Source: Accumulibacter sp.
GTDB taxonomy: Bacteria > Pseudomonadota > Gammaproteobacteria > Burkholderiales > Rhodocyclaceae
Length of the DNA stretch: 40,931 nt
Reading direction: 5' to 3'
Assembly: GCF_023806635.1 (NCBI RefSeq)
Contig: NZ_JAMTDQ010000005.1
Span: 1-40,931 of the forward strand
Position numbers and translations under genes: made by a program. Positions 1 through 40,931 of the stretch are shown piece by piece. The notes beneath the pieces are model-generated. The model did not search any database. It was not told the DNA's origin and saw nothing but the letters and a program-made list of their open reading frames with translations. Numbering within the stretch: the first letter of the stretch is position 1; each line of letters begins with the position of its first letter.

Positions 1-91
1 CTGGTTCGACCAAAAAAGTCCAGACCTAATTTTGCGGGTAAAGGGCAGGGCTAGGAGGCCAGGAGGCGGGGCACAAGCGGGGCAGGACAGG
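1..91. other. left-edge non-coding stretch
   Basis: This short GC-rich stretch lies downstream of the ppiC-like gene. It shows no convincing reading frame, RNA gene or promoter. It may be the edge of a neighbouring gene's regulatory region outside the window. Confidence 0.3.
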
Positions 92-118
92 AAAAAGGCG
101 CCACGACCACCGGCGCCT
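92..118 (-). terminator. Rho-independent terminator of the yciB-yciI-bolA-ppiC operon
   Basis: Read on the minus strand, AGGCGCC and GGCGCCT form a 7-bp stem around a 9-nt loop, followed directly by a run of five T. It starts about 24 bases past the TAA of the PPIase gene. This is a classical intrinsic terminator. Confidence 0.8.
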
Positions 119-141
119 GTCGCTGCCTGCCTGGCCAGGGC

Positions 142-939
142 TTACTGGATCTTGGCCTTGTTGCGCAGTTCGACGATCAGCTTCTGCAACTGATCCTGCT
201 GCATCCGCTGCGTCAGTTGCGGCTTGATCTGCTCGAACGTCGGCGGCGTCAGCGGGCGGCTGTCCTCGACCAGAATGACGTGATAACCGAAATCGGTCTT
301 CACTGGCACCTCGGTATACTTGCCCTTGGCGAGACCGACGACCGCATCGGCAAACGGTTTCACGTAGCTCGCCGTGCTGCTCCAGCCGAGATCGCCACCC
401 TTGTCACGCGACCCCGGATCCTTCGACTGTTTGGCCAGCTCATCGAACTTGGCGCCCTTCTTCAGGTTGCCGATGATCAGCTTGGCGTCGTCCTCCTTCT
501 CCACCAGAATGTGGCGCACCTTGTACTCGGTGTTGCCCATCTGGCCCTTCATCCGGTCATAGGCGGCCTTGAGCTGCTCGTCGCTGATCGGATTCTTCTT
601 GACATAGTCCTGGACGAAGGCACGAATGAAGATCGCCTGCCGTGCGAGATCAGCCTGCGCCGCAACGTCGGGCTTCTTGTCGAGACCGAGCTTCTTCGCT
701 TCCTGGACGAGCAACTCGCGACGGATCAGTTCTTCGCGGACCGCGTTCTTGAGTTCGGGCGTGTCCGGCGCGCCCTGTGCCTCCTGCTCGGCGACGAAGG
801 CGTTGGCGATGCTCTGCGGAATGGCAACGCCGTTGACCGTCGCCACAGCCCCACCTGCCGGAGCTTTCTGGGCAACCGCCGGCAACGAGACGAGGGCGCC
901 GAGCAGCAACGCGCCGGCCAGTTTTGAAAGCTTGTGCAT
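142..939 (-). CDS. periplasmic parvulin-type peptidylprolyl isomerase (PpiC/SurA-like)
   Basis: The 265-residue product begins with a cleavable-looking signal peptide (about residues 1-24, ending AVAQ). A helical SurA-N-like region (about 30-125) and one parvulin domain (about 139-231) follow. The parvulin hallmarks are VRHILVE near 141 and later GGDLGW and FGYHVI. Parvulins catalyse cis-trans isomerisation of prolyl bonds and, in the periplasm, help outer-membrane proteins fold. An AAGGAAGA ribosome site precedes the ATG. It is the last gene of the yciB-yciI-bolA operon, 48 bases after bolA, and has its own terminator. The exact ortholog (PpiC, PpiD fragment or SurA-like) cannot be settled from sequence alone. 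Confidence 0.9.
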   Translation of the reverse strand: MHKLSKLAGALLLGALVSLPAVAQKAPAGGAVATVNGVAIPQSIANAFVAEQEAQGAPDTPELKNAVREELIRRELLVQEAKKLGLDKKPDVAAQADLARQAIFIRAFVQDYVKKNPISDEQLKAAYDRMKGQMGNTEYKVRHILVEKEDDAKLIIGNLKKGAKFDELAKQSKDPGSRDKGGDLGWSSTASYVKPFADAVVGLAKGKYTEVPVKTDFGYHVILVEDSRPLTPPTFEQIKPQLTQRMQQDQLQKLIVELRNKAKIQ

Positions 940-987
940 GTGTGGTCTTCCTTGTTTTCGGATGGTTGGGGTGAAGTGTGGAGCGGC

Positions 988-1290
988 TCAGACGGGCGGT
1001 CCAGCCGACGAAAAAGCCTCCTGCGGGCTCAACGCCTGCACGCTCAGAGCGTGAATGCTGGACTGCATCAGCTCACCGAGCGCTTCATGCACGAGGCGGT
1101 GACGCCGCAACCGCGGCTGCCCGGCAAAGGCTGCGGCGACGATCAACAGGCGGTAGTGCCCGCCGCCGCTCCTGGCGCCGGCATGGCCCGCATGGCGAGC
1201 CGAATCGTCGATCAGCTCGAGTCTTTGCGGGCTCAGGGCAGCGAGTCGCTGGCGGATGAGCCCGGGCACGCCTTCAGCGTCGCCGCTCAC
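988..1290 (-). CDS. bolA: BolA family protein
   Basis: The 100-residue product has the BolA signature: an [13 protein letters not shown] block near residues 27-39, GGGHY, and [13 protein letters not shown] followed by IHAL. BolA proteins partner monothiol glutaredoxins in iron-sulfur and iron homeostasis, and some act as transcription factors in morphology control. The start is GTG, overlapping the yciI stop (GTGA), which implies translational coupling. The conserved His of the RHRLV segment is present. The C-terminal tail after the BolA fold is short and ends in PPV. Confidence 0.9.
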
Positions 1291-1589
1291 GCCGGCAGCA
1301 CCTTGCGGAAGGGCTTGACGGTGACCCCGGCATAGACGCCGGCGGCCACGTAGGGATCGGCATCGGCCCAGGTGCGCGCCGCCTCGAGCGAGCCGAACTC
1401 GGCAACGATCAGGCTGCCGGAAAAACCGGCAGGACCCGGATCCGGCGAGTCGATCGCCGGACAGGGACCCGCCAGCAGCAGGCGGCCTTCGGCCTGCAAC
1501 GCCTGCAGCCGTTCGACGTGCGCCGGCCGCGCCGCGAGGCGTTCGGCGAGCGAGCCGGGACGATCCTCGCCAACGATCATGTAGAACAT
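1287..1589 (-). CDS. yciI: YciI family protein
   Basis: The 100-residue product starts [13 protein letters not shown] and carries the YCII fold: a leading beta strand, [11 protein letters not shown] helix, GRLLLAGP, then GSLIVAEF and DPYVAAGVY. The conserved His24 and the DPY motif are present. YciI relatives are small ferredoxin-like-fold proteins; some have weak dehalogenase-like or hydrolase activity, but the cellular role is unknown. The ATG at 1589 was chosen because the domain starts exactly there, 2 bases after the yciB stop; a longer frame upstream is antisense noise. Its 3' end overlaps bolA by 4 bases. Confidence 0.88.
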
Positions 1590-1591
1590 CG

Positions 1592-2122
1592 TCACTTCTC
1601 CTCGATGTACTTCGACAGCAGCAGCCCCTGTGCGATGACGAAGAGCAGCATCAGCCCCATGCCGCCGAAGAGCTTGAAGTTGACCCAGTCGTCGGTCGAG
1701 AAGTTGAACGCGACGAAGAGGTTGGCGAACCCCATGAAGGCGAAGAAGGCGATCCACGACCAGTTGAGCTTCGCCCAGGCAACCTCCGGCAACTGCATCT
1801 GCTCGGCGAGCAGCAAGCGGATCAGGTTCTTCTTCATCAGCAGCGTGCCGCCGAGCAGAGTGGCCGCAAAGGCCCAGTAGAGCACCGTCGGCTTCCACTT
1901 GATGAAATCCTCGTCGTGCAGCAGGAGGGTCATGCCGCCGAAAACGCTGATGATCACCAGGCTCACCCAAAGCATCGTGTCGATCTTGCGACCCCTGAAC
2001 CACAGCCAGCCGATCTGCGCGAAAGTCGCGGCGATGGCGACCGCGGTCGCGACGTAGATGTCGAATACCTTGTAGGCGATGAAGAACAGGATGACGGGAA
2101 AGAGGTCGAAAAGAAACTTCAT
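1592..2122 (-). CDS. yciB: inner-membrane septation protein A (YciB family)
   Basis: The 176-residue, very hydrophobic protein has about five transmembrane segments. It starts [14 protein letters not shown] and includes WKPTVLYW and the LNWSWIAFF block typical of YciB/IspZ. YciB links to intracellular septation and envelope synthesis in enterobacteria and Shigella. Length matches the family (about 180). It is first in a four-gene operon, with a good promoter 27-56 bases upstream of the ATG. The ribosome site is weak. Confidence 0.92.
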
Positions 2123-2148
2123 GGCGAGCGAAGGCGGGGGACCGGCGG

Positions 2149-2178
2149 ATTATGGCCGATTTGGCCGACTGCTGTCCA
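2149..2178 (-). promoter_or_regulatory. sigma-70 promoter of the yciB operon
   Basis: On the minus strand the -35 box is TGGACA (5 of 6 to consensus), the spacer is 18 bases and the -10 box is CATAAT (5 of 6). Transcription would start about 20 bases before the yciB ATG. This is one of the best promoter matches in the window. Confidence 0.6.
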
Positions 2179-2234
2179 CGGTCGGCGAAGGCCGCCGTGT
2201 ACTGATTGTGTAGCGGCCTGCGGCGGCGACCCGG

Positions 2235-3191
2235 CTACTCGACCGGCACCCTCGTCCAGCCGGCGTCGGGATTGAAGCGTTGCATCTTCGCCGCCACCGC
2301 CTCGCCGTTGCGGCCGAGATTCTTCTGGTAGACGATGCCCTCGTGATTGACGATGAAGCTCATCACTCCGGAAACGCCATGGCTGACCGGATAGGCGAGC
2401 ACCGCGAAACCACCGATCATGCGCCCGTCGACCAGATAGCTGTAGGCGCCGCCCGGCGCGGCGGGACCCTGGGCGGCGAGAATCCGGTAACGATAACCGT
2501 GGTAGGCGCGTGGCTGACTGTCCGCTGCAGCGGCGCGATAGCCTTCGCGGGTCGCCGCGGCCACCAGCGGCCCGAGCGGGCTCGGTCGCTGATCGGCGGC
2601 AACCGGCCAGAACAGGCCGTCGCGCATCCCTTCGCTGGAGACGAAATGACGCGCATAGTCGTTTGCACCATTGCCGTCGAGATCGCCGGCAGCGTACTCG
2701 CGCTGGGCATCGACGATCGCCAGCAGTGTCTGGATCGTGTCCAGCTCGTTGCGACCGATCCGTCGGCTGAGGACCTCCTCGCGGCCGGCTTCGGCATCGA
2801 AGAGCCAGCGCCCACCCTGGCGCACCAGCGGCGCCGGGAAGGGCCAGCCATCATCACCCACGAGCAGCAAGGCGCGGCCGTCGCTCAGTGATTCGACGCG
2901 ATGCTGGCGATCGTATGCGGCCAGAAACCGCTGCCAGTCGGCGCGATCGGCAACGCGATCACCGCTCGCCAGCCAGCTCCCGGCCGTCGGCCCCACCACC
3001 GCCAGCAGCGCCTCCTTGTCCTGCGCACGCACGGCGTCGGCGAGTGCGCGCGCAGCGTCCTCCGGAGTCGCATAAGTCTGTTGCTGCGTGGCGGCCGGCT
3101 TCGCCGGCGCCGCCGCTGTCGCCGTCGGTGCCGGCATGACAGCGATCCACGCGACAACGGCGAGTGAATGCATGATCCGCTTGAACTTCAT
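2235..3191 (-). CDS. DUF2950 family periplasmic protein
   Basis: The 318-residue product starts MKFKRIMHSLAVVAWIAV with a signal peptide (about 1-30). DUF2950 follows: YATPEDAARALADAVRA near the N-terminus, the FDAEAGREEVLSRRIGRNE block in the middle, then DYARHFVS, FWPVAADQRPSPLGPLV, a GYRYRILAAQG segment and VMSFIVNHEGIVYQKNLG near the C-terminus. The function of DUF2950 is unknown; it is probably exported. The start is chosen at 3191 because the signal peptide and an AGGA ribosome site sit there; the frame stays open upstream inside the neighbouring gene. It lies 37 bases after the DUF3300 gene, so the two are likely one transcript. Confidence 0.85.
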   Translation of the reverse strand: MKFKRIMHSLAVVAWIAVMPAPTATAAAPAKPAATQQQTYATPEDAARALADAVRAQDKEALLAVVGPTAGSWLASGDRVADRADWQRFLAAYDRQHRVESLSDGRALLLVGDDGWPFPAPLVRQGGRWLFDAEAGREEVLSRRIGRNELDTIQTLLAIVDAQREYAAGDLDGNGANDYARHFVSSEGMRDGLFWPVAADQRPSPLGPLVAAATREGYRAAAADSQPRAYHGYRYRILAAQGPAAPGGAYSYLVDGRMIGGFAVLAYPVSHGVSGVMSFIVNHEGIVYQKNLGRNGEAVAAKMQRFNPDAGWTRVPVE

Positions 3192-3228
3192 CGTCCTGTT
3201 CTCCGCTGAAAATGGGTACCCGCGCTGC

Positions 3229-4626
3229 CTAGCGACCACGGCCACCGCCACCGCGGCCGCCACCACCGCCGAAGCCACCACCGCCCCGACCACCGCCGCC
3301 ACCAAAGCTGGCGCCACCACCGCCGCGGCTGCCACCCATCTCCGCCCGGCTGGCGTTGCCGCGCTGGCTCGCCTCACGCGTCGCGGCGGCGTTGCCGACG
3401 CCGGAAAAGCCGCCGCCCGAACGGTCGCCAAAGCCCGCACCCTGCTGCCGGTTCCCGCCGCCGAAACGATCGCCGGCATCGGCGCGCGCGCCCCCCCCGT
3501 CGAAACGATCGCGCCCTGCTGCGGCGCCACCACGATCGCCGCCCTGCATGCGATCGCCCACGGCGGCACGATCGCCGCCGCGGCCCACCTCGCCGCGCCC
3601 GCCCTCGCCGCGCCCGCCGAGGTTCTCGCGGGTGCGATCGTCGGCCGAGCGCACGCGATCGTTCAGTTCGGCGCGGTCCACTCCCTTCAGTTCGGAACGC
3701 CCGCTCTCGGCGCGGCCGCGAAACTGCTCGCGCGCCTCGGCCGCCTGGGCATTGCCGCCGCGGTTGTACTGGCGCGCCACGTCCTGATCCCGGTAGGCGA
3801 CGCCACCGCGGTGCGCCACATTGTGACTCCAGTTGCTGTTGCTGATGTTGGTGCGGTTGAACGAGTTGTAGCGATTGACGTCGATATCGACGTTGCCGCG
3901 GCCCCAACCCCAATTGGCGGCACCCCAGATCGCCGCGCCGACGAAGATGCCCGTGGCGAATGCCAGACCTGGCGGATAGACATAAGCGGGGGGATAGACG
4001 TAGTAGGGCGGCGTCGGATACCACCAGTTCCCGTACACCACGGTCGGGTTGTAGGTGGGCACATAGACCACCTCCGGCTTCGGCGACTCGACGACGTAGA
4101 TCTTCTGGCTACCCTGCACCTCCGTCCGCACCACCTGCTGTTCGGTCGTCTTCAGGTTGCCGGTGGCGTCGGCCCGCGCACGCAGACCCTGCACCGTATC
4201 CAGCACGTCCTGCTGCTGCGCGAGAAAGGCATCTCCCAGTTTCTGCATCCAGTCGAGATTGTCGTTCATCTGCTGCAACACCTGTGGCACGGCGGTCAGC
4301 GCCCGCACGGCCGGGTCCCAGGATTGCTTCGCCATCGCATCCTCGAGCGCCTTGCCGGTCACCTTCGGATTGGCTTTCGACCAGCGCGCCGCCTCGACGA
4401 CTTCCAGCGGATAGGTCGAGGCCATCAGGATCTGCGCCAGCAAGGCATCCGGATAGAGGGCGATCGGCGCCAGTAGCCGATCCAGATCCTGCTGCGAAAA
4501 GGTCTTCGCCGCCGGCCTGGCAGCCGCTGCCGGCGATGCCGTCGGCGGCTGTTGCGCGAGCGCTGGCGAAAGGGCGAAAACGAGCGCAGTCAGCAGCGCG
4601 CCAGGTCGGGAACAGGTCGTTTTCAT
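3229..4626 (-). CDS. DUF3300 domain protein with Gly/Arg-rich tail
   Basis: The 465-residue exported protein has a signal peptide (about 1-24, ALAQ). DUF3300 (about 40-240) carries LLAPIALYPDALLAQILMAS, SWDPAVRALTAVP and the EVVYVPTYNPTVVYG segment. A Tyr/Pro-rich stretch and a short hydrophobic Gly/Ala/Trp segment (about 225-245) follow, then 200 residues of low-complexity Gly/Arg/Asp repeats ending GGGRGGGGRGR. DUF3300 proteins are uncharacterised envelope proteins often next to DUF2950, as here. The tail suggests a disordered or nucleic-acid/polyanion-binding region; that is inference. A GAGG ribosome site is 8 bases before the ATG. Confidence 0.87.
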   Translation of the reverse strand: MKTTCSRPGALLTALVFALSPALAQQPPTASPAAAARPAAKTFSQQDLDRLLAPIALYPDALLAQILMASTYPLEVVEAARWSKANPKVTGKALEDAMAKQSWDPAVRALTAVPQVLQQMNDNLDWMQKLGDAFLAQQQDVLDTVQGLRARADATGNLKTTEQQVVRTEVQGSQKIYVVESPKPEVVYVPTYNPTVVYGNWWYPTPPYYVYPPAYVYPPGLAFATGIFVGAAIWGAANWGWGRGNVDIDVNRYNSFNRTNISNSNWSHNVAHRGGVAYRDQDVARQYNRGGNAQAAEAREQFRGRAESGRSELKGVDRAELNDRVRSADDRTRENLGGRGEGGRGEVGRGGDRAAVGDRMQGGDRGGAAAGRDRFDGGGARADAGDRFGGGNRQQGAGFGDRSGGGFSGVGNAAATREASQRGNASRAEMGGSRGGGGASFGGGGGRGGGGFGGGGGRGGGGRGR

Positions 4627-4728
4627 CGGGCATCCTCGGGCACGAAAAGGGACTCGCCAGCACGGCCAGCAGTGACGCAGGCTCTTCCGCTCACGGCGAG
4701 CGGTCGATCAGACCGACCGTGCCCACGT

Positions 4729-4758
4729 AGGATAGCCTCGGCCTCGTCAGTCTGGCAA
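4729..4758 (-). promoter_or_regulatory. sigma-70 promoter for the DUF3300-DUF2950 pair
   Basis: On the minus strand, TTGCCA (5 of 6 to the -35 consensus) is separated by 18 bases from TATCCT (4 of 6 to the -10). It is about 100 bases upstream of the DUF3300 ATG, in the 269-base gap after the DUF6116 gene, so the pair probably has its own transcript. Confidence 0.5.
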
Positions 4759-4895
4759 GCCCGTTTCGCGCGTGCGGAAAAGCGATCCGCGAAAGACCGG
4801 CGGCGCGCCGCGTCTTGGCGCCGCGTACAGGTGTCTCCGGCGAGTCGTCCGCAGCGGGCTTCCGTGCTTCCTCTGCCGCCAACCGACGCCGCTGC

Positions 4896-5111
4896 CTACG
4901 ACGACGCCGACCCGGAGCCACGTTCCTCGCGCTTCTTCTTCCACGCGCCGAGCAGTGCAGCGCCAAGCCCGAGCAGAATCTCGTCGGCGAAAGGGATGAA
5001 GTCGGGAACGAACAGGTCGACGACGAACAGCACGGCGGCGAGGCCGAAGAGGACCGGAAAACGGAGGCCCGCCAGATAGGCGAGCAGCGGACCGATGATC
5101 AGTTTGCGCAT
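4896..5111 (-). CDS. small membrane protein, DUF6116-like
   Basis: The 71-residue protein is mostly one hydrophobic hairpin: LAGLRFPVLFGLAAVLFVVD, then a DLFVPDFIPFADEILLGLG segment, then a basic KKKREER tail. The LRFP and VPDFIPF.DEILL motifs match my recollection of the DUF6116 family, which has no known role. The ATG at 5111 fits the family start and has GGAG 9 bases upstream; the much longer frame above it is not supported. It is divergent from the TIR gene. Confidence 0.7.
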   Translation of the reverse strand: MRKLIIGPLLAYLAGLRFPVLFGLAAVLFVVDLFVPDFIPFADEILLGLGAALLGAWKKKREERGSGSASS

Positions 5112-5460
5112 GAAGGAAGGCTCCAGGGATTTCGCTCGTGGCAGCATCTGGCGCACCCCGGCACGAAGCACGCCGCGAGCGGCTGCCGCCATTCTAGCCG
5201 CCGAGCGTCCGGCAAGGTGGGGATGGAACGGCGCGAATCGCCGCGCGCCGCCGGCGAGTGGCCACCGCGGCTCGCGTCGTTGCAGTACCATTGCGCCGGC
5301 ACCGACGCGACGCGCGCGCCGCGCGGCGAAGGGGCCGTCTGCCCAGGCACTGCCAACCGGTCAGCGCGCGACAGCCCACCGTTCGCCCGGCCGATGTCGC
5401 GCCGGTGCGCCGGTCGCAGCGGGGTCGGCGAGGCAGACAACGTTCAGCGGGGGGTCTGAC
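5112..5460. other. 349-base intergenic region, divergent genes
   Basis: This gap separates the divergent DUF6116 and macro-like/TIR genes. It is extremely GC-rich, with runs such as GCGCGCGCCGCGCGGCG near 5311. I see no convincing -10/-35 pair, inverted repeat or small gene. Open frames through it are extensions of the flanking genes. Confidence 0.4.
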
Positions 5461-6828
5461 ATGCGGATCATTGACGAGTTGCCGGTACAGCGCCAGCGGG
5501 GCGGTGAGCCCGACGCCTGCATCCAGCTGCTGGCCGGCGACCTGGCGGCGATACCGGCGGCGCACGCGGTCGATGCGCTGGTCGTCTCGGCCTTTCCCGA
5601 CAGCTACACGCCGAACCCCGGAACCTTGTTCAGAAGCCTCTTCGAAAGAGGTCTCGACATGCGCGAGATTGCCCGCCAGAGGGCGGAGGACGAGCGCGTC
5701 CGCCTCGGCTGCTGGCTGTCGAGACCGCTGTCGCCGGAACTCGCCAGCCGCTTCAACTTTCACCGCATCATCTGCTTCGAGCCTTCGCATCCGGAATTCG
5801 TCGCCCACGCCGGCGTCGAGCGGCCGGACATCGAGGACCGCGTCGGCTTCGTCTTCCGGTGCCTGAACAACTTCATCATCCCCGGGCGCGACGCCGGACA
5901 CCGCTGCGCCATCGCCAGCGTCGCCATGCCGCTGCTGGCGACCGGCAACCAGCAGGTCGCACTCGACGAGTTGCTGCCGCGGCTGCTCGACGCCGCGATC
6001 TTCTGGCTCGAACAGGGGCTGCCGATCAGGCAGCTGAAGATCGTCGCCTTCGAGGCGGACAAGGTATCCGCTGCCGCCACGCTCTTCGCCGCATCGCGAC
6101 AGCGCTACGAGGAGCGGATCGCCAGCCTGCGCACGGGCGACGACGAACCGCCCCTGCGGCAACTCGCCGAGAAACTGGTGGCCAGCTGCGAGCGACATCT
6201 GCGCGACGAACTGCTGGGCGCCGCCGACGACGACGAGAAATCCCTGTTGCGGCGTCTCTTCGCACGCATCGATCGCCGTCCGGCGGTGGCAGCCGGCGGT
6301 GGCCGGACGGCGCCGGAAACCGTCGTCAGCGACGACCGGCGCGCCTACGACTTCTTCATCAGCTATGCGCACCGCCAGGAGCACGAGGTCGCCGAGTTCG
6401 TTCGCGCCCTGCAGCAGAGCGCGCCGTCGGCACGCATCTTCTACGATCGCGACTCGATCCCGAGCGGCGGGCAGTGGCTCAGCCTGATCTCCGACGCGGT
6501 CAACCGGACACGCCATTTCATCGCTGTCCTGTCGCCCGACTACACCGCCTCGCCGGTGTGCTGGGACGAGTTCCAGTGTGCCAAACTCAAGGAGTACAAC
6601 ACCCGGAGATCGCTGATCCGGACGCTGCGCCTGTACTCCGAACGCGACCTGCCGCCGATCATCGGCATCCACAGCTACATCGACTGTACCGAGGGAGACC
6701 TCGACAAGCTGCGCCAGTCGGCGACGCGCGTCGGCAGCCTGGTGCAGGACGACGGCGCGGGACCATGGGGGAAAGCCAGCACCGACGCCACGACCGCCGG
6801 TCGTCGACGCCGCCGCGGACCCGGCTAG
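5461..6828 (+). CDS. macro-like domain fused to TIR domain (putative NAD-linked immune or signalling protein)
   Basis: The 455-residue protein has two parts. Residues about 15-230 resemble a divergent macro domain: LLAGDLAAIPA, VDALVVSAFPDSY in place of the usual NAAN, then CAIASVAMPLLATGNQ and LRQLKIVAFE-like strands (seen as IRQLKIVAFE). Residues about 293-425 are a TIR domain: YDFFISYAHR, IFYDRDSIPSG, IAVLSPDYTASPVCWDEF, with Glu370 at the position of the catalytic Glu of NAD-cleaving TIRs. TIR enzymes make ADP-ribose-type signals, and macro domains bind such molecules (type II Thoeris ThsA has one). A sensor/producer pairing on one chain is inference. The ATG has a GGGGGG ribosome site. 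No partner gene is adjacent. Confidence 0.75.
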   Translation: MRIIDELPVQRQRGGEPDACIQLLAGDLAAIPAAHAVDALVVSAFPDSYTPNPGTLFRSLFERGLDMREIARQRAEDERVRLGCWLSRPLSPELASRFNFHRIICFEPSHPEFVAHAGVERPDIEDRVGFVFRCLNNFIIPGRDAGHRCAIASVAMPLLATGNQQVALDELLPRLLDAAIFWLEQGLPIRQLKIVAFEADKVSAAATLFAASRQRYEERIASLRTGDDEPPLRQLAEKLVASCERHLRDELLGAADDDEKSLLRRLFARIDRRPAVAAGGGRTAPETVVSDDRRAYDFFISYAHRQEHEVAEFVRALQQSAPSARIFYDRDSIPSGGQWLSLISDAVNRTRHFIAVLSPDYTASPVCWDEFQCAKLKEYNTRRSLIRTLRLYSERDLPPIIGIHSYIDCTEGDLDKLRQSATRVGSLVQDDGAGPWGKASTDATTAGRRRRRGPG

Positions 6829-7199
6829 CAGACGCCATCGGCAACGAGGAGCGGTTTGTCCAGCTGGATGGCGAACTCGCAGCGCCAGCTGCGCCCGTTC
6901 GCCGTCTCGGTACAGCGCAACGGTCCGTGCGTCTTGCTGCGCGAACCGTCGTCGAGACAGGCATCACGCACGGCGCGCACCCGCAGGCGCCGATAGAGGT
7001 CACGCGCCACCGTGCCTTCGAGCACCAGCCCGAGATGCGTGTCCCGTGCCTCGTCGGGAGGCGGGTCGACGCGCGTGCGGCCATGAAACTCGTACTCCCC
7101 CTGCAAGGCACCGGCCTGCCCGGCGGCGCCGGTCATTCCTGCCGGCAGGAGGAACAGGGCGAAGACCGTGGCGAGCAGTCGGAAAGCCAGCTTGTTCAT
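6825..7199 (-). CDS. small secreted protein of unknown function
   Basis: The 124-residue product starts MNKLAFRLLATVFALFLLPAG, a signal peptide of about 27 residues. The mature part is hydrophilic with four cysteines (DACL, LRC, WRC and the last residue), suggesting two disulfides. I do not recognise a family. A GGGAG ribosome site precedes the ATG. Its stop codon overlaps the stop of the convergent TIR gene within one CTAG palindrome, and no terminator hairpin separates them. Confidence 0.6.
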   Translation of the reverse strand: MNKLAFRLLATVFALFLLPAGMTGAAGQAGALQGEYEFHGRTRVDPPPDEARDTHLGLVLEGTVARDLYRRLRVRAVRDACLDDGSRSKTHGPLRCTETANGRSWRCEFAIQLDKPLLVADGVC

Positions 7200-7350
7200 C
7201 GTCGAAATCTCCCTTCCGCAAGGTCCTTGAACCCGGAAACCTCGGTCGGACGCAGCTGCTGGTGCGTTTGGGCCGGTGTCTGGCCCAGGCGTCCTCCCGC
7301 TCGCGACCCGGCTGCCGCTGCCGAGCTGACGACGACTTCCGCCCAACGGA

Positions 7351-8181
7351 TCAGGATCCCTGGCGCAGCTCGCGCAGCCGCCACGCATCCCCGGCGGCCC
7401 TGGCGAAGACCAGCGTCACGCCATGGCAGACGATGCGCCGCGAACCGTCGGGCAAGGCGTCGGCGGCGGCGGTTCGCAGGCAGGCCTGCAGCGCCGGCAT
7501 CGCCAGCGCCGCCCGCAGGTCGTCCACCTGCCCGGCGCCAAGCATGTGGCCTGCGAAGTTCACGGGAAACTGCACCAGGTCGGCCAGCTGCGTCCCGTCG
7601 GCCGACTCGAGCGCCGCGACGAATCCGGCCATGACCCCAGCGAACTCCGCGTCGGACTCGGTCACCCGTGCGCCGGGATGCTCCATGCGCAAGCGGACGA
7701 TGCGGCGCTCGTCCTCGCTGGCAGGATCGACGAACCAGCTGACCTCGACCGCGGCGCCTTCGGGAAAGGCGAGCGGCGGCTCAGCCGCATTGGAAAAGGT
7801 TGCCGGCGAGAAACTGTCGCCGACGTTCCAGCGGAACCGCACACCGCCCACGTCGAAACCTTCGCTGACGGTGGTCCGGTAGCTCAGCGTGCTGCGCGTC
7901 CAGTCACGTTCGCGCGAGACGATGTGCCAGCTCTCTGTGATGATGCCGCGCGTCACCGCCAACGTGCCGTCTGCCGCCATCCTGCGCACCCGCGACTGGT
8001 CCCAGAAGACGATGCCGTTGGGCAGCAGGAAGATCCCGACGGCGGCAAGAAGCCAGGCGAGCGAACCTCCCCGCTTGCCGACGAAGCGCCGATAGGCCCA
8101 GACGGCCAGCGGCAGCAGGGCGATCAGGCTGTGCGGGACCAGCCCGATGGGCTGTCCGGGACCATCGAAGACGAGATTCAT
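7351..8181 (-). CDS. membrane protein of unknown function
   Basis: The 276-residue product has two predicted membrane segments near the N-terminus (about 13-30, LIALLPLAVWAY, and about 37-57, LAWLLAAVGIFLLPNGIVFW). A soluble C-terminal region of about 210 residues follows. It has beta-rich stretches (TLSYRTTVSEGFDVGGVRFRW) and a helical end. I do not recognise the family. The ATG at 8181 was chosen because membrane segments start just after it; the frame continues upstream without protein-like composition. It lies 160 bases downstream of paaK on the same strand. Confidence 0.6.
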   Translation of the reverse strand: MNLVFDGPGQPIGLVPHSLIALLPLAVWAYRRFVGKRGGSLAWLLAAVGIFLLPNGIVFWDQSRVRRMAADGTLAVTRGIITESWHIVSRERDWTRSTLSYRTTVSEGFDVGGVRFRWNVGDSFSPATFSNAAEPPLAFPEGAAVEVSWFVDPASEDERRIVRLRMEHPGARVTESDAEFAGVMAGFVAALESADGTQLADLVQFPVNFAGHMLGAGQVDDLRAALAMPALQACLRTAAADALPDGSRRIVCHGVTLVFARAAGDAWRLRELRQGS

Positions 8182-8341
8182 CGCGCGAGAGCGAAACTCC
8201 CAGGTAGCATCGACCACACTGCAGGAAGTGGCGGCATGTCTTCCTCGCCGCGCGGGCGCGACGATGACACGCAGCGATCGGCGCGACGAGCGACCGCCAG
8301 TCCGCCAACGCCGTCGGAAGGAACGGGCACTGGTCAGAGGC

Positions 8342-9655
8342 TCACTCGCGTGGCCGACGGTCGATGACCCGCCGCGCCTTGCCGAGCGAGCGCTCGATGC
8401 CACCGATGTCGGCGATGCGCACTTCGGTCGAGATGCCGATGAACGACTTGATGTGCCGTTGCAGCGAGTGCGCGACGTGCTCCTTGTCGACCGCCGGCAA
8501 GTAGCGATATTCGCGCTTGAGTTCGACATCGACCGCCACCGAGTCGAGATGGCCGTCGCGCCAGACCTCGATCAGGTAGTGCGGCGACAGCTTCGGCTGC
8601 TTGAGGATCAGTTCCTCGATCTGCGACGGAAAGACATTGACGCCGCGGATGATCAGCATGTCGTCCGAGCGGCCGGTGATCTTGTCGATCCGCCGCATCG
8701 AGCGTGCCGTTGGCGGCAGCAGGCAGGTCAGGTCGCGCGTGCGGTAACGGATCATCGGCAGCGCCTCCTTCGACAGCGAGGTGAAGACCAGTTCGCCATG
8801 CCGGCCTTCCGGAAGAACCTCGCCGGTTGCCGGATCGATCACCTCGGGGTAGAAGTGATCCTCCCAGATCACCGGCCCGTCCTTGCTCTCGATGCACTCG
8901 CTGGCAACGCCCGGGCCGATCACCTCGGAGAGCCCATAGAGGTCGATCGCATCGATGGCGAAGGTGCTCTCGATCTCGACCCGCATCTGGTTGGTCCACG
9001 GTTCGGCACCGAAGAGGCCGACGCGCAGCCCGCTCGCCGTCGGATCGATTCGCTGCCGCTTGAACTCGTCCGCCAGGTTGAGCAGGTACGACGGCGTCAC
9101 CATGATGATGTCGGGCTTGAAGTCGTTGATCAACTGCACCTGCTTCTCGGTCTGCCCGCCGGACATCGGGATGACCGTGCAACCGAGACGCTCGGCACCA
9201 TAGTGCGCGCCGAGACCGCCGGTGAACAGGCCGTAGCCATAGCCGATGTGCACCATGTCGCCACGGCGGCCGCCGGCGGCGTGGATCGAGCGCGCCATCA
9301 GCGTCGCCCACATGTCGATATCGTTCTGCGTGTAACCGACGACGGTCGGTTGCCCGGTCGTTCCCGACGACGCGTGCACCCGCACGACGCGGTCGCGCGG
9401 CACGGCGAACATCCCGAACGGGTAGTTCTGCCGCAGGTCGTCCTTGCTCGTGAAGGGGAAGCGCGCGAGATCGTCGAGCGTCTTCAGATCGTCCGGGTGA
9501 ACGCCCTGGGCATCGAACTTGCGCCGGTAATGCTCGATGTGATCGTAGGCGTGGCGCAGCGACCAGCGCAGGCGCTCGAGCTGCAGCGCACTGATCTCGT
9601 CGCGGCTGGCGGTCTCGATCGGTTCGTAGGCGGTGACACGGCTGGCAGCGACCAT
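8342..9655 (-). CDS. paaK: phenylacetate-CoA ligase
   Basis: The 437-residue enzyme activates phenylacetate to phenylacetyl-CoA with ATP, the entry step of aerobic (paa) or anaerobic phenylacetate breakdown. It shows EPIETASRDEISALQLERL at the N-terminus, the AMP-binding loop SSGTTGQP at about 96-103, LYGLSEVIGPGV, and the GRSDDMLIIRGVNVFPSQIE block of the C-terminal domain. The ATG at 9655 is preferred over one 16 codons upstream: the family starts there, a GGGAG/AGGAAG site precedes it, and a promoter overlaps the longer start. No other paa gene is next to it, so it could equally act on a related aromatic acid. Confidence 0.92.
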   Translation of the reverse strand: MVAASRVTAYEPIETASRDEISALQLERLRWSLRHAYDHIEHYRRKFDAQGVHPDDLKTLDDLARFPFTSKDDLRQNYPFGMFAVPRDRVVRVHASSGTTGQPTVVGYTQNDIDMWATLMARSIHAAGGRRGDMVHIGYGYGLFTGGLGAHYGAERLGCTVIPMSGGQTEKQVQLINDFKPDIIMVTPSYLLNLADEFKRQRIDPTASGLRVGLFGAEPWTNQMRVEIESTFAIDAIDLYGLSEVIGPGVASECIESKDGPVIWEDHFYPEVIDPATGEVLPEGRHGELVFTSLSKEALPMIRYRTRDLTCLLPPTARSMRRIDKITGRSDDMLIIRGVNVFPSQIEELILKQPKLSPHYLIEVWRDGHLDSVAVDVELKREYRYLPAVDKEHVAHSLQRHIKSFIGISTEVRIADIGGIERSLGKARRVIDRRPRE

Positions 9656-9687
9656 CTTCCTGATCTCCCGGAACGGCAAAAGCCGAA

Positions 9688-9716
9688 ACCCTAGCCGATA
9701 CACGGGTATCTTTCAA
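9688..9716 (-). promoter_or_regulatory. paaK promoter with palindrome in the spacer
   Basis: On the minus strand, TTGAAA and TAGGGT are separated by 17 bases. The spacer holds an inverted repeat GATAC-4-GTATC (9697-9710), which fits a repressor or activator site. Transcription would start about 25 bases before the paaK ATG. Confidence 0.4.
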
Positions 9717-9847
9717 CCAGCTGGAGCCCAGTCGGGCGCTTTTTTCGCCGGCAGCACCCTCCAGGACCGCCGCCGGCCGCCACCGCGCAGCCGCAGCGGC
9801 GGCGAAATCGGGTAGGCTGGGCGGTCTTCCAGCCCGCAACCGACCCG

Positions 9848-11338
9848 ATGCTCATCGACCACTCCCGCCGCCTCCTCGCGCACGCGCTGCCGATGCTGCT
9901 CGCCCAGTTGAGTTCGATGGGGATGATGGTCATCGACACCGCGCTGCTCGGCCACCACGGTACCAACGACCTGGCCGCGGTGGCGGTCGGCGGCGGCATC
10001 TACATCTCGGTCGTCTTTGCGCTCGTCGGCGTGCTGCAGGCGGTGGCGCCGACGGTCGCCCATCTGCACGGCGCCGGACGTGACGGCGAAATCGCCGCAG
10101 CCCTGCAACAGGCGTTGTGGCTGGCGCTGCTGCTGGCGATCCCGGGGGTCGTCGTCCTGCTCCATCCGGCACCGCTGCTGGCGCTTTCACGGATCGACCC
10201 GGCGGTCGAGGAGAAGGCCCGTGCCTACCTCGCGCTGCTCGCGCTCGGCATGCCGGCGATCCTGCTCTACCGCACCTTTCACGCCTTCTGCAACGCCCTC
10301 GGGCGACCGCGGCCGCTGTTGCTGATCAGTCTGTGCAGCACGCTGCTGCACGGCGTTCTGGCATCGCTGCTGGTGACCGGCGCCTGGGGTGGCGAAGCGC
10401 TCGGAGTCGTCGGCTGCGGTCTGTCGAACGGCGCCGTCGCCATCTTCTCCCTTTGCAGTGCCGCCGCCTACCTGCGCTGCGGCAAGCCACTGCAGCCGTA
10501 CCGCCCGTTCGCCGGCTGGCAGTTGCCGCAGCGCCGACCGCTGGCGCGCCTGCTGCGGCTCGGACTGCCGATGGGATTCTCGCATTTCGTCGAGATCTCG
10601 TCGTTCACGCTGATCGCGCTCTTCGTCGCCCAGCTCGGTGCAACCGTCGTTGCCGGCCACCGCATCGTCGCCAACCTGGCAGCGATCTGCTACATGCTGC
10701 CGCTGGCGCTCGGCATCGCAACGCTGGCGCAGGTCGGCCAGGCCGCCGGGGCACGCGACTGGCAACGCGCCGGCAGATCGATCGGCGCCGGGCTGCTGCT
10801 CGCCGCCAGCCTGTCGACGCTGCTCGGCATCATCCTGTGGCTGCTCGCGACACCGCTGGCCGCGGTGTGGACCGATGATCCAGCGGTGCAGGCGGTCGCT
10901 CTCGGGCTGTTCGGCTATGTCGCCTTCTATCAGATCTTCGACGCCGTGCAGACGATCGCCGCGCATGCCCTGCGCGGCTACCGGATCACCTTCGCACCGA
11001 TGTTCGTGCATGTCATCTGCTTCTGGGGAGTGGGGCTGTTCGGCGGCTGGTGGCTCGCCTTCCGTTCGCCGCAGCCGATGGGCGTCAGCGGTTTCTGGCT
11101 GGCCTCGGTCGGCAGCCTGGTGCTGGCATCCGCAATGCTCGGCGCACTGCTCTGGCGAGCGATGCGGCTGATCCGCGATCAGCCGTCGCCGCAACCGGGC
11201 GGCGACGGCCGCAAGACGCAGTTGCCACCGTCACTTGACGCCAGCATGCGACGGGAGTCAGGTTTTGCTTGTGACGAACGGCGCAGGACCGTTAGACTGC
11301 AGCCGACGACAGGGAGGCAGGGCGAGCAAGAAAAATGA
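9848..11338 (+). CDS. MATE family multidrug efflux transporter (NorM-like)
   Basis: The 496-residue inner-membrane protein shows the two six-helix bundles of MATE antiporters. The N-terminal bundle carries LSSMGMMVIDTALLGHHG and VALQ-type helices; the second repeat restarts near residue 240 with GLPMGFSHFVEISSF. MATE proteins export cationic drugs and metabolites using Na+ or H+. The extra C-terminal tail of about 55 polar residues (after MRLIRDQ) is unusual and may be chance read-through of an open frame. The stop codon overlaps the next gene's ATG (ATGA). The gene is divergent from paaK. No clear ribosome site precedes the ATG. Confidence 0.88.
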   Translation: MLIDHSRRLLAHALPMLLAQLSSMGMMVIDTALLGHHGTNDLAAVAVGGGIYISVVFALVGVLQAVAPTVAHLHGAGRDGEIAAALQQALWLALLLAIPGVVVLLHPAPLLALSRIDPAVEEKARAYLALLALGMPAILLYRTFHAFCNALGRPRPLLLISLCSTLLHGVLASLLVTGAWGGEALGVVGCGLSNGAVAIFSLCSAAAYLRCGKPLQPYRPFAGWQLPQRRPLARLLRLGLPMGFSHFVEISSFTLIALFVAQLGATVVAGHRIVANLAAICYMLPLALGIATLAQVGQAAGARDWQRAGRSIGAGLLLAASLSTLLGIILWLLATPLAAVWTDDPAVQAVALGLFGYVAFYQIFDAVQTIAAHALRGYRITFAPMFVHVICFWGVGLFGGWWLAFRSPQPMGVSGFWLASVGSLVLASAMLGALLWRAMRLIRDQPSPQPGGDGRKTQLPPSLDASMRRESGFACDERRRTVRLQPTTGRQGEQEK

Positions 11339-13251
11339 ACAGTATCGAACAGCTTCGACTCAGCGGCCGGCTACCCAGCCCGAAAGGCGTCGCGCTGGCC
11401 GTCCTCGAGGTCTGCCGGCGCGAAGACGCGACGCTCGACGAGGTGGCCAAGGTCGTGCAGAGTGACCCGGCTCTGTCGAGTCGCCTGTTGCGTCTGTGCA
11501 ACTCGGCCCGTTCCGGTGGCCGGCCGGTCGCATCGATCCGCGAAGCCGTCCTGCGCCTCGGCATGAGCACGGTGCGGCAGGTGACCATGGGCTTCTCGCT
11601 CGTCGACCAGTATCTCGAGGGAAGCGGTGGCGCCTTCGACCACACCGCCTTCTGGTCGCATTCGCTGCTGATGGCGGTCGCCTGTCACGAACTGGGCGGC
11701 CTGACCAGGGTTGCTTCGGCGGACGAACTGTTCGCCTGTGGTCTCCTGGCGCAGATCGGGTCGCTGGTATTGGCGACGGCGTACCCGGCCGACTACGCGA
11801 CCGTGCTGGCGGAGCAACTCGGCGGCGAAGCGCTGCGGGCCCGCGAGCGCGAACGTCTGGGTGCCGATCACAACGAGGTGACGGCTGCCGTCCTCGCCGA
11901 CTGCGGCATTCCCGGCGCCCTCGCCGAACCCGTCTCCTGCCATGAGCAGCCCGAGGCGGCTGGCTTCAGCGAGGGCTCGCGACCCCATCAGCTCGTGCAA
12001 CTCTTCTTCCAGGCACGGCGCATGGCCGATCTCGGCCGTTCGCCAGCGGCCGAACGCAATGGCCACATCACCGAGCTGATGCGCCTCGGCGGCAAGATCG
12101 GCCTCGATGTGACGGCGCTCGGCGAGGTCTTCGATCGGGTGGTCAGCCAATGGCAGGAATGGACCGAGCTGCTCAAACTGCCCGCGACGCCGCTGCCGTC
12201 CTTCGAAGCCATGGCCAACGCCCCGATCCCGCGCCCGGAGCAGCAGACAGGCAGCGGCGCCGCCCGCAAGCGGGTGTTGCTGGTCGAGGACGAACCGACC
12301 AGCCGCATGCTGACCGAGGCCTTGCTCTCGCACCTCCTCGACTGCACCGTCTACACCGCCGAGAATGGTCGTGATGCGCTTGCGGTCGCCGTCGAGGTGC
12401 TGCCGCAGATCGTCGTCACCGACTGGCTGATGCCGGTCATGGACGGCCTCGAGTTCTGCCGCGCGCTGCGTGATACCGACTGGGGCCAGTCGATGTACGT
12501 CATCATGCTGACCGGTGAGGAGACCGATGAGAAGCTGATCCAGGCCTTCGAGGCGGGGGTCGACGATTACGTCACCAAACCGGTGACCATGCGCGCACTG
12601 AGTGCGCGCATGCGCGCCGCGCAGCACTACACCAAGCTGCTCGAGGCCTGGGAGAACGACCGCGCGCAGCTCAAGCAGTTCGCCGCCGAACTGGCGGTCA
12701 GCAATCGCCGCCTGGAGCATGCGGCAATGACCGACCTGCTGACCGGGCTGCCCAACCGGCGCGCCGGAATGGACGCGCTGCAGCGCTTCTGGAGCGCCTC
12801 GCAGCGCACCGGCCAACCGGTGGCGGCGCTGATGATCGATGTCGATCATTTCAAGTCGATCAACGACCAGCACGGCCATGCCATCGGCGACCAGGTCCTG
12901 CAGGCGGTCGCCCGCGCCATCCAGGCGGCGGCCCGCAAGGACGACAGTGTCAGCCGCATCGGCGGCGAGGAGTTCCTGCTGGTGTGCCACGATGCCGACC
13001 CCCGCGCCGCCCTGCTGGCAGCCGAGCGGCTGCGCCGGATGGTGCGTGAACTGCGGATCACGGTCGCCAACGTCCAGGTGCAGACTTCGGTCAGCATCGG
13101 CGTCGCCAACCGCGAGAATGGCATGGAGGAGCCCGACGACATGCTGCGCGCCGCCGACAAGGCGCTCTACGCCGCCAAGAAGGCCGGCCGCAACCGCGTC
13201 TGCCTGTTTGCCGGCGGCAAGACGCATTGCGCCACCTGCAACGCCGCCTGA
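11335..13251 (+). CDS. HDOD-REC-GGDEF response regulator, diguanylate cyclase
   Basis: The 638-residue protein has an HDOD domain (about 8-210; LPSPKGVALAVLEV, SDPALSSRLLRLCNSA), a receiver (about 318-440; acidic VEDEP, phospho-acceptor Asp363, Lys415) and a GGDEF domain (about 480-625). The cyclase motif GGEEF (543-547) is intact, and an RxxD inhibitory site (534-537) lies five residues before it. It therefore should make c-di-GMP from GTP with product feedback. HDOD domains are catalytically degenerate HD relatives used in signalling. The start overlaps the MATE stop, so translation is likely coupled. No histidine kinase adjoins on this strand. Confidence 0.9.
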   Translation: MNSIEQLRLSGRLPSPKGVALAVLEVCRREDATLDEVAKVVQSDPALSSRLLRLCNSARSGGRPVASIREAVLRLGMSTVRQVTMGFSLVDQYLEGSGGAFDHTAFWSHSLLMAVACHELGGLTRVASADELFACGLLAQIGSLVLATAYPADYATVLAEQLGGEALRARERERLGADHNEVTAAVLADCGIPGALAEPVSCHEQPEAAGFSEGSRPHQLVQLFFQARRMADLGRSPAAERNGHITELMRLGGKIGLDVTALGEVFDRVVSQWQEWTELLKLPATPLPSFEAMANAPIPRPEQQTGSGAARKRVLLVEDEPTSRMLTEALLSHLLDCTVYTAENGRDALAVAVEVLPQIVVTDWLMPVMDGLEFCRALRDTDWGQSMYVIMLTGEETDEKLIQAFEAGVDDYVTKPVTMRALSARMRAAQHYTKLLEAWENDRAQLKQFAAELAVSNRRLEHAAMTDLLTGLPNRRAGMDALQRFWSASQRTGQPVAALMIDVDHFKSINDQHGHAIGDQVLQAVARAIQAAARKDDSVSRIGGEEFLLVCHDADPRAALLAAERLRRMVRELRITVANVQVQTSVSIGVANRENGMEEPDDMLRAADKALYAAKKAGRNRVCLFAGGKTHCATCNAA

Positions 13252-13313
13252 ATGCGGGCCGCGTCGCCGGCCAGCCGGCAAACGACCACTCCCGCCGACA
13301 GACACCAAGGCGA

Positions 13314-13336
13314 GCCGGCGCCGGCACGGCGCCGGC
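13314..13336. terminator. GC-rich hairpin between convergent genes
   Basis: GCCGGCGCC and GGCGCCGGC form a perfect 9-bp stem with a 5-base loop. It sits between the stops of the HDOD gene (plus) and the GGDEF-EAL gene (minus). There is no T tract, so it is only terminator-like, usable in both directions. Confidence 0.4.
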
Positions 13337-13342
13337 GGACGC

Positions 13343-15496
13343 TCAACCGGCGACCGTCGTCAGTTGGCGGCGGAAATCGTGCCGGTGGCCCGACCGCAGC
13401 AGCGCGGCAAAATCCTCGGCCGGCAACGGCCGGGAAAACAGGAAGCCCTGCTGCACGGGGCAGCCGTTGACGAGCAGGAAACTCGCCTGCGCGCCGGTTT
13501 CGACACCCTCGGCAACGACTCGCATGCCGAAGCGGCGGCCGAGTTCGATGATCGACAGGACGATCGCCGCATCCTTGCTGTCGCCGCTGGCGTCGGTGAC
13601 GAACGAGCGGTCGATCTTCAACTCGTCGAGCGGAAAACGCTTCAGGTAGCTCAACGACGAGTAGCCGGTGCCGAAATCGTCCAGCGACAGGCCGAAACCC
13701 TGCTCGCGCAATCGATCGAGGACGGCGATCGTTCGCTCGCTGTCAACCATCAGCAGCGACTCGGTCAGTTCCAGGACGATCTGCTGCGGCACGACGCCGG
13801 CGCGCTGCACGATGCCGACGAGCCGGTCGACGATGTCGGGCTGCAGGAAGCTCGGGCTGGCGAGGTTGACGGAAACGCTGACGGTCTCGATCCCGGCGTC
13901 TGCCCAGTCGCGGAGGTGGCTTGCGGCGGCGGCAACGACCCAGTCGCCGAGCGCGACGATGAGTCCGCACTCTTCGGCCAGCGGAATGAACTGCAGCGGT
14001 CCGAGGAGGCCGCGCCGCGGGTGTTGCCAACGCAGCAGGGCCTCGGCACCGATCATGCGGCCACTCGCCACATCGACCTTCGGCTGGAAGAACAGTCGCA
14101 GCCCTTCGCCGGCGATGGCCTGCCGCAGGTCGCTCTCGAGTTCCAGCTTGGCGCTGGCGGCAGCGTTCATATCGTCGGCAAAGAAGCGGCTGGTCGATGG
14201 GCCGGCCGTCTTGGCGGCATACACTGCCTGCTCGGCATGCCGCCAGAGGCTTTCGGCGGAATCGCCATCGCGCGGGTGGACGGCGATGCCGATGCACGCC
14301 GTCAGCACCAGTTCCCGGCCGGCGACCGTCATCGGCTGTGCCACCGCCTGCAGCAGGCGCTCGGCATAGAGCGCTGCGTGCTCCGGCGTCACCAGGTCGA
14401 CGAGCAGCAGCGCAAACGAGTCGCCGTCGACCCGCGCCACCGTCTCGTTGGCCCGCATCGGCGGCTTCAGGTTCTGCGCCGCACGGCCGCTGACGAATCG
14501 CTGCAGACGTTCGGCGACGCCGCACAGCAGGCGGTCGCCGCTGGCGTCGCCAAGCCCGTCGTTGAAGCTCTTGAAGTGATCGAGATCGATGTGGATGATC
14601 GCGCACGCAGTCGCGACGCGCTGCGCGCGCTCGAGTTCCAGCGTCACCAGTTCGTTGAAGAACTGCCGGTTGGCAAGCCCGGTCAATTGGTCGTGCAGCG
14701 CCAGGTGCTCGATCCGGCGCTGCGCCTGCACCAGTTCGCTGATGTCCTGCGTGATCCCTTCGAGCTTGACGATGCGGCCGGCAGCGTCGCGAACGGCGAT
14801 CGCCTCCTCGAACACCTCGACCAGCGAACCATCGCCGCGGCGCAGGCCGTAGGTCGCCTGGTAGGGCGTTCCCTCGCGCATCAGCCGCTGCCGCGCCGCC
14901 GCGACGACATCACGGTCGCTGCGCCGCACCCGCTCGAGAAAACGCTCCGGCGTGCTGCTGCCGGTAAGTTCGATGTCGTCGCAGATTCGCCGCAACTGCT
15001 CGGAACAACTGAAGCGTGCCTGCGGCAGCGACCACTCCCAGCTTCCCATCCGCGCCAGCCGCTGCGCGCGCTCGAGGCTCTCCCGGCCATGCCGCACGGC
15101 CGCCTGCGCACGCCCCGCACGCAAGCCGTAACGCACACGCTGCGTCAGCAGCAGCCAGTTGATCGGTTTGGTGACGAAGTCGGTGGCGCCAGCCGCGTAC
15201 GCGCGCTCGATCGACTCGGTGTCGTTGAGCCCGGTGAGCATCATGATCGGCAGCGACTGCCCGCGGGGACTCTGGCGAATCGTCCGGCAGACTTCGTAGC
15301 CGTCGATGCCGGGCATCACCACGTCGAGCAGCAGCAGGTCGAACTCCTGCTCTGCGACGAGGCGCAAGGCTGCATCGCCATCACCGGCCTCGCTGACCGC
15401 GAAACCGGCATGCTGCAGCGACTCGGCGGCCAGCATGCTGATCATCTCGTCGTCGTCGACGAGCAGGAGGTGTCCCTGGTCGGTCGTTGTGCTCAT
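13343..15496 (-). CDS. REC-PAS-GGDEF-EAL response regulator, likely c-di-GMP phosphodiesterase
   Basis: The 717-residue protein has a receiver (about 8-125, phospho-acceptor Asp58, Lys110), a PAS-like region (about 145-255), a GGDEF domain and an EAL domain (about 450-700). The cyclase motif is DGDSF (357-361) instead of GGDEF, so synthesis is probably lost and the domain may bind GTP only. The EAL domain keeps E485-[11 protein letters not shown] at 606, LKID with Lys627 and AEGVET, so hydrolysis of c-di-GMP is expected. Its ATG overlaps the stop of the upstream hybrid kinase (ATGA), and it is the obvious output of that kinase. It is the last gene of the minus-strand cluster. Confidence 0.9.
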
Positions 15497-17748
15497 GCGG
15501 CCTTCTCCCCTGCAGCCGTCGCGGCGGCGCGATGCTGCGCCAGCGCCTCGGCAAACTGTTGATGCGCGGCGCGCAACACCGCCGGCCAATCGCCGGCCGG
15601 CTCGCTGCCGGCACGCAGCAGCATCTCGAGCTGCCTCGCCTGCTCGGCCAGAGCCAGCGCGCCGACCGTCGCGCTCGACGACTTCAGCGTGTGCGCCGCC
15701 CGCTGCAGCGTCGGCAGGTCGCCCTGCTGGCTGGCGACATCGATCTCGTCGAGCATCTGCCGCGTGTTGCGGTCGAACAGCGCGAGCACCCGCTCGGCAA
15801 AACCCGGGTTGCTGCCGTCGGCCACCATCGGCAGCGACTGCACGACGCTGGCATCGAAGATCAGCGCCGCCCGCCTCTCGCCATGCCGCACGGGCTCGTT
15901 CCCGTTGGCCGCCGGCATGACCGCCGTTGTCGCCGCCCGGGCCGCTCGCGGCTGCAGGTGACGCCGCAGCACCGCGGCAAGCTGTTCGCGTGTCACCGGC
16001 TTGGTGACATGGTCGTCCATGCCGGCCGCCAGGCACTTCTCGCGCTCGCCGGCCAGTGCGTTCGCCGTCAGGGCGATGATCGGCACCGCCGTCCGGCCGC
16101 CCGCCTGCTCGTCGCTGCGGATGACGCGGCTCGCCGTGTAGCCGTCCATCAGCGGCATCTGGCAATCCATCAGGATCGCGTCATGGCCGCCGGCGCGCGC
16201 GGCGACCACCGCCTGCGCGCCATCCTCCGCCAGCTCGACCTCGCAGCCCAGACTTTCCAGGATCGCCGCCGCAATCTCGCGGTTGACGGCGTTGTCTTCG
16301 GCGAGCACGACCCGCGCCCCGGCCAAGTCGCCAACCGCCGCCGGCGGCTGCGAGCCGGGCAGCGGGCCGGCGTGGCGGGCGGCACGCTGCCGGAACCAGA
16401 AGGTCGAGCCGCGTCCTTCCTCGCTCTCGAAACCGACCTCGCCGCCCATCCGTTGCGCCAGTTCGCGGATGATCACCAGCCCGAGTCCGGTGCCGCCGAA
16501 GCGCCGCGTCGTCGAGTTGTCGGCCTGCGAGAACGGCGCAAACAGCTTCGCCGCCGCCGCCGGCGCAATGCCGATGCCGGTGTCGCTGACCGCGTAGCAC
16601 AGCCAGCACTCGCCAGCGTCGCCGGCAGCCGCGCCAGCTTCGCATTCGCAGGTGAGCGAGACGACGATCGTGCCGCGCTCGGTGAACTTGAGCGCGTTCG
16701 TCAGCAGGTTGCCGACGATCTGCCGGATGCGGAACGGATCGCCGAGCACCGCCGACGGTACGTCGGCGCCGACGACGACCGTCAGCAGCACCCCCTTCGC
16801 CGACGCCGCGTGCATGAACGGCTGCCCCATCTCCTCGACGAGCCGCCGCGGGCTGAACGCGATGTTCTCCAGCTCGAGCCGCCCGGATTCGATCTTCGAC
16901 AGGTCGAGAACGTTGTTCAACAGGTGCAGCAGCGACTCGGCCGACTGCCGCAGCGTCCCCAGATAGTGTTGCTGCTGCCCGCTCAGCGGCGTGTCGAGCA
17001 GCAGATCGGCCATGCCGATGACGCCGTTCATCGGCGTCCGGATCTCGTGACTCATGTTGGCGAGAAACAGCGACTTGGCCTCACTCGCCGTTTCGGCTTC
17101 CAGCTTGGCACGGGCCAGCTCGCGTGTGCTCTCTTCGAGTTCGATCCGCTGCCGGACCTGCTCCTTGGCCGCTGCCAGTTGCTCGCGCGCAGCGCGGAGA
17201 ACAATCAATCCGTAGACCGGTGCGACGAAGGCCAGGGCATAGCCATGCCCGTCAGCCTGCAGGAGCGAGACGATGATCGTCGCCAGCAGCGGTGGCGTCA
17301 ACCACAACATCAACGCCCAGCGCACGAGGGTCAGGAACAGCGCCGCGACGGTGAGCGAAGCCAGGAGGACGATCAGGACCAGCGCGGCCGCCTGCGGTGG
17401 GACCTGCGGATAAAGCACGGCGACGGCCAGCACGTTGTTCGCCGCCAGCAGGCCGGCCATGCCGAGGAAATCCCGGCGCGCCCGGCGACAACCGGCCGGC
17501 GTCGTCGCGAGTTGCGGCCACTTGCGGTACAGCAGACGCCGCCAAACGGCGCCGGCGATCGCCACCAGCAGGATCAGCAGGCCCAGCGACAGCGAAAGGT
17601 AGACCGCACTGACCGTGGCGACGATCGCCTGGCCGAAGACCATCGCCACCGCCGACGCACTGGCCTTGCCGATCGCGCTGCCGGTCAACTCCAGATCGAC
17701 CCGGTAGGCCTGGACGACCACTGCCGGTTTGCCGACGTCGGGCTGCAT
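15493..17748 (-). CDS. hybrid histidine kinase (membrane sensor, HisKA, HATPase, REC, Hpt)
   Basis: The 751-residue protein starts with about five to six membrane helices (about 25-200), with no extracellular sensor of note. Next come a coiled linker, HisKA ([11 protein letters not shown], His234), a HATPase with GFGGTGLGL-type boxes (seen as [10 protein letters not shown]), a receiver (LAEDN, Asp528) and an Hpt domain (AAHTLKSSS, His686). All phosphorelay residues are present. ATG at 17748 was chosen because GAGGAG lies 8 bases upstream; longer starts lack it. From HisKA to the end, its DNA is nearly identical to the neighbouring kinase. It overlaps the REC-PAS-GGDEF-EAL gene by 4 bases, its probable target. 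A 178-base gap upstream may hold a separate promoter. Confidence 0.9.
15518..17066 (-). repeat. duplicated kinase module, copy A
   Basis: This 1549-base segment encodes HisKA, HATPase, REC and Hpt of the downstream hybrid kinase. It matches copy B (17952-19509) at an offset of 2443 bases. From about 16047 to 17066 I found no mismatch. The Hpt part (15518-15900) differs only at scattered positions. A linker between REC and Hpt is divergent and carries a 9-base indel (offset 2434 beyond it). Confidence 0.9.
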
Positions 17749-17875
17749 CGCTTCACTCCTCATCGCCGCGGGAAATCCCATCGTGCCTCGGGAACGGATT
17801 GTCGCGACAGGCCCGGCTCGCCGCAACAGCTGTTCGGCAACCGGACCATCGCGCTACCGGACGGACAGTGAACGG

Positions 17876-17881
17876 ATGATA
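17876..17881 (-). promoter_or_regulatory. candidate -10 box upstream of the second hybrid kinase
   Basis: TATCAT on the minus strand matches 5 of 6 positions of the -10 consensus, within the octamer GTATCATC. It is 128 bases upstream of the kinase ATG, inside the gap after the first kinase. No good -35 box is visible. The same octamer occurs at 23107-23114 and 23287-23294. Confidence 0.3.
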
Positions 17882-17926
17882 CGACAAGGTCGCAGCCCGC
17901 CGCGGATTGCTGCCATCGCCACGGCC

Positions 17927-20332
17927 TCAACGATCATCCCCTGCCGCGGCGGTCGCGGCGGCGCGATGCTGCGCCAGCGCCTCGGCAAATTGTTCATGCG
18001 CGGCGCGCAACAGCGCCGGCCAATCGCCGGCCGGCTCGCCGCCGGCACGCAGCAGCATCTCGAGCTGCCTCGCCTGCTCGGCCAGAGCCAGCGCGCCGAC
18101 CGTCGCGCTCGACGACTTCAGCGTGTGCGCCGCCCGCTGCAGCGTCGGCAGGTCGCCCTGCTGGCTGGCGACATCGATCTCGTCGAGCATCTGCCGCGTG
18201 TTGCGGTCGAACAGCGCGAGCACCCGCTCGGCAAAACCCGGGTTGCTGCCGTCGGCCACCATCGGCAGCGACTGCACGACGCTGGCATCGAAGATCAGCG
18301 CCGCCCGCCTCTCGCCATGCCGCGCCGGCTCGTTCTCGTTGGTCACCGGCATGACCGCCGTCGTGGCCGTCGTGGCCGCCGCTGCCGCCGGCGGCCGCAG
18401 GTGGCGCCGCAGCGCCGCGGCAAGCTGTTCGCGCGTCACCGGTTTGGCGACATGGTCGTCCATGCCGGCCGCCAGGCACTGCTCGCGGTCGCCGGCCAGT
18501 GCGTTCGCCGTCAGGGCGATGATCGGCACCGCCGTCCGGCCGCCCGCCTGCTCGTCGCTGCGGATGACGCGGCTCGCCGTGTAGCCGTCCATCAGCGGCA
18601 TCTGGCAATCCATCAGGATCGCGTCATGGCCGCCGGCGCGCGCGGCGACCACCGCCTGCGCGCCATCCTCCGCCAGCTCGACCTCGCAGCCCAGACTTTC
18701 CAGGATCGCCGCCGCAATCTCGCGGTTGACGGCGTTGTCTTCGGCGAGCACGACCCGCGCCCCGGCCAAGTCGCCAACCGCCGCCGGCGGCTGCGAGCCG
18801 GGCAGCGGGCCGGCGTGGCGGGCGGCACGCTGCCGGAACCAGAAGGTCGAGCCGCGTCCTTCCTCGCTCTCGAAACCGACCTCGCCGCCCATCCGTTGCG
18901 CCAGTTCGCGGATGATCACCAGCCCGAGTCCGGTGCCGCCGAAGCGCCGCGTCGTCGAGTTGTCGGCCTGCGAGAACGGCGCAAACAGCTTCGCCGCCGC
19001 CGCCGGCGCAATGCCGATGCCGGTGTCGCTGACCGCGTAGCACAGCCAGCACTCGCCAGCGTCGCCGGCAGCCGCGCCAGCTTCGCATTCGCAGGTGAGC
19101 GAGACGACGATCGTGCCGCGCTCGGTGAACTTGAGCGCGTTCGTCAGCAGGTTGCCGACGATCTGCCGGATGCGGAACGGATCGCCGAGCACCGCCGACG
19201 GTACGTCGGCGCCGACGACGACCGTCAGCAGCACCCCCTTCGCCGACGCCGCGTGCATGAACGGCTGCCCCATCTCCTCGACGAGCCGCCGCGGGCTGAA
19301 CGCGATGTTCTCCAGCTCGAGCCGCCCGGATTCGATCTTCGACAGGTCGAGAACGTTGTTCAACAGGTGCAGCAGCGACTCGGCCGACTGCCGCAGCGTC
19401 CCCAGATAGTGTTGCTGCTGCCCGCTCAGCGGCGTGTCGAGCAGCAGATCGGCCATGCCGATGACGCCGTTCATCGGCGTCCGGATCTCGTGACTCATGT
19501 TGGCGAGAAATCGCGACTTGGCGACGTTCGCCGCCTCGGCCTCTTCCTTGGCCAGCCGGAGTTGCGCCGTGCGGCGATCGATCTGCTCCTCGAGCGTCGC
19601 CCGGTGCTGCCGCAGTTCGTCGTCACGCGCCTCGATCTCGCCGAGCATGCGGTTGAAGCCGACGACCAGTTCGCCGACTTCGTCACGGCGGTCGGGCAAC
19701 GACACGCGCAGCGAGTAATCGCGCTCGCCCGCCACCTGCCGCATGGCCTGCGTCAGGTCGCCGATCGGCGCGGACACGGAGCGCTGCAGGCGCACCGCGA
19801 GCAACAGCGCGCCAGCGAATGCGGCAGCCGCACCGGCGAGGACGACCAGCATCCGCTGCGCGATGTCCGACCACATCGACCGCAGATCGGATTCGATCGT
19901 CAGTGTACCGATGACCTCGCTTCCCTGCCGGATCGGGTACTCGATGCGCAGCATCGCTTCCCACAAGGAACCGATCACTTGCAGTGAGGAACCCCCCGGC
20001 TGAATCGGCGTCATCGCCGCCGCTGCCGGCGGATGATGCGCGAACACCTGTCCGCCCGGCAGGCTGATCGTCGCCTGCACGAACTCCGGGCGAACCCGCA
20101 GGCCGGCAAGTGCCTCGGTCGCCGTACGCGCGTCGTCGAAGGCGATCGCCGGCGCACTGCTGGCCGCCAGCACTTCGGCCATGCCGATGAGCTTGTCGAC
20201 TTCGTCCTCGCGAGTGTCCTCGATCTCGGAAACCGCGAACAGCAGCGTACTGATCAGCAGCCCGGCACCCGCCGTCAGCGCGACGATCAGCATCAGTTTC
20301 TGCCGCAGCGGCAGATCGCTCAACCTCGGCAT
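17927..20332 (-). CDS. hybrid histidine kinase (CHASE8-HAMP-HisKA-HATPase-REC-Hpt)
   Basis: The 801-residue protein has a membrane helix (about 12-34), a periplasmic CHASE8-type sensor (about 40-155; [19 protein letters not shown]), a second helix (about 160-182), HAMP (about 185-235) and a coiled coil. HisKA (His281), HATPase, receiver (Asp575) and Hpt (His736) follow, all intact. CHASE8 is the sensor of the diguanylate cyclase YfiN/TpbB, which is controlled by periplasmic YfiR. The gene starts 1 base into the stop of the YfiR-like gene, so the two are coupled. Inference: YfiR may control this kinase in the same way. Confidence 0.9.
17952..19509 (-). repeat. duplicated kinase module, copy B
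   Basis: This 1558-base segment encodes the HisKA-HATPase-REC-Hpt part of the CHASE8 kinase and is the partner of copy A. Identity stops sharply at about 19510 (copy A 17067), just upstream of the HisKA His codon, so the sensor halves are unrelated while the catalytic halves are copies. Confidence 0.9.
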
Positions 20333-20886
20333 CAGTTCTTTCCCTTCACGTCAACCAGGTTGCGCGCCAGTTTCAGCAGGTTCGAGCTGGCCTTGAGCTG
20401 TGCGTGATCGAGCGAAGCGCGATTGACCTCGAACTGCAGGCGCCCGTCGCCGCGGACGATGCCGATCGCGCCACCGGCATCGATGAAAGCGTCGGCGTCG
20501 CTGACCGTCAACACCGGCAGCCCGGCAACCGCGCGCAGCACCAGCGCCAGCCGCCGCGCTTCCGATTCGGCGATGAACAGCACCTGGCACGATCGTGCCT
20601 CGTCCGGACTCGCCAGGCGACGGACGGCAATCGGCCGCCCCTGGACAGGGCGGCCGTCGAGCGCGGTCAATGCCGTCGCCACCTCATCGCGGCCGAGCAC
20701 ACAGAGCAGCAGCGGCGTGTCCCGGGCGGCGAAGACGCGCTCGGGCCATTCGACGTAACGCGTGAAGTTGAGGACGAAGCCGGCCTTGGCCTGTGCCTCG
20801 CTGATCGGCGCCTGCGCCGCCACCTCGGTAACGGCGGCGAGCGAGCAAGTCAGCGCCAGCAGCCCGCGGGCAAGAAAGGAGCGCAC
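20332..20886 (-). CDS. YfiR family (DUF4154) periplasmic protein
   Basis: The 184-residue exported protein has a signal peptide (about 1-24). The DUF4154 pattern follows: [19 protein letters not shown] at the mature N-terminus, [27 protein letters not shown] and [20 protein letters not shown] near the end. YfiR is the periplasmic repressor of the YfiN cyclase in Pseudomonas, releasing it under envelope stress. Here the next gene is a CHASE8 histidine kinase, not a cyclase. It starts with GTG, 10 bases after the TonB receptor stop, and shares 1 base with the kinase start. This is a TonB receptor-YfiR-kinase operon. Confidence 0.88.
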
Positions 20887-20896
20887 GCTCAGGCTC

Positions 20897-22969
20897 TCAG
20901 AACTGCCACCTGGCCTTCAGATAGTAGCCACGCTGGATCTCCAGATTGCGCGATGGCAGCAGGCTCGCGACCGACTCGGGGTGCTGGCCGTCGAGCAGGT
21001 TCTGGCCGACCAGCGACAGTTCGAAATCGCGCGTCGGTCGCCAGGCGTAGCGCAGATCGAGCGTCGTGTAGGCCGGAACGTACAGCGGCGAGCCGGAGGT
21101 GCCGAGTTTGCCGACATGGCGCAGCCAGAAATCGAACTGCTGCCGCTCCGTGAGGGACATCGACGAACGCAACGACCACTGGTGCTGCGGGTCACCGTCG
21201 TTGTATCCCTGTGCTCTGGTCAGCGATGCGGGATCGCCGGTCTTCGCCGACGCACGCAGGTCGAGGTACGAGTAGATCGGCTGGATTCGCCACCACGGTA
21301 GCGGGTACCAATCGACGGCGATCTCGATACCGTGCGTGTGCGCCTTGAGGTTGTTGTCCACACTCACCGTCTGCAACAGATGGGGTGGCGGCGGGGCCGG
21401 CACGAACCGCGGGGGCGGGCCCATCACCGGGCCTGTCAGATCGTCGTAAATCATGTAGAAGAGCGCCACATCGGCCGACAACGCGGGGCCGAACTGGCGC
21501 CGGTAGCCGATTTCGTAGCCGGTAACCGTCTCGTTCTCCAGATCCTGGTTGGGAGGCACGGTGCGGACAAGGATCGGCAACCGAGTCGGATTGCCGGGGG
21601 AGCCCGCCGGGACGACGGCGCCATCGACCTCCGCGCCCAGCTCGGCGCGCGATGGAATGCGCACGGCGCGTGACGCCGAAGCCCAAAGCGACTGGTTCTC
21701 GGTCGGCGTCCAGATCACGCGCGCGTTGGGTTGCGGCGCGAAACCGGAGAAACTGTTGTCCTCGAGGCGCAGGCCGAGCAGCACGCGCAGCGTATCGGGC
21801 ACGAGCGTGATCTCGTCCTGGATGAAGGCACTGGCGAGGCTGAAGCCCTGCCGCTGCGGCTGGATGTTGATCATCCCGGCGCTGCTGATGTCGTCGCGTG
21901 AGTAGCGGTAGCCAAGACCCCAGATCAGGTCATGCCGCTCACCCAGGAGAAGGCGGTGCTGGAAGTCGAGGTCGACGGTCGTGCGCCGTTCCCTGACTGC
22001 TCCCGGGATTTCCAGTTCGCCCGAGGAGACGTAGGCCTGCAGGGCTGCCTCCGACCCGTCGGACAGGGTCCATTCGTCGCGCGCCATGAGAAAGCCGCCT
22101 TGCGTCCTCTGGCGAACGTCGGTGGGGGCCACGCCCGACCGCGAGCGGATGTCGGGGACGAGCCACGTATCATCCGTAGCCCCATAATACGCCTGCCCAC
22201 TGACCGTCAGCCGGTGACCGCCGCCCATCGTCCAGTCGCCGCGGAAACCGGCGCGGCCGGCGCGCCAGTCATCGTTGGCGGTGTGTCCCTGCGGCGTCAG
22301 CGACTCGTCGCGCGCGAACGCCTTGCCCCAGACCCGCAGATGCCCGTCGCCCACCGGCATGCCGTGGCGAAACGAGGCAAAGGCGCTTTCCTCGCTGCCG
22401 GCGCCGGCGACCAGCAGGCTGCCCTGCGTGTCGCGCGCGCGCCGCGTGATGATGTTGATCACCCCGTTGACCGCGTTCGCACCCCACATCGCCGCGCCCG
22501 GCCCGCGAACCACTTCGATGCGCTCGATGTCTTCGAGCAGCGTGTCCTCGACCTCCCACAACACGCCCGAAAAGAGCTGCGAGTACATGCTGCGGCCGTC
22601 CATCAGCACCAGCAGCTTGTTGCTGAAGCGGCTGTTGAAGCCACGCACGCTGACCGCCCAGCGGTCGTTCGCCAGGCGGGCGACGTTGACCCCCGGCGCC
22701 AGCCGCAGCGCTTCCGGAATGCTGGTTGCTCCCGAACGCTCGATGTCGTCGCGCGTGATGACATAGACCGCCGCCGCGACGTCGTTCAGCCGCTGCGACT
22801 TGCGCGCCGCGCTGGTGATCTCGACGTTGAGCAGGTCTTCGAGACTCATGTCGACCGCCCCGCCGGCCAGCGGCGCCGCTGCGTCCTCGGCTGCCCGCAG
22901 CAGGCCCGGCGACGCCGTTACCAGCAGTGCCAGCAGACCGGTCATCCATCGCAAGGTCAACGACATCAT
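20897..22969 (-). CDS. TonB-dependent outer-membrane receptor
   Basis: The 690-residue protein has a signal peptide (about 1-26, LLRAAEDA). A plug domain (about 50-165) carries SLEDLLNVEITSAARK, VYVITRDDIERSGA, GFNSRFSNKLLVLMDGR and IEVVRGPGAAMWGANAVNGV. A 22-strand-type barrel ends in the terminal Phe of YYLKARWQF. Such receptors import siderophores, cobalamin, sugars or other ligands using TonB energy; the ligand cannot be told. A GGAGG ribosome site precedes tandem ATG codons. It heads the minus-strand signalling cluster, suggesting that its ligand or transport state feeds the YfiR-kinase relay (inference). Confidence 0.92.
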   Translation of the reverse strand: MMSLTLRWMTGLLALLVTASPGLLRAAEDAAAPLAGGAVDMSLEDLLNVEITSAARKSQRLNDVAAAVYVITRDDIERSGATSIPEALRLAPGVNVARLANDRWAVSVRGFNSRFSNKLLVLMDGRSMYSQLFSGVLWEVEDTLLEDIERIEVVRGPGAAMWGANAVNGVINIITRRARDTQGSLLVAGAGSEESAFASFRHGMPVGDGHLRVWGKAFARDESLTPQGHTANDDWRAGRAGFRGDWTMGGGHRLTVSGQAYYGATDDTWLVPDIRSRSGVAPTDVRQRTQGGFLMARDEWTLSDGSEAALQAYVSSGELEIPGAVRERRTTVDLDFQHRLLLGERHDLIWGLGYRYSRDDISSAGMINIQPQRQGFSLASAFIQDEITLVPDTLRVLLGLRLEDNSFSGFAPQPNARVIWTPTENQSLWASASRAVRIPSRAELGAEVDGAVVPAGSPGNPTRLPILVRTVPPNQDLENETVTGYEIGYRRQFGPALSADVALFYMIYDDLTGPVMGPPPRFVPAPPPPHLLQTVSVDNNLKAHTHGIEIAVDWYPLPWWRIQPIYSYLDLRASAKTGDPASLTRAQGYNDGDPQHQWSLRSSMSLTERQQFDFWLRHVGKLGTSGSPLYVPAYTTLDLRYAWRPTRDFELSLVGQNLLDGQHPESVASLLPSRNLEIQRGYYLKARWQF

Positions 22970-23107
22970 CGATCATCCTCCAAAAAAACAAAGGCGTCGG
23001 GCAAGGCGGTGGGTGCACGCGCGCCCGCCGCCAGGACATCGCGGCAGCGATCGCCCCGGCCGTTGCGCACGGCGGCGACAGTCTGCCCGCAACACCCGGC
23101 GCCATGG

Positions 23108-23113
23108 ATGATA
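23108..23113 (-). promoter_or_regulatory. candidate -10 box of the TonB receptor operon
   Basis: TATCAT (5 of 6 to consensus) lies 139 bases upstream of the receptor ATG on the minus strand. A weak TTGCGC sits 16 bases further upstream. It is part of the octamer GTATCATC, shared with 17875-17882 and 23287-23294. Confidence 0.35.
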
Positions 23114-23220
23114 CAACGGCCACGGCCCGGCGCAACTTGAGCGTCCTGCGACGCCGCAGGTCCGGCACCCGGCTGCGACCCGCAGGGGTGGCGGGCAGCG
23201 CCGGCGGCGGCGCGCCGAAC

Positions 23221-23270
23221 GCCTCGGGATGCTGGCGGTCGAGCAGGTTGCGGCCGACCGGCGGCAGTTC
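23221..23270 (-). pseudogene. remnant of a second TonB-dependent receptor C-terminus
   Basis: This 50-base stretch matches 20972-21021, near the 3' end of the intact receptor, at about 43 of 50 positions. It reads LPPVGRNLLDRQHPE on the minus strand versus LSLVGQNLLDGQHPE in the receptor. No barrel sequence precedes it, so it is a relic of an adjacent receptor copy that was deleted. Confidence 0.6.
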
Positions 23271-23432
23271 TTTCCCGCTCGCGACCGATGATACGATGGC
23301 CGTTGCCAGGCAGGACTCTCGTGCCGGAGATACCCTCAAGCTTCTCGCCAGCCTGCCGTTCACCTCGCCAGTGGGTGCGTCGCCGCCGACGAGCAGCGAC
23401 GACAGCGGATCACCGGCTTCAAGGAGGCATCG

Positions 23433-23945
23433 ATGACGAATTCCCCGGCAGTCGACGAGCCGCGGCCCGGCGGCGCGCGCGCGCACCTGATCGCTGTCGT
23501 GGCGTTCGTCCTGACCGGTGCCTGGCAGCCGCTCGAGCTGGCCGACGCGGAGGATCCGAGCGGGCAACCACTGGACTGCCTGATCTTCGCCACCGGCCAC
23601 GACGCGGCGGCTGCGGCAGGCGAGCAGCCGGTCGACCTCAACCCCGTCGAGCGAACCGGGTTCGCTCGCGGCGCGCCGCGCTTCCTGCCATCATCGTGGC
23701 GGCTGGCCATGGGCCGTCCGGCTCTGGCGCGAATCGGCGGCAGGCTGCGCGGCAGGCATGCCTAGCCGGCTGCTTCGGCGCGGCTCGCCCAGGGAGAAGC
23801 TGCAACGGGCATCAACCTGCTCACCGCCGGCGGCGCGTTCCTCGGCCCGTGGGAGATCGTCATCCGCGTCGCCCGGCTCGCCGGGAATGCGTCGCAGACT
23901 TGGCTGCACGGCGAGATCGAGGACACCGGCATCGGCGAGGAGTGA
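23433..23945 (+). pseudogene. interrupted reading frame of unknown origin
   Basis: An ATG with a strong AAGGAGG ribosome site 6 bases upstream opens a 110-codon frame to a TAG at 23763-23765. The same frame then continues in protein-like sequence (GINLLTAGGAFLGPWEIVIR ...) to a TGA at 23943. The first part contains DCLIFATGHD, reminiscent of the ATG motif of flavin monooxygenases, but that is weak. The simplest reading is a gene broken by a nonsense codon and possibly frameshifts. Alternatively the first 110 codons are a short real gene. Confidence 0.35.
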
Positions 23946-24214
23946 GCGAGCGGGCAACGCCGCAGATCGGTCGCGCAGTGGATTTGTTCTCGACCTCGGA
24001 GGCATCCTCGACAAGAGTGGCGCAACATCTTCAATCGCACGATTCGTCGACCGGAGAAAGGTCTTATGATTGATTCCTGCTGCAGCCCGCGGTCTGCGCA
24101 ACGTTGCCTTGGCCCCCGCGATGACGGTTTCCTGTCTTGCTCTGTGGTCACCCACGTTCCTTGACCACGCCTTGGCCTTGCCCCCCACCACGACCTTTTT
24201 TGGGAGAAATACTC

Positions 24215-24676
24215 ATGTTCACACGATCGATAGCCGGTCTCGCAACCATCGTCGCCCTGGCCCTGGCACCCGCGCGTGCCGACGAAGTGAAACCCCAGAC
24301 ACCGCTCAGCGTCAAGGGCGCCAGGATCATCAGCGTTGAAGAGGCCAAAGGCCTCCTTGACAGGAAAGCCGCGAGCTTCTTCGATACGCGCAGTCCGCTC
24401 AACTTCGGCAAGGGCCACTTGCCCGGCGCCACACTGATTGCCTACAAGGAAAAGAGCGAGTACGTGCCGGACTTCGATGCCAAGCAGGACTCGTTCGACA
24501 TCGCCCGGTTGCCGGCTGACAAGGGCGCGACGATCGTCCTCCACAGCGACGGGCCCAGTGGCTGGAAATCCTACAAGGCCACGGTGGTCTCAGTCAGGGC
24601 GGGTTACCGGAACGTGCTCTGGATGCGCGACGGCTATTCCGGATGGACGGCCAAGGGTCTACCGGTCGAGCAGTAA
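24215..24676 (+). CDS. periplasmic rhodanese-like protein lacking the catalytic Cys
   Basis: The 153-residue product has a signal peptide (about 1-22, ARAD). A rhodanese domain follows: ISVEEAKGLLDRKAASFFDTRSPLNFGKGHLPGA-type strands (seen in pieces across residues 39-72) and GYRNVLWMRDGYSGW near the end. The active-site loop reads LHSDGPSGWKS where active relatives have YCNGPxCW, so both cysteines are gone. It should bind rather than transfer sulfur. ATG at 24215 has GGGAG upstream and starts the signal peptide. It is 15 bases before the hybrid kinase gene, so it may be a periplasmic accessory of that sensor (inference). Confidence 0.85.
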   Translation: MFTRSIAGLATIVALALAPARADEVKPQTPLSVKGARIISVEEAKGLLDRKAASFFDTRSPLNFGKGHLPGATLIAYKEKSEYVPDFDAKQDSFDIARLPADKGATIVLHSDGPSGWKSYKATVVSVRAGYRNVLWMRDGYSGWTAKGLPVEQ

Positions 24677-24691
24677 GGCGAGACGCCGCCA

Positions 24692-27070
24692 GTGAGGACT
24701 CGACGCTTTCGTTTCCGTACTCGACTGCTCCTTGCCGGGGGACTGACACTCGCCATCGTGACCACGATGGCGACGACCGCGGCGCTTGGCTACAGCCTCA
24801 TACAGCGCAGCGCCACAATGTCCACCGCCGCCTCCGAGGCGTCGATCAACCTGCAACTGACCCTGCGCGCGCTCGACGAGGTCGTCCTCACGCAAGGCAC
24901 CGTTCCCGCCGTGCAACTGGCCAGAAAGACCATGCGCGACTTCGGCGCGAGCCTGCCGAACCTCATCGCGACAACCCTGGACGACGAGCTGCGCGGGCAG
25001 GTCGAGAGGGAATTCACGCCCAGATGGGCGGAATTCGTCCGTCAAGCCGACGCTTTCAGCAGGATTCGTGCTCCGACCACGGAGAACGACGAGGCCATGG
25101 TGGCTTTCGGCAAGCTCATCGCCGAGGGCAATCGACTGAGCTCCGATCTCGAGCGTTGGCGGATCAGCGTCGGCCAGGCAGTCGCCACCAAAGTGCGTCT
25201 TCTGGCCGGCTTGGCAACGGCAGCCGCTGCGCTGATGTTGCTCGCACTGCTGGTACTGTTCTCGTGGACTTACCGTGGCATCGTGACGCCCATCGCCGGG
25301 CTCGTCAGCGTCATGGCCAAGGTCGCAAGAGAAGGCGACTACACGGCCCGCGCGTCGATCGAATCGAGCGACGAGATCGGCGAGCTGGCCGTCGGCTTCA
25401 ACACGATGCTCAGGCACGTGGAGGACCGCGACCGCCACCTGGCGGTCCAGGCCGACGAACTGCGCCAGGCGAAGGAACTCGCCGAAGCCGGGAACCGGGC
25501 GAAGAGCGAGTTCCTGGCGACCATGAGCCACGAGATTCGCACGCCGATGAACGGCATCCTCGGGATGAACGAACTGCTTCGCCACACCGATCTCAGCGGG
25601 CAGCAGCGGCGTTTTGCCGACGCGGTCCACCACTCGGGCGAACATCTGCTGACGATCATCAACGACATTCTCGATTTCTCGAAGATCGAGGCCGGCAAGC
25701 TGGCCATCGAGCAGGTCGATTTTGACTTGCGACAACTGCTCGCGGACTTGATCGACCCGTTCACCCAGGCCGCGCGCGCCAAGGGACTGGAACTGTCGTG
25801 CGGCATCCCCGACGATCTGCCGCCGGCGGTCAGCGGCGACCCGGTGCGCCTGCGCCAGATCCTGACGAACCTGGTGGGCAACGCGATCAAGTTCACCAGC
25901 CATGGCGAGATCGCCATCCGCCTCGCTCTGCTCGACGACAATCCGCTGGAGGCGCTCTTCCGCTTCGAGGTCCAGGATAGCGGCATCGGCATCAGCGCGA
26001 AGGCGCAGAGCCGACTGTTCAGCGCCTTCGTCCAGGCGGACAGCTCGACCACCCGGCGTTTCGGTGGCAGCGGCCTCGGGCTGGCAATCTCCAAGCGCCT
26101 GGTCGAGCTGATGCACGGACGGATCGGCCTTTACAGCGAGGCCGACCGCGGCACGCTGTTCTGGTTCGAGATCGCGCTGCGCAAGCCGGACCCCGATTCA
26201 CGCTCGCGGGTCGGCTCGCCGCGACCGGCACAGGCATCGTCCGGCCCACTACCCGCAGCGGCGCCGGCGCCGGTCGCCGAGGCCCTGCCAGGCACGCTCG
26301 GCGGGCTGGTGCTGGTCGCCGAGGACAACCCGGTCAACCAGGCGGTTGCCGGCGCCATGCTCGAATCGCTCGGGGTGGCCTACCGCCTCGCCGATAACGG
26401 CCGGAGCGCGCTCGACCGCATCGCGCATGAAGCTTTCGATCTCGTCCTGATGGATTGCCAGATGCCGGAAATGGATGGCTTCGAGACCACCTCCCGCATC
26501 CGCGACCGACAGCGAAGCGGCGCGCTGCGCCAGCACCTGCCGATCGTCGCGCTGACCGCCAACGCGGTGGCCGGCGACCGCGAACGCTGCCTCGCCGCAG
26601 GCATGGACGACTATCTCAGCAAGCCCTTCGGTCGTCAGCAGCTCGCCGCCATCCTGCAACGCTGGCTGCCGCAACCGCCAGTCGCCGCTGCAGCGGCGCC
26701 AGCGGAGATTGGCGACGAGGCGATCAACCCACGCACGCTCGACACGATTCGCCAACTCCCGGGCCCGAACGGCGAACTGCTGGTGCAGAAGGTGGTCGCC
26801 GCGTATCTCGGCGACGCACCGGCACGCCTCGCGCAACTGCAGGCCGCCGCTGCCGCCGGCGACGCCGAAGCCCTGCGCCGCACAGCCCATGCGCTGAAAT
26901 CGAGCAGCGCCAATGTCGGTGCCGAACGCTTGTCGGCGCTCTGCCGCGAGATCGAGAGCCTTGGCCGAAGCGGCAACGCCGAAGCAGCGAAAACCCTGCT
27001 GGCTGACGTAGAATCCCACCTGCCGCGCGTGCTCGCGGCGCTGGCAGCCCTGAGGAACCCGGACCACTGA
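24692..27070 (+). CDS. hybrid histidine kinase (4-helix sensor, HAMP, HisKA, HATPase, REC, Hpt)
   Basis: The 792-residue protein starts with GTG. It has a membrane helix (about 10-33), a periplasmic four-helix-bundle-like region (about 40-165), a second helix (about 170-195), HAMP (about 195-250), HisKA ([11 protein letters not shown], His280), HATPase ([13 protein letters not shown]), receiver (AEDNPVNQ, Asp588) and Hpt (AHALKSSS, His733). The relay residues are complete. It is related to, but not a recent copy of, the two minus-strand kinases. It follows the rhodanese gene closely and is 1 base from the REC-PAS-GGDEF-EAL gene, the likely receiver of the phosphoryl group. Confidence 0.92.
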
Positions 27071-27071
27071 C

Positions 27072-29171
27072 ATGCCGACACCGCAGTCCGCGCGGCAGGC
27101 GACCGCACTGATCGTCGACGACGATGACGTGATGCGACTGCTCGAGTACGAGACACTTTCCCAGTTCGACTTCGTCGTCCACGAAGCGAGCGACGCGCAA
27201 GCGGCGCTGGAACTGCTGTCGAAACTGGTTCCCGACCTGCTGCTGCTCGACGTCGACATGCCGGGAATGAACGGCTTCGAGCTCTGCCGGCGGGTTCGCC
27301 AACGCTGGGACATGACCCGCCTGCCGATCATCATGGTCACCGGCATGGACGATCTCGACTCGATCAACGAGGCCTACCAGTCGGGCGCCAACGACTTCGT
27401 CTCGAAACCGATCAACTGGCCGATCCTCGGCCATCGGGCACGCTACGTCCTGCGCTCGGCACAGGCGGTGCGCGAGTTGCACGATCTGAAGGAGAAACAG
27501 GCGGCGATCGTGCAGGCGATACCCGACACGATCTTTCTCACCGACCGGCAGGGAACCTATCTCGACTTCAAGGCCGGTCTTGGCGCGACACCCGGGCTCG
27601 CTCCGGACACCGTCGTCGACCGCCATGTGGCGGAGATCCTGCCCGGCGAGGTCGCCGAACTCGTCCTGCGCGCGATCGAGCGCACCCTGCAGGGGAGCCG
27701 CATCGAGTCACTGGTCTACAAGCTGCCGCTGGCCGACGGCATGCACCATTACGAGGCGCGCCTGGCACCCAGCGGCGCCGACAAGGTCGTCATCGTCGTC
27801 CGCGACATCACGCTGCAGAAGCTGAACGAAGACCGCATCCGGCGCCTCGCCTACTTCGACACGCTGACCGGAATGCCGAATCGGCAGAGCTTTCTCGAGC
27901 GACTCGACGACGAGTTGCTGCGCGCGCGTCGACAGGGCCGTGTCGTCGCCCTGCTCTTCCTCGACCTCGACGGCTTCAAGCGGGTCAATGACACCCTCGG
28001 ACACAGCGTCGGCGACCAGTTGTTGCAGGCGGTGGCCGATCGCCTGAAGGAGCGGCTGCGCGGCGACGACTTCGTCGCCCGCCCGGCGCTCGACGGCAGC
28101 GGCATGCACCTCGCCCGCCTCGGCGGTGACGAGTTCACGGTCGTCCTGCCGCATCTCGAGGATGCGCAGGTCGTCGGCCTGATCGCCGACCGCCTGCAGG
28201 CGATGCTCGGGCAGCCATTCCACATCGGCGCGCAGGAAGTGACGGTGACCTCCAGCATCGGCATCGCGCTCTTTCCCGGCGACGGTGACGACGCATCGGC
28301 GCTGCTCAAGCATGCCGACACGGCGATGTACCACGCCAAGGCACTGGGCCGCAACAACTGGCAGCTCTACGACCGATCGCTGACGACGGCGGCGGTGAGG
28401 CGCCTGGGGCTCGAGAACGACATGCGCAAGGGCATCGAACGGGACGAGTTCCGCCTCTTCTATCAGCCGCAGGTCCTGGCCACCGACGGCACGATCGTCG
28501 GCGTCGAGGCGCTGCTCCGCTGGCAGCATCCCGAGCACGGGCTGGTGTCGCCAGGCGAGTTCATCCCGGTGGCCGAGGACAGCGGACTGATGGTTCCGCT
28601 CGGCGAATGGGTGCTGCGGACGGCATGCCGGCAACTCGTCCTGTGGCAGGAACGCGGGGCAGCCGTGCCGCGGGTGGCGGTCAATGTCTCGGCGACGCAG
28701 GTGCGCGGCGCCGATTTCATCGGCACCGTGGCGAGCATCATCGACGAGACGGGAATCGACGCCAACCGGCTCGAGCTGGAGCTGACCGAGAGCATCCTGA
28801 TGGACCCGGACATGCGGCGCATCGAGGGCTTGTCCCGGCTGCGCGCGCGCGGCGTGCATTTTTCGATCGACGACTTCGGCACCGGCTATTCGTCGTTGTC
28901 GTACGTCAAGCGCTTCCCGATCAGCATGCTGAAGATCGACCAGAGCTTCGTCCGCGGACTGCCGGAGAGCGCCAACGATGCCGGCATCACGACGGCCATC
29001 ATCGCCATGGCGCGCAGCCTCGGTCTCGAAGTCATTGCCGAAGGCGTCGAGAATTCGCAGCAGGCCGATTTCCTGCGCCGGGCGCAATGTGACAAACTGC
29101 AGGGCTACCTGTTCAGCCGCCCGCTGCCGCCCGCGGAAGTCGAGCGACTGCTGCTGCAGGGCCGCATCTGA
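27072..29171 (+). CDS. REC-PAS-GGDEF-EAL response regulator, bifunctional-looking
   Basis: The 699-residue protein has a receiver (about 10-128, phospho-acceptor Asp60, Lys112), PAS-like region (about 145-250), GGDEF (about 258-430) and EAL (about 445-695). GGDEF at 351-355 is intact, but the RxxD inhibitory site is replaced by an insertion before it. The EAL domain keeps E479-[12 protein letters not shown] at 599, Lys621 and AEGVE. Both c-di-GMP synthesis and hydrolysis are possible; which dominates cannot be told. The KPINWP motif after the receiver matches the paralogue at 13343, showing that the two clusters share a module. It is in one transcript with the kinase. Confidence 0.92.
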   Translation: MPTPQSARQATALIVDDDDVMRLLEYETLSQFDFVVHEASDAQAALELLSKLVPDLLLLDVDMPGMNGFELCRRVRQRWDMTRLPIIMVTGMDDLDSINEAYQSGANDFVSKPINWPILGHRARYVLRSAQAVRELHDLKEKQAAIVQAIPDTIFLTDRQGTYLDFKAGLGATPGLAPDTVVDRHVAEILPGEVAELVLRAIERTLQGSRIESLVYKLPLADGMHHYEARLAPSGADKVVIVVRDITLQKLNEDRIRRLAYFDTLTGMPNRQSFLERLDDELLRARRQGRVVALLFLDLDGFKRVNDTLGHSVGDQLLQAVADRLKERLRGDDFVARPALDGSGMHLARLGGDEFTVVLPHLEDAQVVGLIADRLQAMLGQPFHIGAQEVTVTSSIGIALFPGDGDDASALLKHADTAMYHAKALGRNNWQLYDRSLTTAAVRRLGLENDMRKGIERDEFRLFYQPQVLATDGTIVGVEALLRWQHPEHGLVSPGEFIPVAEDSGLMVPLGEWVLRTACRQLVLWQERGAAVPRVAVNVSATQVRGADFIGTVASIIDETGIDANRLELELTESILMDPDMRRIEGLSRLRARGVHFSIDDFGTGYSSLSYVKRFPISMLKIDQSFVRGLPESANDAGITTAIIAMARSLGLEVIAEGVENSQQADFLRRAQCDKLQGYLFSRPLPPAEVERLLLQGRI

Positions 29172-29218
29172 ACGGGCGCTCTGGCTCGCCGAAGAACAAC
29201 AAGAGGGAAGGGGAAGAC

Positions 29219-29266
29219 ATGTCAGGATCAGCGTTCGAACCGGCCTGCAAATGGAGGACGGGATGA
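29219..29266 (+). CDS. 15-codon leader peptide overlapping the next start
   Basis: ATG at 29219 opens MSGSAFEPACKWRTG and stops at TGA 29264-29266, overlapping the ATG of the diguanylate cyclase (ATGA). A purine-rich GGGAAGGGGAAG lies directly upstream, a stronger ribosome site than that of the cyclase. It may couple or gate translation of the cyclase. Product function is unknown. Confidence 0.4.
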   Translation: MSGSAFEPACKWRTG

Positions 29267-30315
29267 AGTACCGACACAGCGCCGCCCAGAGTACCGAATA
29301 CCTGCGGCTGGCAATCAAGCACATGGCCCAGCACGACGCCGGCATGCACCCGACCAGCTACACGGTGTGGTACGAGTATGTGTCCGGCGCCAATCCGGCC
29401 CTGCGCAGCGAACTCGACTCGCTGCTGCAGCGTGGTGGGCGGCTCAACGACGAGACGATTGACGACCTCCATTCCCGGCACATCAACGAACTCGACGCCA
29501 AAACGGCGCTGCGCATCGGTGACAGCGTCACGCAACTCGTCAGCCATGTCTCGGAGTCGACCGCGGCGGCGGGCGACGAGGCGACCCGCTTCGGCGATTC
29601 ACTGGTACGCTGGAACGAGGAGCTGATCGATCCGGCGACCGGCAACGACGCGCTCAGCAGCGGCGTCGAAGACATCCTGCGCGGGACACGGCAGATGCAG
29701 GAAGCGATCAGCACCCTGAAGACACGTCTTGCCGAGAGCGTGCGCGAAACCGAGCACTTGCGACAGGAGGTGGCGCGCGCGCGCGAGGAGGCGCTGATCG
29801 ACGGCCTCACCGGCCTCGTCAACCGCAAGGGATTCGATCTTGCTCTGGCGGCCTGCCTTGCCGAGCTGCAAGCGGAATCCATCGGGCCGTGCCTGCTGAT
29901 GATCGACCTCGACCACTTCAAGAAGATCAACGACGGCCAGGGACACGTCTTCGGTGACCGGGTCCTGGCCAGCGTCGGGCAGATCCTGCGTGCCAACGTC
30001 AAGGGCAAGGACACCGCCGCGCGGTACGGTGGCGAGGAGTTCGCCGTCGTCCTGCCGAATACGCCGCGCGGCGGTGCCGTCGGCCTCGCCGAGGCACTGC
30101 GCGCGCTGGTCGCCGCCAGTCAAGTCCGCCGCAGCGGCGACCGCGAGGTCCTGGTCGGCAACATCTCGGTGTCGATCGGCGTCGCCGATCATGTTGCCGG
30201 CGAGTCGGCGACCGATCTCGTCAGCCGGGCCGATCGCGCCCTTTACGCCGCCAAGATGCAGGGACGCAACCGCGTCGTCCTCGCCCCGCGTCCTGCGGCG
30301 AAGACTGGCCAGTGA
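29263..30315 (+). CDS. GGDEF diguanylate cyclase with N-terminal helical region
   Basis: The 350-residue protein has an uncharacterised helical N-terminal half (about 1-170, with a coiled coil at about 135-175) and a GGDEF domain (about 178-340). GGEEF (256-260) is intact. The inhibitory site has Lys247 in place of Arg (KGKD), so product feedback is probably weak. LMIDLDHFKKIND is the metal-binding strand. There is no signal peptide or membrane helix. ATG at 29263 has GGAGG with 5-base spacing; translation may be coupled to the upstream leader. It is the third gene of the plus-strand c-di-GMP cluster. Confidence 0.88.
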   Translation: MKYRHSAAQSTEYLRLAIKHMAQHDAGMHPTSYTVWYEYVSGANPALRSELDSLLQRGGRLNDETIDDLHSRHINELDAKTALRIGDSVTQLVSHVSESTAAAGDEATRFGDSLVRWNEELIDPATGNDALSSGVEDILRGTRQMQEAISTLKTRLAESVRETEHLRQEVARAREEALIDGLTGLVNRKGFDLALAACLAELQAESIGPCLLMIDLDHFKKINDGQGHVFGDRVLASVGQILRANVKGKDTAARYGGEEFAVVLPNTPRGGAVGLAEALRALVAASQVRRSGDREVLVGNISVSIGVADHVAGESATDLVSRADRALYAAKMQGRNRVVLAPRPAAKTGQ

Positions 30316-30451
30316 GCTCGCCGCTCCTGGGCCGACGCCGGCGTGGCGCGACCGGCGCGGGATCCGCGCCGCGCCGGCCCGGGATCGCCGGGGGCAGGAC
30401 GGTGGCCGGCGCCCGGCTGCAGCGCCACGACAACCCGGGCGAGACAGACCG

Positions 30452-31921
30452 GTGACCGACGACATGCAGCCGGTCGACGCCGTGGTCGGCGAGGCACTGG
30501 TGCCGATGTCCGGGCTGCTGCGACTGCTGATGCCGACCACAGCCGTCGGCTTCGCGCTGAAGGGACTCGACGGGCGCTATCTGCTGGCCAACCCGGCGAT
30601 CGAGGGGCTGCTCTGTCGGCCGGGCGAGCACCTGACCGGCAAGTCGGAAGAGGAACTCGTGCCACCGCCGGCGTGCAGCCTGCTCGCCGAATGCGACCGA
30701 CAAATCCTCGCCGGCGAGGCGTCGGCCGGGGCCGACGTCGAACTCGCATGCAACGGCCAGAGCAGGCGCTACTGGTGGCTGAAGATGGCGATCCTGGCCC
30801 CCGACCGGACGCTGCAGGCGATCGCATCGCTGATCGAACCGGCGACGCGGCAGCAGGCTTCGCTGGCGATCCAGGAGACGCTGCAACGCCTGCAGGAGGC
30901 GAATCGCGACCTGCAGCAGATGGTCGTCGAACTCGAGCAAGTGGCCAGCACCGACCGCCTGACCGGCGCCTGGAACCGGCGCCGTCTGGAAGAGAGCGTC
31001 CGCAGCGAGATGGAACGGATGGCGCGCTACGGGCAGTCGCTCTGCCTGCTGCTGATCGACATCGACCGCTTCAAGCCGATCAACGATCGATATGGCCATG
31101 CCGTCGGCGACGCCGTCCTGCAGCGCCTGACGGCGCTGCTGCAGGCGGCGCTGCGCAAGGTGGACTCGCTGAGCCGCTGGGGCGGCGAGGAGTTCGTCGT
31201 CCTCTGTCCGAATACCGCCCGGGCGACTGCGTCGGCGATCGCAGAGCGGCTGCGGCGGGAGGTGGCGGCCGCCCACTTCGCCAGCGTCGGCAGCGTCTCG
31301 GTGAGCATCGGGGTGGCCGAATGCGGCGCCGGGGAGAGCTGGGAGGAGTGGTTCGCGCGCGCCGACGCGGCGCTCTACCGCGCCAAGAGCGGCGGCCGCA
31401 ACCAGGTGCAGGTGGCTGCGGAACACGCATGCCACGAAGACGGCGCGGGCCATGTCGCCGCCAACTTCGTACAGCTCGTCTGGCGTCCGGCATACGAATG
31501 CGGCAACGAGGTCATCGACCGCGGTCACCGCCAGCTCTTCACCGACGCCAACCGGCTGCTGGCGGCGATCCTCTCCGAGCAGTCCGGCGAACAGCGCGGC
31601 GCGATCGTCGACCAGTTGCTCGCCAACGTCGTCGAGCACTTCCGCGACGAGGAGACGGTCATCACCGCCGCCGGCTTCCCGGCGGCGGCCGAGCATCTGC
31701 AGTTGCACGAGGCGCTGACCGCCGAGGCGCACCGGCTGCTCGACGACTACCGCAGCGGCACGCGCGGGGTCGGCGACGTCTTCCAGTTCCTCGCCTACGA
31801 GGTGGTGACGAAGCACATGCTCGGCGCCGACCGGATGTTCTTCGACTACCTGCGGCCACCTGCTGCGGCGACGCCGACCGCGCGCCCGGGCGCGGCCGCG
31901 TCGCCGGTCGATCCGCAGTGA
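30452..31921 (+). CDS. PAS-GGDEF-bacteriohemerythrin protein, diguanylate cyclase
   Basis: The 489-residue protein has a PAS-like domain (about 25-140), a coiled coil, a GGDEF domain (about 170-335) and a C-terminal hemerythrin (about 338-475). GGEEF (244-248) and RxxD (235-238, RKVD) are intact, so an active, feedback-inhibited cyclase is expected. The hemerythrin keeps the di-iron ligand pattern: DRGHRQLF, HFRDEE, HLQLHE and KHMLGADRMFF. It should bind O2 or sense redox state and so tune c-di-GMP. GTG at 30452 is a tentative start; ATG 12 bases downstream is the alternative. It is the last gene of the cluster. Confidence 0.9.
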   Translation: MTDDMQPVDAVVGEALVPMSGLLRLLMPTTAVGFALKGLDGRYLLANPAIEGLLCRPGEHLTGKSEEELVPPPACSLLAECDRQILAGEASAGADVELACNGQSRRYWWLKMAILAPDRTLQAIASLIEPATRQQASLAIQETLQRLQEANRDLQQMVVELEQVASTDRLTGAWNRRRLEESVRSEMERMARYGQSLCLLLIDIDRFKPINDRYGHAVGDAVLQRLTALLQAALRKVDSLSRWGGEEFVVLCPNTARATASAIAERLRREVAAAHFASVGSVSVSIGVAECGAGESWEEWFARADAALYRAKSGGRNQVQVAAEHACHEDGAGHVAANFVQLVWRPAYECGNEVIDRGHRQLFTDANRLLAAILSEQSGEQRGAIVDQLLANVVEHFRDEETVITAAGFPAAAEHLQLHEALTAEAHRLLDDYRSGTRGVGDVFQFLAYEVVTKHMLGADRMFFDYLRPPAAATPTARPGAAASPVDPQ

Positions 31922-31936
31922 GGCGAACTCTGAACA

Positions 31937-31961
31937 GCGGCGGGCGGGCACTGCCCGCCGC
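31937..31961. terminator. bidirectional hairpin between convergent genes
   Basis: GCGGCGGGC and GCCCGCCGC form a 9-bp stem with a 7-base loop, between the stops of the GGDEF-hemerythrin gene and the lipoprotein gene. No T tract follows on either strand, so it is only terminator-like. Confidence 0.45.
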
Positions 31962-31982
31962 CGTCACGGAACGAAACGAGTC

Positions 31983-32309
31983 CTACTTGCCGACTGCCGC
32001 CTTCGCCTTGTCGGCTGCGTCCTTGGTCGCGTCGGCGGCTTCCTTGGTTGCATCGGCGGCCTTGACGACCATCTCCTTGCCGGCTTCCTTGGTTGCCGCG
32101 ACGGCCTCCTTGCCAGCCTCCTTGGTCGCGTCGGCGGCCGCCCCGACGGCCTCGCCGGCCTTCTTGGCCGCTTCGTCGGCCTTCTGCTTGGCCTCGGCTG
32201 CGAGTCTTGCGGCCTCGGCCTTGGCGGCCTCGGCTTTCTTGGCGTCTTCACCGCAACCGGCAAGACCGATCGCGAGCAGGGCGGAAACGAGTATCAGGCG
32301 AATCTTCAT
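31983..32309 (-). CDS. small Ala/Lys-rich lipoprotein
   Basis: The 108-residue product starts MKIRLILVSALLAIGLAGC, a lipoprotein signal with the lipobox LAGC; Cys19 would be lipidated. The mature part is almost all Ala, Lys, Glu and Asp. It has imperfect repeats of the type ATKEAGKEA and DATKEAADATKD, an amphipathic helix typical of LEA-like or Lpp-like proteins. It may brace or protect the envelope; no enzyme motif is present. AGGAG precedes the ATG with 8-base spacing. It is convergent with the hemerythrin cyclase. The frame is open for 7 kb upstream, but only this part looks real. Confidence 0.8.
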   Translation of the reverse strand: MKIRLILVSALLAIGLAGCGEDAKKAEAAKAEAARLAAEAKQKADEAAKKAGEAVGAAADATKEAGKEAVAATKEAGKEMVVKAADATKEAADATKDAADKAKAAVGK

Positions 32310-32588
32310 GGCTTTGACTCCTGGGTTGGAAGTTGGCGGCGGCAAGCCGGCAGGCGATCGCCCGGTCCGTTCTTCGCCGACGAGCGGCGCGCGAGCAGCC
32401 CGCCGGCCGACCGTCAGTGCCGCCGCACGCCGGCGCGGGGTGCGTATGAGACCATATTCGCCGGCGTCCGTAAACCCGTTCGCCGCTGCCGGCTGCCGGT
32501 CAGCGCGCAGCATGTGCCAACCTGCGGCACGACGCGGGTCGCCAGCCGCATGCCCGCAGCCACTCCACCGCAGCTTGCCGGGAGCGGA

Positions 32589-33506
32589 ATGATCTCCGGC
32601 CAGCAGATCCTCGATGCCGATCTCGACGCCGCCTTGCGCGCGCTGCTCGGCAGCGACGGCGACGCCGTTGCCGCGCTCGACTCGGTCAGCGAGGTCGGCG
32701 GCGGGTCGATCTCGCGCAGCATGGTGGTGCGCAGCGGCCAGCGCCGCTGCTTCGTCAAGCTCAACGACGCCCGTCTGGCGGCGATGTTCGCCGCCGAAGC
32801 CGACGGCCTGGCGGCGCTGGCGGCCTGTCCGGCACTGCGCGTGCCACGCGTCTGCGGCCACGGAGTCAGTGGCCGGCATGCCTGGCTGGCACTCGAGCAT
32901 CTGGCGCTCGCTCCCCTGCGCGGGAATGCAGCAGGCGCTGCCGCCGGCCACGCGCTGGCGGCGATGCACCGCATCACGGGCAGCCACTTCGGCTGGCCGC
33001 GCGACAACTTCATCGGCAGCAGCCCGCAGTGCAACGCCGCGCAGCCGACGTGGCCGCTGTTCTTCGCCCGTCAGCGCCTGCTGCCGCAACTGGAACTGGC
33101 GAAACGGCATCGCCAGCCTGGCCGGCTGATCGCCAGCGGCGAGCGTCTGGCCGACGCACTGCCGGCGCTGTTCGTCGATCATCAGCCGCAGCCGAGTCTG
33201 CTGCACGGCGATCTCTGGTCCGGCAACGCCGCGCTCGACGACAGCGGCCGGCTGGCGCTCTTCGATCCGGCCGTCTACTGGGGCGATCGCGAAACCGATC
33301 TGGCGATGAGCGAGCTGTTCGGCGGTTTTCCCGACAGCTTCCACGCCGCCTACCGGGAAGCCTGGCCACTGACCGACGGTTGCGCCCAGCGCAAGCTGCT
33401 GTACCAGCTCTACCATGTGCTCAACCATCTGAACCTGTTCGGCGGTGGCTACCTGCAACAGGCCGAGCGGATGATCGGCCGACTGCTGGCCGAGACCGGC
33501 GGCTGA
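32589..33506 (+). CDS. fructosamine kinase family protein
   Basis: The 305-residue protein matches the fructosamine kinase/APH-like fold. It has GGGSISRSMVVRSGQRRCFVK (the nucleotide-binding N-lobe, given in part), a GHALAAMHR helix, FIGSSPQ, the catalytic HGDLWSGN (His206, Asp208), and LFDPAVYWGDRETDLAM. Family members phosphorylate ketoamine adducts of glycated proteins or free sugars for repair. ATG at 32589 was chosen for the domain start and a GGGAGCGG site upstream; an ATG 13 codons earlier is possible. The next gene starts 48 bases later. Confidence 0.87.
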   Translation: MISGQQILDADLDAALRALLGSDGDAVAALDSVSEVGGGSISRSMVVRSGQRRCFVKLNDARLAAMFAAEADGLAALAACPALRVPRVCGHGVSGRHAWLALEHLALAPLRGNAAGAAAGHALAAMHRITGSHFGWPRDNFIGSSPQCNAAQPTWPLFFARQRLLPQLELAKRHRQPGRLIASGERLADALPALFVDHQPQPSLLHGDLWSGNAALDDSGRLALFDPAVYWGDRETDLAMSELFGGFPDSFHAAYREAWPLTDGCAQRKLLYQLYHVLNHLNLFGGGYLQQAERMIGRLLAETGG

Positions 33507-33554
33507 ATCGCCGGTCGAGCGACCGGCTTGCGGCCCCCGGCCCGGAGAAAAGCG

Positions 33555-35216
33555 ATGGACATCCCCAGCCGCCAACAGGAACAACGGGTCGGACACTTCC
33601 GGCAAATCCTCCTCTGGCCCCTGCAGTTGATGCCGTTGGCCGCCGGCGGCCCCTTGCAGCAGCACCATCAGGTGCTCGCGCAGGAGAGCGCCAGCCAGCC
33701 GTGGCGCGAACTCGCGGACGAGTTCGGCGGCGATCCCGAGCAGTTCCAGGAACGTCACTACAGCGAGTTCGTCACCTTCCTGCCCTACGTGCAGCGCTTT
33801 CTCTACGGCGAAGGAGGTGGCGACGACGACAATCCACAGCAGGGGGGATCGCCGATCCGGGTCTTCCGCCGGCACGACGTGGCACAGGTGCGGATGAGTT
33901 TCAAGGACAGCGAAACGCCGTTGTGCTTCGACATCATTCACCTCGATCTCTACTTCTTCCACGACATCGACGTCGTCATCCTCGTCGTCGAGATCGCCGC
34001 CGACGATCTCGACCTGCGGCAGGTGCAGGACACGCTCTACCGTTTCGGCCGCGCCTATCCGCCGTACTGGGACGACGATGGCAGCGGTGGCCACTGCCTG
34101 CGGCGCAGCGAATGGCTCGCCGCCGACGGCCGCGTGCTGGCCACCTCGGATTACGAGAAGCGCAGCAAGTACCTGGCTTTCGTCAGCCGCTTCCGTGCCC
34201 CATGCATCTCGTCGCACTGGGAGTTCCTGCTGCGGCCGCTGGTTCTGCACCACTCGGACGAGGAGGGTCCGGTGCGCTACCGGCAGATCGAGTATCACCG
34301 CATGCCGCTGCTCGCCTATCTGGCGATGGACGATCCGCGCCGCCTCGGTCGCGGTGACTTCGCCCGCCTGGTGCTGGTCAGCGGCCCCGGCAGGAGCGGC
34401 TCGCTGCCGTATTCCGACCAGCACCTCGAGGATTTCGAGGCGCGCTTCTGCTACGACCGCTACTGGCATCCGCAGGCGGAGCAGAGCGGCACCCGGCTGC
34501 TCTCCTGCGGTCACGCGTTCATCATGGTCGGCAGCGCCCGCGATGCCTACTTCACCGGCGCCGAGAACGGGCTGCTCGGGCAGTTCCGTCACCAGTTCTT
34601 TCTCCTGGCACTGATTCCCCACTTCCACAAGGCGGCACTGCTGATGCTTTCCGATCGCCTGGTGACGGCGCTCAACCGGCTGCAGATCGGCAACGCCGAG
34701 TCGGTCAAGACCTTCAAGCGCGACATCCGCGAAGTGCTCGAGGTCTTCCTGCGCTTCACCCACCGTTACTGGTTCACCGAGATCTCCGACCAGGCACAGG
34801 CGCGGGCGCTGTTCGCCATGACCCGCGGACACCTCGGCACCGAGCGCCTGTACGCCGAACTGCGCGAGGAAATCCAGGACATGAGTCAATACCTCGACAG
34901 CGACAGTCTGCGCCGGCAGGCGAACACGGTCGTACGGCTGACCGTGGTCACCACCGCCGGTCTGATCGCCACGATCAGCACCGGCTTCCTCGGCATGAAC
35001 CTGATCGACGCGGCCCAGGAACCGCTGCCGGAGCGCCTCGCCTTCTTCGCCCTGGTCTTCATCCTCTCGGCCCTGCTGACGGGCTTCGCGATCGTCCGGT
35101 CGAAACGGCTGTCGGACTTTCTCGAAGCACTGTCCGACGAGCGCCTGTCGCCGGGCGACAAGCTGGCGACGCTGCTCGCCGTCTGGCGCAACAGGCGACG
35201 TCCGGGCAGCGGCTGA
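33555..35216 (+). CDS. CorA-like divalent cation transporter-type protein
   Basis: The 553-residue protein has a large soluble N-terminal region (about 1-450) and two C-terminal membrane helices (about 460-485 and 490-515). At the end of the first helix is GFLGMNLI, with the Gly-Met-Asn (480-482) that defines CorA Mg2+ channels. The soluble part is longer than in classical CorA and has no obvious signature except FKRDIREVLEVFLRF near the stalk. The family label is secure at the membrane end; the ion is unknown. It sits 130 bases before a P2 ATPase gene, so both may handle cations. Confidence 0.75.
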   Translation: MDIPSRQQEQRVGHFRQILLWPLQLMPLAAGGPLQQHHQVLAQESASQPWRELADEFGGDPEQFQERHYSEFVTFLPYVQRFLYGEGGGDDDNPQQGGSPIRVFRRHDVAQVRMSFKDSETPLCFDIIHLDLYFFHDIDVVILVVEIAADDLDLRQVQDTLYRFGRAYPPYWDDDGSGGHCLRRSEWLAADGRVLATSDYEKRSKYLAFVSRFRAPCISSHWEFLLRPLVLHHSDEEGPVRYRQIEYHRMPLLAYLAMDDPRRLGRGDFARLVLVSGPGRSGSLPYSDQHLEDFEARFCYDRYWHPQAEQSGTRLLSCGHAFIMVGSARDAYFTGAENGLLGQFRHQFFLLALIPHFHKAALLMLSDRLVTALNRLQIGNAESVKTFKRDIREVLEVFLRFTHRYWFTEISDQAQARALFAMTRGHLGTERLYAELREEIQDMSQYLDSDSLRRQANTVVRLTVVTTAGLIATISTGFLGMNLIDAAQEPLPERLAFFALVFILSALLTGFAIVRSKRLSDFLEALSDERLSPGDKLATLLAVWRNRRRPGSG

Positions 35217-35242
35217 CCGGCAGCGCCAAGCCCTGCCCAGCA

Positions 35243-35307
35243 ACCCTTGCCACCACCAGGAGCGGCAAACGGTCGTCCCGCGGTGGTGCTTTCCTGCCGC
35301 CAAGGGT
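35243..35307 (+). promoter_or_regulatory. nested inverted repeat in the 5' region of the P-type ATPase gene
   Basis: ACCCTTG pairs with CAAGGGT (35301-35307), and inside it CACCACC (35251-35257) pairs with GGTGGTG (35282-35288). Together they could form a stem-loop 65 bases long, ending 38 bases before the ATPase start. It could be an RNA control element or a terminator-like structure after the CorA-like gene. No family is recognised. Confidence 0.3.
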
Positions 35308-35345
35308 GTAGATTGTCGACCTGATCGCAACGAGAGTTCGCGCGC

Positions 35346-38024
35346 GTGCGGGTTCATTCGCTGACTGTGGAACAGGCTCTGGCCAGCCTGAACAGTTCGT
35401 CCACCGGACTGGCTGCCGGCGAGGCGGCGCGCCGGCTCGGCGAGTTCGGGCCGAACCTGCTCGAGGAGGTCGAGAAAAGGCATCTCCTGCTGCGCTTCGC
35501 GCAGGAGTTCACCCATTTCTTCGCCATTGTCCTGTGGATCGCTGCCGGCCTGTCGTTCGCTGCCGAGCATTTCGACCCGGGACAGGGAATGGCCAGGCTC
35601 GGCCTGGCCATCGTCGGTGTCATCGTCATCAACGGCGTCTTCTCGTTCTGGCAGGAGTACAGGGCGGAGCGGGCGGTCGCTGCCCTGCGCCGCCTGCTGC
35701 CACACCGGGTGAAGACACTGCGCGCCGGTGAGATCAGCGGCATTCTCGCCAGCGAGCTGGTACCGGGGGACATCGTCCTCCTCGAAGAGGGCGACTTCGT
35801 CCCCGCCGACTGCCGCCTGATCGAGCTTTCCGGCCTGCGGGTCAACCTGTCGACTGTGACCGGCGAGTCGCTCGCCAAGGCGCGCACGCTCGAACCCTCC
35901 GGCGAGGAATCGCCTCTGCAGGCGAAAAACATCGTTCTCGCCGGCACCTCGGTCGTTTCCGGGCAGGCACGCGGCGTCGTTTACGCCACTGGCATGCGCA
36001 CCGAGTTCGGCCGCATCGCCCACCTGACGCAAACCGCCGGCGAAGTCAGCTCGCCGCTGCAACGCGAGATCGCCCGCCTGTCGCGCATCGTCGCCGGCCT
36101 GGCCACCGGCATGGGTGTGCTCCTGTTCCTCGTCGGCCAGGCAATCGGGCTGCCGACCTGGGAGAACCTGCTCTTCGCCATCGGCATCATCGTCGCCAAC
36201 GTGCCCGAAGGACTGCTGCCGACCGTCACCCTGTCGCTGGCCATGGCAACGCAGCGAATGGCCAGGCGCAACGCGCTCGTGCGCCATCTGCCGGCGGTCG
36301 AGGCGCTCGGCTCGACGACCGTGATCTGCAGCGACAAGACGGGCACCCTGACGCAGAATCGGATGTCGGTGCAGGAACTGTGGATCGGCGGCGGCATGCT
36401 GCCCTGCGCCGAGCTGGCTCGGCGCGGACCGACGCTGCTCGACCACCGCGCGCTGTTCGTCAACGCGGCGCTCTGCCACAATCTGAAAGAGGTGGATGAG
36501 GAGGGTCGGCAGACCCTGCGTGGCGATCCGATGGAGATCGCGCTGGCCGCGGTCGGCCGCCAGTTTGCCGGCGACCTGGCCGGCTTCAGGCGTGTCGCCG
36601 AGATTGCCTTCGATACCGACCGCAAGCGCATGTCGGTGATCTGCGACACGCCGCAGGGTCGCATGCTCTACTGCAAGGGAGCCCCCGAAACGGTGCTCGC
36701 CGGCTGCACCAGCGTGCGCTTCGATGCCGGCGTCGCGCCACTCGATCCGGCTGCCCGCACCCGCCTGCTGGCGGCGCAGGATGAAATGGCGGGCCAGGGC
36801 CTGCGCGTGCTCGCCTTTGCCGATCGCGCCGTCGACGAACACGATGCGGCCGGCGAAGAACAGCAGATGGTTCTCGCCGGACTGATCGGCCTCGAGGATC
36901 CGCCGCGGCCCGAAGTGCCACCGGCGATCGCGCGCTGCAGGGAAGCCGGCATCCGGACGATCATGGTCACCGGCGACCACCCGCGCACCGGACTGGCGAT
37001 CGCCCGCCAGATCGGCCTGATCAGCGGCGAAGCGCCGACGGTGGTCAGCGGCGAGCAGCTGCGGTTGATGTCGCCGACGCAACTGCAGCTGGCGCTCGAC
37101 GCGCCCGAGATCCTCTTCGCCCGCGTCGCCGCCGAGCAGAAGATGCGCATCGTACAGGCGCTGCAGAACAAGGGCGAGATCGTCGCCGTCACCGGCGACG
37201 GCGTCAACGACGCGCCGGCGCTGAAGGCGGCGGACATCGGCATCGCCATGGGCATCGGCGGCACCGACGTCGCCAAGGAGGCCGCCGACCTGATCCTGCT
37301 CGACGACAACTTCGCCAGCATCGTCGCGGCGATCGAGGAAGGGCGGGCGGTGTTCGAGAACATCCGCAAGTTCCTGACCTACATCCTCAGCTCGAACATC
37401 CCCGAGCTGGTACCCTTTCTCGCCTTCGTCCTCTTGCGCATTCCGCTGCCACTGACCGTCATCCAGATCCTGGCCGTCGACCTCGGCACCGACATGCTGC
37501 CGGCGCTGGCGCTCGGCGCCGAGAAGCCCGACCCGGCGGTGATGCGACGCCCACCGCGCCAGCGTGGCGAGCGGCTGTTGTCGTGGGGCCTGCTCGCCCG
37601 CGCCTACCTCTTTCTCGGCGTCATCGAAGCGACGGCGGCGATGCTGGCCTTCTTCTTCGTCCTCGATGCCGCCGGCTGGCAGCATGGACAGACGCTCGAC
37701 CGCCTCGACCCGCTGTACCTGCAGGCGACCTCCGCCTGCCTGGCGACGATTGTCGTCATGCAGATGATGAACCTCTACCTTTGCCGCCACCCGCGGCAGT
37801 CGATCCTGAGCTACGGCCTCGGTGGCAATCGCTACCTGCTGCTCGGCATCGCCGCCGAACTGGCGGTGATCCTGTTCATCCTTTACACACCGCCCGGCAA
37901 CTGGCTCTTCGGCACGGCGGCGATCGGCAGCAGCAGCTGGCTGCTCGCCGCCGGCTGCGCCATCCTGATGTGCGCGTTCGAGGAGCTGCGCAAGGGCTGG
38001 CTGCGCCGCGGCCAGCGGAGCTGA
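35346..38024 (+). CDS. P2-type cation ATPase resembling Na+/K+-ATPase (IIC)
   Basis: The 892-residue ATPase has about ten membrane helices, an actuator TGES loop (VTGESLAKA), the phosphorylated Asp330 in CSDKTGTLTQN, and the hinge TGDGVND (616-622). In the fourth helix it has VANVPEGLLPTVTLSLA (Pro287, Glu288). The fifth and sixth helices read NIPELVPF (Glu687) and VDLGTDMLPA (Asp712, Asp716). These match the ion-site Glu779, Asp804 and Asp808 of Na+/K+-ATPases with the same spacing. It should pump Na+ and/or K+ using ATP. The GTG start has only a GAGAG upstream. The next gene follows after 3 bases. Confidence 0.9.
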   Translation: MRVHSLTVEQALASLNSSSTGLAAGEAARRLGEFGPNLLEEVEKRHLLLRFAQEFTHFFAIVLWIAAGLSFAAEHFDPGQGMARLGLAIVGVIVINGVFSFWQEYRAERAVAALRRLLPHRVKTLRAGEISGILASELVPGDIVLLEEGDFVPADCRLIELSGLRVNLSTVTGESLAKARTLEPSGEESPLQAKNIVLAGTSVVSGQARGVVYATGMRTEFGRIAHLTQTAGEVSSPLQREIARLSRIVAGLATGMGVLLFLVGQAIGLPTWENLLFAIGIIVANVPEGLLPTVTLSLAMATQRMARRNALVRHLPAVEALGSTTVICSDKTGTLTQNRMSVQELWIGGGMLPCAELARRGPTLLDHRALFVNAALCHNLKEVDEEGRQTLRGDPMEIALAAVGRQFAGDLAGFRRVAEIAFDTDRKRMSVICDTPQGRMLYCKGAPETVLAGCTSVRFDAGVAPLDPAARTRLLAAQDEMAGQGLRVLAFADRAVDEHDAAGEEQQMVLAGLIGLEDPPRPEVPPAIARCREAGIRTIMVTGDHPRTGLAIARQIGLISGEAPTVVSGEQLRLMSPTQLQLALDAPEILFARVAAEQKMRIVQALQNKGEIVAVTGDGVNDAPALKAADIGIAMGIGGTDVAKEAADLILLDDNFASIVAAIEEGRAVFENIRKFLTYILSSNIPELVPFLAFVLLRIPLPLTVIQILAVDLGTDMLPALALGAEKPDPAVMRRPPRQRGERLLSWGLLARAYLFLGVIEATAAMLAFFFVLDAAGWQHGQTLDRLDPLYLQATSACLATIVVMQMMNLYLCRHPRQSILSYGLGGNRYLLLGIAAELAVILFILYTPPGNWLFGTAAIGSSSWLLAAGCAILMCAFEELRKGWLRRGQRS

Positions 38025-38027
38025 GGC

Positions 38028-39569
38028 ATGTCGCCGCCGCTGCCGCCACTGATCAGCGCCCTGCTCGACCCGGCACGCTATCCACACCCGGCGGCGACGG
38101 TCGAATTGATCGAGACCCATGCCTCGTGGCTGCTGCTGGCAGGCGACTTCGCCTACAAGATCAAGAAACCGGTAGTCCTGCCCTTCCTCGACTACGGCAC
38201 GCTCGAGCGGCGCCGCATCTGCTGCGAGACCGAACTGCGCCTGAACCGCCGCTTTGCGCCGCAACTCTATCTGGCGGTACTGCCGATCGTCGGCGACCCG
38301 TCCGATCCGCGCATCGGCGGCACCGGCGAGGTGACCGAGTACGCAGTCCGGATGCGCCGCTTCGCCGAAGATGGCCGCCTCGACCGACTGTGCGCCCGCG
38401 GTCGGCTCGGCCGGCAGCGCGTCTCCGATCTGGCTGCGACGCTCGCCACCTTCCACGCCATGGCGGCGGCCCCCCCCGCCGACTCGCCTTTCGGCGAACC
38501 CGGACAGGTCCTCGCGCCGGCACTCGCCAACTTCGACGAACTGCGCGAGCTGCTGCCCGGCGACCAGACAGCGGTACGCCTCACTCGTCTGCGCGAGTGG
38601 ACGCAAACCGAGTTCGACCGCCTGCAGTCGCGGTTCGTCGCCCGCAAGGCGGACGGCCGCATACGCGATTGCCACGGTGACCTGCACCTGGGCAATCTGG
38701 TCGTCATCGACGGTCGGGTGACCCTCTTCGACTGTATCGAGTTCAGCGAGGCATTGCGCTGGATCGACGTGGCCAGCGAGATCGCCTTCACCTACATCGA
38801 CCTGCTCGACCATCGCCAGCCCGGTCTCGCCTGCTGGCTGCTCAACGAATGGCTGGCGTGCAGCGGCGACTACGAGGCCGTGCCGCTGCTGCGCTTCTAC
38901 GCCGTCTATCGCGCGCTCGTGCGGAGCAAGGTCGCCGCCATCCGCAACCGGCAGGATGGCGCCGATGACGGCCCGGCAGCCGGCTACCTGGCGCTTGCCG
39001 AGCGGCTGGTCGTACCGACGCCGCCGCGCCTGATCATCACCCATGGCGTCGCCGGCTGCGGCAAGACGCGCGCCTCACGCGACCTGCTTCTCGCCGATGC
39101 GGCAGCGGCGACGATTCGTCTGCGCTCCGATGTCGAGCGCAAGCGGCTGTTCGGACTGGCCGCCGCTGCCGACAGCGGATCGCGGTTGGACGGCGGCATC
39201 TATTCCGCCGCGGCCAGCGAGCGCACCTACGAGCGCCTGGCCGAACTGGCGCGCGGCCTTCTCGCTGCCGGCTGGTCGGTGATCGTCGACGCTGCGTTCC
39301 TCGAACGCCGCCGGCGCGCAGCCTTCCGCCAACTTGCCAGCCGTTCTGGCGCAGCCTTCTTCATCGTCGCGCCAGCGGCTTCGCCCGGCCAGCTGGTGGC
39401 ACGCATCCGCGGCCGCCTCGCCAGACGGCACGACGCCTCGGAAGCCGACCTGAGCGTGCTTGCACGCCAGCTGGCCCGCGTCGAAGAGCTTGGCGACGAG
39501 GAACGGGAAGAGCTGCTGCCGGAGCGGCACGCGGGGCAGGGCCAGGCGCGCCACCGACCGCTGGCGTGA
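38028..39569 (+). CDS. two-domain APH-family kinase / P-loop ATP-binding protein
   Basis: The 513-residue protein has an aminoglycoside-phosphotransferase-like first half (about 30-330): DFAYKIKKPVVLPF with the ATP Lys, catalytic CHGDLHLGN (Asp218) and LFDCIEFSEALRWID. An AAA_33-type P-loop domain follows (about 335-500), with Walker A GVAGCGKT (340-347). The same two-domain architecture is widespread in proteobacteria with no proven substrate. The Walker B and lid regions are short. It starts 3 bases after the ATPase stop, so it is co-transcribed with it; a link to ion or stress physiology is inference. Confidence 0.85.
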   Translation: MSPPLPPLISALLDPARYPHPAATVELIETHASWLLLAGDFAYKIKKPVVLPFLDYGTLERRRICCETELRLNRRFAPQLYLAVLPIVGDPSDPRIGGTGEVTEYAVRMRRFAEDGRLDRLCARGRLGRQRVSDLAATLATFHAMAAAPPADSPFGEPGQVLAPALANFDELRELLPGDQTAVRLTRLREWTQTEFDRLQSRFVARKADGRIRDCHGDLHLGNLVVIDGRVTLFDCIEFSEALRWIDVASEIAFTYIDLLDHRQPGLACWLLNEWLACSGDYEAVPLLRFYAVYRALVRSKVAAIRNRQDGADDGPAAGYLALAERLVVPTPPRLIITHGVAGCGKTRASRDLLLADAAAATIRLRSDVERKRLFGLAAAADSGSRLDGGIYSAAASERTYERLAELARGLLAAGWSVIVDAAFLERRRRAAFRQLASRSGAAFFIVAPAASPGQLVARIRGRLARRHDASEADLSVLARQLARVEELGDEEREELLPERHAGQGQARHRPLA

Positions 39570-39624
39570 CGGGCCCTCTCGCCGCGTGCCTTGCCGCCCG
39601 ATCACCCGAAGCCAGGGAGACGTC

Positions 39625-39641
39625 TGTCGAAAAACTTTACA
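39625..39641 (+). promoter_or_regulatory. possible enhancer-like imperfect inverted repeat
   Basis: TGTCGAAAAACTTTACA has partly matching ends (TGT and ACA with A/T-rich centre). It lies about 75 bases upstream of a sigma-54-like element, a usual distance for an activator site. From memory, sequences like this precede PEP-CTERM/exosortase genes in related bacteria, but I cannot check this. Confidence 0.3.
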
Positions 39642-39698
39642 CCCGCATCCTGCCGGTCACTGCGGAACATCTGCAGCATCATGCTTTAATGCGTCAAT

Positions 39699-39714
39699 TG
39701 GCAAGACCATCGCG
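39699..39714 (+). promoter_or_regulatory. possible sigma-54 (-24/-12) promoter
   Basis: TGGCAAGACCATCGCG fits the consensus TGGCACG-N4-TTGCW, with GG and GC at the required spacing and 12 of 16 positions compatible. No gene with a clear start follows closely on this strand; the next ORF starts about 400 bases away. Confidence 0.35.
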
Positions 39715-40033
39715 GCTAGCACAGTTCTTGCTGTTTGCTGTTGGAGGCGGGCGCATGGCGAACTGCCCTGATGGTTCGCCGTCACGGGACGCGTTCGTAG
39801 AGGCTTTCCGGGCGTGCGACGCGCATTGGCTGCGGCCGCCTCGGAGCTTCCCGACGGGTACGTCTGGCACTCGCAGCGAAGTATCCCCGGCAGTCCCGGA
39901 CGACCTGCGCAGGCAGGCTTCAACCGGTCAACAGATCAACAATTTGCAGCAGCCTTCGAGAAGATGGGGAACGTTTCTCCATGTGCCTGTCGGCACGAAT
40001 GCCGGAGCCTCGAGCGTGCAGGCCGCGCAGCGG

Positions 40034-40061
40034 TCCACAAAGCCCTGAAGTGGCGTACAAT
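40034..40061 (+). promoter_or_regulatory. candidate promoter of the small unknown gene
   Basis: TCCACA (4 of 6 to -35) is separated by 16 bases from TACAAT (5 of 6 to -10). Transcription would start about 40 bases before the ATG at 40109. Confidence 0.4.
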
Positions 40062-40108
40062 CGCCCTGCGTTCGACGCTTCTCGTCTTGCATGGATTGGG
40101 GTAACACC

Positions 40109-40477
40109 ATGAACATCCTGAACAATTGGAAGATGCTCGATCTCGTCACCCGTGATGGGGAGGAGCTGGTGTGCATCGAGGGACGCGTCTACGGGAGCAA
40201 CCCGCGCTTTCCGTCGTCCTCGCACATCCGGACCTCACCGATCACCGCCTACACCCTCGATGGCAACTCGATGATCGTGACGACGCGCCGCGGCTCCGAG
40301 TACGTGCTCGGCAAACCGGAACCCACCGAGACCTTTGCCCAGCAGCGCCTGCTGCGACGCTTGTCGCGGCTGACGCCGGCCACTGCCCAGAGCTTCGACG
40401 GGATCGAGTCGCAGCTCACCGGCTTCGACGACAACGCCCGGCGGAAGCGTCCGCTCGCCACCGCCAATATGGGCTGA
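40109..40477 (+). CDS. small protein of unknown function
   Basis: The 122-residue product begins MNILNNWKMLDLVTRDGEEL and has a compact beta-rich N-terminal half with ITAYTLDGNSMIVTTRRGSE and YVLGKPEP. A basic, less ordered tail with RRLSRLTP follows. There is no signal peptide or membrane segment. I do not recognise a family. The ATG at 40109 has GGGG 8 bases upstream; an ATG 6 codons earlier is less likely. It is convergent with the tmRNA gene. Confidence 0.65.
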   Translation: MNILNNWKMLDLVTRDGEELVCIEGRVYGSNPRFPSSSHIRTSPITAYTLDGNSMIVTTRRGSEYVLGKPEPTETFAQQRLLRRLSRLTPATAQSFDGIESQLTGFDDNARRKRPLATANMG

Positions 40478-40705
40478 ACGGGCGGCAGCAAGCCGTCCGG
40501 ACTCGCCGCAAGGGAGCAATACCGCCTGTCCGTCGCGATAGCGGTCGCGGATCGGCCGGCGGGCAATGCGACGCCGCGACGCCGCGACCCCGAATCCCCA
40601 CCAGCGCAGGCCGCCAATCCGGCGCGACCCTCTCCCGGTTTCGCTTGCAGCCCCGCACGGGCCCTCGTCCCGGCGCGTATGCGCCCAGCGCGGCCGGAAA
40701 GTGAC

Positions 40706-40727
40706 GGCGGGGGCCGAAGCCCCCGCC
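40706..40727 (-). terminator. terminator-like hairpin after the tmRNA gene
   Basis: On the minus strand GGCGGGGGC-TTCG-GCCCCCGCC forms a very stable 9-bp stem with a TTCG tetraloop, downstream of the tmRNA 3' end. Only three T follow within a few bases, so it is not a perfect Rho-independent terminator, but its place fits. Confidence 0.6.
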
Positions 40728-40734
40728 GATAGCC

Positions 40735-40931
40735 ATTCTGTTTATTGGACGGCTACGTCCTCAGCAGGCCTCAAGCGGCCAGTGCGAAACGCTCATCGTT
40801 GGCGTTTATGGATTTGCTCGGATTACGTCCGTCGCCTTTCGGGTCGCCTGCGCGCCATCTCTCGCCCTGTCGAAACCAGTACACCCCCGCAGTGGTGGAG
40901 GTGGCGGGAATCGAACCCGCGTCCAGAACGC
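40735..40931 (-). ncRNA. ssrA: tmRNA (ssrA), circularly permuted, partial
   Basis: Read on the minus strand, the T arm (40920-40904), acceptor strand CACCTCC, discriminator A and CCA (40895-40893) come first. They are followed by only CTGC (40892-40889), then by GGGGGTG (40888-40882) and the CTGGTTTCGAC block of the tRNA-like 5' half. GGGGGTG pairs with CACCTCC over 7 bp with one G-U at the third pair, the alanine identity. The tag frame follows (40803-40771): GCC AAC GAT ... TGA = ANDERFALAA. In ordinary tmRNA the 5' half precedes the 3' half, so this gene is permuted and its RNA should be two pieces. The upstream part of the acceptor piece is cut off by the window edge. The lower boundary is approximate; a GGACG-TAGC-CGTCC hairpin is at 40747-40760. 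Confidence 0.92.
40771..40803 (-). other. tmRNA tag reading frame
   Basis: This is the message-like part of the tmRNA: ten codons, A-N-D-E-R-F-A-L-A-A, then TGA. With the Ala carried by tmRNA it marks stalled peptides for ClpXP-type proteases, the LAA end being the usual degron. The sequence ANDERFALAA is typical of betaproteobacteria. Confidence 0.95.

What the first reader, a model, noticed from the sequence alone, without database searches (positions are those of the whole stretch)
40735..40931. Circularly permuted, two-piece tmRNA gene
The tRNA-like 3' half with CCA lies immediately before the 5' half and tag, joined by only four bases (CTGC). The acceptor strands still pair over 7 bp with a G-U at pair 3. 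Permuted tmRNA genes are known in alphaproteobacteria, cyanobacteria and some betaproteobacteria. The very short spacer leaves little room for the intervening segment that processing enzymes normally remove, so maturation may be simple here.
Basis: partly seen in the sequence, partly recalled or inferred. Interest (0 to 1): 0.7.

Follow-up and report, generated by a model that had tools for sequence, protein, structure and literature searches.

The report
Ordinary two-piece tmRNA, short-joint form
This is the bacterium's normal ribosome-rescue RNA gene, in the known rearranged layout that matures into two pieces; only four bases separate the halves, and that short joint is shared across most of the genus and in related bacteria rather than being an oddity of this genome.

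Summary
On the minus strand, 40702-40931 is a circularly permuted (two-piece) tmRNA gene of the betaproteobacterial kind (Rfam RF01850, 203.5 bits, cut-off 84). The acceptor half ends in CCA, then come four bases (CTGC, 40889-40892), then the coding half with tag ANDERFALAA. The window is a whole contig that ends inside the gene. The rest lies at the end of contig C40, which overlaps by exactly 55 bases and carries a promoter-like site. No second tmRNA reaches its cut-off in the genome; SmpB is present. The short joint is usual here: 25 of 27 genus genes have 4 nt, one 3, one 27. In the family, 106 tabulated genes fall into two forms: 3-4 nt with CCA encoded (46 of 46), or 23-48 nt pairing into a longer acceptor hairpin, CCA encoded in 4 of 60. 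Form follows the tmRNA tree (3 changes) but not RpoB (10 changes, same 24 genomes), so ssrA alleles have probably been exchanged. Viral contigs have equally short or shorter joints. A new member of a known kind; how the joint is cut is inferred.

The parts
40893..40931 (-). Acceptor piece, the part inside the window: T-arm, acceptor 3' strand, A73 and encoded CCA. Its 5' part lies on contig C40.
40889..40892 (-). Intervening segment CTGC between CCA and the coding piece
40882..40888 (-). 5' strand of the acceptor stem, GGGGGTG; pairs 7 of 7 with 40897-40903, G-U at pair 3
40702..40888 (-). Coding piece, extent as in Rfam RF01850
40771..40803 (-). Tag reading frame, ANDERFALAA and stop TGA
40729..40760 (-). 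Probable pseudoknot after the tag, in the sequence version typical of short-joint genes. First stem has compensatory changes; second stem is conserved but shows none.
40706..40727 (-). GC-rich terminal hairpin of the coding piece

Best explanation
This is the only tmRNA (ssrA) gene found in the genome of a bacterium that is very probably Candidatus Accumulibacter, in the circularly permuted betaproteobacterial form. Shown from sequence: a sigma-70-like promoter site on C40 precedes the acceptor piece, a 4-nt joint and the coding piece with tag and terminal hairpin follow, and SmpB is encoded in the genome. Inferred: one transcript is made; the acceptor stem folds as a hairpin whose 8-nt loop is A73-CCA-CTGC; RNase P cuts 5' of G1; the four leftover bases are trimmed back to CCA; the two pieces stay paired, are charged with alanine and act in trans-translation. 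In this reading CTGC is both the RNase P leader and a 4-nt 3' trailer. Comparison shows two precursor forms in the family. The short form keeps CCA unpaired. The long form buries the equivalent bases in a helix that continues the acceptor stem and mostly does not encode CCA, so it would need the CCA-adding enzyme.
For: Family models and ARAGORN. 55-nt contig overlap that completes the gene. Promoter-like site TTGAGT-17-CATAAT. SmpB, 174.6 bits, cut-off 119.1. No other tmRNA hit over cut-off. Joint of 3-4 nt in 26 of 27 genus genes. CCA encoded in 46 of 46 short-joint genes against 4 of 60 long-joint genes. In the long form 439 of 480 cells of the first eight extension pairs are paired (shuffled mean 381, maximum 397), and the pair at position 76 is formed in 47 of 60 genes by T-A 22, C-G 22 and G-C 3. 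RNase P cleavage of a non-tRNA substrate depended on a 3' RCCA motif (PMC12710915, passages). A review says RNase P and tRNase Z probably process the permuted precursor (PMC3985003, passages).
Against: No RNA data: two pieces, their ends and the enzymes are unproven here. RNase P acting on so tight a loop is not shown. The genome is a draft of 119 contigs and the gene lies across a contig break. One genus member (G002) has the long form.
Confidence: 0.9

Rival explanations
1. The same permuted tmRNA gene, but an endonuclease other than RNase P (RNase E, or a tRNase Z type) opens the joint first.
For: A review names tRNase Z beside RNase P (PMC3985003, passages). The 8-nt loop looks tight for RNase P, whose protein contacts leader positions -8 to -3 in pre-tRNAs (PMC12710915, passage).
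Confidence: 0.15
2. For the family pattern: the short form arose many times by deletion in place, with no exchange of genes between lineages.
For: G058 and G049 carry the short joint with the long-form tail, and G039 has mostly long-form diagnostic columns. Beside gph-ubiG both forms occur. Among the nine genomes with 10 contigs or fewer, RpoB needs only 2 changes.
Against: Joint form follows the gene tree on the acceptor-to-tag part alone (4 changes, shuffled mean 33) and on the tail alone (4 changes, shuffled mean 30); 3 against 10 changes on the same 24 genomes.
Confidence: 0.25
3. Artefact: a broken or mis-assembled tmRNA at a contig end.
For: The contig ends inside the gene.
Against: C40 completes it with an exact 55-nt overlap. 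Genomes G010 and G015, one contig each, carry the same CTGC joint.
Confidence: 0.02

Closest known systems
Betaproteobacterial permuted tmRNA, Rfam RF01850 beta_tmRNA (two-piece tmRNA, third lineage, Sharkady and Williams 2004; paper not held, known from citations)
   Same: Gene order, acceptor stem, T-arm, tag region, terminal hairpin; 203.5 bits
   Different: Joint of 4 nt where the model has 28 positions between the printed blocks; CCA encoded; the stretch after the tag has a different sequence version from the long-joint genes
Permuted tmRNA of the alphaproteobacterial type (my reading of unnamed same-phylum genomes)
   Same: Permuted order. Some have short joints after CCA: 5 nt (L141), 6 nt (L295)
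   Different: Different T-arm and coding-piece sequence. 26 of 29 such loci read (the best-scoring of 158 genomes over cut-off) have joints of 22 nt or more
Permuted tmRNA of phages and cyanobacterial type, e.g. Synechococcus phage S-CAM1 (RF01851, 128.2 bits)
   Same: Permuted, short joint: five bases between A73 and G1 in S-CAM1; 4-6 in 57 distinct viral-contig matches, pattern limited to 0-6
   Different: CCA does not follow A73 in S-CAM1 or in 55 of those 57; the window has seven bases (CCA + CTGC)

Membership tests
Circularly permuted (two-piece) tmRNA, betaproteobacterial type | Acceptor half encoded upstream of the coding half, separated by an intervening segment | tested here: met
Circularly permuted (two-piece) tmRNA, betaproteobacterial type | Score above the curated cut-off of RF01850 and RF04321 | tested here: met
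   203.5 against 84 and 143.6 against 47 bits
Circularly permuted (two-piece) tmRNA, betaproteobacterial type | tRNA-like domain: 7-bp acceptor stem with G3-U70, T-arm, A73 | tested here: met
Circularly permuted (two-piece) tmRNA, betaproteobacterial type | Tag reading frame ending in the usual ALAA-like residues and a stop | tested here: met
   ANDERFALAA, TGA
Circularly permuted (two-piece) tmRNA, betaproteobacterial type | SmpB partner in the genome | tested here: met
   G000:C105:7432-7857, 174.6 bits, cut-off 119.1
Circularly permuted (two-piece) tmRNA, betaproteobacterial type | Mature RNA is two separate pieces | not testable with these tools
   no RNA data
Long-joint subclass of the same family (60 genes tabulated) | Joint of 23-48 nt pairing into an extension of the acceptor stem | tested here: not met
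   4 nt; predicted open 8-nt loop
Long-joint subclass of the same family (60 genes tabulated) | Long-form letters at the diagnostic columns (15 of 17 lie after the tag) | tested here: not met
   16 of 17 columns are short-form in the window gene; the other lies outside its truncated sequence. Columns were defined without seven unusual genomes
Ordinary one-piece tmRNA (RF00023) | Match over the cut-off anywhere in the genome | tested here: not met
   best 32.8 against 47 bits, and that hit covers the acceptor half of this gene on C40

The most novel reading that the evidence does not exclude
In this betaproteobacterial family ssrA exists as two exchangeable alleles with opposite precursor designs: a 3-4 nt open joint with CCA ready for RNase P, and a 23-48 nt helix that hides the joint and mostly leaves CCA to be added. 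Lineages swap between them by horizontal transfer or recombination, sometimes of the joint alone. The same task, freeing a tmRNA's ends, would then have two evolutionarily interchangeable processing routes.
Probability: 0.4. Interest if true: 0.5.

Novelty: new member of a known kind. Interest (0 to 1): 0.3.

Why it matters
The gene itself is expected biology. Its use lies in the comparison: among the 106 tabulated genes there is no joint between 4 and 23 nt, and length is tightly tied to whether CCA is encoded. That gives a natural pair of substrates to ask how RNase P, trimming and CCA addition handle a closed acceptor hairpin, and whether ssrA alleles move between bacteria.

Tried and rejected
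Rejected: chance or artefact (family scores; the same CTGC joint in one-contig genomes G010 and G015). Rejected as unlikely: an island insertion behind the contig break, since the repeat is exactly 55 nt at the ends of two contigs and no other full copy was found, as an assembler overlap would give. Dropped: my first idea that a 3-nt joint is a floor set by RNase P. Viral joints without CCA have as few as 4 nt between A73 and G1, less than the 6 nt of a 3-nt joint with CCA.

Purine at -2 of the joint: 46 of 46 short bacterial genes and 59 of 60 distinct viral genes with CCA, but only 49 of 57 viral genes when CCA is not required. No function assigned.

First RpoB tree used some wrong-strand frames; redone, where joint form is no less scattered than in shuffles (10 changes, shuffled mean 9.6). 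Rows dropped: of 111 genes over the cut-off (27 genus + 84 others), 106 were tabulated. G051 had no readable acceptor half. G490 (49.4 bits, partial) was not fetched. G088, G447 and G237 were left out of the table although their joints, seen, are long. The RpoB search gave 26 of 30 genomes. The tmRNA tree has 101 rows; the window's own gene is not among them because it is cut by the contig end, so its class rests on its joint and its diagnostic columns. In the nine genomes of 10 contigs or fewer only 2 changes are needed on RpoB, so much of the conflict rests on draft genomes and misbinning could inflate it. Removing three genomes with duplicated RpoB leaves 10 changes in 23. No phage record matched the L200 tmRNA; the window's gene matched 32 phage records over at most 29% of its length among the 15 listed.

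Full report
What is there. The window is the whole of contig G000:C5 (40931 bases) of a 4.47-Mb draft genome in 119 contigs. On the minus strand its end holds a circularly permuted tmRNA gene: RF01850 beta_tmRNA at 40702-40931 (203.5 bits, E 2.5e-64) and RF04321 tmRNA_permuted at 40771-40931 (143.6 bits). ARAGORN agrees, with tag ANDERFALAA. The acceptor half ends ...CACCTCC-A-CCA, the joint is CTGC, and the coding half begins GGGGGTG. All seven acceptor pairs form, with G-U at pair 3. That this pair marks tmRNA for alanyl-tRNA synthetase is recalled, from no call.

Completing the gene. A search of the own genome with 72 bases from the window's end found one other exact copy of 55 bases, at the very end of contig C40; the other hits were short and weak. 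The two contig ends overlap by exactly 55 bases, which looks like an assembler overlap. The joined sequence gives a complete permuted tmRNA in ARAGORN, and C40's end matches RF04321 positions 1-98. A TTGAGT-17-CATAAT promoter-like site (9 of 12 matches) lies upstream (1 found, shuffles mean 0.1), behind a gene whose protein I read as FliE (from its sequence, not searched). No other tmRNA reaches a cut-off: RF01849 none, RF01850 only this gene, RF00023 best 32.8 bits against 47, on the acceptor half of this same gene. SmpB is present.

Who it is. The pattern scan of named genomes returned 22 stretches, 13 of them titled Accumulibacter; others include Rhodocyclaceae, Rhodocyclales, Sulfuritalea, unspecified Betaproteobacteria and Pseudomonadota, and one Hydrogenophaga. 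Several unnamed genus members share contig lengths with those Accumulibacter records, so the genus is very probably Accumulibacter; this is inference.

The short joint is common. In the genus, 27 of 28 genomes have a gene over the cut-off; 25 have a 4-nt joint, one 3 nt, one (G002) 27 nt. In a family search, 93 of 249 genomes are over the cut-off. Of 111 genes over the cut-off in the two searches I tabulated 106 (drops are listed under Tried and rejected). Lengths are 3-4 nt in 46 and 23-48 nt in 60, with none between. CCA is encoded in 46 of 46 short and 4 of 60 long genes. The long joint pairs with itself as an extension of the acceptor stem: 439 of 480 cells of the first eight pairs form standard pairs (shuffled mean 381, maximum 397), and the pair at position 76 varies between T-A (22), C-G (22) and G-C (3), unpaired in 13.

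Two gene lineages. Seventeen diagnostic columns separate 41 short from 58 long genes (seven unusual genomes left out beforehand); 15 lie after the tag. There the short form has its own probable pseudoknot. On 32 of 39 available sequences, three helices (one at the end of the tag frame, two of the pseudoknot) have 99.0% of cells paired against at most 45.4% when slid; three pairs change on both sides, one in the tag-end helix and two in the first pseudoknot stem; the second pseudoknot stem is conserved without compensatory change and fails in three sequences at one pair. A tree of 101 tmRNA genes without the joint needs 3 changes of form (shuffled mean 32). The part up to the tag alone needs 4 and the tail alone 4. 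RpoB from the same 24 genomes needs 10 changes against 3 on the tmRNA tree; on RpoB the form is no less scattered than in shuffles. G058 and G049 carry the short joint with a long-form tail. ssrA lies downstream of gph-ubiG genes with the short form in G079 (one contig) and the long form in G046 (6 contigs); they pair on a UbiG tree of eight rows (98) and fall in one fully supported group of ten on RpoB, though not as nearest neighbours. Elsewhere its neighbours differ (read from sequence). I read this as exchange or recombination of ssrA alleles. Draft-genome misbinning is a real caveat: among the nine genomes with 10 contigs or fewer only two changes are needed.

Wider comparison. Viral contigs: 80 loci read of 81 reported, pattern limited to 0-12 nt after CCA, most at 4-5 and 11-12 nt, minimum 3 (at least one, L206, lacks a T-loop and is probably chance). 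Without requiring CCA and with a limit of 0-6 nt, 57 of 63 distinct matches (80 loci read of 93 reported) have a T-loop and at least 6 acceptor pairs, with 4-6 nt between A73 and G1. Same-phylum genomes that I take for alphaproteobacteria include joints of 5 and 6 nt after CCA, though 26 of 29 read at random score rank (the best-scoring ones) have 22 nt or more; L295-L300 were picked because their match looked short. Short joints are therefore part of the known kind.

Literature. [quoted passage not shown] A review names RNase P and tRNase Z as probable processors (PMC3985003, passages). Northern blots showed two tmRNA pieces in Prochlorococcus (PMC1242208, passages). Hodgkinia has a 129-nt intervening sequence with few reads mapping to it (PMC6581868, passages). 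In seven paper searches (listings) I saw no description of the two joint forms in this family, but the 2004 betaproteobacterial paper is not held, so I do not claim it is unreported.

Mechanism. The sequence supports one transcript with an acceptor hairpin closed by A73-CCA-CTGC. Cutting by RNase P and trimming of four bases are inferred. RNase P needs a 3' RCCA motif on at least one unusual substrate (PMC12710915, passages), which fits an open CCA in the short form; the long form would first have to open its helix.

Noticed in passing
L020:52-232 (minus) and L200:2682-2862 (minus): A permuted tmRNA with a 3-nt joint (TGC) in Hydrogenophaga aromaticivorans looks near-identical over the printed stretch to one on an IMG/VR viral contig, so it is probably carried by a prophage. 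No match in the phage records.
   Followed up: partly
L068:1349-1588 (minus): A permuted tmRNA with a 5-nt joint TCGAC in a genome of another family of the order (G334); viral contigs L174, L192 and L214 have the same joint. Possibly phage-borne.
   Followed up: no
L332:260-528: Synechococcus phage S-CAM1 carries a permuted tmRNA (RF01851, 128.2 bits) over which the record shows no annotated feature, with a five-base joint and no CCA.
   Followed up: partly
window 5095-6828 (+): 577-aa protein with a TIR domain (PF13676, E 5.2e-16; PF01582 weaker) and no other Pfam match.
   Followed up: no
window 31983-39044 (-): A 2353-aa open frame without any Pfam match, overlapped by long plus-strand frames; perhaps an antisense frame in GC-rich DNA.
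   Followed up: no
G002:C37:45432-45639: The only genus member with the long joint (27 nt) has different neighbours from the other genus loci read (they look like an acetyl-CoA synthetase and a transporter from sequence, not searched): a possible replacement or misbinning.
   Followed up: partly
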